This document shows, one piece after another, positions 1 to 49,963 of a stretch of 49,963 nt of DNA. Both the position numbers and the translations under genes were made by a program. This DNA is from a virus: positions 1 through 49,963 of the IMG/VR virus record IMGVR_UViG_3300044712_002653. One strand, written 5' to 3'. Within the stretch, counting starts at the first letter, position 1; each line of letters opens with the position of its first letter. The notes below the pieces were generated by a model. That model did not search any database. It was not told the origin of the DNA and was given only the letters and a program-made list of their open reading frames with translations.

Positions 1-1182
1 TCATCTGATCCCCATCGGGCCTACAACCTCTCGGCGGCGCTCGACGTGGAGCTTCGCGACCTCGCGGCAGAGCGTCGACCACTGGAGCGACGTGTAGAGG
101 TCGAACACCTCGCGCGGCGGCGCGTGCGTGCCCCACCGCAGGATCGCGCGGTCGGCACCGCCGTCCTGGGCGAGGGAGATGCCGGTCCGGCGGAGGTCGT
201 GGGCGCGGCGGTGGCGCAGCTGCAGCGCCGCCAGGTCGCGCAGGAGCCGCTTCCGGGCGTAGTTCTTGTCCCGCATCGACCCTGGGGACTTCCGGGGCCC
301 CTTCCGTTGGCTCTCCGGGGCGACGGGCACGACCAGGTCGCCGGGGTCGGGCGGTCGGCCGAACATGCGCGCCCAGCCCCCGAGCTTCCACTCGGCGAGG
401 ACCGCGGCGAGCGCGGGGTGGACTGGCATCCACCGCTCCTCGAGCGTCTTCGTCTCGCCGTGATCGTACGACGTGTCGATGACCAGGCGCCCGAGCGGAT
501 CGTAGGCCTGGACGCGGGACCAACGGAGGCCGGCGGCCTCGCCGGTGCGGAGCATACCGACGCCGAGGAGGGCGTTCCAGACCCGGCGGTCGGGCGGGAC
601 GCGCGGGTCGGAGAAGAGCGCCTCGAGCTCCTCGCGCGTGTAGATCGCCTCGCGGCGGACGAAGCCGGGCGCGTCGCGGATCTTCCCGAGCTGGCGGTGG
701 GTGAGGATGCAGGGGTCCGGGCCGTTCAGGACGCCGGCGATGCGCGCGTCGCGGAAGAGGGCCTTCGTCACCGAGTAGATGTTCCGGCGCGTGCGCGGCG
801 CCTTCGCCTGCCACTCGCGCGCGAGGGCGGCGAGGTGGCGCGGCTGGACGTCCTCGATGAGCATCGCCCCGAGCGTCGGCAGGACGTGGAGCCGGAGCCG
901 AGCCTCGTCGTTCTCGCGGTCGCGGTTGTCGCGCTGCTCGAGCCAGGTCTTCGCCCACGAGTCGACGGTGACGGGGGCCGTCGAGCCGGTCGCGTCCTCG
1001 CGCGCGCGCAGGATCTCCCGGGTCTCCGCCATGAGGCGGCGCGCCTTCGGCCAGTTCTCGGGGACGTCCGCGAGGCCGGTGCTCTGCTCCTTCCACGAGC
1101 CGTCCGGCTGCTTCGTCGAGAGGAGGATCCATCCCTTGTGGCCGCGGAGCGAGCCACGCCAGTCGCGGGGGCGTCGGGGCAT
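1..1182 (-). CDS. int: Tyrosine recombinase, phage integrase
   Basis: Site-specific recombinase that would insert and excise the phage genome at att sites. The 393-residue protein has a SAM-like/core-binding region at about residues 70-180 and a C-terminal catalytic domain. Visible catalytic residues are R212 (in GMLRTGEAAGLRW), K245 (ETKT), H328 and R331 (HDLRR), H353 (WGTH) and the nucleophile Y363 (DLYTSL), a complete R-K-H-R-H-Y set. The start is the ATG giving MPRRPRDW; the frame is open further upstream, but that part overlaps the excisionase-like gene and is low-complexity Arg/Pro sequence. It is the last gene of the leftward operon, 32 bases after the excisionase-like gene, and its stop codon is the first three bases of the window. 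Confidence 0.95.
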   Translation of the reverse strand: MPRRPRDWRGSLRGHKGWILLSTKQPDGSWKEQSTGLADVPENWPKARRLMAETREILRAREDATGSTAPVTVDSWAKTWLEQRDNRDRENDEARLRLHVLPTLGAMLIEDVQPRHLAALAREWQAKAPRTRRNIYSVTKALFRDARIAGVLNGPDPCILTHRQLGKIRDAPGFVRREAIYTREELEALFSDPRVPPDRRVWNALLGVGMLRTGEAAGLRWSRVQAYDPLGRLVIDTSYDHGETKTLEERWMPVHPALAAVLAEWKLGGWARMFGRPPDPGDLVVPVAPESQRKGPRKSPGSMRDKNYARKRLLRDLAALQLRHRRAHDLRRTGISLAQDGGADRAILRWGTHAPPREVFDLYTSLQWSTLCREVAKLHVERRREVVGPMGIR

Positions 1183-1214
1183 GGGGCGAGCGTGCGCCGG
1201 CGCGGGCGGGACGG

Positions 1215-1532
1215 TCAAGCCGGGCGGCGCGCCGCCGTGCCCGCGAGCTCCTCCGCCGTCCGGGCGCCCCCGCCTTCGGGGCGGCCTGCGAGGTAGCGGT
1301 CCAGGTCGGCGCGCTGGATGGTGCGCCGCTGGCCGCGTCGGCCCGCCGGCAGCGCGCCGGAGGAGATCCACTCGCGGACGGTCTTCGGCGAGACGTTGGC
1401 GATGGCGGCGGCCTGCTCCGTCGAGAGCGTCTGCGGACCCCCGGCGGCGAGCGCGAGCTCGGCGCCCTTCTTCGCCGCCTCCGTGAGCAGCGCCTGGAGC
1501 TGCTCGTCCGTCATGATCGCGACCGCGCCCAT
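1215..1532 (-). CDS. Excisionase-like HTH DNA-binding protein
   Basis: A 105-residue protein whose C-terminal half is a MerR/excisionase-type helix-turn-helix of the helix_turn_helix_17 kind: LSTEQAAAIANVSPKTVREW, then a wing and RADLDRYLAG. Such proteins bind att-site DNA and bias integrase toward excision, or act as small repressors. Its position directly upstream of the integrase supports excisionase. The start ATG has GGAGGGG six bases upstream; a second ATG six codons later (MTDEQ) is possible. The N-terminal 35 residues are an alanine-rich helix. Confidence 0.8.
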   Translation of the reverse strand: MGAVAIMTDEQLQALLTEAAKKGAELALAAGGPQTLSTEQAAAIANVSPKTVREWISSGALPAGRRGQRRTIQRADLDRYLAGRPEGGGARTAEELAGTAARRPA

Positions 1533-1534
1533 GA

Positions 1535-1729
1535 TCAGCCCCTCCGCCGGCGGACGCGCTTCGGAGCGAGGACCGCGTCGATCTGGTGCTTCACGTCGCG
1601 TGCAAGGTGGCGGTCCCAGTCGGTCAGGGACCCTCCGAGCGTCGAGAAGTGGCGTACGGCCTCGCGCGCGTTCCGGAGCGCCTGCCGCAAGCGGCGGATC
1701 TCGGTCTCGGGGCTGCGCGGGCGGCTCAT
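1535..1729 (-). CDS. Small basic hypothetical phage protein
   Basis: A 64-residue, Arg-rich protein that I do not recognise. It has a predicted helix (ETEIRRLRQALRNAREAVRH) and a basic C-terminus ending RVRRRRG, which could contact nucleic acid. Its ATG overlaps the stop codon of the upstream ASCH-like gene as ATGA, which fixes the start and implies translational coupling. Its stop lies two bases before the excisionase-like start. Confidence 0.6.
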   Translation of the reverse strand: MSRPRSPETEIRRLRQALRNAREAVRHFSTLGGSLTDWDRHLARDVKHQIDAVLAPKRVRRRRG

Positions 1730-2517
1730 GCTGCGCTCCTTGCCGCATCGACGCGGCGGAAGGTGACGACCCAGACCCAGGGGTTCCGGGCGCACGCGAA
1801 GTCGCCGCCGGCGTACATGTCGTCCCAGCGGCGGAGGATGACCTCGCGCACGGCGGCGTCCCGCGGCTCGCGGAACGTCTTCATCCCCTCCGCGATGGCG
1901 TCATCCTCGGAGATCGCCCAGAGCCGTTCGACCCGGACCGACGCGACCTCGAGCACCAGGCGGGAGAGCTTCCGGGGCATATGGATCCCCGGCTTGAACC
2001 GGACGCCGTGGAGGCAGTCGGACCCGAGGCTGCACTCTCCGACGTCGCCGCCATCGGCGTGGCGCGCGAGCTCGTGGTCATCGAAGTCGGCGCGGTACCA
2101 CGCGGGCGGACACGGGTAGACGTTCCGGCGCTCCAGGCTGAACGCCTCGCGCACCCAGAGCCGCTGCCCCTCGGGGACCTGGAGGTGCCACGCCATCCGG
2201 CCGTCGGGGTGCTTCCGCAGGTACGTGTGGGCGTCCGCGTACGGGCAGACGAAGTCGAACTCCTGGGGCTTCACCCCGAGGTCGCCGGCGGGCCCGGCCA
2301 CGTGGACCGCGCCGTGCGGGTTCATCCCCGCGGGATAGGTGCCGGGGGCGTACCGGACCACCGGGCGGATGATCGCCGGGAGGTCCGAGGAGACCTCGTG
2401 CCGCAGGCGGATGCGGAGGTTCTTCACCGGCCGCCGTGTCTGGGTCTTCCGGCCGGCGAGGATCTCGCGGACCATCGGGCCCGAGAAGAGGATCGGGCGC
2501 TCACGCATCGCGGTCAC
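1726..2517 (-). CDS. ASCH-domain-like phage protein
   Basis: A 263-residue protein beginning with the hallmark PILFSGPMVREILAGRKTQT (residues 8-27) of a widespread phage family often annotated as ASCH-like or morphogenetic protein. ASCH is a PUA-like beta-barrel expected to bind RNA or modified nucleotides; the role in phages is not established. Later motifs fit the family: LWVREAF, a Cys/His cluster near residues 140-170, and a C-terminal WVWVVTF strand. The GTG at 2517 is preferred over the ATG at 2508 because AAGGAAGG lies about six bases before it and it overlaps the previous stop as GTGA. It sits in the leftward operon with other nucleic-acid-linked genes. Confidence 0.75.
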   Translation of the reverse strand: MTAMRERPILFSGPMVREILAGRKTQTRRPVKNLRIRLRHEVSSDLPAIIRPVVRYAPGTYPAGMNPHGAVHVAGPAGDLGVKPQEFDFVCPYADAHTYLRKHPDGRMAWHLQVPEGQRLWVREAFSLERRNVYPCPPAWYRADFDDHELARHADGGDVGECSLGSDCLHGVRFKPGIHMPRKLSRLVLEVASVRVERLWAISEDDAIAEGMKTFREPRDAAVREVILRRWDDMYAGGDFACARNPWVWVVTFRRVDAARSAA

Positions 2518-2696
2518 CGCTCACCTTCCTTGCTCGCCGCCGGACGCCGCGGGCCGGTCACTAGAGCCATGTATTCGCGGCACGTCTCCGCCATCGCCTT
2601 GTCCAGTTCCGCGAGGTCCCGCAGGGCCTTCTGTCGTCCCTCGATCTGTCGCTCGATGCAGTCGTGCAGCACCCGGATTCGCTCCTCGCGCTTCAT
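2514..2696 (-). CDS. Small helical hypothetical protein
   Basis: A 60-residue charged protein, predicted almost entirely helical (KREERIRVLHDCIERQIEGR, then a second helix through AETCREYMALV), perhaps a short coiled coil. No family was recognised. It overlaps the upstream gene by ATGA and the downstream gene by GTGA, so it is translated as part of the coupled operon. Confidence 0.6.
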   Translation of the reverse strand: MKREERIRVLHDCIERQIEGRQKALRDLAELDKAMAETCREYMALVTGPRRPAASKEGER

Positions 2697-2905
2697 CGTC
2701 CGTCTCCCTTCGCGTCCGCCGCCGCAGGGATCGCGTGGACCTCGGGGTCGTCCGTCATGTCGTCCTCGTCGTCCACGTACTCGAAGTCATCGTCCTCGGA
2801 ACTTCCGGGGTCGCAGTCGTGGAAGCACTCGCCGTCGTCTCGGCAGTCGTTCGAGTCGTCGAGGTCGCAGTAGCAGACCTGCCAGCACTGAGGGCACTCG
2901 TGCAT
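2693..2905 (-). CDS. Cysteine-rich acidic hypothetical protein
   Basis: A 70-residue, strongly acidic protein with an N-terminal cysteine cluster (CPQCWQVCYCD, then C at about residues 21, 27 and 31), consistent with a small metal-binding knuckle, followed by an Asp/Glu-rich tail (SSEDDDFEYVDDEDDMTDD). Such acidic tails occur in DNA mimics, but there is no direct evidence of that here. The ATG directly abuts the stop codon of the upstream gene. Confidence 0.6.
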   Translation of the reverse strand: MHECPQCWQVCYCDLDDSNDCRDDGECFHDCDPGSSEDDDFEYVDDEDDMTDDPEVHAIPAAADAKGDGR

Positions 2906-3097
2906 TCAGTCCTCCTTCCCGGCGTCCGCCGCCGCGCTGCTGGGGGTGGGGCGACCCATCGCTCGGTGCGCGGCGTCGTACCCGCTTTCGAGGTCGCAGA
3001 TCGTGACCGGACGCGGATGCCCGTGCTGCGCGTGGTACAGGTCCAGCTCGGTTCGGATGATGACCTTCGCCGCGTCGATCACAGGGAACGCGCTCAC
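2906..3097 (-). CDS. Small hypothetical protein
   Basis: A 63-residue protein (VSAFPVIDAAKVIIRTELDL and onward) that I do not recognise. The GTG start overlaps the stop of the upstream DUF6527-like gene as GTGA, and the stop abuts the next ATG. The frame is open further upstream, but that part lies antisense-like inside the neighbour's codons and is rejected. Confidence 0.55.
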   Translation of the reverse strand: MSAFPVIDAAKVIIRTELDLYHAQHGHPRPVTICDLESGYDAAHRAMGRPTPSSAAADAGKED

Positions 3098-3468
3098 GTC
3101 GTCTCCCCCTCGGTCTCGGAGCCCGCGGGCCACGGAGGAAGCGGAACCGTCTGGCCCGCCAGCGCGTGCGTGCAGTCGCCCAGGAACTCGATGCGGCCGG
3201 CGCGCACGAACGAGTGGCAGACGCCGCAGCGGAACGTCGGGCCGTCCGGGTGCTCGCGGTTCCAGTCGCACCAGCACGGCTTCTTGCCGTCGGCGTGATG
3301 GCCGCTACGAACGAGCACCGAGGGCGAGAACGTCGGCGCGTCGGCGTTCCCGTCCCACGTCCAGCCGCCGGGGTTCACCGAGACGACGTGCGCCTCGTTG
3401 CAGCCTGGACACCAGAACCCGATTCCGCCGCCGGAGAGCGTCCTGAGCAGATTTCCAAGCGCAACCAT
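3094..3468 (-). CDS. DUF6527-like phage protein
   Basis: A 124-residue protein with the conserved pattern FWCPGCNEAHVVSVN, GWTWDGNADAPTFSPSVLV, then C-W-C, CGVCHSFVRAGRIEFLGDCT and AGQTVPLPPW. This arrangement is typical of the phage DUF6527 family, sometimes mislabelled ammonia monooxygenase. The Cys/His pairs suggest a metal-stabilised fold; the function is unknown. The ATG at 3468 is chosen because AAGGAG sits five bases upstream; an in-frame GTG two codons earlier overlaps that ribosome site. Confidence 0.75.
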   Translation of the reverse strand: MVALGNLLRTLSGGGIGFWCPGCNEAHVVSVNPGGWTWDGNADAPTFSPSVLVRSGHHADGKKPCWCDWNREHPDGPTFRCGVCHSFVRAGRIEFLGDCTHALAGQTVPLPPWPAGSETEGETT

Positions 3469-3470
3469 GT

Positions 3471-4169
3471 TCACTCCTTCTCGTTGTGTTCGGCGGGGTC
3501 GCCGGGGGAGGGGGACGGGGCCAGGGCGCGGAGGCGTTCGCTGATGCGCTTGCAGGCGAAGGCGCCATGCGTGTCGCAGGTCGCGCCGTGGTGGTTGCCG
3601 GCGGAGTCCAGCAGGCTCGCATGGTCGGCGTACGCCTGCTCCTCGTCGGCGGCCACGGCGAGCGCCGCCTCGACGCCCTCGCGGAAGCCCTGCGCCCGGA
3701 TCATCTCCTCGACGGCCACCGGGGCGAGGTCCGCGTCCCGGGCCTCCCCGTCCGGAGGAGCGCCCGGGGCCATAACTTCGGTGCGCAAGGGTCCAGCCCG
3801 AACCGCGACCGCGGCGTCAGCGAGCGCCTTCTCGACGCCCGGAGCCATCCGCGTCCACTCGCCATCGCCAACGACGGCACGCATCCCGGCCAGTACCGCC
3901 TCCACGCGGCGCGCGCACGCTTCCCGCTCCGTCATCGCCGCCGTCTCCCCGTCCGAATGAGCGCCCTTGTGCCAGCGCGTGCCGCACTTCGCGCATCCGA
4001 CCGAGTTAGGGTCCGAGGTGGCTAGCAAGAACGAGTCGCAGCACCTTGAACGCCCGCCCGTCTCCCGGGAGGCGCGGAGGGCACGGAGCGCGTCGCTCTC
4101 TTGGTGCTCGCAGGGCCCGCCGGAGTGGCAGGTCCCGCACGTCTCGTGGTGGCTTATCCTGGTCGTCAT
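3471..4169 (-). CDS. Hypothetical phage protein, Cys/His-rich N-terminus
   Basis: A 232-residue protein of unknown role. The N-terminus carries HHETCGTCHSGGPCEHQ and later CCDSFLL...CAKCGTRWHKG, resembling paired zinc-binding knuckles. The middle is alanine-rich helix (EACARRVEAVLAGMRAVVGD) and the C-terminal third has CDTHGAFACKRISERLRAL. The ATG overlaps the HNH-gene stop as ATGA. Confidence 0.6.
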   Translation of the reverse strand: MTTRISHHETCGTCHSGGPCEHQESDALRALRASRETGGRSRCCDSFLLATSDPNSVGCAKCGTRWHKGAHSDGETAAMTEREACARRVEAVLAGMRAVVGDGEWTRMAPGVEKALADAAVAVRAGPLRTEVMAPGAPPDGEARDADLAPVAVEEMIRAQGFREGVEAALAVAADEEQAYADHASLLDSAGNHHGATCDTHGAFACKRISERLRALAPSPSPGDPAEHNEKE

Positions 4170-4684
4170 GATGACCTCCGCGCCTCTCGGCGCTCCTTGG
4201 TGATCCGGCGGCAGACGAGGCAGGAGCGCACGCCTACGGACATCCGGGTGTTCTCGGCCGTGCGCACGTGTCCGTTACGGCACGTGGTGACGCGCGGGGT
4301 TCCTCCGCGCCAGATGCGCCCCTTGCGCGCGGCGTCCTGCATGTTGTCAAGCCGCGTGCCGACGAACAGGTGATCGGGGTTCACGCACGCGCGGACGTCG
4401 CAGGTGTGGCAGAGATCCATCCCTTCGGCAGGCCACTCGCCGTGAGTCAGGAACCACGCCATGCGATGGGCCTGCACGTCGCGGTTCTCGTAGACAGCTC
4501 GGCCGTAGCCGTTCGCTGCGATGGGGCCCATCCAGATCCAGCACCCGGGACCCTTCTCGACCCGATCCCAGAACCGAGCGCGCGCCAGCCTCGCTGCGCG
4601 CGCGAACCGACAAGCCCGGGAGCAGACGTGTAGGTTGTGGGTTGGGATGCGCGCTCCGCACTCCGAACAAGGGCGCGCGCTCAT
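4166..4684 (-). CDS. HNH endonuclease
   Basis: A 172-residue HNH nuclease of the HNH_3 type. The core runs from FWDRVEKGPGCWIWMG (about 35-50) through NGYGRAVYENR and AHRMAWFLTHGEWP to LCHTCDVRACVNPDHLFVGT, containing the metal- and phosphate-binding His and Asn residues. It is flanked by an N-terminal CxxC...C knuckle (PCSECGARI...CSRAC) and a C-terminal Cys/His pair (CRNGH...CLVCRR). Free-standing HNH nucleases in phages are homing enzymes or aid packaging; the location inside the leftward operon, far from terminase, favours a homing-like or accessory role. The ATG overlaps the upstream stop as ATGA, fixing the start over a longer open frame. Confidence 0.85.
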   Translation of the reverse strand: MSARPCSECGARIPTHNLHVCSRACRFARAARLARARFWDRVEKGPGCWIWMGPIAANGYGRAVYENRDVQAHRMAWFLTHGEWPAEGMDLCHTCDVRACVNPDHLFVGTRLDNMQDAARKGRIWRGGTPRVTTCRNGHVRTAENTRMSVGVRSCLVCRRITKERREARRSS

Positions 4685-4708
4685 CGGTCCGTCCCTCCGT
4701 TCGTGTCC
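4660..4708. repeat. 49-bp direct repeat, copy 1
   Basis: This segment matches 5115-5163 at 46 of 49 positions. It spans the end of one coding frame (...TNGGTDR stop), the ATGA junction, and the first codons of the next (MSxRPCSEC). It gives the HNH gene and the zinc-finger gene at 4681-5139 nearly identical N-termini. Confidence 0.9.
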
Positions 4709-5139
4709 GCCGCGCGCGCCCACGCGAAGCACGATTCCCCCATGTCGTGGTCGCTGCCGTCCCGCCGACACGTTCCCCGGCGGTACACCCGGTGGCCGAA
4801 ATTCACGCACGTCTCGCAGATGCAGAAGTCCGCGGGGTCCGAGGGCTGGCGGGGGGCGGGCGCGGCGTTGCGCCACGCTTCATGGAGTTCCGCGAGACGA
4901 CTAAGCGCCTCCTTGCGCGCGGCTGCGATTTCCGTCGGAATCTGCTGGGCGGCGCGGCGCCGCTCGTCGTGATCGGCGACGAAGGCGCCTCGGCGAGACA
5001 CGCACCGATGGCCCGGCTCGGAGCGGCAGGCCGGACAAGGAGCGATCTCGGGTTGGTTCAAGGATTTGCTCGCAATGCATGACGCCGGGGTGGGGCCGTC
5101 GAGGGGGACCGGACACTCCGAACAAGGGCGGTCGCTCAT
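4681..5139 (-). CDS. Zinc-finger hypothetical phage protein
   Basis: A 152-residue protein with three cysteine clusters: MSDRPCSEC near the N-terminus; CPACRSEPGHRCVSRRGAF with HDERRRAA, a pattern common in phage and actinobacterial zinc fingers; and CICETCVNFGHRVYRRGTC with a late Cys. The segment APAPRQPSD and the terminal TNGGTDR recur in the next gene upstream, indicating duplication. The ATG overlaps that gene's stop as ATGA. Confidence 0.65.
   Translation of the reverse strand: MSDRPCSECPVPLDGPTPASCIASKSLNQPEIAPCPACRSEPGHRCVSRRGAFVADHDERRRAAQQIPTEIAAARKEALSRLAELHEAWRNAAPAPRQPSDPADFCICETCVNFGHRVYRRGTCRRDGSDHDMGESCFAWARAADTNGGTDR
4838..4867. repeat. 30-bp perfect direct repeat, copy 1
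   Basis: Identical to 5380-5409. It encodes the linker APAPRQPS in both neighbouring genes, in the same frame. With the 49-bp repeats it shows that 4681-5139 and 5136-5744 share ancestry or exchanged segments. Confidence 0.9.
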
Positions 5140-5163
5140 CGGTCTGTCCCTCCGTTCGTGTCC
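5115..5163. repeat. 49-bp direct repeat, copy 2
   Basis: Second copy of the 4660-4708 element, differing at three positions. It lies at the same functional place: stop of the upstream gene, ATGA overlap, and the first codons of the downstream gene. Confidence 0.9.
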
Positions 5164-5744
5164 TCGCCTCGATGCCACGCCTTGTGCGCCTCCCAGACGA
5201 AAGCGTCGGAGGTGGTGAAGCCGCAGGCTTCGCAACGCGGCGCGGCGTACTTCCCGCCGTCTCCCCCGGCGGTCCAGACGTAGCCGCAGGCATCGCAGGT
5301 GAATCGCGGCCGGCCGTCACCCGCCTTGTCGATGGCGTAACTACCACTGCACCTAGGACATCCCGTGTGCGTCGCGGGCTCCGAGGGCTGGCGGGGGGCG
5401 GGCGCGGCGATCTCGTCGACTCGCTTCTGAACCTCAGTGGCAGTGAGGGCGCGAGACGACAGATCCGATGGCGCCAGTCCCATGCCAAACGGGTCCGCGC
5501 GCGGCGCCGTAGAAGGCGCTGGGCGAACCATCGCGAGCCACCGATCGACCTCCACCATCGGGACGTAGCAGCGAACGGTCCGCATCCCGCCGCCGTAGTT
5601 GTCGCTGTCCACCTCGTGCTCGACGACGAGGTTTCCGTCGCGGTCGATCTCCAGCGTCACCTCGTAGTGCTCGTCCCGCAGCGTCACCTCGCGGCGGCCG
5701 TTGACTTCGTAGTCGTCAATCGTCCAGACCTTCGGCGTCGTCAC
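5136..5744 (-). CDS. Hypothetical protein with C-terminal zinc ribbons
   Basis: A 202-residue protein. The N-terminal half is beta-rich (WTIDDYEVNGRREVTLRDEH, EVTLEIDRDGNLVVEHEVD) and unrecognised. The C-terminal half has CPRCSGSYAID...CDACGYVW, a zinc ribbon, then CEACGFTT...HKAWH, a C2H2-like finger. The linker APAPRQPSEP and tail TNGGTDR match the downstream neighbour. The GTG start has GGAGG seven bases upstream and overlaps the previous stop as GTGA. Confidence 0.65.
   Translation of the reverse strand: MTTPKVWTIDDYEVNGRREVTLRDEHYEVTLEIDRDGNLVVEHEVDSDNYGGGMRTVRCYVPMVEVDRWLAMVRPAPSTAPRADPFGMGLAPSDLSSRALTATEVQKRVDEIAAPAPRQPSEPATHTGCPRCSGSYAIDKAGDGRPRFTCDACGYVWTAGGDGGKYAAPRCEACGFTTSDAFVWEAHKAWHRGEDTNGGTDR
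5380..5409. repeat. 30-bp perfect direct repeat, copy 2
   Basis: Identical to 4838-4867, in frame in both genes; see that entry. Confidence 0.9.
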
Positions 5745-6577
5745 GGTGCGTCCTCCGGGGTCGCGTCGGGAGCGGCGCTGGTGTGCTTGCCGACGAAGTC
5801 GTCGAAGCGGCCCTGGTTCAGCGGGCCGGCGAGGGCAGAGAAGACGGAGCGTGCGACCGCCTCCCAGTCCACCGCCGGGGTCGAGGGAGATCCCAGCGCG
5901 GCGCGGAGGGCCTTCGCGTGCGCGTGGAGGATGAGGACGATCGCAGTCGAGTCCGCGGTCGCAGCAGCCTCCTTCGCCCACTCCGCGGCGAGCGCCCCGA
6001 CCCTGGCCCGCATCGTCTCCAGCGCGGACGAGGCGGCGACCCCGAGAGCACGCACCCGCTCACGCTCCGCGGTCTCCGTCGCCAGCCGCCCAGCGAGATC
6101 GTCAGCTCTGGCTTCGGCGGCGAGAGCGCGGGACTCGGCGGCATCGCGATCCTTCAGCGCGCGGTCGCGAGCCCAGTCGGCGTCGTCCTTCCGCCCGACC
6201 GCCTCCCAGTAGCCGCCCTCTAGGCGCTCCAAGATGGAGGTCATCTCGGAGTCCGCGGCGTCGAAGAGATCGAGAACCTTGTGCGGGACCCACGCCGCGC
6301 CGTAGTCCCCCGTGTCGCCGATCGGGTAGCTCTCGACGAGGGCGTCGTCCCCGTACGCCGAGGGAAAGCTCTCGGCCTCCTGGGCCATGAGGATGGCGGC
6401 GGCCTCGGCGCGGCCCGCCTTCCGACCCTCGGCGGCGAGCTTCTTGGCGTCGGCAAGCGCCTGGGCGAGCGGGTGGCGGTCGCACTCCATCACGTGCGCG
6501 AGCGCGCCCGCGTTCGGGACCTGGTTCCCGAGCGGTGCTCCGCAGCCGATGCAGCGGACGAGGACGACGTCGGACAC
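5741..6577 (-). CDS. Hypothetical protein with long coiled coil
   Basis: A 278-residue protein. A short N-terminal CIGCGAPLGNQ...HVMECDRH motif looks like a zinc knuckle. It is followed by long Ala/Glu/Arg-rich helices (about residues 55-75 and 120-200, e.g. RALKDRDAAESRALAAEARA) expected to form a coiled coil. No family was recognised. The GTG at 6577 is chosen because GGAGG lies five bases before it; the GTG two codons earlier overlaps the preceding stop as GTGA. Confidence 0.6.
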   Translation of the reverse strand: MSDVVLVRCIGCGAPLGNQVPNAGALAHVMECDRHPLAQALADAKKLAAEGRKAGRAEAAAILMAQEAESFPSAYGDDALVESYPIGDTGDYGAAWVPHKVLDLFDAADSEMTSILERLEGGYWEAVGRKDDADWARDRALKDRDAAESRALAAEARADDLAGRLATETAERERVRALGVAASSALETMRARVGALAAEWAKEAAATADSTAIVLILHAHAKALRAALGSPSTPAVDWEAVARSVFSALAGPLNQGRFDDFVGKHTSAAPDATPEDAP

Positions 6578-6579
6578 GG

Positions 6580-7077
6580 TCACCTCCAGGGCGTCGGCTT
6601 CAGGCCGGCGGGCAGGTACAGCGGGTGGACGGGGTGCCCGTCCTTCGACAGGCGGAGGACGTGGAGCGCCGGACGCCCGGCGTTCGCCACCATCCGCTTC
6701 ACGGTGTCGCCGCGGTGGAGGTGAGCGCCGTGGGTGCCCCAGGCCGCGACGGTGAGCGCGCAGCGCAGGGTCACGTCGAGGATCGCCGCGTCGTTCCCCG
6801 CGCCGACGGGGTCGCGGTGCCCGTAGAGCACGTCCGGCTTCGGCGAGCGCAGGGCGAAGAGGTTGATGACCTCGAACCCGCCGTAGCCCCACGCATGGGC
6901 GAACCCGAGGCACCGGCGCAGCGTCGGGTCGAGCTGCGTCTCGTCGGCCGTCGACGGGTTCAGCATGAGGAAGGCGACGCGCGGCGCGGACCACGACCAC
7001 GCTCGCCAGAGGCGGTAGCGGTAGACGCGGACGTCGTCGAAGCGCGCGCCCTGGTCGACGTAGGTCGGCTCAGGCAC
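6580..7077 (-). CDS. DUF1643 domain protein
   Basis: A 165-residue member of DUF1643. Diagnostic features are FLMLNPSTADETQLDPTLRR (about 36-55), GFAHAWGYGGFEVINLFALR, DPVGAGNDAAIL, the AAWGTHGAH segment and the C-terminal DGHPVHPLYLPAG. The family is common in phages and bacterial accessory regions, and its biochemical role is unknown. The GTG start has GGAGG six bases upstream and overlaps the upstream DUF5131 gene by 8 bases. Confidence 0.9.
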   Translation of the reverse strand: MPEPTYVDQGARFDDVRVYRYRLWRAWSWSAPRVAFLMLNPSTADETQLDPTLRRCLGFAHAWGYGGFEVINLFALRSPKPDVLYGHRDPVGAGNDAAILDVTLRCALTVAAWGTHGAHLHRGDTVKRMVANAGRPALHVLRLSKDGHPVHPLYLPAGLKPTPWR

Positions 7078-8053
7078 CCGCCACCTCCGGCATCTGGCGG
7101 ACCCGCAGGTCCTCCGGCCACTCCTCGGGATCGGCGCCCTTCGGGTCCGGGAGGCCGTCCTGCTCGCGCGCCCAGACGGCGCCGAGCTGCTTCACGAAGC
7201 ACGGGACGCTCATCGCGCGGCAGGACTCGACGATCCAGCGGACCCACTCCACGGCGCAGGGGCGCGGGCGGCTGCCGCTCTCGCCGCCGGCGATCACCCA
7301 GCCGATCCCGGGGTCTACCGTGAAGTCGAACGGCCCTGGGCCGATGCGGCGGAGATCGCGACGGAGGAGGACGTCGAGGAGATCGACGCGACCGATGAGC
7401 GGCTCGCAGGAGAGGAAGCGAACGGTGGCGGGCGTCGCGAGGAGGTGCGGGATCCGCTCGTCCGCGGTCCGCTGGTCCTCGACGGATACGCCCACCCAGA
7501 CGTTCGGGAGCGGCCACTCGTCCGGGTCGAAGGCGGAGCCGCAGCCCCGATCGACGCCGGCCTTGTCGAGGTAGGCGCAGGTCCAGGAGCAGATGTCCCC
7601 GCCCGCGTCGCCAGCGCGGCGGCGCCCAGCCGTGCTGGCGACCCACTCGAACCAGCGCCGCGCCCGCTCCGGCCTCTTCGTGAGGACCTGGAACGTGTGC
7701 TGCTTCGAGGCCGCCATCACCCCGAACACCGCGGCGATGAACGTGTCGGGCACTCCCTCGTGGAATAGGTCGCTTTGGTTCGCGACGGAGATCCGCCGGG
7801 GCTTCTTCCACCGGAGCGGGACCTCGAGCTGCTCCGGCAGGAGCGAGACCTTCCCCGTCCAGCGGAGCACGCCCGCCGGCGTCTTCTCGACGAGGCCCGC
7901 GCGCGGCCCGGCGATCTTCGGGTTCGGGTTGTGGGCCATCCGCCAGACGTCGCGCACGGCGTAGCAGCGCGCGCACCCGGCGCTCGCTGGCGAGCAGCCG
8001 AGGATCGGACTCCAGGTTGCGTCCGTCCAGGCGATGCCGGTGCCGTCGCTCAT
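7070..8053 (-). CDS. Phage Gp37/Gp68 family protein (DUF5131)
   Basis: A 327-residue member of the Gp37/Gp68 (DUF5131) family. Visible signatures: GIAWTDATWSPILGCSPASA leading into GCARCYA (a CX6CX2C cluster near residues 20-31), SLLPEQLEVPLRWKKPRRI, ANQSDLFHE, the FQVLTKRPERA motif, NVWVGVSVEDQ, RFLSCEPLIG, WVIAGGESG and CFVKQLGA. Conserved cysteines and barrel-like strand spacing suggest a metal or Fe-S cofactor enzyme, but no activity is established. The ATG lies just past the end of the frameshifted methyltransferase gene. Confidence 0.9.
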   Translation of the reverse strand: MSDGTGIAWTDATWSPILGCSPASAGCARCYAVRDVWRMAHNPNPKIAGPRAGLVEKTPAGVLRWTGKVSLLPEQLEVPLRWKKPRRISVANQSDLFHEGVPDTFIAAVFGVMAASKQHTFQVLTKRPERARRWFEWVASTAGRRRAGDAGGDICSWTCAYLDKAGVDRGCGSAFDPDEWPLPNVWVGVSVEDQRTADERIPHLLATPATVRFLSCEPLIGRVDLLDVLLRRDLRRIGPGPFDFTVDPGIGWVIAGGESGSRPRPCAVEWVRWIVESCRAMSVPCFVKQLGAVWAREQDGLPDPKGADPEEWPEDLRVRQMPEVAGA

Positions 8054-8057
8054 CAGC

Positions 8058-8817
8058 TCATCCCTCCGTTCCGCTGAGCGCGAGCTCCGCCTGGTCGCGC
8101 TCGAAGATGGTCACCGCGCGCATCGGGAACCCGAAGCCGACGGAGAGGCCGAACACCTTGATAACTCTGCAAAATGGGGGGGGGGTTCGGGGTGATGTAG
8201 TGGACGAACCCGATGCGCCCGCACGGCTTCACGACGCGCGCGGCCTCGCGGAGGAGGTGCGCGGGGCGCGGGTAGTCCACTCCGTAGAGGTCCTTCGCGT
8301 AGTGCTCGGTGTACGGCGGGTCGAGGAGGACGGCCTCGACCGAGCCGGTCGCGAACGGCAGGTCGCGCCCGTCGGCGAGGATGTCCGGCCGCGCCTCGGG
8401 GCGGACGTCGACGCGGATCCCCTCGCCGCGCGGCAGGCCGCCTGAGCAGACGTGGACCACGTGGCGGCGGTCGCACTTCAGCCAGGGCAGGATCTTCGGG
8501 ATGAAGGTGATCGGGTACATCCCGAAGACCGGCTCGGGCCCGAGCTCGTCCTGGGCGAGGTCGTCGTAGAGGAACAGGATCGCGGGCCGCGAGGGAGCGG
8601 CGAGGTCCTTCGCGCCGATGCGCTTCACGCCGCGCGGCTCGCCCATGCGGGCGCGCAGCTGCGGCCAGTCGGGCTTCGAGCGGCGCGAGGCGTCCTCGAC
8701 CCCGAACTTCCGCTTCCGTCGGCGCGTGTTCGTTTCCTCGACAGGGTTCCGCACCCGGTTCACCGGCGTGTGCGGGATGTTGCGCGGCCTCCGCGCGCCC
8801 TTGTCGCGCTTGCTCAC
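8058..8817 (-). CDS. DPPY methyltransferase, frameshifted at a run of ten C
   Basis: Class I SAM-dependent methyltransferase-like protein. The frame from GTG 8817 carries HVVHVCSGG (motif I position, about 119-127) and VLLDPPYTEHYA (motif IV, DPPY at 166-169), then GRIGFVHYITPNPPP. At the ten-base C run (G on the + strand, 8176-8185) the frame leaves the conserved path. Removing one C restores a 252-residue protein ending in VFGLSVGFGFPMRAVTIFER and stopping at 8058. As given, translation instead runs to 8053 with an unrelated tail. The tract may be phase-variable or a sequencing error. The start overlaps the HNH-like gene as GTGA. The target base is unknown. Confidence 0.8.
8176..8185 (-). 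repeat. Poly-C(10) tract inside methyltransferase gene
   Basis: Ten consecutive G on the + strand (C on the coding strand). Nine would keep the conserved methyltransferase C-terminus in frame; ten shifts it. Such tracts are hot spots for slipped-strand mispairing. Confidence 0.9.
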
Positions 8818-9467
8818 CGGGCCCCCGTCGGCGTGGTCGTGACGCCCTTCGCCGTGGCGAGGGCGATCTTCCCGTCGAGGATCTCGGCGGTGCGGTCGAA
8901 GCCCGCGGCGAGATCGAGGAGCCCGCGCCGGCGGGCCTCGCCTGCCATCTGCATCGCCCAGATGCGCCCGGCGCCCCGCGCCCACGCGGGTGAGGCCTCG
9001 GTGCGCTTGTCGCAGTCGTCGCAGATGGCCGCGCAGCTCGTCTCGTCCTCGAGCGTCACCCGCTCCGAGCCCTTCAGGACGTGGTGCATCGTCTCGGGCT
9101 CGCCGGCGCGGCAGAACTCACACAGGTTGCCGAACCACTTCCGGCCCACCACCAGGATTCGCAGGCGCCCGATGGCTCCGGCGGCGCGCTCGGCGCGGCG
9201 GGCCGCTTTCGGCGATCCCCCGGACGGCGGCGCGAACGCGAGGCCGCTCTTGTCGATCCGCCCCGTCGGGCGGGCGCCCGGCTCTGCCGCGGCGGGGGCG
9301 GCGGTGCGGACCGGCCGCGGCTCGAGCTCGTGCTTCTCGATGGCGGCGACGATGCGGCGCGCCTGGGCGCGGCGGCCGGGCCAGTCGTCGCCGGTGCAGG
9401 CGATGGCGAGCTCGCGCGCCAGTTCGCGCAGCCACATCGGCCAGGGGCGGGACTCGAGGAGGTTCAC
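8814..9467 (-). CDS. HNH-like zinc-binding protein
   Basis: A 217-residue protein. Residues about 1-55 form an amphipathic helical region (WPMWLRELARELAIACTGDD). After an Ala/Pro-rich linker comes CEFCRAGEPETMHHVLKGSE followed by CAAICDDCDKRTEASP: two CxxC pairs with a central HH, the layout of an HNH/McrA-like beta-beta-metal fold. Whether it cleaves DNA is uncertain because the final His/Asn is not obvious. GTGA overlap with the next gene upstream sets the start. Confidence 0.65.
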   Translation of the reverse strand: MNLLESRPWPMWLRELARELAIACTGDDWPGRRAQARRIVAAIEKHELEPRPVRTAAPAAAEPGARPTGRIDKSGLAFAPPSGGSPKAARRAERAAGAIGRLRILVVGRKWFGNLCEFCRAGEPETMHHVLKGSERVTLEDETSCAAICDDCDKRTEASPAWARGAGRIWAMQMAGEARRRGLLDLAAGFDRTAEILDGKIALATAKGVTTTPTGAR

Positions 9468-9823
9468 GCCGCGGACCTCCGCGAGGCGGCGCGCGCCCGC
9501 TGGGCGTCCTTCGTGCAGGTCCAGCACAGGCCGGCGCGCCGGGGCGGGTTCGGGCAGCCGTCGGTCGCGCAGCGCGGTGCCTCGGCGCGCCTCGGGGGGA
9601 GCCGGGTCGCGCTCCGCAGGTAGTCGATCGCGGCGAGCTGCTCGGGGTCGAGGGGTTCACCGCGGCCGGCGGGGGCGAGGTCCTCGTCCCGGTCGTCCCA
9701 CGCGCCCAAGCACGAGGAGCAGGCCTCCGCTGCGCGCCACACGCCGCGCGCGTCCTGGACCTGGAACGTCCCCCGAGGAACGGGGTCGAGCGGGATCGCC
9801 CGGTGGCAGAAGTGGCAGGTCAC
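9464..9823 (-). CDS. Zinc-ribbon hypothetical protein
   Basis: A 119-residue protein with three cysteine pairs: MTCHFCHRA at the start, CSSCLGAWDDRDED in the middle, and CATDGCPNPPRRAGLCWTCT near the end. It looks like two small zinc-binding modules around a linker with an EQLAAIDYLR helix. No family was named. The GTG start overlaps the upstream stop as GTGA. Confidence 0.6.
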   Translation of the reverse strand: MTCHFCHRAIPLDPVPRGTFQVQDARGVWRAAEACSSCLGAWDDRDEDLAPAGRGEPLDPEQLAAIDYLRSATRLPPRRAEAPRCATDGCPNPPRRAGLCWTCTKDAQRARAASRRSAA

Positions 9824-10179
9824 GGACGTGACCCCTTCGCGGCGATCACGGCATGGAGGAGGGTTTCGCCGCGGTAGCGCCGACCGGCGACGTCGACGAA
9901 GAAGGCGCCGGCGGCAGTCCCGGGCTCACCGCCCGCGGCCTCGCGCCCCCACCCCTCGTACATCTCGCCGACGCGCTTCTGCAGCCGCTCGAGGGCGAGG
10001 AGCTGGAACGAGCAGATGGGGATCCCGAGCTTCCCGGGGTCGGAGGCAGGCTTCGGGAAAACCAGCACCGGCCCCGGCGCCGTCGGGTCCGCCGCCGTCT
10101 CCGCGAGGGGGGGAGCGGAGGGCGAGGACGCCGCGGCGCCGGGGGCCGGCACTGGGCTGGGGGAACGGGCGGGGGTCAC
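9820..10179 (-). CDS. Hypothetical phage protein
   Basis: A 119-residue protein with a Pro/Ala-rich, probably disordered N-terminus (about 1-45) and a folded C-terminal part (FQLLALERLQKRVGEMYEGW, then AFFVDVAGRRYRGETLLHAV). Not recognised. GTG start with GTGA overlap. Confidence 0.55.
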   Translation of the reverse strand: MTPARSPSPVPAPGAAASSPSAPPLAETAADPTAPGPVLVFPKPASDPGKLGIPICSFQLLALERLQKRVGEMYEGWGREAAGGEPGTAAGAFFVDVAGRRYRGETLLHAVIAAKGSRP

Positions 10180-10421
10180 CTGAGACCTCCGAGGGAGAGC
10201 TGGCCGCGCGACGAGGGCGGGGCGGCCGCGGGCGCCACCCCCGGCGCCGGGAGCGCCTGCGCCCGGGGCGTGGGGCGCGGCGCCGTGCCGGCGCCGGGGG
10301 TCGGGCGGGCGGGGGCAGGTCGATAGGAGCGGCCGCCGCGCGGGGCGGCCGGGTAGCCCTGGCGCGCGAGGGCGCGGGCGCGGACGAGTACCTCCGCGGC
10401 GGCGGCGACGTCGGGGGTCAT
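10176..10421 (-). CDS. Small hypothetical protein
   Basis: An 81-residue protein: a short helix (DVAAAAEVLVRARALARQGY) followed by a Pro/Arg/Ala-rich tail ending QLSLGGLR. The conserved-looking end motif could be a partner-binding peptide, but nothing proves it. The ATG overlaps the cytosine methyltransferase stop as ATGA. Confidence 0.5.
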   Translation of the reverse strand: MTPDVAAAAEVLVRARALARQGYPAAPRGGRSYRPAPARPTPGAGTAPRPTPRAQALPAPGVAPAAAPPSSRGQLSLGGLR

Positions 10422-12166
10422 GCGGCGTGGACCTCCAGCTCCTCGCGCGCTCGGCCGTCCTCGCGAACCCAGATCCCGTCGGAGGAGAGGAACCAGGTCC
10501 CGAGGGATCCGGCGAGGAGCGCCTTCAGGATCGAGAGCGCGATGGCGGTGGCAGCCTGGACCGGGACGGCGTTGCCGATGCGCTCCCCCCAGCCCGCGGC
10601 GTTGCGTCCCGCGAGGCGGAGGGGCTCGCCGCGCACGCGCGCGGGCAGGCCCTGGAGCGCGGCGCGGTCGAGCAGGGTCATCGGGCGGTGCCAGGTTCCG
10701 TCGGCCGCGACGATGACCGGGACGTTCCGGGGCGCGCGCCGCGGGTCGGCGACTGCCACGGTGCCGTTGTCGATGCGGCCTCCGGTCACCGTCGCGGCGG
10801 CCTCGTCCCAGCGGAGGACGCCGTACGCGGTCGCGCGCGGGACGCACGTCGGCCGCGGGTCGGCCACGGACCCTGGTCCGGTTCGGACGTTGGAGGCTCC
10901 GCGGACGGTGGGCGACGGCTCGGCCCAGGGCACGACGCCGAGCGAGCCGCGGTAGGGGGAGTGATCGAGTGCGAGGCGCGGGTCGGCGACGCTCGCCGGG
11001 GTGTTCGACCGCGCCGGCGCCATCGCGCCGGTGATGGCCGGGGCGGCCGATTCCCACGGCACCACGCCGAAGGTCCCGCCGCGCGAGGTATCTCCGCGCC
11101 CGAGCCGCGGGTCGGCGACCGCGAACCCGCCGTTGGTCCCGCCGCCAGCGACCGTGCGCGCGGGCTCGTCCCACGGCCGGACGTCGTACTTCGCGAAGAC
11201 CTCGCGGCGCGGCTGGCCCGGCTCGAGCGGCGTGAGGATCCGCGGGTCCGCGACGGCGGCCGGGCCCGTCGACGTGCTCACCGAGGCCGTCCCGTTCACG
11301 GCGCCCGTCGGCTCCTCCCACGACTCCACGCCGAAGTGCCCCGGGCGGCCCTTGAACGACGCCGCGTTCGCTCCGGTCTGCGCGAGGAGCGCCTCGGGGA
11401 TCGAGGTGGGAAGGTCGCGCCAGTCGCCGCCGGCCGGGATGAGGGCGAGCCGAACCCAGTTCAGCCACGAGATCCGGGGAAGGCGGTGGAGCTCGCCGGC
11501 GGAGCCGTCCTCGGGGAGGGGCAGCTGCCCCAGGACCTCGCCGCACCCCTTCACGCGCTGGAGGGGCGGCCGGTAGATGAACGCCGGCACGGCGGCCGGG
11601 CGCCTGGCGACGAGGAGGAACCGGCGCCGGTGCTGGCCGAGGCCCCCGATCTCGCCGCAGTCGTGCGTCCCTTCGTGGAAGACGTACCCGTACTGCGCGA
11701 GGAGCTGGCGCGCCCGGGCGAGGTTCTCGGCGCCGCGCGACATGATCCCGGGGACGTTCTCGAGGATGATCGCCGGCGGCGGTTCGGACCAGGTCTCGCA
11801 GATGAGGTACAGCCCCTTGATCACGAGCTCGTTCAGCTCGATGTACTTCTGCTGCTCGGCGCTGGCGCGAGGGAGGAGCCGCGAGTACCCCTTGCACGGG
11901 GGCGAGAGGAAGACGCAGTCGGGGCGGCGGGGCCCGGCGAAGGCGAGCAGCTCAGCGGGCGAGAGCGTCGCGAGGTCCGCGCAGAGCGATGGCCCGTCGG
12001 CGAGGCGCTCGAAGTCGGCGCAGGCCTCGGGGTCGAGGTCGATGCCGCCGAGGTTCACGAAGCGGGCTCGGTCGCGGCCGAGTTGCGCCATCGCCTCGAG
12101 GAACCCGCGCGCGCCGGCGCCGAGTCCGCAGAACGGGAACAGGACGGTGAACTCGCGGACGCTCAC
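10418..12166 (-). CDS. DNA C5-cytosine methyltransferase with internal repeats
   Basis: A 582-residue C5-cytosine methyltransferase. Motif I is FPFCGLGAGARG (about 10-21); motif IV is FLSPPCKGYS with the catalytic Cys at 91; motif VI is ILENVPG (ENV at 136-138); motif VIII is QHRRR at 178-182; motif IX is near RPMTLLDRAALQGLP (494-508); motif X is GNAVP at 531-535. Between VIII and IX, where the target-recognition domain lies, sit five repeats ending VADPR (278-476). No cognate nuclease is adjacent, so it probably protects phage DNA from host restriction or tunes phage gene expression. GTG start, GTGA overlap. Confidence 0.93.
   Translation of the reverse strand: MSVREFTVLFPFCGLGAGARGFLEAMAQLGRDRARFVNLGGIDLDPEACADFERLADGPSLCADLATLSPAELLAFAGPRRPDCVFLSPPCKGYSRLLPRASAEQQKYIELNELVIKGLYLICETWSEPPPAIILENVPGIMSRGAENLARARQLLAQYGYVFHEGTHDCGEIGGLGQHRRRFLLVARRPAAVPAFIYRPPLQRVKGCGEVLGQLPLPEDGSAGELHRLPRISWLNWVRLALIPAGGDWRDLPTSIPEALLAQTGANAASFKGRPGHFGVESWEEPTGAVNGTASVSTSTGPAAVADPRILTPLEPGQPRREVFAKYDVRPWDEPARTVAGGGTNGGFAVADPRLGRGDTSRGGTFGVVPWESAAPAITGAMAPARSNTPASVADPRLALDHSPYRGSLGVVPWAEPSPTVRGASNVRTGPGSVADPRPTCVPRATAYGVLRWDEAAATVTGGRIDNGTVAVADPRRAPRNVPVIVAADGTWHRPMTLLDRAALQGLPARVRGEPLRLAGRNAAGWGERIGNAVPVQAATAIALSILKALLAGSLGTWFLSSDGIWVREDGRAREELEVHAA
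10739..11335 (-). repeat. Five-unit coding repeat in the cytosine methyltransferase
   Basis: Five degenerate units at residues 278-309, 327-354, 366-397, 409-438 and 448-476. Each reads roughly aromatic-G/D-V-x-x-W-x-E/S-x-x-x-T/A-V/I-x-G, then a variable Gly/Asn/Thr stretch, then VADPR. The VADPR motifs are 45, 43, 41 and 38 residues apart. Confidence 0.9.
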
Positions 12167-12525
12167 GGCGCCTCCGGAGCGGGCGCCGACGCGAGCTCGG
12201 GGTCGTCGAACCAGAGCGAGCATAGGTAGGCGACGCCGGCGATCTTGTGCTCGTGCTTCGGCGCCCACGAGGAGAGGAGCGCCTTCAGGCACCGCGCGGC
12301 CGCGCTCTTCTCGACACCCGGCCTCGGGACGAGGCGGTCCCACCATGCGCGGTCGCCGCCGATCGCGAACCAGCGGCTGATCTGGCTGCACCATGGGCTC
12401 GTCTCGCGACGGAACTCGTCGGGGATCTCGTGCCAGGGCGGGAGGTGCTCCATCGTCCCCCAGGCCATCTCGACGTCCTTCACGGCCGGGGGCGCCGCGG
12501 GCGGAGTCCAGGGCTTCTCAGCCAC
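12163..12525 (-). CDS. Hypothetical phage protein
   Basis: A 120-residue protein rich in Trp (EMAWGTMEHLPPWHEIPDEF, SPWCSQISRWFAIGGDRAWW) with a helical C-terminal half containing WAPKHEHKIAGVAYLCSLWF. The pattern is familiar from phage hypothetical proteins near replication or methylase genes, but no function is known. The GTG start overlaps the upstream gene by 8 bases. Confidence 0.6.
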   Translation of the reverse strand: MAEKPWTPPAAPPAVKDVEMAWGTMEHLPPWHEIPDEFRRETSPWCSQISRWFAIGGDRAWWDRLVPRPGVEKSAAARCLKALLSSWAPKHEHKIAGVAYLCSLWFDDPELASAPAPEAP

Positions 12526-13387
12526 GGCGCGCCCCCTTCTTCTTCCGCGCGACCGCGTCGCCCTTCAGGCCCTTCTTCGTGAGCTCCCCCTGGCCGGCGT
12601 TCTTCAGGATCTCGTCCGCCTGCTTCTCGAGGCGCTCGCGCTTCTTCTGGGCGTCCCGCTTCTCGGCGAAGGCGGTGACGTCGACCTCCGCCCCGCCGTT
12701 CACGGACACGGAGACGCGCGTCCCGTCCCTCGACCTCCCCAGGTCGGCGAGCGCGTCGAGCACGGGCTCGAGGCCGGCGTCGGGGTGAGCTGGGCACTTC
12801 GCGCCCGCGGCGAGCAGGCGCCGACAGATCCGGCAGCGCTGGTCCTCATCGAGGTCGTCCGCCGGGTCCTCCTGGCGGAGCGGCATCATCACCCCGAACT
12901 CCTCGGGGTCGGGGAGGATGGGCTGCACGAGGATCGGCGCCTGGACCTCGCCGGCCGTGAACGTGAGCGCCACGCCCGACTCGCAGTCCATCGCCGCGGC
13001 GACCGCTCGGAGGAGCTTGGGGTTCAGGTGAATCGTGGTCGTGCCCGGGTCACCGCGGTGGATCTTCGGGACGATCGTCAGCCACGGCGGGAACTGCCGA
13101 GCCTGCTGCGTCGGCCAGAGCACGCCGAACTCGACGATCTCTTGGTCCTTGATCTCGGCGGGGACGTCGGGCTCGCCCAGCTTGCGGCCCGCCTCGAGGA
13201 GCGAGCACGCGAGGTACCGAGAGCGCTCGCCCTTCTCGGTCTCGACGGGGAGCGCCACCAGGGCGTGGCGGTTCATCGCGACGAGCCGGTCCTCTTTCGC
13301 GTCGAGGTAGGGGTCCATCAGGATCGGGTCCGGCTCCCGCCCCTTCGAGACGACGAGCTCCGGTCGGTACCTCTTGGCGATCTTCAC
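12518..13387 (-). CDS. Hypothetical protein, weak sliding-clamp resemblance
   Basis: A 289-residue protein. The central part (HLNPKLLRAVAAAMDCESGV, then strands and PEEFGVMMPLR) has the strand-helix rhythm and the late MMP-type strand seen in phage clamp-like proteins; this is a weak hint only. A zinc-binding CRICRRLLAAGAKCPAH follows at about 205-221, and the C-terminus is Lys/Arg-rich (KKRERLEKQADEILKN, ARKKKGARRG). GTG start with GTGA overlap. Confidence 0.55.
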   Translation of the reverse strand: MKIAKRYRPELVVSKGREPDPILMDPYLDAKEDRLVAMNRHALVALPVETEKGERSRYLACSLLEAGRKLGEPDVPAEIKDQEIVEFGVLWPTQQARQFPPWLTIVPKIHRGDPGTTTIHLNPKLLRAVAAAMDCESGVALTFTAGEVQAPILVQPILPDPEEFGVMMPLRQEDPADDLDEDQRCRICRRLLAAGAKCPAHPDAGLEPVLDALADLGRSRDGTRVSVSVNGGAEVDVTAFAEKRDAQKKRERLEKQADEILKNAGQGELTKKGLKGDAVARKKKGARRG

Positions 13388-13581
13388 GGCGCGACTCCTG
13401 GGGGCGGGGTAGGGGTGGACGAGCGGGGAGGGACGAGCTTCCGGGCCTCGGCGAGGGCGCGCTGGTGACGCTCCCACCGACGGCGCCACTCGCCGCGCGA
13501 GCCGGCGTCACCGTCCGCACGGTGGAGCGCCTCCCCGGCGTCGAGCAGCTCCTGGACGACGGCGGCCTCGGCGCGGGTCAC
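13384..13581 (-). CDS. Small hypothetical protein
   Basis: A 65-residue helical protein (RAEAAVVQELLDAGEALHRA; EWRRRWERHQRALAEARKL) with a Pro-rich C-terminal tail. Not recognised. GTG start overlapping the previous stop as GTGA. Confidence 0.5.
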   Translation of the reverse strand: MTRAEAAVVQELLDAGEALHRADGDAGSRGEWRRRWERHQRALAEARKLVPPRSSTPTPPPGVAP

Positions 13582-13895
13582 CGGTCGCCTCCGCGCGCGC
13601 GGCGCTCGGCCCAGAGGGCATCGCGGAAGGTCTGCCATGCGTCGGCGACGAGGATCTCGGGCTCGGTCTCGACCTGGGCGCCCTGGGCGCGCTCGAGCCG
13701 GAGCTGGGCCGCCATCAGGCCGCGGGCGGCCTCGACGACGGTCGCGATGAGCATCCGCTCCCGGGCCGAGAGGAGGACGAGCTGGCCGCCGCACGTGGCG
13801 CAGGTCAGGTTGCCGAGGAGATCCGCCGAACCGGGGCAGGAGCAGGCCTTGCCCTCGCGAACCGCGTCGAGGCGGATGACGGCCTCAGTGGACAT
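13578..13895 (-). CDS. Hypothetical protein with zinc knuckle
   Basis: A 105-residue protein. Cysteines CSCPG...CATCGG at about residues 18-37 suggest a zinc knuckle. The rest is a long helix (SARERMLIATVVEAARGLMA) and a C-terminal amphipathic helix (WQTFRDALWAERRARGG). ATG start; 11-base overlap with the upstream gene. Confidence 0.55.
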   Translation of the reverse strand: MSTEAVIRLDAVREGKACSCPGSADLLGNLTCATCGGQLVLLSARERMLIATVVEAARGLMAAQLRLERAQGAQVETEPEILVADAWQTFRDALWAERRARGGDR

Positions 13896-14289
13896 GCCGC
13901 GCCTCCGTCTGGTCGAGCAGCGCCTGGGTCCGCTCGCGCCAGGCCGCCGCGCGCTTCGTCCGAGGCATCAGCTCGAGCGCCTCGGCGAGGAGCTCGCGCA
14001 TCGTCGGCGCGGCCTCGGCGACGCGCTTCTCGTCCCCGCGCGCCGGGTCGTGCTGCAGGCAGAACCACCGCTCCCGGTCGACTCTCCACCCGCGCTCGAC
14101 GCCGCGCTGCACGACGCCCTTGCGGTGGCACTCGCCAGGAATCTTCGACCAGGAGTTGCGCGGGCGCGTGGAGCCGCAGCACCGCGGAACGTCCTCGTGC
14201 ACGCGGCCGTACTCGTCGCGCCACGCGGAGAACCGATGCGGCGGACCCGCTGGGAACTCGTAGTCCTGGCGGACGTCGCTCTGGCTCAC
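13885..14289 (-). CDS. Hypothetical phage protein
   Basis: A 134-residue protein with an aromatic N-terminal part (YEFPAGPPHRFSAWRDEYG), Cys pair CCGSTRPRNSW, a Cys/His pair CHRKG...CLQHDP that could bind metal, and a helical C-terminus. GTG start, GTGA overlap. Function unknown. Confidence 0.55.
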   Translation of the reverse strand: MSQSDVRQDYEFPAGPPHRFSAWRDEYGRVHEDVPRCCGSTRPRNSWSKIPGECHRKGVVQRGVERGWRVDRERWFCLQHDPARGDEKRVAEAAPTMRELLAEALELMPRTKRAAAWRERTQALLDQTEARHVH

Positions 14290-14576
14290 GACGCCCTCCG
14301 GGCGAGGTGCGTCTGGCTCGACGCGAACCGGCAGAGGGGCAGCTGCGCCTGGAGCAGCTCGAGATCGCGGGGCTCGGGCTCGACGCCGAGGGCCCACCGC
14401 ATCCACGTGGACTCGCCGCGCCAGGGGCGCCCGTCCTCCTCGAGGACGGCGGCGAGGGTCTCGCCCCGCCCGGCGGTCTGGATGCCGTAGAAGACGGCGG
14501 CGGCGAGCGGGGAGGGCGCCTCGATGCTGCGGACGTTCCCGGCGGCGCCGACGCGGTACTCGTGCAGGCGGGACAT
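14286..14576 (-). CDS. Hypothetical phage protein
   Basis: A 96-residue protein beginning MSRLHEYRVGAAGNVRSIEA. The N-terminal half looks like a small alpha/beta fold (strand EYRVG, helix SPLAAAVFYG, strand TLAAVLEEDG); the C-terminus is helical and basic. Not recognised. It starts three bases after the stop of the upstream gene. Confidence 0.55.
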   Translation of the reverse strand: MSRLHEYRVGAAGNVRSIEAPSPLAAAVFYGIQTAGRGETLAAVLEEDGRPWRGESTWMRWALGVEPEPRDLELLQAQLPLCRFASSQTHLARRAS

Positions 14577-14579
14577 GGG

Positions 14580-14822
14580 TCAGGCCTCCCCGGAGAGCTC
14601 GCGGCGGATGCCGGAAACGAACTCGCCCACCGACTCCACCCGATGGATGCGACAGACCTCGAACACGCAGAGGGCGTGCGTGGTCCTGTCGTCGAGGGTG
14701 ACGGCGACCGCCTCGGAGCCCGGGCGGACTTCCTTCACGAGGCCCGAGATCCCGGCCAGCCCGGTCTCGAGGATGAGATCGCCAGGCTCGAGGAGGCCCG
14801 CGAGAACGCTCCGCTCACGCAT
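14580..14822 (-). CDS. Small beta-rich hypothetical protein
   Basis: An 80-residue protein with alternating short strands (GDLILETGLAG, EAVAVTLDDRTTHALCVFEV) suggestive of a small barrel, possibly SH3- or KOW-like. Family not recognised. The ATG overlaps the upstream gene by 8 bases. Confidence 0.55.
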   Translation of the reverse strand: MRERSVLAGLLEPGDLILETGLAGISGLVKEVRPGSEAVAVTLDDRTTHALCVFEVCRIHRVESVGEFVSGIRRELSGEA

Positions 14823-15165
14823 GGCGCGCCTCTCCGTCTGCCTGGAGCGGATAGCCCGCCGCGAGCAGCGCTGCCTCCGCCTGCTGCAGCGCCTTTGGGT
14901 CGTGCTCGCGGAGCCAGGCGCTGATCCGCTTGTCGAGGACCATCACCAGCAGCGCGTCGGCGAGGTGGCAGACCGACCCGATGAGCTGCGCGTTCGCACG
15001 CTGCTCGTCGATTCCGGGCGCCGCCAGGACGTGCGCGACAGCGATCCCAGCGGGCGCACCGTCGATACGGCGGGCGCAGCGCACGTACAGCTTCGATCCC
15101 TCAGCCTTGCGATCCGGGGGGCTCACCGTCCACGGCCCCGCGCTCCACTTCGTCTCGTTCGGCAT
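14815..15165 (-). CDS. Hypothetical protein, first gene of leftward operon
   Basis: A 116-residue protein. The start MPNETKWSAGPWTVSPPD resembles the T-PGPW motif common at the N-terminus of small phage proteins. The middle contains DEQRANAQLIGSVCHLADAL, matching the ANA.LI...P.L pattern of that family. Function unknown. It is the first gene downstream of the predicted promoter at 15294-15322, with a leader of roughly 120 bases. Confidence 0.65.
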   Translation of the reverse strand: MPNETKWSAGPWTVSPPDRKAEGSKLYVRCARRIDGAPAGIAVAHVLAAPGIDEQRANAQLIGSVCHLADALLVMVLDKRISAWLREHDPKALQQAEAALLAAGYPLQADGEARHA

Positions 15166-15291
15166 CGCTTCCCCCTTCGCTTCGTGCTGCGTGCTCGTCG
15201 GCGTCGCACGGCTGTCCGTCTAGCTTCCCGGCCCTGGCCACCAATCCGCGGCTGCTGCGGGTTCTTCCGGTGGCTGCGTTGCAACGACTTC

Positions 15292-15339
15292 GGACTTTAT
15301 GTCCGTCACGCCTGCCCGTCAAGAACGGACATAAAGTCC
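15292..15339 (-). promoter_or_regulatory. Leftward promoter with two repressor operators
   Basis: Two 13-bp operators, GGACTTTATGTCC at 15292-15304 and its exact inverse GGACATAAAGTCC at 15327-15339, start 35 bp apart. Read on the minus strand, a -35 TTGACG (15317-15322) and a -10 TAAAGT (15294-15299) are separated by 17 bp; the -10 lies inside the first operator and the second lies just upstream of the -35. This would drive the 15-kb leftward operon beginning at 15165. The rest of the gap 15166-15385 shows no gene. Confidence 0.8.
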
Positions 15340-15385
15340 GTTGCAAGTACCGGGAAAGTAAGGGTCAGCGCGCCGCGCGCCCGAC

Positions 15386-15616
15386 CTACGAGCCGCAGCG
15401 GTTCAGGACTTCAGCGCAGAGGTCCCGGAGCTCGGCCACGTAAACGAGCGCGGACTCAGGGTCCGGAGCGGGGAGGCAGTAGCCCGCCGCCGTCGCGAGG
15501 TACTTCATCTCGGGCACCTGCTCCTCGAGGCAGGCGCGAATCCGGACCCGGTGCTGCTCCGTCGATTCGGGCACCGCGCGACGCGCGGCGGCGACGGACC
15601 CATGAGACGAGCTCAT
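15386..15616 (-). CDS. Small hypothetical protein
   Basis: A 76-residue protein, largely helical (QHRVRIRACLEEQVPEMKYL; ALVYVAELRDLCAEVLNRCG). The ATG has no clear ribosome site, and an upstream in-frame GTG at 15661 also lacks one, so the start is uncertain. It lies between the zinc-ribbon membrane gene and the leftward operators, in the switch region. Confidence 0.45.
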   Translation of the reverse strand: MSSSHGSVAAARRAVPESTEQHRVRIRACLEEQVPEMKYLATAAGYCLPAPDPESALVYVAELRDLCAEVLNRCGS

Positions 15617-15731
15617 GGTCGTTGGTGTTGCGCGCCCGGGGAAAGAGAGCCCCAACCCCACCCGCCAAGCAGCCCGAACGCGCGAACAGCACCCTGCCGG
15701 GCCGGTCTGACAGTGAGACTGCGGGGCGCCG

Positions 15732-16274
15732 CTACTCCTCGATCCGCAAGCCGAATTCCGGCGTGAAGCTCGCGACGGTCTTCCCGTTGCGCCAGTCCTC
15801 GAGGAGCGCCGACGTCAACTCCGGGTTCTCAACCCAGTGGTAGGTGAACGCGACGTCGGCAGCGAGCTGCTTCTCTTCGAGCGGGAGGCCGCGCCACCTG
15901 GGGCCGATCCGGAAGACGATGACGTTGCGGCCGGGGGCGCGCACGTACCCGTGGAACACCTGCGCACCGACGAGGTCCTCGAGGAACCTCTTCCGCTTCC
16001 CCTGCTTCGCTTTGGACTCGGCCGTTGGCTGAGGCCGTGGGCGAGGCGGCGGGGGCGGATCCATCGTCGGCACGGCCGGGCCGGACGGAGGCATCGCGGG
16101 CGCCCCCGGTGGCGTTCGGGCGAAGAACCACCACGCGCCGAACGCGAGCATCGCCAGGACGACGACGCCAGCGACCGCCGCGCCCGCTGACGAGACGGGC
16201 TTGCCGCACTTCGGGCAGGCACTCGCGGAGCTCGATACCGGCTCGCCGCAGTCTCGACACGGCTTCAGCGCCAT
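15732..16274 (-). CDS. Zinc-ribbon, single-pass membrane protein
   Basis: A 180-residue protein. CRDCGEPVSSSASACPKCGK (residues 6-25) is a zinc_ribbon_2 module; AAVAGVVVLAMLAFGAWWFF (about 33-52) is a transmembrane helix; a Pro-rich linker follows (about 60-85). The outer domain ends in a region resembling small periplasmic folds (FHGYVRAPGRNVIVFRIGPR; WVENPELTSALLEDWRNGK). The start overlaps the HTH-gene stop by one base (TGATG), so the two are co-expressed. In a lysogen it could act in superinfection exclusion or sensing; that is inference. Confidence 0.7.
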   Translation of the reverse strand: MALKPCRDCGEPVSSSASACPKCGKPVSSAGAAVAGVVVLAMLAFGAWWFFARTPPGAPAMPPSGPAVPTMDPPPPPRPRPQPTAESKAKQGKRKRFLEDLVGAQVFHGYVRAPGRNVIVFRIGPRWRGLPLEEKQLAADVAFTYHWVENPELTSALLEDWRNGKTVASFTPEFGLRIEE

Positions 16275-16576
16275 CAGGGCCCACCCTTCCCAGGGCCGAA
16301 CTTCTCGACGAGCTCGTCCCACTCGGCGAACGGCCACAGGCGCGGTGCGCCCAGGATCTCGGCGATGGCGCCGAGCTCCCGCACGGTGAACGGCGTGCGT
16401 CGCTTCCCCGTCCGCTTGTACCAGTCGTCCGGCGAGATCCCGATGCGCTCCGTGAGGCTCTTCACGTCGAGGGGCGCCTTCTCTCCGGGCGGTGCTCGTC
16501 TCCTGGCCTCGCGGACGACCCGCTCACGGATCTCGGTGACCGAGTACCGCGGCTCCCAGGTCTTTGCGGACGCCAT
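16274..16576 (-). CDS. Cro/CI-type HTH regulator
   Basis: A 100-residue DNA-binding protein. VKSLTERIGISPDDWYKRT (about 43-61) and FTVRELGAIAEILGAPRLWP form an XRE-like helix-turn-helix core with its last helices. It is divergent from the XRE gene at 16681 across a 104-bp gap holding three operators, the classic arrangement of a phage immunity region. Which of the two is the maintenance repressor cannot be decided from sequence. The ATG giving MASAKTWEP is chosen because longer frames run into the operators. Confidence 0.75.
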   Translation of the reverse strand: MASAKTWEPRYSVTEIRERVVREARRRAPPGEKAPLDVKSLTERIGISPDDWYKRTGKRRTPFTVRELGAIAEILGAPRLWPFAEWDELVEKFGPGKGGP

Positions 16577-16600
16577 CGCGGCCGAGTTTAGGCGCCCTCC

Positions 16601-16673
16601 GGACCGTATGTCCGCGATGTTGTTAGGACTTAAAGTCCGCGCTTGCGTTGTAGGCTTTACGGACATAAAGTCC
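16601..16673. promoter_or_regulatory. Divergent switch region with three operators
   Basis: Three 13-bp sites: GGACCGTATGTCC (16601-16613), GGACTTAAAGTCC (16626-16638) and GGACATAAAGTCC (16661-16673). The last two start 35 bp apart and frame a rightward promoter, -35 TTGCGT (16643-16648), 17-bp spacer, -10 TAAAGT (16666-16671), the same geometry as the leftward promoter near 15300. The first site is nearest the leftward HTH gene and is the most divergent. The predicted transcript would start at or just before the ATG at 16681. Confidence 0.8.
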
Positions 16674-16680
16674 GAATGCG

Positions 16681-17019
16681 ATGAGGGACGACGACAAGGT
16701 AAACGCGGTCGTGGGCGAGAACATCCGGCGCCTGCGCGTGGGGCGCGGGATGACGCGCCTGGCGCTCGCGGAGAAGGCCGGGATCGACGACAGCCACCTC
16801 GGGAAGATGGAGCGAGGAAAACGCGGGACGTCGAGCGGCGGGTACCAGCGCCTCGCGGACGCCCTGGGGGTCGCGGTCGCCGCGCTGTTCACCGTCGCGC
16901 CGGGCGCTCCCAAGAAGCGGAGCCCGCCGAAGGGCCGCCGCTCCGCGCCGCGCTCCGCCGCCGCCCGCCTCGTTCGTTCGCCGGTTCACGAAGCGAGCAT
17001 CCCGTACTCGAAGTCTTAG
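16681..17019 (+). CDS. XRE-family HTH repressor candidate
   Basis: A 112-residue protein with a complete XRE HTH at about residues 10-68: VGENIRRLRVGRGMTRLALA, EKAGIDDSHLGKMERGKRG, then QRLADALGVAVAALF. The C-terminal 40 residues are Pro/Arg/Ser-rich and lack a LexA-like autoprotease domain, so any induction would not use RecA-stimulated self-cleavage. It lies directly after an operator-covered -10 box, has no ribosome site, and may be leaderless as lambda cI is from PRM. It is the best candidate for the protein recognising the five operators. Confidence 0.8.
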   Translation: MRDDDKVNAVVGENIRRLRVGRGMTRLALAEKAGIDDSHLGKMERGKRGTSSGGYQRLADALGVAVAALFTVAPGAPKKRSPPKGRRSAPRSAAARLVRSPVHEASIPYSKS

Positions 17020-17067
17020 CGCCTGTCGCGTTCAGCACCGCACGCGCGACACCCTGGGGAGGGGACG

Positions 17068-17574
17068 ATGCCGGAGACGAGGTTCGAGGTCGCGAAGGTC
17101 CTGTTCGACCACATCGAGGGCGAGGGCGGCTACGGCTGCTCCCGGCTCGCCGAGAAGGTCGACTGCAACCCGCGCACGATCCAGAGGTGGTGCGCCAACG
17201 AGACGCGCCCGTACGCGGACGAGTTGCTGAAGGTGGTGGCAGCCATCCAGGAGGACGACCCCGCGCGCGCCTCCTCGCTCTGGCGCGCCCTCTCCGCTCT
17301 GGTGTTCCAGGAGTCGCGTCCCGCCCCCCGGGCCGAGCTCGCGGGCGACGTCGAGGACGGATGCCTCGCGGTCTCCGAGGAGGCGGGCGACGTCACGCGG
17401 GCGCTCCGGAAGGCACGCGACCCCCGCAGCGCGGGCGGCGTCGAGATCACGCCCGGCGAGGCCGCCGAGATCGCCGAGGAGGCCCGCGACGTGGAGCGAG
17501 CCGCGGTCGGCCTGCACGCGGCCGCCCGGAGCGTCCCCAGCCCGCAGCTCGCGCTCGCGTCGGGGGTGCGGTGA
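17068..17574 (+). CDS. CII-like phage regulatory protein (CP76-type)
   Basis: A 168-residue protein. YGCSRLAEKVDCNPRTIQRW (about 22-41) is a helix-turn-helix, followed by ADELLKVVAAIQEDDPARAS, the layout of the phage CII (CP76) family that decides between lysis and lysogeny. The C-terminal half is acidic and helical (EVTPGEAAEIAEEARDVERA-like). A good ribosome site, GGGGAGGGG, precedes the ATG. It follows the XRE gene, as CII follows Cro. Assignment is by pattern, so moderately sure. Confidence 0.65.
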   Translation: MPETRFEVAKVLFDHIEGEGGYGCSRLAEKVDCNPRTIQRWCANETRPYADELLKVVAAIQEDDPARASSLWRALSALVFQESRPAPRAELAGDVEDGCLAVSEEAGDVTRALRKARDPRSAGGVEITPGEAAEIAEEARDVERAAVGLHAAARSVPSPQLALASGVR

Positions 17575-17675
17575 TGCCCTGGCAGGCGTGGGTGGTCGTG
17601 GCGTACCTGGCGTTCGTCGGCGCGTTCGTGACCGCCTGGTCAGAGAAGCCGCGCCTCTCGGACGACGAGGCCTGA
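17574..17675 (+). CDS. Tiny single-pass membrane protein
   Basis: A 33-residue peptide: one hydrophobic helix (WQAWVVVAYLAFVGAFVTAW) and a charged tail SEKPRLSDDEA. It overlaps the previous stop as TGATG. Could be a small membrane regulator; function unknown. Confidence 0.5.
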   Translation: MPWQAWVVVAYLAFVGAFVTAWSEKPRLSDDEA

Positions 17676-17680
17676 CATCC

Positions 17681-18325
17681 ATGCACGTTCCGACCTTCGC
17701 GACGATGCAGGACTTCCTCGGCATGGGAACCGACCGGGCGCACGGCGCCCCGGCGGAACGTGCGGTCTCTTCGCCGTGCCCGGAAGCCGCCCGCGAGGAG
17801 GCGGCCCCATCCGGCGTGCCCGCGGGGTCTGCCTTCGATCTCCACCGCGCCACGCGCGCGGTGCCGTTCCTTCTCCTGTTCGGTCTGGTGGCCTGCAAGG
17901 GCCACCCGGAGGGCGCCGGGGCCACCCCCCCGGCCTCGGCGTCCTCCGTCTTCATCGGCGAGCGCGCGGGAGCGGCCAGCGCGAGGGCGGACTCGGCAAC
18001 CCCTGCAGCCGGGTCCGCCCTCGCCGACGCGGTGCGCCTTCGCCGGACGGTCGACGAGCTCGCGGCGCGCGTCGCCCGGCTCGACCCGGACGCCTTCGCG
18101 CGACCGGTGGGCGCCGGGTGCGCCGCCGCGTGTGACCTGCTCGGCGTGAAGGCGGTCACCTTCGCCGCCGGCGAGGCGCGCTGCACGTGCGGTCGCCTCC
18201 CGAGCCTCGGAACCCACCCAGCCACCAGCCGCGCCGCCCGGGCGCAGAAGGCCGCACGGCTCGAGACCGTGGCCGGGCCGGGCGCCCGGATCGCGGCGGC
18301 GGACGCGGTCGCGACGACGCCCTGA
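17681..18325 (+). CDS. Hypothetical protein with internal lipobox
   Basis: A 214-residue frame from the ATG at 17681. An unusual signal-like segment lies inside at about residues 55-72: RATRAVPFLLLFGLVACKG, where LVAC looks like a lipoprotein signal-peptidase II site. The true start may therefore be downstream, for example a GTG at 17818 giving a lipoprotein. After the lipobox come a low-complexity Ala/Ser stretch, a helix (VRLRRTVDELAARVARLDPD) and CAAACDLL...CTCGR cysteines. Function unknown. Confidence 0.5.
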   Translation: MHVPTFATMQDFLGMGTDRAHGAPAERAVSSPCPEAAREEAAPSGVPAGSAFDLHRATRAVPFLLLFGLVACKGHPEGAGATPPASASSVFIGERAGAASARADSATPAAGSALADAVRLRRTVDELAARVARLDPDAFARPVGAGCAAACDLLGVKAVTFAAGEARCTCGRLPSLGTHPATSRAARAQKAARLETVAGPGARIAAADAVATTP

Positions 18326-18384
18326 ACCTGCGCGCCCCGTCGGGCGCGAGCTGCCGGCGATGTCCGGCGAGGAGGACGGAAGCG

Positions 18385-18723
18385 ATGCACTACAGAGACG
18401 GAACGCCCGCCGAGCTGGGCGACAAGGTCACCGTGGCGGACGCCGACAGCGTGCCGGCGGACATCCACGGCGGCGCGACCGGCAACTTCAAGAAGATCCC
18501 CGACTACTACCTGACCGAGCAGGGCCGGAAGGAGCGCACCGGCGTCGTCATCGGGCGCGACACGAAGGGCACCTGCGGCGTCGCGATCTTCCGGCCGACG
18601 AGCGACGTCGTCCGGTCGCTCGGGTACACGGTGCTCTGCACGCAGTCGCAGGAGCCGGGCGCCTTCGTCGTCGAGGGCTTCTGCATGCCGTGCGAGACGG
18701 CGTACCTGCGGAAGGTGGCCTAG
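18385..18723 (+). CDS. Hypothetical phage protein (KOW/SH3-like start)
   Basis: A 112-residue protein beginning MHYRDGTPAELGDKVTV, the pattern of small barrel-fold phage proteins (Y.DGT.A..GD.V). Later GVVIGRDTKGTCGVAIF and CMPCETAYLRKV. GGAGG lies nine bases before the ATG. Function unknown. Confidence 0.65.
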   Translation: MHYRDGTPAELGDKVTVADADSVPADIHGGATGNFKKIPDYYLTEQGRKERTGVVIGRDTKGTCGVAIFRPTSDVVRSLGYTVLCTQSQEPGAFVVEGFCMPCETAYLRKVA

Positions 18724-18725
18724 CC

Positions 18726-19001
18726 GTGGCCGATCGCCCGGTTCGCCGCCTCCCGCCGCACACCGGCAACGGACGGCCGGAGGGCCGCCGTCTCCGGATC
18801 CCGCTGCGCCGAGGCGGCGGGCCGGGCGACCTCTACTTCGGGCCGATCGTCCTGCGCGTGAAGGAGAAGGACGCGCACGGTCGGCCGCGCCTCGCCGAGT
18901 GCTTCTACGACGAGGACGTCATCGACCTCGAGAACGGCGACGAGTTCGTCACCGCGTTCATCGCGGCGGCGGCGCTCGTCCCGCCGAAGGCGTCGGCGTA
19001 G
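18726..19001 (+). CDS. Hypothetical phage protein
   Basis: A 91-residue protein from a GTG with AAGGTGG upstream. A basic N-terminus (DRPVRRLPPHTGNGRPEGRR) leads into a beta-rich part (DLYFGPIVLRVKEKD; RLAECFYDEDVIDLENGDEF). Not recognised. It starts two bases after the preceding stop. Confidence 0.55.
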   Translation: MADRPVRRLPPHTGNGRPEGRRLRIPLRRGGGPGDLYFGPIVLRVKEKDAHGRPRLAECFYDEDVIDLENGDEFVTAFIAAAALVPPKASA

Positions 19002-19004
19002 AGC

Positions 19005-19466
19005 ATGGCCCCGCTCGCTGCACAGATCGGTCTCGACTTCAGCGCCAAGCCGGCGCCGGGGTCGAGGCCTGTCCGCGGCGAGCGGGTGCCCGACCCGGTC
19101 TTCCTGAGCATCCGCGCCGAGGTGGCCCGAGAGATCGCGTCCCGCCGCGGCGAGGCCCAGGCCGTCACCGGGGAGCGCCTTGCCGAGATCGTGAAGGAGC
19201 GGCTCGGCCTCGAGGCGATGACCCTGCGGACCGTCCAGCGCCGCTGCGAGGAGGCGGTCGAGCAGATCCGCGACGAGGGCGAGCAGCTCATCGCCGCGAC
19301 GGGGGCAGGGAAGTTCACCCCGGAGACGGTCGAGGAGCTCGAGCGTGACCTCCGGCAGTCGACGGCGCGCGCCCTGAAGCAGCTCCGGCACCGGTCCCGT
19401 GTGAAGCGGGCGCTGCTCGAGTTCCGCGGGCAGCAGCGGCTGAGCGCCGCGGAGATCGCGCGATGA
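19005..19466 (+). CDS. Hypothetical helical protein
   Basis: A 153-residue, mostly helical, charged protein (SIRAEVAREIASRRGEAQAV; LRTVQRRCEEAVEQIRDEGE) ending in a basic helix. A segment RLAEIVKERLGLEAMTLRTV could be an HTH. The stop overlaps the MT-A70 start. Function unknown. Confidence 0.5.
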   Translation: MAPLAAQIGLDFSAKPAPGSRPVRGERVPDPVFLSIRAEVAREIASRRGEAQAVTGERLAEIVKERLGLEAMTLRTVQRRCEEAVEQIRDEGEQLIAATGAGKFTPETVEELERDLRQSTARALKQLRHRSRVKRALLEFRGQQRLSAAEIAR

Positions 19467-20311
19467 CGCCCCCGCTTCCCACCACGCCGGGCGGCTGGCC
19501 CTGCATCGTGGCCGACCCGCCGTGGTCGTTCCGTGACACGGGCTCCCGTCTCGCCCCAGACCAGCGCAGGAAGCGCGGGAAGAAGAAGGGCTACAGGACC
19601 CTCTCGCTCGACGACATCGCGGCGCTGCCGATCCGCGACATCGCCGCGAAGGACGCGTTCCTGTTCCTCTGGACGACCGACGCCCACCTCGTGGACGGCT
19701 CCGCCGCGGAGGTCGCGATCCGCTGGGGCTTCGAGCCGAAGCGGGTCTGGACGTGGGTGAAGGCGACGCCCCCGGCCGTCGACCTGCGGATGGCCGTGGC
19801 TGGTCAGGTCGACCTCCTGCGCGAGCAGGGGTACGGCCGCGATGCCCGGTCGCTCCGTCGCGTCCTCACGGCGACGAAGCGCGACCTCCACCTCGGTACG
19901 CTGGGCTTCGGGGGAGGCCACTACGTCCGGACCGCGGACGAGAAGGTGCTCATCTGCCGCCGCGGCCGGGCACGGGTCCTCGTCCACGACGAGCGGAGCG
20001 TGTTCTTCGCCCCGCGCCGCGCGAACGGCCTCACCGGCGAGGTCCACTCGACGAAGCCGCCCGAGCTGCTCGCGAAGGTCGAGCGGGTCTGCATTGGACC
20101 CCGCCTCGAGCTCTTCGCCCGCGAGGAGCGCCGAGGCTGGCGCGCGTGGGGGAATCAGGTGCCGCCGTACCAGGTCGGCGACGGCTGCCCGAACTGCGGG
20201 AGCACGAAGACGATCACCGGCCGCGGCGGGTGGCTCCTCGACTGCCGCGAATGCGGCTTCACCTTCACCGATCGCAGTCCTGAGGTCGTGGCGCGGAGGT
20301 CAGCTGCATGA
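19463..20311 (+). CDS. MT-A70 family adenine methyltransferase with zinc ribbon
   Basis: A 282-residue protein. IVADPPWSF (DPPW at 18-21) is the MT-A70 catalytic motif; YRTLSLDDIAALPI, FLFLWTTDAHL, WGFEPKRVWTWVKA, FGGGHYVRTADEKVLI and the KPPELL segment follow the family order. It is expected to methylate adenine at N6 in DNA. A C-terminal extension CPNCGSTKTI...CRECGFTF (about 235-263) is a zinc ribbon, not part of the usual catalytic core, and could help DNA binding. It overlaps neighbours on both sides by ATGA. Confidence 0.9.
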   Translation: MTPPLPTTPGGWPCIVADPPWSFRDTGSRLAPDQRRKRGKKKGYRTLSLDDIAALPIRDIAAKDAFLFLWTTDAHLVDGSAAEVAIRWGFEPKRVWTWVKATPPAVDLRMAVAGQVDLLREQGYGRDARSLRRVLTATKRDLHLGTLGFGGGHYVRTADEKVLICRRGRARVLVHDERSVFFAPRRANGLTGEVHSTKPPELLAKVERVCIGPRLELFAREERRGWRAWGNQVPPYQVGDGCPNCGSTKTITGRGGWLLDCRECGFTFTDRSPEVVARRSAA

Positions 20312-20835
20312 GCCCCGTGGACCAGCTCGCCCTGCATCTGGAGGCGCGGCGCACCGTGAACCCGCCTCCGCCCGCGTTCCGGCTGCCCGACGTGTTCGGA
20401 GACGGCGCCGTCGGCGCGCGCGTGGCGGAGACGCTCGACCGCGTCCGGATCGCCGAGGAGGAGCTCGCGGCCGCCCAGCTTCCGCCGGAGGTCCGCGCTC
20501 GGGCGTTCGGCGTGCTCATCCCGACGGCCGCGCTGCGCGGGAAGACGGCCGAGCTGTACCGCGCCCACGCGCGCGAGCTCCTCGGCCGCCTCGCCCGCGG
20601 CGAAGACACGTCCCCCGGGACGCTCGCCGAGTGCCTCTCGGCCTGCCTCTACACGGCAGGCGACGCCCCGCTGCGCCAGGAGGGCCAGGCGCTGACGGAG
20701 TGGCTGTTCGCCGAGGTCTTCCCGGAGCAGGCGAAGGCGATCGGCTGCGGGGAGGCGCGGGAGCGGTGGGCCGGGCAGGTCCAGGAGGACCTCGCGGCGC
20801 TCCGCCGCCGGCTCGCCACGAGGAGGGGATGCTGA
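20308..20835 (+). CDS. Hypothetical phage protein
   Basis: A 175-residue, helix-rich protein (RVAETLDRVRIAEEELAAAQ; KTAELYRAHARELLGRLARG; CLSACLYTAGDAPLRQEGQA). Ends in a basic tail RRRLATRRGC. No family recognised. Start by ATGA overlap with the MT-A70 gene. Confidence 0.55.
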   Translation: MSPVDQLALHLEARRTVNPPPPAFRLPDVFGDGAVGARVAETLDRVRIAEEELAAAQLPPEVRARAFGVLIPTAALRGKTAELYRAHARELLGRLARGEDTSPGTLAECLSACLYTAGDAPLRQEGQALTEWLFAEVFPEQAKAIGCGEARERWAGQVQEDLAALRRRLATRRGC

Positions 20836-21212
20836 TGGCCTCGCCGGCGCCGGACCGCGTCTACGTGATGTTCGCCTGCAACGCGCCCGAGAGCGGCGCG
20901 TTCACGGGGCGCGTCGACCAGATCGAGATCGGCGACGCCGACCTGAAGCTGGTGTGCGCGAGCGCGCGTGGGTGGCGGATGCGCGAGGACGGCGACACGG
21001 TTCGGGTCGCCCGGGAGCGGTTCGCCACGCGCGGCGACTGGGGGCACTGGGTCGGGAACTGGTGCTGGGACGGCGTGACGATGCCGATCGCCGAGGCGCG
21101 TCGCCTCGCCGAGCACCTCCTCGCCGGCGGGTGGGACCTCGAGGAGGCCGTCACCGAGGGCGGCCCGTTCGCCGACATCGCCTGCCGCGCGTTCGGGGAG
21201 GGGACATGCTGA
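20835..21212 (+). CDS. Hypothetical phage protein
   Basis: A 125-residue protein beginning MASPAPDRVYVMFACNAPES. The ATG at 20835 overlaps the preceding stop (TGATG) and has AGGAGGGG at good distance; an earlier ATG at 20829 is too close to that site. The sequence looks like a small alpha/beta fold ending in a helix (AEARRLAEHLLAGGWDLEEA). Unknown function. Confidence 0.55.
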   Translation: MASPAPDRVYVMFACNAPESGAFTGRVDQIEIGDADLKLVCASARGWRMREDGDTVRVARERFATRGDWGHWVGNWCWDGVTMPIAEARRLAEHLLAGGWDLEEAVTEGGPFADIACRAFGEGTC

Positions 21213-21565
21213 ACGTTCCGGAGACCTGCGCGCACGGGTGCGTCGGATGGTGCGCGGCCTGCGACTGGGAGCTGAACCACCCCGACCTCCCCGGTCGCGC
21301 CGCGGTCGACTGCCCGGTCCGCGCCTGCCGGCACCCGATGTCCAAGCACCGGGACGGGATCTGCACCGTGGACGCCTGCGGGTGCGGTCTTCCTCATCCC
21401 CGGGACGCGGTCCGGTACGTCGAGGACGACCTGGCGCCGTGGACGGGTCGCGTCAACCTGCCGAACCTCATCGCGGCCATCGCCGAGGAGGCCGAGGGCG
21501 AGGCGCCCCGCGTTGCGCTCCAGCTCCGCCGCGCGCTCGCGGTCACGCACGGGAGGACCTGGTAG
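21206..21565 (+). CDS. Cysteine-rich hypothetical protein
   Basis: A 119-residue protein with eight or more cysteines in its first 60 residues: CAHGCVGWCAACDWEL, DCPVRACRHPMSKH, CTVDACGCGLP, consistent with two zinc-binding knuckles. The C-terminus is helical (NLIAAIAEEAEGEAPRVALQ). GGGGAGGGGAC precedes the ATG, which overlaps the upstream gene by 7 bases. Confidence 0.6.
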   Translation: MLNVPETCAHGCVGWCAACDWELNHPDLPGRAAVDCPVRACRHPMSKHRDGICTVDACGCGLPHPRDAVRYVEDDLAPWTGRVNLPNLIAAIAEEAEGEAPRVALQLRRALAVTHGRTW

Positions 21566-21967
21566 ATGGCCCGCGCGAAGGCCCAGGCCGCGCCCCCGAC
21601 CGTCGACCGGCTCCGTGAGGTGCTCGGGTCCTACCGGTACACGTTCGCGAACGAGAAGGACCTCCAGGACGGTCTCGCCCGCGTGCTCTTCCAGCGCGGT
21701 ATCCGGTTCGACCGCGAGGTCCGCCTCCCGCCGCTCACGAAGGACGACCGCGTGAAGGACATCCCGGACTTCATGGTCGACGGGATCGCCGTCGAGGTGA
21801 AGGTCGACGGAGGGCTCTCCGACGTCACGCGGCAGCTGCACCGGTACGCGCAGCGCAAGGAGGTCCGGTCGCTGCTCCTCGTCACGTCGCGCGCCGCGCT
21901 GGGGAACCAGCCCGCCGAGATGAACGGCAAGCGGCTCGTCGTGCTCACGCTGTGGGGTCTGGCCTGA
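21566..21967 (+). CDS. PD-(D/E)XK nuclease-like protein
   Basis: A 133-residue protein with the core of a PD-(D/E)XK nuclease: an N-terminal helix ending EKDLQDGLARVLFQRGI, then REVRLPP, the acidic residue in VKDIPDFMVDG, the E-x-K strand IAVEVKVDGG, and a following helix VTRQLHRYAQRKE with strand SLLLVTS. It would cut DNA with divalent metal. It sits immediately upstream of, and overlaps, the SNF2 helicase gene, suggesting the two proteins work together in replication or recombination. Confidence 0.75.
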   Translation: MARAKAQAAPPTVDRLREVLGSYRYTFANEKDLQDGLARVLFQRGIRFDREVRLPPLTKDDRVKDIPDFMVDGIAVEVKVDGGLSDVTRQLHRYAQRKEVRSLLLVTSRAALGNQPAEMNGKRLVVLTLWGLA

Positions 21968-23766
21968 TGCGGACGTTCGGCCACATCCGGCTGCTGAAGA
22001 GCCGCCGCGTCTGGGAGGTCGAGGCGGAGCCGCACGTCGTCATCCGGCTGAAGCGCGTGTTCCCGCAGCTGGACGTGGGCGAGTTCGGGAAGATCCACCT
22101 CTCCGACACCCCGGAGCACGGGCGCGAGCTGCTCTGGTTCATCGACCGGTACCCGGTCGAGATGGCGCCGGCGCACCGCGCGCACCTCGAGCTGCAGTCG
22201 CGGACCTTCATCGAGCGCCACGAGCGTCTGAACGCGATCGTGGACGGGAAGTACACGGCCCGCCCGTTCGACCTCGCGCTCCCCCTGCGCGACTACCAGA
22301 AGCTCGCCGCCGAGCTGGGGCTCCAGGCCGGGTCGCTACTCATCGGCGACGACCTCGGCCTCGGCAAGACCGCGGAGGCGATCGGCATCCTGGCCGACCC
22401 GAGCGCGCGGCCGGCGCTGGTCGTGACGCTGACGCACCTGCCCGGGCAGTGGGAGCGCGAGATCAAGAAGTTCGCGCCGTCGCTCCGGACGCACGTTCTG
22501 AAGTCGGCCCGGCCCTACGATCCCGAGGCGCCCTGGGGCGGCATCCTCGAGGCGACGCGGCCGCGGCGGAGCCGCCGGGACGCGACGGCGTACCTGCTGC
22601 CGGACGCGAGCGACGTCCCGGACGTCATCATCTCGAACTACCGCAAGCTCGCCGGGTGGGCCGACGTCCTCGCCGGGCTCGTCCGCGGCGTCTTCTTCGA
22701 TGAGGTCCAGGAGCTGCGCATCGCGGGCAGCGACAAGTACCGGGCCGCCAGCCACATCGCCGACGCCGCCCAGGTGAAGATCGGGATGAGCGCGACCCCG
22801 GTCTACAACTACGGCTCGGAGATCTACTCGGTCCTCCGGGTGCTGAACCCTCTGGCGCTCGGGACGCGCGACGAGTTCCTCCGCGAGTGGTGCACCGGTG
22901 CTACGGACCGGGCCAGCTACCCCGTTCGCGACCCGAAGGCCCTGGGCGTCTACCTCCGCGAGCAGTCGCTGATGCTGCGGCGGACGCGGAAGGAGGTCGG
23001 CCGCGAGCTGCCGCCGATCATCCCCGTGTTCCACCACATCGACGCCGACGAGGAGCCCCTGAAGGCCGTCGAGGGCGCCGCCGCCGAGCTCGCGCGCATC
23101 ATCCTCACGCAGGGCGGCCAGAAGCGCGGGGAGAAGCTCCGCGCCTCCGAGGAGCTCTCCTGGCGGCTGCGGCAGGCGACTGGCATCGCGAAGGCGCCGC
23201 ACGTCGCCGCGCTGGTGCGGATGCTCGTCGAGCAGGGCGAGCCGGTGCTGCTCTACGGCTGGCACCGCGAGGTGTACGCGATCTGGCAGGACCTCCTCGC
23301 CGACCTGCGCCCGGTCATGTTCACCGGGTCCGAGAGCCCGACCCAGAAGCAGCGCGCCTTCGAGGCGTTCGTGAAGGGCGAGGCGAAGGTGCTGATCATG
23401 TCGCTGCGCGCCGGCGCCGGCCTCGACGGGCTCCAGGAGGCCTGCCACGTCGTCGTGAACGGTGAGCTCGACTGGTCGCCGAAGGTCCACGATCAGGGCA
23501 TCGGGCGCGTCCGGCGCGACGGTCAGGACGAGTCGACGGTCGTGTACTGGGCGCTCACCAACGCCGGTTCGGACCCGGTCGTCGCCGGCGTGCTCGGGCT
23601 GAAGCGCGCGCAGGCCGAGGGCATCGTCAACCCGTACGACCCCGACGTCGAGCCGCTCGACGTGCACGGGGGCGAACAGAACATCCGCAAGCTCGCCGAG
23701 GCGTATCTGCGGCAGCGGGGTCTCCCGCTGCCCGCGGCCGCGCCGGCGACAGGGACGGAGGGGTAG
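21967..23766 (+). CDS. SNF2-family DEAD-like helicase/translocase
   Basis: A 599-residue superfamily 2 ATPase. RDYQKLA (about 108-114) precedes Walker A DDLGLGKT with K134; VVTLTHLPGQW, Walker B VFFDEVQEL, motif III MSATP, and in the second RecA lobe LLYGWHREVY, VLIMSLRAGAGLDG and motif VI QGIGRVRRDGQ. Phage relatives are found in replication modules and are thought to move on double-stranded DNA. The ATG overlaps the nuclease gene stop (TGATG). Confidence 0.93.
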   Translation: MRTFGHIRLLKSRRVWEVEAEPHVVIRLKRVFPQLDVGEFGKIHLSDTPEHGRELLWFIDRYPVEMAPAHRAHLELQSRTFIERHERLNAIVDGKYTARPFDLALPLRDYQKLAAELGLQAGSLLIGDDLGLGKTAEAIGILADPSARPALVVTLTHLPGQWEREIKKFAPSLRTHVLKSARPYDPEAPWGGILEATRPRRSRRDATAYLLPDASDVPDVIISNYRKLAGWADVLAGLVRGVFFDEVQELRIAGSDKYRAASHIADAAQVKIGMSATPVYNYGSEIYSVLRVLNPLALGTRDEFLREWCTGATDRASYPVRDPKALGVYLREQSLMLRRTRKEVGRELPPIIPVFHHIDADEEPLKAVEGAAAELARIILTQGGQKRGEKLRASEELSWRLRQATGIAKAPHVAALVRMLVEQGEPVLLYGWHREVYAIWQDLLADLRPVMFTGSESPTQKQRAFEAFVKGEAKVLIMSLRAGAGLDGLQEACHVVVNGELDWSPKVHDQGIGRVRRDGQDESTVVYWALTNAGSDPVVAGVLGLKRAQAEGIVNPYDPDVEPLDVHGGEQNIRKLAEAYLRQRGLPLPAAAPATGTEG

Positions 23767-23770
23767 GGGG

Positions 23771-24838
23771 ATGCGCTGGGAAGACGAGAGGTACGTCCGC
23801 GTCTACGTCCGCGACACCGCGGACTGGCTCGCCCTCGGGTGGGAGGCGCAGTCGCTCCTCGTCCTGACGATGCGGAAGGTCGACCGAGCCGGCCTGCTCG
23901 AGCTCGGGCGCGCGGGCGTGCGCGGGCTCGCCGCCGTCGTCGGCATGCCGCTGGACGTCGTCGAGCGCGCCCTGCCGGTGCTGCTGGAGGACGGCTGCGT
24001 GGTGCTGAACGGGTCGACACTGGTGGTCCCAAACTTCATCGAGGCCCAAGAGGCGGCGCAGTCGGACGCCCACCGGAAGAGGGAGTCTCGCGCCCGCGCG
24101 CGTGACCGCGCCGCCGCATCCGTCCGCACCGAGTCACGGAACGTGACGGACGCGGGACGAAACGTGACCACAGAGCCGGACCCGGTCACGTCGGGTCACG
24201 TCGGGTCACAGTCGGTCACCCCTAACTGTGCCGTGCCTAGCCGTGCCGTGCCTTCAGAAGAAACGCCCCCCCTCGCGCGCGAGCGCGAGCAGGACGAGGG
24301 CCACGATCTGGGCCCCGAGGCGGAGGAGCACACCGCCGCCGCCCGGCACGAGACCGCCTCGGAGCCCACCCCTCACCCCACGGCGAGCGCGGCTGAGACG
24401 CCCCGGGAGCCGGCGACGATCGCGCCGGCCACCCCGGGGCCACTCGATGCCGCTCCGCCGCCTGCGCGCCGCGCGCGCCGTGATCTCCGCGCCGAGGACT
24501 ACCCGGAGACGGCGCGCCTGCTCGTCGAGCTCGAGTCCGCCGGCTTCCTGGCGGCGTATCCGCGGGACGCCATCTCCGCCGGCGCGCTCGAGCGGGCAGT
24601 CGCGAGCGTCGGCGTGACAACCGCGCGGGAGCGGGTCATGGCGGTAGTCGAGGCCGACCGGGCGCTGCGGGTCGAGTCGCGGCCGTGGCTCGGCTGGTAC
24701 CTCGACGCGATCCAGGGGCAGCAGCCGCGCGCCCGGGCGGCGCGGGCGGCCAGCGGCGGGGCGACGGACATCCGCGTCGGGGTCGCCGCCCCGGCGCCGG
24801 CGGAAGCGTTCCAGGGAGGCGAACGTGAGCTCAGGTAG
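23771..24838 (+). CDS. Replication initiator, O/DnaD-like winged-helix protein
   Basis: A 355-residue protein. The N-terminal region (ERYVRVYVRDTADWLALGWE; VLTMRKVDRAGLLELG; MPLDVVERALPVLLEDG; LVVPNFIEAQEAAQSDAHRK) is the winged-helix part typical of phage replication initiators. A long disordered Ala/Pro/Thr linker (about 115-240) follows, then a C-terminal helical domain (about 245-320). The linker-coding DNA contains phased GTCAC iterons, as in lambda O where the origin lies inside the initiator gene. It is followed by a DnaC-like loader, matching the lambda O-P order. Confidence 0.75.
   Translation: MRWEDERYVRVYVRDTADWLALGWEAQSLLVLTMRKVDRAGLLELGRAGVRGLAAVVGMPLDVVERALPVLLEDGCVVLNGSTLVVPNFIEAQEAAQSDAHRKRESRARARDRAAASVRTESRNVTDAGRNVTTEPDPVTSGHVGSQSVTPNCAVPSRAVPSEETPPLAREREQDEGHDLGPEAEEHTAAARHETASEPTPHPTASAAETPREPATIAPATPGPLDAAPPPARRARRDLRAEDYPETARLLVELESAGFLAAYPRDAISAGALERAVASVGVTTARERVMAVVEADRALRVESRPWLGWYLDAIQGQQPRARAARAASGGATDIRVGVAAPAPAEAFQGGERELR
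24133..24219. other. Candidate replication origin, phased GTCAC iterons
   Basis: Seven GTCAC/GTGAC pentamers start at 24133, 24143, 24164, 24185, 24195, 24205 and 24215, so steps are 10, 21, 21, 10, 10 and 10 bp, i.e. on one face of the helix. A run of CCGTGCC repeats follows at 24231-24252. The array is inside the initiator gene, in its low-complexity linker. Confidence 0.6.
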
Positions 24839-25547
24839 CAGCGAGAGGCCGAAGAGCATCAGCGAGTTCGTGGAGCGGATCCGGGTCGGTGCGGAGCGCG
24901 CCGCGGCGGCCCGCCATGACCCCGCGCTGCAGGCGAAGGCGGCCGAGGAGTACGAGGGCCGCGTCGTCGACCTCCCCGAGGTCCGCCGGAAGCACCGGGA
25001 GCGCGACTGGCGCGCGCGGGGCATCCCGGAGCGCCTCTGGGCGATGTTCCACGACGGCGCGCCGGACGAGCCGGTCGGGCCGCTCGCGCCGAAGCCCTGC
25101 GATGGGCTCGAGGCGGTCGGTCGGTTCATGTCCCCGGCCGAGAGCCGGACGATCCTGCTCCTCGCGGGCCCGGTGGGCGCGTGGAAGACGGCCTCCGCCG
25201 CGTGGGCCGCGGCGTGGGCACCCGGCGCCGTGTTCGCGAAGGCCATCGAGGTCATCCGGCAGGGGATGTACCCGTCCGACCCGGGCTTCCTCCCGCGCCT
25301 CCACGGCGCGCGACTCCTGGTCCTCGACGACCTGGCGGCGGAACCGCTGGACGGGAAGGGCTACGCCATTGCCGCGATCACGGACCTCGTCGACCGCAGG
25401 TACGACGCGGCCCGGAAGACGATCATCACGGTGAACCTGCCGCTCGAGCAGTTCCGCGAGCGATATGGGAGCGAGCTCGGCGCGCGCCTGTGGCGGCGGA
25501 TCGTCGAGGTGGGCCGGTTCGTCGAGCTGCCGGCGAGGAAGGCGTGA
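24825..25547 (+). CDS. DnaC-like AAA+ helicase loader
   Basis: A 240-residue protein of the DnaC/IstB-like family. Residues about 35-75 (EGRVVDLPEVRRKHRERDWR) match the loader N-terminal zone. The ATPase part has LLLAGPVGAWKT at 111-122 where family members have G-x-G-K-T; Walker B LLVLDDL is at 164-170; the sensor-like KTIITVNLPLEQF and GARLWRRIVE arginine segment follow. The Walker A glycine before Lys121 is replaced by Trp120. GTG start with GGGAGG upstream. It would place the host helicase at the phage origin. Confidence 0.85.
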   Translation: MSSGSSERPKSISEFVERIRVGAERAAAARHDPALQAKAAEEYEGRVVDLPEVRRKHRERDWRARGIPERLWAMFHDGAPDEPVGPLAPKPCDGLEAVGRFMSPAESRTILLLAGPVGAWKTASAAWAAAWAPGAVFAKAIEVIRQGMYPSDPGFLPRLHGARLLVLDDLAAEPLDGKGYAIAAITDLVDRRYDAARKTIITVNLPLEQFRERYGSELGARLWRRIVEVGRFVELPARKA

Positions 25548-25663
25548 TGCTCCTCCACCTCGTCACGTGGGCGCGCAACCGCGTCCGGGTCTGGCGCGAG
25601 ATCCGGGCGTCCCGCCGGCGCGCCGAGATCCGCGCGTCGCTCCAGCTCGGGAGGCCCGAGTGA
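25547..25663 (+). CDS. Tiny basic hypothetical protein
   Basis: A 38-residue, Arg-rich peptide (WARNRVRVWREIRASRRRAE). Both ends overlap neighbours (TGATG and GTGA) and AGGAAGG precedes the ATG, supporting translation. Role unknown. Confidence 0.5.
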   Translation: MLLHLVTWARNRVRVWREIRASRRRAEIRASLQLGRPE

Positions 25664-26154
25664 ACGCGCCCGCGCGCGCCCTGAGGGAGTACCCGTTCCT
25701 GCACGCGTGGGATCGGTCGCGGTACTCGCCCGCCTACCTGTGCTCGGGACCGAGCGAGGAGGAGGTCCAGGCGGCCGTCGTCGAGGCCCTCCGCCTGCGG
25801 TGGCGCGCAGTCGTCACGGAGATCGACGTCGGCGACAAGAGGCTGCGCGGTCGCCTGGGACGGCTCGGCCTCGACCGGCGGATCGTCAGCATGGCCGGCG
25901 GCGGGAACAAGAAGGGCGTCGTGGACCTCGCGGTGACGTTCCCCGGCGGTCGCGCCGGGTGGTTCGAGATCAAGAAGCCAGAGCTGTGCGTCCTGTCGAA
26001 GGCGACGGGGCTCCTCGTCCAGGCGCGCAGGCCCGGAGAGCCCAGCGACGAGCAGCTCGACTTCCTCCTCGCGCAGGCGAGCGCCGGCGCGGTGGTGGGC
26101 GTGCTCTGGGCGGTCGACGACCTGTTCGCCTGCATCCCGGGAGCGACCCGGTGA
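25660..26154 (+). CDS. VRR-NUC domain nuclease
   Basis: A 164-residue protein with a VRR-NUC (PD-(D/E)XK clan) core: SEEEVQAAVVEALRLRWRAV helix, then GGGNKKGVVDLAVTFPGGRA with the catalytic Asp, WFEIKKPE with the E-x-K pair, and PSDEQLDFLLAQASAGAVVG. Phage VRR-NUC proteins act as structure-specific nucleases, e.g. Holliday-junction-like resolvases. GTG start; GGGAGG upstream; GTGA overlap. Confidence 0.85.
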   Translation: MNAPARALREYPFLHAWDRSRYSPAYLCSGPSEEEVQAAVVEALRLRWRAVVTEIDVGDKRLRGRLGRLGLDRRIVSMAGGGNKKGVVDLAVTFPGGRAGWFEIKKPELCVLSKATGLLVQARRPGEPSDEQLDFLLAQASAGAVVGVLWAVDDLFACIPGATR

Positions 26155-27227
26155 ACGCCGTCCTGCTCGAGCTCGTCGCCTGCGAGGCGCTCCGCGCCCA
26201 GTTCCCCCGCGGGATGCCTCGGCGCGGATGCGTTCGCCGCCAGTTCGAGGCCCGCCGCGAGGGGAAGGGCTGGGCGCCCGCTCATCCGGCCTGCGTGAGA
26301 TGCGAGCTCGGTCGCCGAGTGCGCGTCGAGGTCGAGGCGGCGGGCGTCGCTCTGGGGACGTGCGAGAAGGCCGGGCACGCCATCGTGGGTACCGGCGAGT
26401 GCGATACCTGCGCCGAGGAGAGGTCCGTCCACGAGGTGAAGCGGCGGGATGCTTCGCGGCCTCCTCCGCAGGAGCGCATCTGGGCGCCCGGCGCCGCTGA
26501 CGCGCCGATCGCGCCTCTTCCTCGTCACGACACCGGGCTGAAGCCGGAGGACGTCGAGGCGACCGCGGCGCGTGTCCGGGAGGCGATGAGCCGCGCTCAG
26601 GCCGTCGCCCCGTCGCCGGCGACGCCCGCGCCTACCACGCCGGCGGACACACGGGCGCCGCCCGCCGCGCCCCCGCGCGCGACCTGCGCGTGTGGATGCG
26701 GCCGGGAGATCCGGTCGGGCAACCGCAGCGGGTACGCCGGCAGCTGCGGACGGAGTCAGAGCGCGCTCGCGCTCGCCCGACGCGCCGCGAACGAGCAGCA
26801 GACCACGCAGGAACCGCCGGCGCCGACGCCGGCCGAGGAGGAGGACGCAATGCCGACAGGAGTCCGTGCTGCGCCGTGCCCGGGATGCGGGACGAAGGGA
26901 AGCAAGCACCGCCAGGTGAACGGGAAGGACTGTCCGCAGCGCGGCACGGGTCGAGGGGCGGCGCCGGAGACTCCACCGGCCCGGGGCGACCGCCCGGCGC
27001 GCAAGGTGGTAGTCCTCCGCCGGCCCGGGGCGCCCGCCCAGCCGCCGGACGTCGACGCGCTCCTCGCTCGCCGAGAGGACCTCGTGAAGGAGGGCAAGCG
27101 GATCGAGGCCGAGATCGGCCAGGTGAACGCCGACCTCCTCACCGCGCTCGCCCGCGAGGAGCAGCGCGTCGAGAAGCTGCGCACGGCGGTCCACGAGGCG
27201 GCCCAGCGCGCCGCCGGGGCGGGGTAG
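26151..27227 (+). CDS. Hypothetical protein with several zinc motifs
   Basis: A 358-residue protein. Segments in order: CVRCELGRR (about 48-56) and CEKAGHAIVGTGECDTCAEE (about 75-94), a Pro/Ala-rich linker, CACGCGREIRSGNRSGYAGS with CGRSQ (about 180-205), CPGCGTKGSKH...CPQRG (about 242-262), and a C-terminal coiled coil (REDLVKEGKRIEAEIGQVNA). The repeated Cys pairs suggest nucleic-acid binding. Function unknown. Confidence 0.6.
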   Translation: MNAVLLELVACEALRAQFPRGMPRRGCVRRQFEARREGKGWAPAHPACVRCELGRRVRVEVEAAGVALGTCEKAGHAIVGTGECDTCAEERSVHEVKRRDASRPPPQERIWAPGAADAPIAPLPRHDTGLKPEDVEATAARVREAMSRAQAVAPSPATPAPTTPADTRAPPAAPPRATCACGCGREIRSGNRSGYAGSCGRSQSALALARRAANEQQTTQEPPAPTPAEEEDAMPTGVRAAPCPGCGTKGSKHRQVNGKDCPQRGTGRGAAPETPPARGDRPARKVVVLRRPGAPAQPPDVDALLARREDLVKEGKRIEAEIGQVNADLLTALAREEQRVEKLRTAVHEAAQRAAGAG

Positions 27228-27230
27228 GCG

Positions 27231-27581
27231 ATGGCCAGGAGGCGGGAGCGGGAGCCGGCGACGGCGTTCATCTCGCGGGGAGAGATCGTCATCCGTCTGC
27301 CGATCGAGGTCATCCCGGCCGCGTACATGGGCGGCGAGGACGTCGGAGCAATCGACCCAGGGTTCAAGATCACGGATGCGCCGCTGTTCGCGCGCGACGT
27401 GATCCGCGAGCTGAACCGCGAGAACCCCGACAACGGCGTCACGGCGATCCACCGCCTATTCGACGCGGCGATGATCGCCGCCATCGAGGACGGCGCCGAG
27501 GGCGTCGAAGACGACCCTCCGTGCCCTAGGCACGAGATGGCGTACCGGCACTGCGGCTGCAAGCGCGCGAGGGGGAAGTAG
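27231..27581 (+). CDS. Hypothetical phage protein
   Basis: A 116-residue protein: basic start, a beta segment (TAFISRGEIVIRLPIEVIP), FKITDAPLFARDVIRELNRE, a helical middle, and a Cys/His tail (CPRHEMAYRHCGCKR). Not recognised. Starts three bases after the preceding stop. Confidence 0.55.
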   Translation: MARRREREPATAFISRGEIVIRLPIEVIPAAYMGGEDVGAIDPGFKITDAPLFARDVIRELNRENPDNGVTAIHRLFDAAMIAAIEDGAEGVEDDPPCPRHEMAYRHCGCKRARGK

Positions 27582-28070
27582 ATGGACGCGACCACCACCA
27601 CTCCCGAGCGCGCCGGCCGCGAGGGCGACCAGCCGCTCCCGACGCCGGGCGCCGCGAGCGTCCTCGCCAGCCTCGAGGTGCGCGTCCCGCTGCTCGAGGC
27701 CGCCGGCGAGGTCGAACCCGGAACTGCCGAGCGCGTCCTGCCGCGCGAGCGCGCTCGCATCGCCCTCGGCAAGAGGCGGTACGGCCGGGCGCTCGAGACG
27801 TTCAACGGCCGGGATGCCCACGAGGACCTCGTCTGCGAGCTGCTCGACGGCGTGAACTACGCCGAGCAGGCTCGCCTGCAGTACGTCGCCCTGGAGGCCC
27901 GCCTCACTCACGCCCTGCTCCAGCTCCGGCACGCGGATTCCCTCCGCCTCGCCGCAGAGGAACGCGCGGCCAGGGCCGAGGCGGACCTCGCCACCCACGT
28001 CGAGGCCCAGGACCGCCGGATCGCCGACCTGAAGGATCAGCTCGCGCAGCTGCGAGGAGCGGGGGCCTGA
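27582..28070 (+). CDS. Hypothetical protein with C-terminal coiled coil
   Basis: A 162-residue protein: disordered start, a central YGRALETFNGRDAHEDLVCE region, and a long helix from about 95 to the end (LEARLTHALLQLRHADSLRL; RIADLKDQLAQLRG) expected to dimerise. The ATG abuts the preceding stop codon. Unknown function. Confidence 0.55.
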   Translation: MDATTTTPERAGREGDQPLPTPGAASVLASLEVRVPLLEAAGEVEPGTAERVLPRERARIALGKRRYGRALETFNGRDAHEDLVCELLDGVNYAEQARLQYVALEARLTHALLQLRHADSLRLAAEERAARAEADLATHVEAQDRRIADLKDQLAQLRGAGA

Positions 28071-28101
28071 TGCTCAGCGGCGCGCGACGGGAGGGCGGAC
28101 G

Positions 28102-28710
28102 ATGCTCCGGCTGAAGGGCGACGCCGAGGCCGGCTTCTTCGGGCTCATCCGCGGCGCCATCGCCGTCGGGGAGCGCTTTCCTCATCTCCGCAGGATGGCC
28201 GACGCCCTCTACGACCTCGTGCGACCAGCTGCGGCGGACGAGGGCGAGCCTGTCGCATCGCCGCCGCCCCAGCTCGCCCTATGGGTGGTCGACTCAGACG
28301 GCCTTCCACCGCGCCCGTGGAGGCTCTACCGCGACTCGATCGTGGACTGCACGACGCTCGGGTGCCCGGTGCCGGCGCACATCTGCGTTGCTCGCCAGAT
28401 CGCGGCGGGGCTCCAGCGCACGCACGACACCCACCGAGGCCAGGCGTCCGAGTACGTCACCTGCGTCACCGAACGCTGCGCGCAGGGACGCGGCGTCCGC
28501 GCTGCGCTCGATCCGCAGGACGCTGTCGTCTGGAAGGGGGAGGGCGCGGGGAAGCGTGCCAGCCCGACGCGGCGCCGGCGCGAGAAGGCGAAGCAGAACG
28601 CCGCGCGCTCCCGCATGGAGTCCGTGGGATTGCTCGACGAGGTCCGCACCCTCGACATCCACCCAGATCCGGTGGTCGAAGAGGATGAGCACGACCAGGA
28701 GGGAGCATGA
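28102..28710 (+). CDS. Hypothetical phage protein with Cys motifs
   Basis: A 202-residue protein. RLYRDSIVDCTTLGCPVPAH and ASEYVTCVTERCAQGRGVR give two C-x(n)-C pairs; a basic helix (SPTRRRREKAKQNAARSRME) follows. GGGAGG lies seven bases before the ATG. It is the last gene before the structural region. Function unknown. Confidence 0.55.
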   Translation: MLRLKGDAEAGFFGLIRGAIAVGERFPHLRRMADALYDLVRPAAADEGEPVASPPPQLALWVVDSDGLPPRPWRLYRDSIVDCTTLGCPVPAHICVARQIAAGLQRTHDTHRGQASEYVTCVTERCAQGRGVRAALDPQDAVVWKGEGAGKRASPTRRRREKAKQNAARSRMESVGLLDEVRTLDIHPDPVVEEDEHDQEGA

Positions 28711-29282
28711 GCGCGCCGCTCGAGTTCACGTGGGACAGCCGAGATCTGGAGGTCTTCCGCGGTGGGAAGATGGAGAGCGCTGTCGTGCGGGCTTTCCGGT
28801 TGGCGGGTAACCAGGCCGCGCGCTCCCTCAGGAAGGACGAGATCGCGTTCGCGCGCTCGCGCAAGAGCCTCCAGGAGCAGGTCATCGTCGAGGACCAGTC
28901 GCTGTCGCTGCCGTCGAGCAAGACGCATCTGAGCGACCTCGTCTGGCGGATCTGGGTGAGAGGCAGGCCCGTCCCCGTGTCCAAGTTTCCGCACTCGATG
29001 AGCGGGCTCGGGACGATCGTGACGTTCGGGGGATCGGGAGGGACCCAGCTCATCGCCAGCGCATTCGTGGCTCGTATGAGGAGCGGTCACATGGGCGTCT
29101 TCCGCCGCACGGGCAAGGCGCGGCTGCCGATCCAGGAGCTGTTCTCCTCCCGCCTGCCTCGCAAGTTCGGCGACGAGGTCATGGTCACGTACGGTGACAA
29201 GACGTACCGCAAGCTCGAGAGCGCCTTCGGCCGAGGGCTCACCCGCGAGGTCGCGAAGTTGCGCAGGAAGGGGGAGGCATGA
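28707..29282 (+). CDS. Minor tail protein Z-like (gpZ family)
   Basis: A 191-residue protein of the prophage minor tail Z family, related to lambda gpZ and the HK97 gp10 head-tail group. Supporting features: AVVRAFRLAGNQAARSLRKD near residue 25, LSLPSSKTHLSDLVWRIWV, and the family hallmark FVARMRSGHMGVFRRTGKAR followed by LPIQELFSSRLPRKF. In lambda it lies with the tail genes; here it precedes terminase, far from the gpU-like gene. ATGA overlap sets the start. Confidence 0.75.
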   Translation: MSAPLEFTWDSRDLEVFRGGKMESAVVRAFRLAGNQAARSLRKDEIAFARSRKSLQEQVIVEDQSLSLPSSKTHLSDLVWRIWVRGRPVPVSKFPHSMSGLGTIVTFGGSGGTQLIASAFVARMRSGHMGVFRRTGKARLPIQELFSSRLPRKFGDEVMVTYGDKTYRKLESAFGRGLTREVAKLRRKGEA

Positions 29283-29512
29283 CGTCGGACATGGGTCATG
29301 GCAACGCGCGTGCCAGTGCATACACACCCACCCCCACCCCTTTCGGGTCCTTCCCGGGGGTACGCCCCGTGCGGGTGCGAATGAGCCCGATTTTCAACTA
29401 CGCATGTGTGATTTCAAGTGTTTACGGGCCCGTCAACCTGAAGCGTCAACCGTCAACCTCGACGGGTTACACCCCGCGCCTGCGCGCGCCGCCGATTGGC
29501 AATCCCGATTGA
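29279..29512 (+). CDS. Doubtful 77-residue open frame
   Basis: An open frame starting with ATGA overlap and a good ribosome site (GGGGGAGG), but its third-position GC content is much lower than its neighbours and its sequence (e.g. ASAYTPTPTPFGSFPG) looks non-coding. It fills the gap before the terminase genes and may simply be read through a regulatory or packaging region. Confidence 0.25.
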   Translation: MTSDMGHGNARASAYTPTPTPFGSFPGVRPVRVRMSPIFNYACVISSVYGPVNLKRQPSTSTGYTPRLRAPPIGNPD

Positions 29513-29516
29513 GCCC
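29283..29516. other. Low-GC gap upstream of terminase, candidate cos/pac
   Basis: The only stretch in the late region with clearly lower GC and poor coding signature. It contains CCTTCCCGGGGGTACG-type G/C blocks near 29350 and three CGTCAAC repeats at 29431, 29444 and 29451. Phages with GpA-type terminases usually cut their DNA just upstream of the small-subunit gene, so this is the natural place for the packaging site. No cohesive end can be proven from sequence. Confidence 0.4.
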
Positions 29517-30170
29517 GTGAGCAATCCGACTACCGCTCCGATCTCCCTGCGCGCCTACGCGAAGCGTCGCGGCGTCTCCGCGATGGCGGTGTCGAAGGCG
29601 ATCTCGAGCGGACGGCTGCGGGCGAGCGTCGTGCGCGACGAGCGTGGCCAGCCGAAGATCGCGGACCCCGACCTCGCCGATCGCGAATGGGACGCCGGGA
29701 CCGATCACTCGAGGGCGCCGGGGTACGTGAAGGAGCGCGCGAGCGCCCGCGCCGCCGGCGTCCCGCCGCCCGGTCCGATCCCCGCGCCGCTCCCGGCCTC
29801 GGCGCCGCGCGTGCCGCCCGCGCCAGGTGAAGCGATCCAGGAGCCGGAAAACCTGTCGCTCTCCCTCGAGAGCGCGCGCGAGAAGTTCTGGAAGGCGCAG
29901 ACCGCCGAGGCCGACTACCGCGAGCGGATCGGCGAACTCGTCGACGCGAAGGAGATGGCGGCGCTCATCGCGGACGCGTTCACCAGGACGAAGACGCGTC
30001 TCCTCGCCGTGCCCACTCGGGCTCGCCAGCTACTCCCGCAGCTCGGCGCGCCGGACGTCGCCGTCCTCGACTCGATCGTCCGCGAGGCGCTCGAGGAGCT
30101 CGTGGTGGAGCTGGCGCCCGCGCCGGCGTCGTCCACCCCGCCGCCCCCGAGCGAGGCCGCGGTTGGGTGA
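29517..30170 (+). CDS. Terminase small subunit (Nu1-like)
   Basis: A 217-residue protein (from GTG 29517). The N-terminus ISLRAYAKRRGVSAMAVSKA with AISSGRL is the DNA-binding HTH of Nu1-type small terminases; a Pro-rich linker and then ESAREKFWKAQTAEADYRER and DAKEMAALIADAFTRTKTRL follow, the usual oligomerisation and coiled-coil parts. It recognises the packaging site and feeds DNA to the large subunit. An in-frame TTG at 29496 is an alternative start; neither has a clear ribosome site. Confidence 0.85.
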   Translation: MSNPTTAPISLRAYAKRRGVSAMAVSKAISSGRLRASVVRDERGQPKIADPDLADREWDAGTDHSRAPGYVKERASARAAGVPPPGPIPAPLPASAPRVPPAPGEAIQEPENLSLSLESAREKFWKAQTAEADYRERIGELVDAKEMAALIADAFTRTKTRLLAVPTRARQLLPQLGAPDVAVLDSIVREALEELVVELAPAPASSTPPPPSEAAVG

Positions 30171-32154
30171 GGCGGCGCCAGCGCTGGCGGGGCTCGCCTC
30201 GGCCGCGTCCGTCCTCGCCTCGGCGGCTCCGGCGCTGCGGCCGCCACGCCGCCTGTCCCTCTCGGCCTGGGCGGATGAGCACTTCTACCTGAGCGCGGAG
30301 AGCGCAGCCGAGCCCGGGCGGTGGCGGACCATCCCCTACCAGCGCGGCATCATGGACGCGATCACCGACCCGGCTGTCGAGCAGGTCTCGGTGATGAAGA
30401 GCGCCCGCGTCGGGTACACGAAGATCCTCGACGCGGCCGTCGGGTACTACGTCCACCAGGACCCGTGCCCGATCATGATCGTGCAGCCGACGGTCGAGGA
30501 CGCGGAAGGGTTCAGCAAGGAGGAGATCGCGCCGATGCTGCGCGACTGCCCCGTGCTCGCCGCCATCTTCCCGGACGCCGGCCCGCGCGACGGCCAGAAC
30601 ACGATCCTCCACAAGAAGTTCCCCGGCGGAGTCCTCTCCGTGGTCGGCGCGAACAGCGGCCGCGGGTTCCGGCGCGTGAGCCGCAAGGTCATCGCCCTGG
30701 ACGAGGTGGACGGATACCCGCCGTCCGCCGGGGATGAGGGCGACCAGATCAAGCTCGCGATCCGGCGCGGCGAGTACTACTGGGACCGGAAGGTCATCAT
30801 CGGCAGCACGCCGCTCGTCGCTGGCGGAAGCCGCATCGAAGAGGAGTTCCTGAAGGGCGACCAGCGGCGCTACCACGTCCCGTGCCCGCAGTGCGGGGAG
30901 ATGGACTTCTTCACGTTCCGCGAGCAGTCCGACGGCGCGGAGCCGCGCGGACACTACATGAAGTGGCACGAGGGAGATCCGGACGGCGCCTTCTTCGTGT
31001 GCCGGAAGAACGGCTGCATCATCGAGCACAAGGACAAGCGCTGGATGGTCGAGCGCGGCGAGTGGCGCGCCGACGCGCCGTTCCGCGGGCACGCCTCGTT
31101 CCACGTCTGGGCGGCCTACTCGTACAGCCCGAACGCGACGTGGGGCCACATCGCCGCCGAGTTCCTCGAGGCGAAGAAGGGCGGCGTCGAGCAGCTGAAG
31201 ACGTTCGTCAACACCGTGCTCGGCGAGACCTGGCACGAGAAGGGCGAGGCGCCCGAGTGGCAGCGCCTGTACCAGCGCCGCGAGCAGTACGCGCGCGGAA
31301 CCGTTCCGCCCGGAGTGCTCTTCCTCACCGCCGGAGTCGACGTCCAGAAGGACCGCCTGGTGTACGAGGTCGTCGGGTGGGGAGAGGACCGCCAGAGCTG
31401 GAGCATCGATGCGGGCGTCATCCCCGGCGACCCGGCGAAGGACGAGACCTGGAACAAGGCGGACGAGCTCCTCGGCAGCACCTATCCGGCCGAGGACGGG
31501 TCTCGGTACCCGATCCGGATGCTCGGCATCGACTCCGGGTTCGAGACGCAGGCCGTCTACAACTGGGCCCGGAGCTACTCCGGGATCGTGATGGCGTGCA
31601 AGGGATCCGCGACCGCGAAGACGATGGTCGACGCGCCGAAGCCGGTCGACGTGAACTACCGCGGCAAGCGAATCGCGCGAGGCTGCAAGGTGTGGGCGAT
31701 CGGCGTCGACATGGTGAAGGTCGAGCTCTACGGGTGGCTGGGGCTCGAACCGCCCACGAAGGAGAGCGGCGCGCCGTTCCCGCCCGGATACTGCCACTTC
31801 CCCGAGCACGGGGAGGACTTCTTCAAGCAGATCACCGCCGAGCACCGCGTGAAGCACGTGCGGAGGGGCGGCTTTGTCTCACTCGAGTGGGCCGTCATCC
31901 CGGGCCGGGAGAACCATCAGCTCGACGCCCGCGTCTACGCGCGCGCGGCGACGGGCCCGCTGCGTCTCGACCAGATCGCCGCGGCGGCCCGGGCGAGATC
32001 CATGTTGATGACTGGTTCACCTCCACCTCCGACGCCCGCTCCGGTCGGCGCGGATGTCCCACCGCCGACGCCCCAGGCGCCTCCGCCGGAGGCGCCAACG
32101 TCACCCGCGCCGAACCGCGCGAGCTCGTGGCTGTACGGCGGCCGGAGGCGCTGA
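30163..32154 (+). CDS. Terminase large subunit, GpA family
   Basis: A 663-residue packaging ATPase-nuclease. SLSAWADEHFYLSAESAAEP near residue 32 is the GpA N-terminal signature; the Walker A-type loop is KSARVGYTK (about 80); the Walker B is VIALDEVDGYP (about 178); PCPQCGEMDFF with a later Cys pair is the family zinc-like segment; the nuclease part includes TAGVDVQKDRLVYEVVGWG and GIDSGFETQAVYNW. The C-terminus is a Pro-rich tail. A TTG start overlapping the small-subunit stop by 8 bases is the only one that keeps the N-terminal domain. Confidence 0.95.
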   Translation: MGEAAPALAGLASAASVLASAAPALRPPRRLSLSAWADEHFYLSAESAAEPGRWRTIPYQRGIMDAITDPAVEQVSVMKSARVGYTKILDAAVGYYVHQDPCPIMIVQPTVEDAEGFSKEEIAPMLRDCPVLAAIFPDAGPRDGQNTILHKKFPGGVLSVVGANSGRGFRRVSRKVIALDEVDGYPPSAGDEGDQIKLAIRRGEYYWDRKVIIGSTPLVAGGSRIEEEFLKGDQRRYHVPCPQCGEMDFFTFREQSDGAEPRGHYMKWHEGDPDGAFFVCRKNGCIIEHKDKRWMVERGEWRADAPFRGHASFHVWAAYSYSPNATWGHIAAEFLEAKKGGVEQLKTFVNTVLGETWHEKGEAPEWQRLYQRREQYARGTVPPGVLFLTAGVDVQKDRLVYEVVGWGEDRQSWSIDAGVIPGDPAKDETWNKADELLGSTYPAEDGSRYPIRMLGIDSGFETQAVYNWARSYSGIVMACKGSATAKTMVDAPKPVDVNYRGKRIARGCKVWAIGVDMVKVELYGWLGLEPPTKESGAPFPPGYCHFPEHGEDFFKQITAEHRVKHVRRGGFVSLEWAVIPGRENHQLDARVYARAATGPLRLDQIAAAARARSMLMTGSPPPPTPAPVGADVPPPTPQAPPPEAPTSPAPNRASSWLYGGRRR

Positions 32155-32234
32155 CCACGCGGAGGTTGGCTGGGAACGGCTTTCCGTGGGACCCGTGGAT
32201 CGTGGCGGCCCCAGCGCCGCCGGAGACCCCCACT

Positions 32235-32447
32235 ATGGCCACCTGGACCGAAGCCGAGATCGCGACCCTGAGAGCGGCCATCGCGAGCGGCATCCTCACC
32301 GTCACCTACGACGGGCCGCCGCGGCGGAGCGTCACCTACCAGTCGCTCGACGCGATGCGCTCGCTGCTCTCGTCGATGCAGGCCGACACCGCCGGGGCCT
32401 CGGGCAGGCCCGGCTACACCCTCATCGCGACCTCGAAGGGGCTCTAG
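32235..32447 (+). CDS. gpW-like head-tail joining protein
   Basis: A 70-residue protein with the size and layout of lambda gpW: an N-terminal helix (TEAEIATLRAAIASGI), a beta hairpin (LTVTYDGPPRRSVTYQS), and a second helix (LDAMRSLLSSMQAD). It would sit under the portal and help join the tail. Its position between terminase and portal matches lambda. Confidence 0.8.
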   Translation: MATWTEAEIATLRAAIASGILTVTYDGPPRRSVTYQSLDAMRSLLSSMQADTAGASGRPGYTLIATSKGL

Positions 32448-34031
32448 ATGGCGTCCCCCTTCACCCTCACCGCGTTCGATCGCGTCGCCCTCTCGATCGC
32501 CCCGCGCTGGGCGATGAGCCGGATCCGCGCCCGCGTGTCCGCCGAGCTCATGGTGCGCCACTTCGAGGCTGCCTCCACCACTCGCCGCACGATGGGTTGG
32601 ACGAAGCGATTCACCGACGCGAACGCAGCGTCCGGCCCCTATCTGGCGAACCTCAGGGCGCACTCCCGCGAGCTCATCCGGAACAACGGGTGGGCGCGGA
32701 ACGCCCGCCGCGTCGTCAACCGCAACGTCGTCGGGTACGGCATCACGCCGAAGCCGGTCGACGCTCCGGATCCCAAGGCGCTGATGAAGGCGTGGAAGCG
32801 GTGGGCGGGTTCGACCCAGTGCGACGCCGCGGAGCGCCTCACGTTCACCGGCCTGCAGAAGCTGTGGATGAGCACCATCTTCGAGTCCGGCGAGGTACTC
32901 ATCCGCCGGCGGTGGCGCCAGCCGCGTGACGGCATGGCGCTCCCGATCGCGCTTCAGACCCTCGAGCCTGACCACATCGACACGTCGAAGCACGACATCC
33001 CCGGGATCCAGGGTGGGCCGACGGTCTACGGCGTCGAGTTCGATGCGATCGGACGGCGCGTCGCGTACTGGCTCTTCGACGAGCACCCCGGTTCGTCGCG
33101 GGTCATCAACCCCGTGAGCCGCCGAATCGACGCGCGGGAGATCATCCACGCGTACGACCTCGAGCGCGCCGGGCAGGACCGCGGGATCCCGTGGCTGTGC
33201 GCCGCGATCGTGAAGCTGAAGGACTTCGACGAGTTCGAGGACGGCGAGCTGATGAAGCACAAGATCGCCGCCTTGCTCGCCGGGTTCATCGAGAACGACC
33301 TCGACGCCGCCCCGGTCCAGGTCGGTGCCGCCGGTGTCGCGCCGGGCGGAAGCGCGGGCGCTCCTCCCGTCTCCGTCATCGAGCCCGGAATACTGCAGGA
33401 GCTGAAGCCGGGGCAGAAGGTCTCCTTCACGCAGCCGCCGTCGGTCACCGACGACGGGTTCAGCACTCGGACGCTCCGCTACGCCGCCGCGGCGATCGGC
33501 GTGACCTACGAGGACCTGGTCGGCGACTACAGCCAGGTCAACTTCTCCTCCGCGCGGATGTCCCGTCTGGCCCACTGGGGGAACGTCTACGACTGGCAGT
33601 ACAACATGGTCATCCCGCAGGTCTGCGATCCGGTCTGGGGCTGGGCGATGACGGCGGCCGCGCTGGTCGGGCTCGCGTCGGCCGACGCGCCGCCGAGCGC
33701 CGAGTGGACGCCGATGCCCATGCCGATGACGGAGCCGGACAAGGAGGCCCGCGCGAACGTCATCCGGATCCGGTCCGGGCAGGCGACGCTCCCGCAGGTG
33801 CTGCGCGAGCAGGGGATCGATCCCGACGCGTTCCTCGAGGAGTACGCCGCGTGGAACAAGAAGCTCGACGCGCTCGGCGTCTGGCTCGACAGCGACCCTC
33901 GGCGCGTCTCGCAGGCGGGCCTGACGCAGGAGCGCGTCGGCGCAGGTGGCGGATCCGGATCGGGTTCCGATGGCGCAGCGGCGGACGGGTCCGCGGACGG
34001 CTCCGGCGACGCCGCGGGGCAGGGCGCTTGA
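32448..34031 (+). CDS. Portal protein, lambda family
   Basis: A 527-residue lambda gpB-type portal. Signatures: AHSRELIRNNGWARNARRVV with NVVGYGI (about 70-100), the ESGEVLIRRRWR strand, LQTLEPDHID, YWLFDEHPG, RIDAREIIHAYDLERAGQDR with GIPWL, KHKIAALLAGFIEN, LKPGQKVSFTQPPSVTDDGF and AIGVTYEDLVGDYSQVNFSS with ARM. Forms the dodecameric ring through which DNA enters. The C-terminal Gly/Ser/Asp tail is low complexity. The ATG abuts the gpW stop. Confidence 0.95.
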   Translation: MASPFTLTAFDRVALSIAPRWAMSRIRARVSAELMVRHFEAASTTRRTMGWTKRFTDANAASGPYLANLRAHSRELIRNNGWARNARRVVNRNVVGYGITPKPVDAPDPKALMKAWKRWAGSTQCDAAERLTFTGLQKLWMSTIFESGEVLIRRRWRQPRDGMALPIALQTLEPDHIDTSKHDIPGIQGGPTVYGVEFDAIGRRVAYWLFDEHPGSSRVINPVSRRIDAREIIHAYDLERAGQDRGIPWLCAAIVKLKDFDEFEDGELMKHKIAALLAGFIENDLDAAPVQVGAAGVAPGGSAGAPPVSVIEPGILQELKPGQKVSFTQPPSVTDDGFSTRTLRYAAAAIGVTYEDLVGDYSQVNFSSARMSRLAHWGNVYDWQYNMVIPQVCDPVWGWAMTAAALVGLASADAPPSAEWTPMPMPMTEPDKEARANVIRIRSGQATLPQVLREQGIDPDAFLEEYAAWNKKLDALGVWLDSDPRRVSQAGLTQERVGAGGGSGSGSDGAAADGSADGSGDAAGQGA

Positions 34032-34044
34032 CCGACTCTCCCCG

Positions 34045-34059
34045 CCGGTGACACCCCGG
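34045..34059. repeat. 15-bp element CCGGTGACACCCCGG, copy 1
   Basis: Near-palindrome (CCGGTG, ACA, CCCCGG) in the short gap before the capsid gene; the identical 15 bases recur at 48262-48276 before the endolysin gene. Confidence 0.6.
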
Positions 34060-34064
34060 GATAG

Positions 34065-36233
34065 ATGGCACAGCGCCTGAAGATCCCGGGTGACCTGCAC
34101 ACCCGCGCCGCGTTCGAACCCTCCACGTTCGACGAGAAGGCTGGAACCGTCGAGGTCGTCTTCACGACAGGAGTGCGCTGTCTTCGCCGATCCTGGGAGG
34201 GGCCGTACTACGAGGAGCTCGAGGTCTCCGAGAGCGCCTGCAACCTGTCCCGGCTCAACAACGGCGCACCGTACCTGGACGACCACCCCGAGAAGTACGG
34301 CATCACGGGCGTGCGGACGGTCCTCGGGGTCGTCGAGCGCGCCTGGCTCGCCGGGCCGGCCGGGAAGAAGGAAGGCCGAGCGCTGCTCCGCTTCTCGTCG
34401 CGAGACGAGGTGAAGCCGATCAAGCAGGACGTGAAGGACGGAATCCTGCGGCACCTCTCGATCGGCTACTCGATGGAGCAGATCGAGAAGGTCGAGGAGA
34501 TCGAGGGCGTTCCCGTCTACCGGGCCACGCGCTGGACCCCCTACGAGATCAGCCAGACCCCCATCGCGTTCGACGACGCCGCAGTGGTGCGCTCGCGCAC
34601 CGAGCAGGAATTCACCGAGGTGGAGGTCATCTCCACCGCCGCATCCACCGCCGCAGAGGAGATGAGATCCATGGAGCCCAAGCCCGTCACCACCGCCACT
34701 CCCCCGGCCGCGGCTCCCGCGGCCCCCCCCGCGGCCGCCCCGGCCCCGCTCGCGCCTGCCGCCGCCCCGGACGCCGCCTCGGTCCGGTCCGCGCTCGATG
34801 CGGCCCAGTCCGCGAACGCGCGCGCCGCGCAGGTCTCGGGCGACGCCGTCCGGCTCGCCGCGGAGCGCGCGGCCTCCGAGGAGCGCGACCGGATGGTCGA
34901 GATCAGGTCGCTCGTCCGGAGCATCCCGAACATGGATGGCGCCGCGGGCGACCGGCTCTCGGACGAGTACATCCGGTCGAAGGCGACCGTGAACGACGTG
35001 CGGAAGGCCGTCCTCGACAAGCTCCTGAACAACGAGGAGCCCGACATCCGCTCGCACCTGTCGATCACGGCGGGCGATGACGAGGCCGAGAAGTTCGTGC
35101 GCGGCGCGTCGGCGTGGTTCTTCCTCCACACCGGCCAGCGCTCCCTCCTCGAGCTGGCGAAGGCGAAGCGGCCCGACGAGTTCAAGGACATCGTCTTCGA
35201 CGCCGGCGAGTTCCGCGGCCTCTCTCCGCGCGAGCTCGCGCGCGAGGCGCTCCGCCGCCGCGGCGTCGAGACCCGGGCCATGGACCCGATGAAGATGATC
35301 GGGCTCGCCTTCACGTACCGGGCGAACTACCAGACGATCTCCGACTTCGCGACGATGCTCGAGAACGCGCTCGGGAAGGTGCTCCTCGGCGCGTACGCGA
35401 CCCAGAACAACACCTGGCCGCGGATCTGCAAGGTCGAGGAGGTTCCCGACTTCCGCGCGTCGGCCCGCTACCGCACCGGATCGCTCCCGACCCTCGACGT
35501 GGTCCCGGAGCACGCGGAGTTCAAGACGGGCGTCATCCCGGACGCGGCCAAGTACGCCGTGCAGACCGCGACGTACGGCAAGATGTTCGGCGTCTCCCGG
35601 CAGATGATCATCAACGACGACATGGGCGCGCTCGCGAACCTGGCCGTCGAGATGGGCAAGGCCGCGGACCGCACCATCGAGAACGCGGTGTACGCGCTCC
35701 TCACCGCCGGCTCCGGCCTCGGCGCGAACCTCGCGGACGGGAACCCGTTCTTCTACGCGGCCCGCGGCAACATCAACAGCTCGGGCTCGGCGCTCTCCGT
35801 GGCCGGCATCGACGCGGACCGCGTCGTGATGCGCTCCCAGAAGGACCCGGCGGGGAACGACTACCTCGACCTGAACCCCGCGATCCTGCTCGTGCCGGAG
35901 ACGCTGAAGGGCACGGCGCAGGAGATCAACGACGCGCAGTACGACTTCGACAACGCAGGCACCAACACGACCGGCAAGTTCATGCGGCCGAACAAGGTCC
36001 GCGGGCTGTTCCGCGAGGTCGTGTCGTCCCCGCGCCTCTCCGGGACGCGGCGCTACGTCATCGCCGACACGCTGGAGGCGATCATCGTCGCGTTCCTCCA
36101 GGGCCAGGGCCGCGGTCCGCGGCTCGACACCGAGAACGGCTGGAGGGTCGAGGGCGTGGAGTACAAGGTCGCGCTCGACGCGAAGGCCCAGTTCGGCGAC
36201 CCGAAGGCGGCCGTCACCAACGCCGGCGCGTAA
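34065..36233 (+). CDS. Prohead protease / major capsid protein fusion
   Basis: A 722-residue fusion. Residues 1-200 are a prohead protease of the U35/S78 type: YLDDHPEKYG gives catalytic H74, and GILRHLSIGYS gives S132. A Pro/Ala linker (about 205-240) leads to a helical scaffold-like region (about 245-400) with EERDRMVEIRSLVRSIPNMD. From about 425 to the end is the major capsid domain (DFATMLENALGKVLLGAYAT; WPRICKVEEVPDFRASARYR; GVSRQMIINDDMGALANLAV) related to Mu gpT-type heads. Self-cleavage would release shell subunits, so no separate scaffold gene is needed. Confidence 0.92.
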   Translation: MAQRLKIPGDLHTRAAFEPSTFDEKAGTVEVVFTTGVRCLRRSWEGPYYEELEVSESACNLSRLNNGAPYLDDHPEKYGITGVRTVLGVVERAWLAGPAGKKEGRALLRFSSRDEVKPIKQDVKDGILRHLSIGYSMEQIEKVEEIEGVPVYRATRWTPYEISQTPIAFDDAAVVRSRTEQEFTEVEVISTAASTAAEEMRSMEPKPVTTATPPAAAPAAPPAAAPAPLAPAAAPDAASVRSALDAAQSANARAAQVSGDAVRLAAERAASEERDRMVEIRSLVRSIPNMDGAAGDRLSDEYIRSKATVNDVRKAVLDKLLNNEEPDIRSHLSITAGDDEAEKFVRGASAWFFLHTGQRSLLELAKAKRPDEFKDIVFDAGEFRGLSPRELAREALRRRGVETRAMDPMKMIGLAFTYRANYQTISDFATMLENALGKVLLGAYATQNNTWPRICKVEEVPDFRASARYRTGSLPTLDVVPEHAEFKTGVIPDAAKYAVQTATYGKMFGVSRQMIINDDMGALANLAVEMGKAADRTIENAVYALLTAGSGLGANLADGNPFFYAARGNINSSGSALSVAGIDADRVVMRSQKDPAGNDYLDLNPAILLVPETLKGTAQEINDAQYDFDNAGTNTTGKFMRPNKVRGLFREVVSSPRLSGTRRYVIADTLEAIIVAFLQGQGRGPRLDTENGWRVEGVEYKVALDAKAQFGDPKAAVTNAGA

Positions 36234-36266
36234 GCCGGCCCGGACCTCGTCTCAGGAGACAAGACC

Positions 36267-36995
36267 ATGTCGAACACCTTCGTGCAGCCCGGCCGAATCC
36301 TGACCCTCACCGCGCCCACTGGCGGGGTGACCAGCGGTACGCCCTGCTTCATCGGGCCCCTCTTCGTCATCCCGCTCACGACCGCCGTGGCGGGCGCGAC
36401 CTTCCAGGGCATGGTGGAGGGAGTCCACGCCCTCACCAAGACCGCGTCCCAGGCCTGGGCCGAGCTCCAGAAGATCTACTGGGACGTCGCCAACTCCCGG
36501 TGCGACAGCTCCCCGCTCGTCGGCCCCCTCATCGGCAACGCAGCGGTCGCGATCGGCAGCGGCTCCGGCGAGACCACCGGGTACGTCGCGCTCCTCGAGT
36601 GCGCGCCCTACGGCGAGGTGATCTCCATCCGGCGTCGCCTGACGACCGCGGAGATCAACGCCGGCGCCACGCTCGTCCCGGCGGTCGCGGGTCGGCGCTA
36701 CCGCCTGGTCGATGCGGCCGCGCTCTCGTACGGCGGCGCGGCCACCGGGCTCACCACGCTGGACATCTCCGGCACGGTGACCACGACCCGGAAGCTGGTG
36801 GCGTTCGCCCAGGCGAGCCTCACGCAGAGCACGCTCCTCCGAGCCGGCGCCACGGGGGCGGCCCTGCTCGCCGACGGTGCGTCGTTCACGCAGAACGACG
36901 CGAACAGCGGCATCACCGTCGGCGTCACGGGCTCCGCGCTCGCGACCGCCACGGGGGTCGACATCTTCCTGTCGTACGCCATCGACCCGGCGTGA
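36267..36995 (+). CDS. DUF2190 head protein with C-terminal extension
   Basis: A 242-residue protein. The first 115 residues (FVQPGRILTLTAPTGGVTSG; LFVIPLTTAVAGATFQGMVE; GVHALTKTASQAWAELQKIYW; GSGETTGYVAL) match DUF2190, found next to capsid genes and probably head decoration. Beyond residue 115 comes a Thr/Ala/Gly-rich beta region (EINAGATLVPAVAGRRYRLV; SLTQSTLLRAGATGAALLAD) not part of the usual ~110-residue family, perhaps a surface-exposed domain. AGGAG lies before the ATG, within the palindrome GTCTCAGGAGAC. Confidence 0.8.
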   Translation: MSNTFVQPGRILTLTAPTGGVTSGTPCFIGPLFVIPLTTAVAGATFQGMVEGVHALTKTASQAWAELQKIYWDVANSRCDSSPLVGPLIGNAAVAIGSGSGETTGYVALLECAPYGEVISIRRRLTTAEINAGATLVPAVAGRRYRLVDAAALSYGGAATGLTTLDISGTVTTTRKLVAFAQASLTQSTLLRAGATGAALLADGASFTQNDANSGITVGVTGSALATATGVDIFLSYAIDPA

Positions 36996-36999
36996 TGAC

Positions 37000-37314
37000 G
37001 TGGGGTTCGCCGAGCTCCTCGCCGTAGCGGACCGCGCCGTCCGGGACCACCTGGGCGCCACGATCCGCTACCGCCCGGAGTTCGGCGACCCCGTGGACGT
37101 GCGCGGCATCTTCGATGCCACCTACCTCCGCGCCGACGTCGGGATGGCCGGCGTCGCGACCTGTGGTCCTGCCGTGTTCCTAAGGCTCGAGGACCTACCG
37201 ACGGACCCGACGAAGGACAACCCGCTGATCACCGTCAACGGGGTGAACTACCGACGCAAGGAGGCGCACCGCGACGGGCAGGGCGGAGTCGTCCTGTTTC
37301 TGATGCGAGCGTGA
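37000..37314 (+). CDS. gpFII-like head-tail attachment protein
   Basis: A 104-residue protein resembling lambda gpFII (Phage_attach): helix LLAVADRAVRDHLGATIRYR followed by a strand-rich body (VDVRGIFDATYLRADVGM; PAVFLRLEDLPTDPTKDNPL; GVNYRRKEAHRDGQGGVVLF). Size, order after the head genes, and the final strand fit. GTG start without a strong ribosome site, four bases after the preceding stop. Confidence 0.75.
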   Translation: MGFAELLAVADRAVRDHLGATIRYRPEFGDPVDVRGIFDATYLRADVGMAGVATCGPAVFLRLEDLPTDPTKDNPLITVNGVNYRRKEAHRDGQGGVVLFLMRA

Positions 37315-37317
37315 GCG

Positions 37318-37872
37318 ATGGCGAGGTCCCACCAGCGCAAGCTCATCCGCGAGGCCGTCCGGGCGCAGCTCGCCGCGGCCGGTACCTCGGCGGAGGCCCG
37401 CGTCTTCAAGGCCCGCGTCCTCCCACTGGACCAGGACCTCGAGCTTCCCGCGCTCACCGTCTACGGGAAGGACGAGGACGTCGACCCCGACAGCAAGAGC
37501 ACCGCGCCGCGGGAGCTCGCGCGGACCCTGAAGCTAGCGATCGAGGGGTCGATCGCGGTGACCGAGGATCTCGACGACCGGCTCGATGACCTCGCCGCCG
37601 AGATCGAGGCAGCTGTCGACAAGGACCCGACGTTCGGCAGAACCGCCAGCGACGCGATCCTCTCGGGAACGCTCATCGGGATGGACACCTCCGGCGACCA
37701 GCCGATCGGCGTCGTCATCCTGACCTACTCGGTCACCTACTACACCCAGGCGCCCGACGCGGAAGACGTGCGGCTCGACGACCTCCGCACCGTGGACACC
37801 CACACCAGCCTCGGCGGCGCGCAGGCGACCGCCGACCAGGCCGAGGACCGCGTGACGGTCCCGACCACGTGA
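37318..37872 (+). CDS. gpU-like tail terminator
   Basis: A 184-residue protein. KLIREAVRAQLAAAGTSAEA with RVFKARVLPLDQDLELPALT and VYG fits the minor tail U/tail-terminator group; the middle (TLKLAIEGSIAVTEDLDDRL) and the late strand IGVVILTYSVTYYTQAPDAE agree. It would cap the tail and bind the head. Starts three bases after the gpFII-like stop. Confidence 0.75.
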   Translation: MARSHQRKLIREAVRAQLAAAGTSAEARVFKARVLPLDQDLELPALTVYGKDEDVDPDSKSTAPRELARTLKLAIEGSIAVTEDLDDRLDDLAAEIEAAVDKDPTFGRTASDAILSGTLIGMDTSGDQPIGVVILTYSVTYYTQAPDAEDVRLDDLRTVDTHTSLGGAQATADQAEDRVTVPTT

Positions 37873-37880
37873 GGCCGACC

Positions 37881-38060
37881 ATGTTCGTGAAGCCCGTGCC
37901 CGGGCGGAAGGTCCGGGACCCCAGGACGAAGCAGGCCATCCCGGAGACCGGCATCGAGGTCCCGGACGGCGACACCTACTGGACCCGGAGGGTCCTCGAC
38001 GGCGACGTCGTCGTCGCGAAGCCCGCCGCGGCCCCGAGCTCGAAGTTCGCGAAGGAGTAG
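37881..38060 (+). CDS. DUF2635 protein (Mu gp38-like)
   Basis: A 59-residue protein with the DUF2635 pattern: MFVKPVPGRKVRDPRTKQAI, PETGIEVPDGDTYWTRRVLD, GDVV. In Mu-like phages it lies immediately before the sheath gene, exactly as here. GAGG precedes the ATG. Function unknown. Confidence 0.85.
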   Translation: MFVKPVPGRKVRDPRTKQAIPETGIEVPDGDTYWTRRVLDGDVVVAKPAAAPSSKFAKE

Positions 38061-38066
38061 CCCGTC

Positions 38067-39539
38067 ATGACGATCCCGTTCGCCTCCACGCCCTCGAACC
38101 TCCGGGTCCCGTTCGTCGCGGCCGAGTTCGACTCCTCGCGGGCCCAGCAGGGTCCGGCGCAGATGCCGTACCGCGCCCTCATCATCGGCCAGAAGATCGC
38201 GGCCGGGTCGGGCACCGCCAACACGATCGCGAAGGTCTCGAGCGCCGACCAGGTCTCCGCCCTCGCCGGGCGCGGCTCGATGCTGCACCGCATGGCGAAG
38301 GCCTGGTTCCAGAACAACCGGTTCACCGAGGTCTACATCGGGATCCTCGCCGACAACGGCGCGGGCGTCGCGGCGACCGGGACGATCACCATCACCGGGC
38401 CGGCCACCGCCGCCGGGACGATCGGCCTGTACATCGCCGGCGAGCTCATCCAGTGCGCCGTCGCGAACGGCGACATCCAGAACACGATCGCGACGAACCT
38501 CGCCGCGGCGATCAACGCGAACGCGGACCTCCCGGTCACCGCGGCCGCCGGCACCAACGTCGTCACCCTGACGCACCGCCACAAGGGCGCCGTCTCGAAC
38601 GACGTCGACGTCCGGGTGAACTACCAGGACGGCGAGAAGACCCCGGCCGGTCTCACGCTCGCGATCGTCGCGATGGCGAGCGGCGCGACGAACCCGGTCC
38701 TCACGACGCTCATCGCCTCGCTCGGCGACACGTGGTTCCACGTCATCGCCCATCCCTACACGGACGCGACGTCGCTGACGGCGCTCGAGACCGAGCTCGC
38801 CAGCCGCTTCGGCCCGATGCGGATGATCGACGGCCTCGCCTTCACGTCGGCGGTCGGCACCCAGGGCCAGCTCGGCTCGCTCGGCGACGGCCGGAACAGC
38901 CCCCACTCCTGCATCTGCGCGCAGCCGGGGAAGAACCCCCTGACCCCGCCGTGCGAGTACGGGGCAGGCCTCGCCGCCGTGGTCGCGTATTACGCGGCCC
39001 AGGATCCGGCGCGGCCGTTCCAGACGCTCCCGGTCACCGGCGCGAAGCCGCCCGCCGAGGGCGACCTCTTCACGCTGCAGGAGCGCAACCTCGAGCTCTA
39101 CGACGGGATCAGCACGTCGAAGGTCGCCAGCGGGGGCGTCGTCCAGATCGAGCGCCTCGTGACGACGTCGCAGACGAACGCGGCCGGCTCGCCGGACACG
39201 TCCTACCTCGACGCGACGACCATGCTCACCCTGATGTACCTGCGGTACTCCTGGCGCGTCCGGATCGCGTCCAAGTACCCGCGGCACAAGCTCGCCGCCG
39301 ACGGGACGCGCTTCGGCGCCGGCCAGCCGGTCGTGACGCCGAAGCTGATGAAGGCGGAGGCGGTCTCCTGGTTCCGCGAGATGGAGGAGCTCGGGCTCGT
39401 CGAGGGCTTCGACCAGTTCAAGCGGGACCTCGTCGTCGAGCGCAACGCGCAGGATCCGAACCGGATCGACGTCCTCCTCCCGCCCGACATCATCAACCAG
39501 CTCGTGGTCACGGCCACGAACGTCCAGTTCCGCCTGTAA
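38067..39539 (+). CDS. Tail sheath protein (Mu gpL-like)
   Basis: A 490-residue contractile sheath subunit. RVPFVAAEFDSSRAQQGPAQ and MPYRALIIGQ at the N-terminus, the region GRGSMLHRMAKAWFQNNRFT, and the C-terminal YLRYSWRVRIASKYPRHKLA through the final VVTATNVQFRL are Mu gpL features. An Ig-like or variable domain occupies about residues 95-200. Contraction of the sheath drives the tube through the envelope. Confidence 0.95.
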   Translation: MTIPFASTPSNLRVPFVAAEFDSSRAQQGPAQMPYRALIIGQKIAAGSGTANTIAKVSSADQVSALAGRGSMLHRMAKAWFQNNRFTEVYIGILADNGAGVAATGTITITGPATAAGTIGLYIAGELIQCAVANGDIQNTIATNLAAAINANADLPVTAAAGTNVVTLTHRHKGAVSNDVDVRVNYQDGEKTPAGLTLAIVAMASGATNPVLTTLIASLGDTWFHVIAHPYTDATSLTALETELASRFGPMRMIDGLAFTSAVGTQGQLGSLGDGRNSPHSCICAQPGKNPLTPPCEYGAGLAAVVAYYAAQDPARPFQTLPVTGAKPPAEGDLFTLQERNLELYDGISTSKVASGGVVQIERLVTTSQTNAAGSPDTSYLDATTMLTLMYLRYSWRVRIASKYPRHKLAADGTRFGAGQPVVTPKLMKAEAVSWFREMEELGLVEGFDQFKRDLVVERNAQDPNRIDVLLPPDIINQLVVTATNVQFRL

Positions 39540-39566
39540 TCCCGGGCGCGACGAAAGGAACCGGCC

Positions 39567-39932
39567 ATGTCCAACCAGCGGCGCGGCGGAATCATCCAGC
39601 TCCAGGTGAACGGCGAGATCCAGGACGCCAAGGGGAACTACACCTACAACCTCGGACGCCCGAAGCGCGAGGCGATCGTCGGGTCGGACACCACCCACGG
39701 CTACAAGGAGACTCCGCAGGTCGCCTTCATCGAGGGCGAGGTCACCGACCGCGGCAGCCTCGACCTGGACAAGCTCGTCACGATGACGGACGCGACCGTC
39801 ACGCTCGAGCTCGCGAACGGGAAGGTCGTCGTCCTCCGGGATGCCTGGTACGCCGGCGAGGGCACCGGGAACACGGAGGAGGGCAACATCGCCGTCCGGT
39901 TCGAGGGCAAGAGCGCCGAGGAGATCAAGTGA
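39567..39932 (+). CDS. Tail tube protein (Mu gpM-like)
   Basis: A 121-residue tube subunit: GGIIQLQVNGEIQDAKGNYT with YNLGRPKREAIVGSD, GYKETPQVAFIEGEVTDRGS and LDLDKLVTMTDATVTLELAN, the Mu gpM family pattern. Follows the sheath gene directly, as in Mu. AAAGGA precedes the ATG. Confidence 0.93.
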   Translation: MSNQRRGGIIQLQVNGEIQDAKGNYTYNLGRPKREAIVGSDTTHGYKETPQVAFIEGEVTDRGSLDLDKLVTMTDATVTLELANGKVVVLRDAWYAGEGTGNTEEGNIAVRFEGKSAEEIK

Positions 39933-40207
39933 CGCCTGACCGCACGACGGTGAAGCTGAAGGAGCCGATCCGGTTCGGCGAGCAGATCGTCGACGAGCTC
40001 GCCATCCGCAAGCCGAAGGCGAAGGACTTTCGCGCGTTCCCGATGAACCCGACGATGGGCGACGTCCTCGACCTCGTCGGGCGGCTCTCCGGCCAGCCGA
40101 AGCAGGTCATCGACGAGCTGGGGTTCGAGGACCTCGCGGAGGTGTCGAAGATCGTCGAGGGTTTCATTCCGGGTGGCCGCGCGACTGGGACCGAGCCCTC
40201 GCCGTAG
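39929..40207 (+). CDS. Tail assembly chaperone (Mu gp41-like)
   Basis: A 92-residue protein: TVKLKEPIRFGEQIVDELAI, RKPKAKDFRAFPMNPTMGD and VLDLVGRLSGQPKQVIDEL, the phage tail assembly (gp41/E) family. It binds the tape measure before tube assembly. GTG start overlapping the tube gene as GTGA. A heptamer GGGTTTC at 40159-40165 lets part of the ribosomes change frame; see the frameshift product. Confidence 0.9.
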   Translation: MTPDRTTVKLKEPIRFGEQIVDELAIRKPKAKDFRAFPMNPTMGDVLDLVGRLSGQPKQVIDELGFEDLAEVSKIVEGFIPGGRATGTEPSP

Positions 40208-40317
40208 TCGCGGCCACCTTTCACTTCCCACGCTCGGACCTGTGGGACCTCGACGCCGAAGAACTGGAGTTCTGGCTCGAGCAGGCGGGATGGGTGAACA
40301 AGCATGGCCGATCGTGA
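39929..40317 (+). CDS. Frameshifted tail assembly chaperone (E' / gp41-42 type)
   Basis: At 40159-40165 the sequence GGGTTTC is read as ..G GGT TTC in the zero frame, a canonical X-XXY-YYZ site. Slipping back one base gives 50 more codons: HSGWPRDWDRALAVVAATFH onward to WLEQAGWVNKHGRS, stopping at 40317 inside the tape-measure start. This extension has clear coding character and matches the GpE-type helper domains made by frameshifting in Mu, P2 and lambda (G/GT). The fusion is about 129 residues. Confidence 0.85.
40159..40165 (+). promoter_or_regulatory. Programmed -1 frameshift site GGGTTTC
   Basis: Slippery heptamer in phase with the chaperone frame (GAG GGT TTC), positioned 40 bases before the zero-frame stop at 40205-40207. 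Confidence 0.85.
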
Positions 40318-41827
40318 GTTCCCACTCTCGCTCATCATCAAGGCGGTCGACCGCGCGACCGCGCCGCTGCGCGCGATCAACCAGAAGATCCAGGCGGCGA
40401 CCGCCCCGGTCAGGAAGCTCAACAACTCATTCCGCGCGCTCGCGGACGAGGCGGGGCTCCCACGCCTCCTGAAGGCGTTCGGGGGCGTCGGCCGCGCCGT
40501 CGCCGACGTCGGGAAGGAGGCCCTGGGCCTCGGCCTGAAGATCGTCGGGATGGCGGCCGGCGGTGGCCTCGCCCTCTATGCGATGGCGCGCGGAGCGATG
40601 GAGGCCGGCGACAAGCTCGGGATGATGGCCGAGCGGGTCGGACTGTCGGTCGACACCTACGCGCAGCTGCAGTTCGCGGCGGCCCAGGCCGACGTCGAGG
40701 CGGAGTCCTTCAACGGCGCGATGGACAAGTTCAACAAGAACCTCGGCGACGCCAAGAAGGAAGGCGGCGCGCTGCTCGCGTTCCTGAACGACGTGTCCCC
40801 GGCGCTGGCCTCCCAGGTGAAGCACGCGAAGAACACCGAGGAGGCCCTCGGCCTGATGACGGCGGCCTTCGAGAAGCTGCAGGACCCGGCGAAGATCGCC
40901 GCGCTCGCGGCTGCCGCGTTCGGCAAGGGCGGCGCGCAGATGGGGCAGTGGCTCCACGGTGGGACGAAGGCGATCGAGGAGCAGCGCAAGCGCTTCCTCG
41001 AGCTCGCGGGCAGCCAGGAGAAGTTCGCGAAGAACTCCGACGATCTCGACATGGCCGCCCGCGAGGCCGAGACCGCGCTGCTCGGGCTCCGGAACGCGGC
41101 CGCGGCCGAGCTGTTCCCAGCGCTCACGTCGATCGCAAAGACCGTCGCGGATCTCCTCGCCGGCCAGCGCGGGAACCTGTCGGCGTGGGCGCGCGACGCC
41201 GGCGCGGCGCTCTCGGAATGGGTGAAGGGCGGCGGCATCCCGCGCCTCCTCGCGTCGATGAAGGACTTCGCCACCACGCTCGGAACGGTCGTCGGGTGGC
41301 TCGGCGGGCTGAAGGGGATCCTCGTCATCGTCGGGACGTACCTCGCCGCCAGCTTCCTCGGGTCGGTGGCCGGCCTCGTCAGCTCCCTTTGGACGCTCGG
41401 GGCGGCGGTCTTCCCGATGCTCCTCCAGGCGGGCGCGCTGCTGCTCCCGCTCATCGGGAAGCTGGTCGCCGGGTTCATGGCCCTGAACCTCGCGAACCCG
41501 CTCTTCTGGATCGTGGCGCTCGGCGCCGCGCTCGCCGGCGTCGCCTACCTGGTGTGGAAGCACTGGGAGCCGATCAAGAAGTTCTTCTCGGACCTCTGGG
41601 ACACGATCAAGTCCGTCATGTCATGGACGCCGTTCAGCACGCCGGAGTCCGCGCGCCCGGCGCTCGGCGCGGCGGCCGCGGCGCCCGGGGCGGGCGGGCT
41701 GTCGATGGGGTCCGCGCACGTGAAGGTCGACTTCGAGAACCTGCCGAAGGGCGCCCGCGTCACCGCGGACCCGAAGGGCACGGCGGACCTGGACCTCTCG
41801 ATGGGCTACTCGCTCGTGGGTCCGTGA
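40304..41827 (+). CDS. Tail tape measure protein
   Basis: A 507-residue protein: SLIIKAVDRATAPLRAINQK at the N-terminus, a long helical region with KLGMMAERVGLSVDTYAQLQ (typical of tape measures), hydrophobic segments at about 335-385 and 390-420 (ILVIVGTYLAASFLGSVAGL; FMALNLANPLFWIVALGAAL), and WEPIKKFFSDLWDTIKSV near the end. At about 1.5 Å per residue it predicts a short tail of roughly 75 nm. Starts 14 bases before the frameshifted chaperone stop. Confidence 0.92.
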   Translation: MADREFPLSLIIKAVDRATAPLRAINQKIQAATAPVRKLNNSFRALADEAGLPRLLKAFGGVGRAVADVGKEALGLGLKIVGMAAGGGLALYAMARGAMEAGDKLGMMAERVGLSVDTYAQLQFAAAQADVEAESFNGAMDKFNKNLGDAKKEGGALLAFLNDVSPALASQVKHAKNTEEALGLMTAAFEKLQDPAKIAALAAAAFGKGGAQMGQWLHGGTKAIEEQRKRFLELAGSQEKFAKNSDDLDMAAREAETALLGLRNAAAAELFPALTSIAKTVADLLAGQRGNLSAWARDAGAALSEWVKGGGIPRLLASMKDFATTLGTVVGWLGGLKGILVIVGTYLAASFLGSVAGLVSSLWTLGAAVFPMLLQAGALLLPLIGKLVAGFMALNLANPLFWIVALGAALAGVAYLVWKHWEPIKKFFSDLWDTIKSVMSWTPFSTPESARPALGAAAAAPGAGGLSMGSAHVKVDFENLPKGARVTADPKGTADLDLSMGYSLVGP

Positions 41828-41836
41828 GGCACGACG

Positions 41837-43027
41837 ATGAGCTGGCGCGATCAGCTGGGTCCCGCGAGCTTCCGAGGCGCGGAGTTCTTCGTCGACAGCG
41901 CCGAGCTCATCGGCGGCCGGGCGACGGTACGCCACGAGTACCCCTTTCGCGACATCCCCTTCGTCGAGGACCTGGGCCGGCTCGGGCGAGCGTTCCCGAT
42001 CAGCGGCTACGTGCTCGGCGACGACTACTTCGCCGCCCGCGACGCGCTGCTCGCCGCTCTTGAGACGGAGGGCCCGGGCGAGCTCGTGCACCCGTACCAG
42101 GGGACGCGCCGGGTCATCTGCGCGCACTTCCGCGTGCACGAGGCGACCGCCGAGGGAGGCATCGCCCGCTTCGACCTCGAGTTCGAAGAGACGGAGGAGG
42201 CGTCCTCGTTCCCGGAGGCGACCCCGTCGGCGACGGAGCGCGTCGACGAGGACGGCGACAAGATCGTGGCCGCGCTGCGCGCCCGCGCCGCGGCGAAGGC
42301 CGCGCTGAGCCTCCCGTCGTCGGCCCTCGAAGAGCTCGACCAGGTCATCCAGGACGCGAAGAAGGCGCTCGACGCGGCGCTGCAGCCGCTGACCATGGCC
42401 ACGCAGGAGCTGGCCGCGGTGAAGCACCAGCTCGACAACATCGCCCTGGACGGGTCGGCGCTCGCCCGCACGCCAGCGGACGCGCTGGACGCGTTCCAGG
42501 GCGCGGTGTCTGCGTTCGGGAACGCGTCGCCGATCGACAAGGCGGTCGACGCGCTCCTCGGCGCCTACGGGTTCACGCCGTCCGTCGCCCGGCCCTCGTC
42601 CGCGACGGCGACCCGCGCCGCCGAGCAGGAAGGGTACGACCTGCTCCTCGCGATCATCCGGACCTCGGTCGTGGTCCAGGCAGCCCGCCTCTGCGCGGCG
42701 GCCGAGTACGACACGTACGACGCCGCGGTTAGCGCGCGCGACGCGGTCGCGGCCGCCCTCGAGGACCAGGCCGGGTCGGCGGACGACGACACGTACGCCT
42801 CCATCGCGCAGCTCCGGGCCGACCTCGTCAGAGCCGTTCCGGGCGAGGCCCGCGATCTCCCGCGGCTGGTCCGGCACACGCCGGCGTTCACGGTGCCGTC
42901 GCTCGTCCTCGCGCACCGACTCTACGGCGACGTGGCGCGGGAGGGCGACCTCGTCACTCGGAACCGGATCGTCCGTCCGGGCTTCATCCTCGGCGGACGG
43001 GAGCTCGAGGTGCTGGCCGATGCCTGA
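41837..43027 (+). CDS. DNA circularization protein N-like (Mu gpN)
   Basis: A 396-residue tail protein. WRDQLGPASFRGAEFFVDSA with EYPFRDIPFVEDLGRLGRAF and ALLAALETEGPGELVHPYQG is the DNA_circ_N family signature; the rest is helical with a C-terminal part ending FILGGRELEVLADA. In Mu it is a baseplate/tail protein, despite the name. Overlaps the next gene by 8 bases. Confidence 0.9.
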   Translation: MSWRDQLGPASFRGAEFFVDSAELIGGRATVRHEYPFRDIPFVEDLGRLGRAFPISGYVLGDDYFAARDALLAALETEGPGELVHPYQGTRRVICAHFRVHEATAEGGIARFDLEFEETEEASSFPEATPSATERVDEDGDKIVAALRARAAAKAALSLPSSALEELDQVIQDAKKALDAALQPLTMATQELAAVKHQLDNIALDGSALARTPADALDAFQGAVSAFGNASPIDKAVDALLGAYGFTPSVARPSSATATRAAEQEGYDLLLAIIRTSVVVQAARLCAAAEYDTYDAAVSARDAVAAALEDQAGSADDDTYASIAQLRADLVRAVPGEARDLPRLVRHTPAFTVPSLVLAHRLYGDVAREGDLVTRNRIVRPGFILGGRELEVLADA

Positions 43028-44117
43028 CGTCCGGCTCAGCGTGAACGGGCGCCTGTACGACGGATGGAAGTCCGCCCGGGTGACGCGCGGGATCGAGAGC
43101 GTCTCCGGATCGTTCGAGCTGGTCGTCTCCGATCGGTGGGCCGGTCAGTCCGTCGCGTGGCCGATCGTCGAGGAGGACGAGTGCACCCTCATCCTCGAGG
43201 GGGAGCACGTCATCACGGGCTACGTGGACCGCCGGAACCTCTCCTTCGGCGTCGGGGACCACACGCTATCCGTGGCCGGCCGCGACGCGGCGGCGGCGCT
43301 CGTCGACTGCAGCGCCTACCTGAAGACGTGGGAGTTCCTGGGCGTCCCCCTGCTCTCGCTCGTGAAGAAGCTCGCGGCCCCGTTCGGCCTGAAGATCTCG
43401 CTCCAGCCGGGGCTGACCCCGCCCAGCCTGCCCGCGAAGCTGACCGTCGACCCGGGCGACTCGGCGTTCGACGCGATCGAGCGGGCCTGCCGGATGTGCG
43501 GCATCCTGCCGGTGTCGGACGGGAAGGGCGGTGTGGTGCTCACGCGCGCCGGGAGCGCCCGGTGCGGCACCGCGATCGTGCAGGGGGAGAACGTCCTCGG
43601 AGCCTCCGCCCGCTTCGACGCGGCGGGGCGGTACCGCCGGTACATCGTGACCGGGCAGCACCCCGGGACCGACGACTGGGACGGCGCCACGGTCGCGGGC
43701 GTCCGCGGCGAGGCGTCGGATCCGAACGTTCGGCGGGCGTCCCGCATCCTCCTGGTGAGAGCGGAGGGCGGGGTCACCATCGAGCACGCTCGGCGGCGGG
43801 CCCAGTGGGAGGCGAAGGTGCGCGCCGCCCGGGGCGACGGCATCACCGTCCGCGTCCAGGGCTGGACCCAGGGCGACGGGAAGCTCTGGCCGCTGAACGC
43901 TCGCGTCGACGTGCGGCTGCCGTTCCTGGGGATCGAGGGCGAGCTCCTCATCACGCAGGCGACGCACCAGCTCGACGAGCACGGCGGGACGACGACGGAG
44001 CTCTGGCTCCGCCGCCCCGACGCCTTCCTACCCGAGCCGGTGGTACCGAAGGGAGCATGGAAGGAGCTCGTCGGCGGGGTGCCGAAGAGCGGGACCACCA
44101 CCGTGAAGTCCCACTGA
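43020..44117 (+). CDS. Baseplate hub protein (Mu gpP-like)
   Basis: A 365-residue protein of the Mu gpP / gpD-like hub family: VRLSVNGRLYDGWKSARVTR, ESVSGSFELVVSDRW, HVITGYVDRRNLSFGVGDHT with LSVAGRDAAAALVDCSA, DSAFDAIERACRMCGILPV and a C-terminal TQATHQLDEHGGTTTELWL. It forms the hub to which spike and tube attach. Confidence 0.92.
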   Translation: MPDVRLSVNGRLYDGWKSARVTRGIESVSGSFELVVSDRWAGQSVAWPIVEEDECTLILEGEHVITGYVDRRNLSFGVGDHTLSVAGRDAAAALVDCSAYLKTWEFLGVPLLSLVKKLAAPFGLKISLQPGLTPPSLPAKLTVDPGDSAFDAIERACRMCGILPVSDGKGGVVLTRAGSARCGTAIVQGENVLGASARFDAAGRYRRYIVTGQHPGTDDWDGATVAGVRGEASDPNVRRASRILLVRAEGGVTIEHARRRAQWEAKVRAARGDGITVRVQGWTQGDGKLWPLNARVDVRLPFLGIEGELLITQATHQLDEHGGTTTELWLRRPDAFLPEPVVPKGAWKELVGGVPKSGTTTVKSH

Positions 44118-44120
44118 CCC

Positions 44121-44669
44121 GTGAGCATCGACCTCATCAACCGGCTGATCGCCCCGCTGAAGACCCGGATCGCCAACCTGGTGGCCCGGGCGGTGGTGCA
44201 GCTCGCGAACGACTCCGGGAAGCTCCAGGTCCTGCAGCTGGACGTCGGCGCCGACGAGACGCGCGACGGCCTCGAGCGGTTCCAAGAATATGGCCTGACC
44301 TCCGTCCCCCTCGCGGGCGCCGAGGCCGTCGTGCTCTTCGTGGGCGGCCGGCGCGACCACGGCCTCGTCGTCGCCGTCGACGATCGCCGGCACCGGCCGT
44401 CAGGCCTGCAGCCGGGCGAGGTCGCGGTCTACAACAGCGGGGGAGCGCGCGTGCTCCTGAAGGCTGACGGCACCGTGGAGGTCACGGGCGCGACCAAGGC
44501 GTCGAGCACGATCGAGGCGACCGGCTTCAAGGTCTCCGGGACGCAGGTCGTCGGGACGCAGCAGGCGACCATCGCTCCTCCGGCGGCAGGCGGGACGGTC
44601 GACGCGAACGCTCGGACCACCATCGGCCAGATCCTCGCCGCGCTCCAGGCGCACGGGCTCATCGCATGA
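44121..44669 (+). CDS. Baseplate spike protein (Mu gp45-like)
   Basis: A 182-residue protein. LINRLIAPLKTRIANLVARA, then FQEYGLTSVPLAGAEAVVLF, LVVAVDDRRHRPSGLQPGEV and AVYNSGGARVLLKADGTVEV give the OB fold and start of the beta-helix of gp45/gpV spikes; the end carries a short repeat-like beta region. It punctures the outer membrane. GTG start three bases after the hub stop. Confidence 0.9.
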   Translation: MSIDLINRLIAPLKTRIANLVARAVVQLANDSGKLQVLQLDVGADETRDGLERFQEYGLTSVPLAGAEAVVLFVGGRRDHGLVVAVDDRRHRPSGLQPGEVAVYNSGGARVLLKADGTVEVTGATKASSTIEATGFKVSGTQVVGTQQATIAPPAAGGTVDANARTTIGQILAALQAHGLIA

Positions 44670-45124
44670 GCGACCTCCGCCTCATCTGGGACCCGCTGCT
44701 GGGAGCCGCCGACCTGGGCGTCGAGGCGAACGACCTCGTCCGCGAGGACGGGCTCGAAACCGCGGTCCTGATGTCGCTGTTCACGGATCGGCGCGCCGCC
44801 GACACGGACGTCCTCCCGTCCGGCGAGACCGACCGGCGCGGGTGGTGGGCGGACGCGTTCCCCGTCGCCGAGGGCGACCTCGTCGGCAGCCGCCTGTGGC
44901 TGCTCGCGCGCGAGAAGGACGCGGCCACCGTGCGGTCGCGTGCCGCCGAGTACGCGCGGGAGGCCCTGCAGTGGATGCTCGACGACAGGGTCGCCGACTC
45001 GCTCGAGGTCGCGGTCGAGGTGCCGCGCGCAGGGTGGCTCGTCCTGGACATCACGATCCGCCGGCCGCAAACCGATCCGGTGAAGTACCGGTTCAACGCG
45101 GCATGGGCCGCGCAGGAGGCATGA
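44666..45124 (+). CDS. Baseplate protein gp46-like
   Basis: A 152-residue GP46 family protein: DLVREDGLETAVLMSLFTDR, RRGWWADAF, GSRLWLLAREKDAATVRSRA and EYAREALQWMLDDRVADSL. It has the W25/gp25-like role in the baseplate wedge. ATGA overlap with the spike gene. Confidence 0.92.
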   Translation: MSDLRLIWDPLLGAADLGVEANDLVREDGLETAVLMSLFTDRRAADTDVLPSGETDRRGWWADAFPVAEGDLVGSRLWLLAREKDAATVRSRAAEYAREALQWMLDDRVADSLEVAVEVPRAGWLVLDITIRRPQTDPVKYRFNAAWAAQEA

Positions 45125-45127
45125 CCC

Positions 45128-46354
45128 ATGGCGTTCAGTCGCCCATCGCTCGCCGAGCTCGTCGAGCGCATCCAGAAGGACTTCGAGTCGCGGCTGAGCC
45201 TGCAGGCGCCGTTGCTGCGGCGCGCGCTCGTGTACGTCTTCGCGCGCGTCGTCGCGGGCGCCGTGCACATGCTCCACGGCCACATCGAGTGGGGCGTGCG
45301 GCAGGTCTTCCCCGACCAGGCGGAGCGCGAGCGCCTGCTTCAGTTCGGAGGGCTCTTCGGACTGTCCCTGAACCCGGCGGCCTACGCCTCCGGGAACCTG
45401 GTGCTCGCCGGGACCAACGCGACGGTCGTCCCGCTTCGCACGATCTTCCAGCGCGCGGACGGGACCACCTACACGTCCGGATCGGATGCGACGATCGCCA
45501 CGCTTACCGCTTGGGCGGGAGCGACGGCCTACGTCGCCGGCGACCTCCGCCGCAACGGCGGGAACGTGTACCAGTGCATCACGGCCGGGACGTCGGCGGG
45601 GTCCGGCGGGCCCACCACGACGAGCACGGACATCACGGACGGCACCGTGCACTGGAGGTACATCGCCGTGGGGTCCGCCGCGGCGCTCGCCGCGGTGACG
45701 GCCGACGTCGCAGGCCTCGACGGGAGTTGCGACCTGGGCACCGCGATCACGTTCCAGTCGCCGGTCGCCGGCGCGAGCTCGGCGGCGACCGTCGCCTACG
45801 GCGGGCTGTCGGGCGGCGCTGACGAGGAGGACATCGAGGACTTCAGGGTCCGCGTCCTGGCGCGCCTGCGGTCGCCGCCGCATGGCGGGAACGCGGACGA
45901 CTACGTCGCCTGGGCGAAGGAGGTCTCCGGGGTCACGCGCGCGTGGTGCTACCCGCTCGAAGGAGGCGCGGGCACGGTCACGGTGCGGTTCGTCCGGGAC
46001 GACGACGCGAGCATCATCCCCGACTCGGGCGAGGTCACCGCCGTCCAGAACCACATCGATGGGAAGGCGCCCGTGACCGCGGTGGTCACGGTCGCCGCTC
46101 CGACCGCCGACGCGCTGAACTACACGCTCCACATCGTCCCGGACACCACCGCCACGCGGGCGGCCGTCGAGGCCGAGCTGAAGGACCTCGTGCGGCGCGA
46201 GTCGGCTCCGGGCGGAGCGATCCTCCTGTCGCACATCCGGAGCGCGATCGGCTCAGCGACGGGCGTCACGGACTACACGCTCACCTCCCCGGCCGCGGAC
46301 GTCGTGCACGCGACGGGGCACATGGCCGTCCACGGGACGGTCACCTGGACCTAG
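45128..46354 (+). CDS. Baseplate J / gp47 protein with inserted domain
   Basis: A 408-residue wedge protein of the Mu gp47/gpJ family: FSRPSLAELVERIQKDFESR at the start, QAERERLLQFGGLFGLSLNP, VPLRTIFQRADGTTYTSGSD, then after an insertion VAGLDGSCDLGTAITFQSPV, GADEEDIEDFRVRVLARLRS, NADDYVAWAKEVSGVTRAWC and VRFVRDDDASIIPDSGEVTA. Residues about 123-181 form an extra module (WAGATAYVAGDLRRNGGNVY, then GTVHWRYI) resembling small carbohydrate-binding-like inserts of phage proteins. Confidence 0.92.
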   Translation: MAFSRPSLAELVERIQKDFESRLSLQAPLLRRALVYVFARVVAGAVHMLHGHIEWGVRQVFPDQAERERLLQFGGLFGLSLNPAAYASGNLVLAGTNATVVPLRTIFQRADGTTYTSGSDATIATLTAWAGATAYVAGDLRRNGGNVYQCITAGTSAGSGGPTTTSTDITDGTVHWRYIAVGSAAALAAVTADVAGLDGSCDLGTAITFQSPVAGASSAATVAYGGLSGGADEEDIEDFRVRVLARLRSPPHGGNADDYVAWAKEVSGVTRAWCYPLEGGAGTVTVRFVRDDDASIIPDSGEVTAVQNHIDGKAPVTAVVTVAAPTADALNYTLHIVPDTTATRAAVEAELKDLVRRESAPGGAILLSHIRSAIGSATGVTDYTLTSPAADVVHATGHMAVHGTVTWT

Positions 46355-46357
46355 CGC

Positions 46358-46894
46358 ATGGACGACCTCGCGTACGCGCGCCAGCTGAAGGCGCTCCTCC
46401 CGCCGGGCAGCCTCTGGAGGCTGGACCCCGCGAGCACGCTCTCGCGTGCGCTCCAGGCAGCCGCCGGCGAGCTCGCGCGCATCGACGAGAGGGGAGAGAA
46501 CCTCCTTCTCGAGGCGGATCCTCGGACGGCCGAGGAGACCCTCGACGACTGGGAGAGCTTCCTCGGGCTGCCGGAGGAGGGCCAGACGCTGGGGACGTCG
46601 ATCCAGCAGCGGCAGGCGGACATCACGCGGAAGTTCATCGCCCAGGGCGGGTCCACGCCGGCGTACTTCATCGCGCTCGCCGCGGCGCTCGGCTACACCG
46701 CGACGATCGACTACCCCGCCGCGAACACCTGGCGGATGAACGTTACGCTCAGCGGCGAGAGCGCGACCCTGCTCGAGTTCCGGATGGGCTCGCGCATCGG
46801 GGATCGCCTTGGCGGCCGGACCGTCGTCGAGCTCGAGCGCGTCATCAACAAGCTTAAGCCGGCGCACACCGCCGTGCTGTTCCTCTACACGTAG
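46358..46894 (+). CDS. gp48 / YmfQ-family baseplate protein
   Basis: A 178-residue protein: YARQLKALLPPGSLWRLDPA, LLLEADPRTAEETLDDWESF, LGLPEEG...QRQADITRKFIAQGGST, GYTATIDYPA and KLKPAHTAVLFLYT match the DUF2313/YmfQ family (Mu gp48), which links wedge to fibre. Confidence 0.92.
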   Translation: MDDLAYARQLKALLPPGSLWRLDPASTLSRALQAAAGELARIDERGENLLLEADPRTAEETLDDWESFLGLPEEGQTLGTSIQQRQADITRKFIAQGGSTPAYFIALAAALGYTATIDYPAANTWRMNVTLSGESATLLEFRMGSRIGDRLGGRTVVELERVINKLKPAHTAVLFLYT

Positions 46895-46902
46895 GAGGCC
46901 CC

Positions 46903-47604
46903 ATGCATCGCACCGACGCCACGGACAACGTCGCGAACCTCTTCGCGGACCCGGACCCCGGGACGGGAAGGCTCGGCACCAAGGTCGACGCCGCGATCAT
47001 GAACGCCTTCCAGGAGGAGCTCTGCAACCTCATCGAGGCGATGGGCGTGACCCTCGTGAAGGGGACGAACACGCAGCTCCGGGACGCGTGCGTCTCCGCG
47101 GCGACGGGCCTGAAGATCGTGCGGCGCGACGCGAGCGGACGAGCTCAGGTCGCCGATCCTTCGGCGGCGGCCGACGTCGATACGCTGGGCGCGCGCGACG
47201 CGGCCCTCGCGGCGGGATTCGGAGGCTCGGCCGGAACGCTCACGGCAAGCACGGGCTGGTCTCTTGCCTCGGGCGTCTACATCTACAAGGTCGGATCGCT
47301 GGTGGTGTTCAGCGTGGATGCGTCCTGCGTTTCCACGTCTGGGACGGCCCTCTACGACATCGTCACCTTGCCGGTGGGCTTCCGGCCTCCGGCGCCGGCG
47401 GGGGTGTACGGCATGGGCCACATGAAGGTCATCGCCCTCAGCGCGGCCCAGCACGCGGCCGACTGGCAGGCGTCGGGCGCCGTTCTCGGCGTGCGGGGCG
47501 TCTACTGTGGGACGAACGGCGCTCGCGTGATGGAGGGCGTCGCTCCGCTGGGAACACCACAGGTCGGCGACCGGGTCTACATGTCCGGCGCGTTCTACGT
47601 GTAG
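46903..47604 (+). CDS. Tail fibre-like protein
   Basis: A 233-residue protein. The N-terminus DPDPGTGRLGTKVDAAIMNA with FQEELCNLIEAMGVTL is the common baseplate-attachment motif of short tail fibres. The rest is beta-rich and ends in a compact domain (PQVGDRVYMSGAFYV). It probably binds the host surface. It is short for a fibre, and no fibre chaperone gene follows. Confidence 0.8.
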   Translation: MHRTDATDNVANLFADPDPGTGRLGTKVDAAIMNAFQEELCNLIEAMGVTLVKGTNTQLRDACVSAATGLKIVRRDASGRAQVADPSAAADVDTLGARDAALAAGFGGSAGTLTASTGWSLASGVYIYKVGSLVVFSVDASCVSTSGTALYDIVTLPVGFRPPAPAGVYGMGHMKVIALSAAQHAADWQASGAVLGVRGVYCGTNGARVMEGVAPLGTPQVGDRVYMSGAFYV

Positions 47605-47609
47605 CGACC

Positions 47610-48209
47610 CTAACGTCTCACCCAGCTGGCGACCTTTCCGCCGACGACCCACACGCGGCCGCCGGGCGCGTCGTAGACGGACGCGACGCGCCCCCCGTCA
47701 ACGCGTGCCTGCCCGACGATCTCGAAGGGCCCCGCGCACTCCCGCACGCGCGCGAAGGGCATCCCCACCTCGACGCGCATGTAGTCCTTGCCGCACTTCT
47801 GCTGGCGGCGGTGGTTCTCTTCTCGCGCACGCGTCTCCGCCGCAGCGATCTCGGCTTCCTGGCGTTCCTGCTCGGCGGCTGCTTCGGCGTCCCGAGCCTC
47901 TCGCTCGCGCCGTCGTTCCTCGGCGATCCGGGCCGACTCGGCCTGCTTCGCAGCTAGCTCCTCGCGCGCGCGCTGCTCACCCTCGCGGCGCTGCTCGGCG
48001 AATCGCTGAGCGGCCTCGATCCGCTCCTCGGCCCGAGCTCGCGCTTGCCACGCGGACAGGCATTGCACGTACGGGTCCCCCGGCTTGAAGGTCTCGGGGT
48101 GCTTCGCCTCGTCGGCGCAGCGCACCTTCGCCTGCTCGAGGGTCTCTGCCGCGGCGGGCGCCGCGCAGAGCAGCAGGGCCGCGCCCAGCAGAACGACGAC
48201 CGATCTCAT
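47610..48209 (-). CDS. Secreted coiled-coil protein, likely moron
   Basis: A 199-residue protein on the strand opposite to the late genes. MRSVVVLLGAALLLCAAPAA then AE is a signal peptide with cleavage near residue 21; about 45-145 is a charged coiled coil (RRREREARDAEAAAEQERQE); the C-terminal 60 residues (MRVEVGMPFARVRECAGPFE and on to GRVWVVGGKVASWVRR) resemble an SmpA/OmlA (BamE-like) fold. Five bases separate it from the fibre stop. Such reversed genes between structural and lysis modules are often expressed in the lysogen. The ATG at 48209 lacks an obvious ribosome site. Confidence 0.75.
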   Translation of the reverse strand: MRSVVVLLGAALLLCAAPAAAETLEQAKVRCADEAKHPETFKPGDPYVQCLSAWQARARAEERIEAAQRFAEQRREGEQRAREELAAKQAESARIAEERRREREARDAEAAAEQERQEAEIAAAETRAREENHRRQQKCGKDYMRVEVGMPFARVRECAGPFEIVGQARVDGGRVASVYDAPGGRVWVVGGKVASWVRR

Positions 48210-48261
48210 ACCCGGAGACGGTACCACGGCGCGGAGGCTCCGGCTGGACGGGGCAGCGCGT

Positions 48262-48276
48262 CCGGTGACACCCCGG
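48262..48276. repeat. 15-bp element CCGGTGACACCCCGG, copy 2
   Basis: Identical to the element at 34045-34059. It lies just before the endolysin GTG, between it and the divergent moron, so it could hold a regulatory site for the lysis genes. Confidence 0.6.
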
Positions 48277-48280
48277 AGAC

Positions 48281-48979
48281 GTGGCGACCCCGCTCCACCT
48301 CGTGCCGCTGGTCGAGCCCTACCTCCCGGCGCTCGCCCAGGGCGCGCTCGCGTTCGCGCAGGACCACGGGACGAAGCCAGAGCGCGTCTCGCTCCTCGCC
48401 GCCATCTGCCTGCGCGAGAGCCACGCCGGGACCGCGCCCGGGTATCGCCCGAAGGGGCCGGACGGCTCCGGCGACTGGACGGTCCGGACCGGGCACTGGA
48501 CGAAGCGCGGCCCGTCGGTCGTCGTGCACCAGGACACCGACGGCGCGCGCGCCGCGCTGCAGCTCGCCGGGTGGTCGATCCCGAAGAAGCACGGCGCCCT
48601 CGTCGCCGGGCCGTACGCGACGCCGCTCGACGGCCGCGGCTGGGGCCGCGGGCTGCTCCAGCTCGACGTCCTCGGCGACTGCCGCGACCTCATCGCGCCG
48701 GCGCCGTGGCCGCCCGACCGGCAGGCCTCCGCCGCGTGCGCCATGCTCGCCCAGGCGCGCCGCGAGCTCGCGGCGCTCGCGACGGGCGACCTCCTCGAGA
48801 TGGCGGTCCGGTGCCGCTACAACGCGAGCCTCGACCGGGTCCGCTCCGGGATCGAGGCGGGCGACCCGAACGTCGGGACGACCGGCGGGGACTACGGCTG
48901 CGACGTCGCCGCGCTCGAGGCCGCGATCTTCGCGCGCTGGCCGGACACGGCCATCGACTTCCCCGGGAGATCCGCATGA
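48281..48979 (+). CDS. Endolysin, lytic transglycosylase-like
   Basis: A 232-residue lysozyme-superfamily protein. SLLAAICLRESHAGTAPGY places the catalytic Glu at 46 in the RES motif of transglycosylase (SLT) domains; GLLQLD (in RGWGRGLLQLDVLGDCRDLI) corresponds to the family GxxQ segment, and ALATGDLLEMAVRCRYNASL follows. It lacks an N-terminal signal, so export would need the holin. GTG start close to GGAG. Confidence 0.8.
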   Translation: MATPLHLVPLVEPYLPALAQGALAFAQDHGTKPERVSLLAAICLRESHAGTAPGYRPKGPDGSGDWTVRTGHWTKRGPSVVVHQDTDGARAALQLAGWSIPKKHGALVAGPYATPLDGRGWGRGLLQLDVLGDCRDLIAPAPWPPDRQASAACAMLAQARRELAALATGDLLEMAVRCRYNASLDRVRSGIEAGDPNVGTTGGDYGCDVAALEAAIFARWPDTAIDFPGRSA

Positions 48980-49275
48980 GCCAGCGACAGGTCAGCCAGT
49001 GGCGCACCGTCGGCGTCGTGGTCCTCCTGTCGCTCCTGCTCTGGGCGGCGTTCTTCGTCCTCGCCCGGCGCCCGGACGTCTCCGACAACGCGGTGAAGCT
49101 CTTCGACAACCTCTCGTGGGGATTCTTCCTCTTCGCGCTCACCGCGGCGGGGAAGAGCGGGCTCGAGCACCTCGGCAACGGCGGCGGACTGAAGGGCGCC
49201 GCGCGCGCCCTCCTCACCGACGCGAAGCCGGGCGACCCGCCCCCTCCGGCGCCTCCGCCCGGAGGCGCGCCGTGA
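48976..49275 (+). CDS. Holin-like two-helix membrane protein
   Basis: A 99-residue protein with two transmembrane helices, about 12-30 (VGVVVLLSLLLWAAFFVLA) and 44-58 (DNLSWGFFLFALTAAG), a basic N-terminus and a Pro-rich tail. It overlaps the endolysin gene as ATGA and precedes a lipoprotein gene, the usual lysis-cassette order. No specific holin family was recognised. Confidence 0.65.
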   Translation: MSQRQVSQWRTVGVVVLLSLLLWAAFFVLARRPDVSDNAVKLFDNLSWGFFLFALTAAGKSGLEHLGNGGGLKGAARALLTDAKPGDPPPPAPPPGGAP

Positions 49276-49529
49276 AAGCCCTGGTCCTGCTCGCCGCGCT
49301 CTCCACCGCCTGCGCGGCGCCTCGGGCCTGCCCAGAGCCGCCGCCGGACACGATCGCCGCGCGCGAGGACCGCCTCTCCGAGCACGCCCGCGACTGGCTC
49401 GAGTCGCTTCGCCAGAGCTACGAGTGCGACATCGCGCGCGAGGGCGTGAAGCGCGCCGCCCGCGACGGTGACGAGGCTGCCCTGCGAGAGCACGCCCGCG
49501 CGTGGTCGAGATGCCGAGGCGACCGATGA
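49272..49529 (+). CDS. Spanin-like outer-membrane lipoprotein
   Basis: An 85-residue protein. KALVLLAALSTAC (lipobox STAC, Cys14) then a Pro-rich stretch (CPEPPPD) and a long helix (REDRLSEHARDWLESLRQSY). This is the layout of a phage o-spanin/Rz1-like lipoprotein that fuses the membranes at lysis, though the helix is longer than in classical Rz1. GTG start with GTGA overlap. Confidence 0.6.
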   Translation: MKALVLLAALSTACAAPRACPEPPPDTIAAREDRLSEHARDWLESLRQSYECDIAREGVKRAARDGDEAALREHARAWSRCRGDR

Positions 49530-49963
49530 CGCCCTCCGCCGTGAACCTCGTCACGCGCTGGATCGTCCTCGGGCCGTTCCTGGCCTGGGGAATCTGGGAG
49601 ATCGTCCTCCTCGCCCTCCGCGCGCGCGGGTGGCCGGTCCGGCTCGTCTCGATGGAGGCCCGGGCCATCGCGTCCTCGGGTCTTCCCACGTTCGCCTACG
49701 CGCTCGCCGGCCTGGTGGCGCACTTCTTCATCACCTGGGGCCGGGTCCCGTGGGACGGATGGCTGCGCGGCGCGCTCGGCGCGCTGTGGTGGGCCGGCCT
49801 CGTGGCGTACCTCGTCGCCGACTGGCTCGATCCGGACCGCGCCGCCTGGCCGCTCGTGACCCAGTACATCCGGCACCCCGCGGGCGCCGCCCTCATCGGC
49901 GCCGTGGCGGCGTGGCTGCTCTTCCCGCAGGCGTCGGTCTGGACGCCGGGAGGCACCCCGTGA
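49526..49963 (+). CDS. Polytopic membrane protein
   Basis: A 145-residue protein with four hydrophobic helices at about 10-32, 53-73, 85-105 and 122-138 (e.g. WIVLGPFLAWGIWEIVLLAL; AGAALIGAVAAWLLFPQ). It may be a second holin, an antiholin, or a superinfection-exclusion protein; its ATGA overlap with the lipoprotein gene places it in the lysis cassette. Its stop codon is the last base triplet of the window. Confidence 0.6.
   Translation: MTPSAVNLVTRWIVLGPFLAWGIWEIVLLALRARGWPVRLVSMEARAIASSGLPTFAYALAGLVAHFFITWGRVPWDGWLRGALGALWWAGLVAYLVADWLDPDRAAWPLVTQYIRHPAGAALIGAVAAWLLFPQASVWTPGGTP

Follow-up and report, generated by a model that had tools for sequence, protein, structure and literature searches.

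The question raised by this locus is whether a run of ten identical bases inside a phage methyltransferase gene serves to turn that gene on and off at random, or whether it reflects a sequencing slip, a decaying gene, or a site of recoding. Methyltransferases that switch randomly in this way are well known from bacteria. The gene lies in a 49,963-base IMG/VR-type virus record, the whole of which was analysed and is hereafter called the window; its G+C content is 72%, and its gene complement is myovirus-like (terminase, portal, capsid/protease, tail sheath, and baseplate J genes). We consider it probable that the gene is a phage-borne contingency locus, in which slipped-strand events would switch the methyltransferase and of which the window was assembled in the OFF state. 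More broadly, comparison across the family suggests that, in the many environmental phages that carry it, this gene has gained slip-prone repeats on repeated occasions, with random on/off switching of the enzyme as the outcome.

The interrupted methyltransferase gene

An earlier note on this DNA had described a ten-base homopolymer at 8176 to 8185, and had held that nine C on the coding strand would give a 252-residue methyltransferase with a conserved C-terminus, with ten C replacing that end by an unrelated tail read to 8053. All of this was borne out. The run is G10 on the plus strand and C10 on the coding strand, the assembled gene translates to 254 residues in which the conserved end is lost, and one base fewer in the tract yields 252 residues ending ...NPPPFCRVIKVFGLSVGFGFPMRAVTIFERDQAELALSGTEG (stop at 8058-8060), an end that homologues share. 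The features of the region are as follows.

8053..8817, minus strand: methyltransferase gene as assembled, GTG at 8817 to TGA at 8055-8053; 254 residues with the alternative tail (putative OFF form)
8176..8185, minus strand: C10 tract (G10 on the plus strand), the candidate slip site, lying within the codons for a conserved Asn-Pro-Pro-Pro motif
8058..8175, minus strand: conserved C terminus, which is out of frame with the remainder of the enzyme and corresponds to strands beta6 and beta7
8053..8175, minus strand: alternative tail encoded by the C10 frame; shows no conservation at the protein level, and substitutions track the other frame
8814..9527, minus strand: upstream gene with weak similarity to HNH endonucleases (E 0.007), overlapping the methyltransferase start by 4 bases
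7070..8053, minus strand: downstream gene, DUF5131 / phrog_2045 (Pfam E 5e-72; phrog_2045 E 7e-82), beginning at the methyltransferase end

The tract exceeds every other G/C run in the window, none of which reaches nine bases; Markov models of the window predict 0.35 runs of at least ten at order 1, falling to 0.03 at order 3. The methyltransferase start and the stop of the upstream gene overlap within GTGA (8814-8817), and both possible methyltransferase stops fall at the ATG (8053) of the next gene; thus, both gene ends fit an operon.

The window protein matched the phrog_3816 DNA methyltransferase profile (E 4e-16), as did all 28 of the 28 aligned family members, and its catalytic motif reads DPPYTEHY, of which DPP is invariant across those 28. 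By its profile match and DPPY motif, the gene is assigned to the class I SAM-dependent methyltransferases of the phrog_3816 family. Pfam returned only weak, generic methyltransferase domains and none of the mod or PglX kind, and NCBIfam matches were likewise weak and unrelated, with no membership in the mod or PglX families. Every complete homologue is read in a single frame through the tract site and ends in a conserved block with an Arg-Ala (RA) pair and a short strand; in the window, the other frame after the tract is 87% identical to the family consensus.

In an AlphaFold model of the intact relative L001 (mean pLDDT 76), the tract falls in a loop after the strand at 160-170, and the part lost from the window comprises two strands, 180-189 and 197-204, which correspond in the class I methyltransferase fold to beta6 and beta7. 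Intact relatives have the complete seven-strand fold, and the window as assembled has its last two strands out of frame. The C10 product should be incomplete, because beta6 and beta7 of the modelled fold would be removed. That DNA is the substrate is taken solely from the PHROG labels, and the label 'DNA methyltransferase' does not settle the matter, because the solved folds nearest to the model belong to Trm11/TrmN, which act on RNA, and TaqI, a DNA methyltransferase, ranks lower.

Two further methyltransferases are encoded in the window, one of the C5-cytosine type (10418-12394, minus strand; Pfam E 8e-13) and one of the MT-A70 type (19463-20311, plus strand; E 1e-22). Because of these, the phage may modify its own DNA heavily.

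Repeat length and reading frame among relatives

The closest relative, L001 (73% identical), carries AAT CCC CCC CCC AAT at the same site, a C9 tract that leaves the frame intact. The more distant L002 (65% identical, from a different metagenome) has C10 and is broken at the same place, with the other frame picking up with NCRVVQVFGLSTGFGFPMRAVTIFERE. A third relative, L018, has C9 at this site in other codons, and L003, L008, and L009 encode the region mostly by CCG codons, without a tract. The tract is absent from the majority of homologues. The CCC CCC shared by the window, L001, and L002 was not counted as evidence, since fourfold sites are about 50% identical among them and the sharing is hence only mildly unusual. 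In the tree, L018 is set apart from the window clade with strong support; therefore, tracts have been gained or lost at least two times.

The two broken copies retain the imprint of the frame that they no longer read. Over the 27 codons after the tract, the window and L002 (both C10) differ at 3, 1, and 9 sites in the first, second, and third ON-frame codon positions, respectively, so that nine of the 13 differences fall at third positions (p = 0.009). It follows that the ON frame was translated during most of the separate history of these two phages and that their out-of-frame states are recent, reversible, or artefacts. The earlier note had proposed comparison with homologous phage genes as a check: the ten-base frame and its tail are not conserved and the other frame is kept, so the on/off reading is not refuted thereby. 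Separately, no stop interrupts the C10 frame of L002 (2719-4053) before it enters the following gene, whose frame is of sigma-like helix-turn-helix type; the resulting fusion spans 444 residues and is probably a coincidence.

A second branch of the family carries a poly-G tract in an N-terminal DGGGYP motif (GAC GGG GGG GGG TAT). Three of its members, L016, L019, and L039, are near-identical phage contigs from three different metagenomes. L019 and L039 have G9, with L019 giving a full 193-residue protein, and L016 has G8 and is broken, with a stop after residue 77. Over 11,430 bases, L016 and L019 are 99.97% identical and differ by two SNPs and one indel, which is the tract; over the 8,415 bases that L016 has in common with L039, there are one SNP and one indel. 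This difference, as read from the contigs, is the strongest single piece of evidence for a switch, and it belongs to relatives, not to the window's own phage; length variation among near-identical genomes is thus found in relatives, with the window's own species represented by one known length. In the gene before the L016 methyltransferase (10880-11180) there is also a long array of imperfect 18-base repeats (…VYGDARVYGTARVYG…) with a hexapeptide-type pattern, and the array lengths are the same in L016 and L019.

Repeats of a different kind occur elsewhere in the gene. In L107 (contig 3300045283_000058; 833-866), an (AGGC)8.5 array lies in the methyltransferase N-terminus, six codons past the start, and in L027 a C9 run sits close to the C-terminus, where a frame shift would alter little. 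Across the family, then, repeat length sets the frame in C10 (window, L002), C9 (L001), G9 (L019, L039), G8 (L016), and (AGGC)8.5 (L107). L107 additionally has a G10 (747-756) about 60 bases upstream of its methyltransferase start, closing a short upstream frame.

Searches for further relatives extended the family little. A bacterial genome collection scanned with the first alignment yielded no relatives, a DNA motif scan of bacterial genomes yielded one (a Phenylobacterium MAG), plasmids yielded none, phage isolates yielded distant relatives only (among the distant matches, HHTV-1 gene 73, one of the phrog_3816 phage methyltransferases, by tblastn), and a further motif scan added few members.

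Enrichment of runs and competing explanations

Synonymous codons were shuffled within each gene to give the number of runs expected. G/C runs of at least nine occur in seven of 35 family genes, against 0.75 expected from such shuffles, and none of 2000 shuffles of the family reached seven. Shared ancestry collapses the seven cases to about four independent ones, which still exceeds the 0.75 expected (p = 0.007). In a control family of phage genes, 0 of 52 had such a run (0.43 expected), a count that omits that family's one known long tract (G004) because the contig piece stops short of it. Over 34 records (1.32 Mb), seven of the 14 runs of at least nine lie inside the methyltransferase gene, itself accounting for about 1.7% of the sequence (p = 1e-9; collapsed to four of 11, p = 2e-5). 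In six tract-bearing records, the gene's tract is the sole run of at least eight, although these records were picked for having a tract and therefore show only that such runs are rare elsewhere. On its own, the window tract is not improbable, being reached in 13% of synonymous shuffles of the window gene; the NPPP tract alone is thus unremarkable, and the case rests on the family. Runs of nine by gene starts in G001 and G002 were set aside as candidate switches, since they look intergenic or like ribosome-binding sequence. In a different phage gene (start MKFWSVTWRADPRARAIADRHYSRQ; L044:748-757, at 68047-68056 of contig 3300044693_000247), a G10 splits the coding sequence across two frames; among about 56 relatives inspected, this copy alone has such a run and alone is clearly split at the motif.

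A sequencing or assembly slip, under which the tract in the phage itself is of in-frame length and a homopolymer artefact has added the tenth base, could account for any single allele, and every frame break found does lie at a run of 8 to 10 bases, a setting in which indel errors cluster. We regard it as unlikely. Three independent family contigs (window, L002, and L016) are broken at such tracts, in both directions, and error would not produce the enrichment of long tracts in this gene. Further, a C8 run in the capsid/protease gene of the window (34723-34730) leaves its 722-residue frame intact, providing an internal control for homopolymer error.

Ordinary decay, in which a dispensable gene was knocked out at a chance slip-prone run and is drifting toward a pseudogene with no selected switch, also has points in its favor. 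L011 (9193-9303) and L114 (8881-8906 region) have lost the SAM-binding/catalytic core while keeping the gene ends, so some phages tolerate its absence, and the tract codons alone are not improbable. This reading nevertheless seems quite unlikely, given that both C10 copies still show ON-frame conservation beyond the break, that differing kinds of repeat recur in the family above the synonymous expectation, and that the near-identical L016 and L019 differ at the tract plus two SNPs only.

A frame change conserved among homologues, as in programmed recoding, was not found: C10 occurs only in the window and L002, and L001, L003, L008, L009, and others are read in one frame. Recoding, whereby the C10 gene would make both forms as a fixed feature through transcriptional slippage or +1 ribosomal frameshifting at CCC-C (a known +1-prone site, at 1% or less in E. 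coli beside a start codon; PMC4519876), fits the C10 and conserved downstream frame common to two relatives (window and L002) but is very unlikely, since L001 has an in-frame C9 and needs no shift, the L016 break is a G missing rather than extra, the alternative tail lacks conservation, and a tract is absent from most homologues.

The proposed switch and its relation to known systems

We therefore return to slipped-strand switching as the favored explanation. In the model we propose, the hypermutable C tract in the Asn-Pro-Pro-Pro codons would gain or lose a base through slipped-strand mispairing in replication; an in-frame length would give the full methyltransferase (ON), and ten C would put an unrelated tail in place of the last two core strands (OFF). 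In other phages, equivalent repeats elsewhere in the gene (poly-G in DGGGYP, a tetranucleotide by the start codon) could act likewise. Slippage would presumably be fast and reversible, with an inactive OFF product and an ON enzyme that methylates DNA, and the phage could benefit through bet-hedging, whether the risk is host restriction or the cost of modification. Of the on/off switch posited in the earlier note, what has gained support is the existence of repeats at in- and out-of-frame lengths in relatives, the difference between near-identical phages, and the several origins; the switching itself is inferred from these, and the window copy could be a slip. Further, we lean toward the broader view that these widespread small phage methyltransferases form a recurrent contingency locus, in which poly-C, poly-G, and AGGC repeats evolved independently at different sites and each population would hold both ON and OFF forms. 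If true, a switch on a phage modification enzyme has been built several times over, and modification state is hedged at the level of phage populations, for instance in the face of host defenses that punish unmodified or modified DNA.

In a literature search that took in few subscription journals, we found neither a description of a switch in the phrog_3816 family nor an account of any phage methyltransferase controlled by a repeat switch. The nearest parallels come from three systems. First, receptor-binding proteins of Campylobacter phages undergo poly-G phase variation (Sorensen et al. 2021 Cell Rep, as cited in PMC11868660). As far as that citation conveys, these too are phage genes with hypermutable G/C homopolymers whose expression is switched by frame, although there the protein binds receptors and plaque switching was measured in isolates, whereas here the gene is a methyltransferase of uncultured phages, known from sequence alone. 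Campylobacter genes vary from 7 to 13 G or C (PMC6321876), and the lengths used by known switches are, on this comparison, similar to those of the present tracts. Second, PglX of the Streptomyces phage growth limitation system is turned off by a change from G8 to G7 and switches at 1e-2 to 1e-4 (PMC4365076). It resembles the present gene in being a methyltransferase with a short G tract in G+C-rich DNA, but PglX is a bacterial defense enzyme of another methyltransferase family that acts with PglW/Y/Z, and the present gene encodes a small stand-alone phage enzyme. Third, type III mod methyltransferases are phase-variable (phasevarions, as cited in PMC3711429). Insofar as that citation describes them, they share poly-C/G or tetranucleotide repeats in the methyltransferase frame, as in the (AGGC)8.5 near the L107 start, but they are bacterial, have a restriction subunit as partner, and are built of different domains; next to the window gene, no such partner was seen. 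Poly-G switching in phages and phase-variable methyltransferases in bacteria are thus already known, and what would be new, within the literature searched, is such a switch on a phage methyltransferase.

Follow-up and report, generated by a model that had tools for sequence, protein, structure and literature searches.

Phages N15 and phiKO2 have three OR and two OL operator sites, of which the phiKO2 Cro protein binds only OR3 (PMC4997575), and in the related phage PY54 the cI and cro mRNAs are leaderless (PMC4488713). A second group of described regulators that bears on the present locus is that of the controller (C) proteins of restriction-modification systems: the C-boxes of C.PvuII and C.Esp1396I have the half-sites and spacing (GACTTATAGTC) GAC, an AT-rich core of five, and GTC (PMC3758141, PMC4824078), and residues T36 and R46 of C.Esp1396I read the GTC bases (PMC4041747). 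The window, i.e. the whole 49,963-nucleotide stretch of viral DNA analysed here, contains between positions 15292 and 16673 five sites that we read, with a probability of roughly 0.83, as the OL (two sites, at PL) and OR (three sites, at PR) of a lambda-like lysis-lysogeny switch.

By its genes the window reads as a temperate myovirus; it encodes an integrase, a helicase, a DnaC-like loader, a terminase, a portal, a head protein and a tail sheath. All gene calls from 15165 leftward are on the minus strand, beginning with the first gene of the PL operon (14815-15165; no assigned function) and ending with the integrase (1-1371; phrog_1, 5.1e-30), and all gene calls from 16681 rightward, among them helicase, helicase loader, terminase, head and tail sheath, are on the plus strand. 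The rightward operon opens with a 112-aa regulator (16681-17019; HTH_3, 1.2e-9), below called the 16681 protein, followed as second gene by a putative CII-like activator (17068-17574, plus strand; phrog_101 CII-like, 2.5e-6; Phage_CP76, 0.0011, under the cut-off), and no terminator was found between the two. As first gene of the rightward early operon, with the CII-like gene next, the 16681 gene is placed in the Cro position.

Three leftward genes lie between OL and OR. The one nearest OR (16274-16576, minus strand) encodes a 100-aa HTH-like protein in the CI position, a putative lysogenic repressor whose helix-turn-helix is weakly supported (E 0.016-0.05); its structure model is of low confidence (pLDDT 55, five helices) and too weak for a fold search, no C-terminal dimerisation or cleavage (LexA-like) domain was found for it in Pfam or PHROGs, and a profile comparison with the 16681 regulator found no kinship between them. 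Next to it, in the place of the rex genes, is a zinc-ribbon protein (15732-16274, minus strand) with a likely membrane helix, judged from a hydrophobic stretch read by eye, and then a small ORF (15386-15661, minus strand) with no family match. Elsewhere in the window the leftward operon carries a C5-cytosine methyltransferase (10418-12394) and the rightward operon an MT-A70 adenine methyltransferase (19463-20311); no restriction enzyme was recognised among the proteins scanned, and the two methyltransferases likely serve to protect the phage DNA.

A preliminary description of the region had listed five 13-bp sites with common arms, and all five are present where it placed them. OL1 (15292-15304, minus strand; PWM score 23.0 bits) and OR1 (16661-16673, plus strand; 22.8 bits) both read GGACATAAAGTCC and are thus identical when each is taken in the orientation of transcription, OL2 lies at 15327-15339 (minus strand; 22.8 bits), and OR2 (16626-16638, plus strand; 23.5 bits) reads GGACTTAAAGTCC. 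These four near-identical sites, in two pairs, share the form GGAC-WTWAW-GTCC. The fifth (16601-16613, minus strand; GGACATACGGTCC) is the most divergent, as had been observed, with 12.6 bits against ~23 for the others and a 95% line of 14.7 for simulated maxima; its assignment as a weak OR3 is plausible by position only, the score not being significant alone. A 15-bp extension, CGGAC-N5-GTCCG, is found at 15292, 15327, 16661 and 16601.

The arms by themselves are unremarkable in a window of 72% GC, which would favor regarding the sites as chance palindromes of GC-rich DNA: GGAC-N5-GTCC at up to one mismatch occurs 49 times against 59 expected, palindrome families of six with any core within 1.4 kb are frequent in simulations, and the arms have two further exact copies, at 15452 and 28486, that appear to be background. 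It is the AT core that sets the four sites apart. GGACWTWAWGTCC has four copies in the window and none in 300 windows simulated with its trinucleotide composition, and the best AT-cored palindrome family within 1.4 kb has four members as compared to at most two in simulations. Since such AT-cored sites never arise in the simulations and moreover stand in register at two promoters, the probability of a chance origin is negligible. No further strong sites were found within the record.

Both early promoters are overlapped by these operators. PL (15294-15322, minus strand) consists of TTGACG (15322-15317), a 17-bp spacer and TAAAGT (15299-15294), and is the sole sigma-70-like promoter above threshold in the 4.5 kb from 14000 to 18500, where 0.1 is expected; transcription of the leftward operon, in which the first gene begins at 15165, is predicted to start from it. 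PR (16643-16671, plus strand) consists of TTGCGT (16643-16648), 17 bp and TAAAGT (16666-16671), and its transcript is predicted to start within a few bases of the ATG at 16681, i.e. to be leaderless. The geometry given in the preliminary description is borne out: the members of each pair (15292/15327 and 16626/16661) start exactly 35 bp apart, with one operator (OL1, OR1) over the -10 TAAAGT and the other (OL2, OR2) 4 bp upstream of the -35. The 49-bp PL and PR cassettes, placed in register, are identical at 38 of 49 positions, and between the operators 13 of 22 positions match (P ~0.002, or 0.05 when TTG and the operator flanks are left out); an origin of PL and PR from one duplicated promoter is possible on this likeness.

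For the repressor-position gene the best minus-strand candidate promoter before 16576 is a predicted PRM (16585-16614; CGGACA, 18 bp, TAAACT; 8 of 12) whose -35 is overlapped by OR3 and which ends 8 nt before the ATG at 16576, so that this transcript would also be leaderless. Two smaller features are found near the promoters. The heptamer GTTGCAA flanks OL, as CGTTGCAACG immediately downstream of the PL start region (15277-15286) and as CGTTGCAAG immediately upstream of OL2 (15339-15346), possibly as a site for another regulator; and at 16676-16684, near the predicted PR transcript start, a two-codon reading frame, ATG CGA TGA, lies ahead of the 16681 start and shares bases with it (GATGA).

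The layout is thus one of divergent repressor-position and Cro-position genes flanking OR, with the former, weakly scored as an HTH gene, between OL and OR, a right early operon containing CII-like and replication genes, and a left operon ending in the integrase. We propose that in the lysogen a repressor, most likely the 100-aa protein, would occupy OL1, OL2, OR1 and OR2, and by covering the -10 of PL and of PR would turn both early operons off, while PRM would stay on until the weak OR3 fills. Upon induction, PR would provide the 16681 protein, which would bind all of these sites or a part of them, would turn PRM down, and perhaps would also lower PL and PR later. We infer from the arrangement which protein would bind which site and in what order of affinity, and in view of phiKO2 Cro it should not be assumed that both proteins bind every site.

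It had been suggested that one repressor silences both the leftward operon and its own gene. The part of this proposal that stands is a common regulator for the leftward operon and the 16681 promoter, as one operator type is found at both; a single self-silencing repressor is doubtful, with the 16681 gene in the Cro place. That the 16681 XRE protein is such a single repressor, acting on all sites to silence PL and its own PR, is suggested by the lack of another strong HTH_3 protein at the locus, by the place of its gene directly after OR1, and by the controllers that read GAC-N5-GTC half-sites among its closest solved relatives. However, its gene runs in the same direction as the CII-like and replication genes and seems to share their transcript, and therefore to have it on in the lysogen would be to have the lytic genes on too; also, the repressor position is taken, both in the window and in the relative described below, by another HTH-like gene. 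We consider this reading unlikely. The 16274-16576 protein, encoded between OL and OR and in the opposite direction, appears the better candidate for the lysogenic repressor.

Support for the two-regulator switch comes from a relative (IMGVR_UViG_3300012204_000011, here L009) that was found by a helicase scan and whose helicase is 69% identical. Its immunity region contains an HTH-like gene read leftward and, divergent from it, an XRE gene whose product has a basic tail at the C terminus; in pairwise alignment the two are 36% (leftward) and 40% (XRE) identical to the window regulators. Gene order and operator logic are the same, so that the common plan is repeated, but the operator sequence is wholly different: a 20-bp element, TGTTGGT-N6-ACCAACA, common to the PL and PR regions of L009 at 18 of 20 positions, where 200 shuffles reach 15. 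This operator covers the -10 (TATACA) of PR, 8 nt before the ATG of the XRE gene, and probably lies over the -10 of PL as well, where TTGACA stands ~17 bp before the operator and there is no good -10 by consensus. Because the operators differ, the window phage and L009 are expected to be heteroimmune; control layout has been kept and operator and regulator sequences replaced, as expected for escape from mutual immunity.

The same comparison bears on the suggestion of cooperative binding at a 35-bp spacing, which finds no support. The operator spacings of L009 differ (26 bp at PL), and 35 bp is hence no conserved rule; moreover 35 bp corresponds to 3.33 helical turns, and no oligomerisation domain is recognisable in either protein. 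Any cooperativity or looping at these operators would be conjectural.

Searches for the same operators elsewhere were directed both at the sites and at the genes. A paired-operator scan of viral contigs and 85k species genomes found no related switch and no phage with GGAC-type operators, and relatives of the 16681 gene, the CII-like gene and the leftward HTH gene sought in viral contigs and phage records yielded none that were useful. Among the candidates set aside, two (L007, L096) are tandem repeats and not switches, one (L105) is a repeat-rich stretch, one from Chryseobacterium (L097) is a dispersed repeat, as by their same spacing the other Chryseobacterium hits probably are, and next to the sites of two others (L008, L103) no XRE gene was recognised. 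L090, a tail-related phage with a divergent XRE pair, does not follow the shared-operator plan.

Some of these sequences have features of their own. L007, an unrelated 138-kb viral contig, contains at 3537-3712 at least seven GGAC-N5-GTCC palindromes, mostly GGACATAATGTCC, in ~180 bp, several with CGCTTTTG spacers, in an iteron-like array. The Chryseobacterium genomes (loci L097-L102, L104, L106, L107) carry dispersed paired palindromes at several places per genome, e.g. TGGACTTAAAGTCCA and GTGGACTTAAAGTCCAC, 28 bp apart, at L097:7278-7320, in what looks like an intergenic repeat family. In L090 the repeat CGAAAAAA(A/G)CGTTG occurs at 2451-2464 and 3227-3240, 776 bp apart, once just before a divergent XRE gene, and may mark two co-regulated promoters of other design.

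The window operators also invite comparison with restriction-modification controllers. The operator core, GAC-(AT-rich 5)-GTC, matches the C-boxes of C.PvuII and C.Esp1396I in half-sites and spacing, the best solved relative of the 16681 protein is C.AhdI (2.1e-6), and in the alignment with C.Esp1396I its S38 and R48 stand opposite T36 and R46, although D37 replaces R35. Like C.AhdI, C.PvuII and C.Esp1396I, the window thus combines a small HTH_3 regulator, an AT-cored GAC-N5-GTC operator and a leaderless transcript of the regulator gene, the last predicted. This likeness is a lead that the 16681 protein may bind these sites; the presence of GAC-N5-GTC operators in front of the gene for a small HTH_3 protein, as seen here, is a generic trait and not specific. 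A rule by which S/T38 together with R48 predicts GAC-N5-GTC upstream is unsupported among 59 homologues of two phyla (one of 17 carriers as compared to two of 42 others). It is quite improbable that the Cro-position protein has restriction-controller-type recognition of GAC-N5-GTC and could thereby cross-talk with the C-protein operators of a restriction-modification system in a host.

Very improbable is a true restriction-modification circuit, in which the 16681 product, as a C protein, would first activate and later repress both its own promoter and the leftward operon that carries the methyltransferase. The C5 methyltransferase of that operon and the features just listed would suit it, but the scan of window proteins, which covered a subset of the ORFs, recognised no endonuclease, and the methyltransferase gene is buried well inside a long operon of the phage; in place of a tight adjacent C-box pair there are sites 25 and 35 bp apart, and the setting is that of phage early operons.

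The lysis-lysogeny switch that we favor has closer counterparts among phages. As in the immB region of N15 and phiKO2, three OR sites, of which the weak third is here assigned by position, lie between divergent repressor and cro genes (here by position) and two OL sites at a leftward promoter farther away, and the leaderless mRNAs predicted here have a parallel in the cI and cro mRNAs of PY54; however, the N15/phiKO2 operators are of a 16-bp T-A-N10-T-A type, unlike the 13-15 bp CGGAC-N5-GTCCG of the window, and their OL controls repA rather than an operon ending in integrase. With lambda the window shares divergent repressor- and Cro-position genes, related operators at PL and PR, a stretch between OL and OR that contains the repressor gene (here its candidate) together with other leftward genes, a CII-like gene in the right operon, an integrase that closes the left operon, and the weakest site nearest PRM (here predicted). 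It differs in having five sites instead of six, spaced by 25 and 35 bp unlike those of lambda, in an OL-OR distance of ~1.3 kb instead of ~2.3 kb, and in a repressor candidate of 100 aa without the C-terminal domain of lambda CI. Knowledge of such switches is unchanged by this locus: the plan is well known, and the DNA sequences and regulator proteins are this phage's own, providing a clean and testable lysis-lysogeny switch for an uncultured group of high-GC temperate myoviruses.
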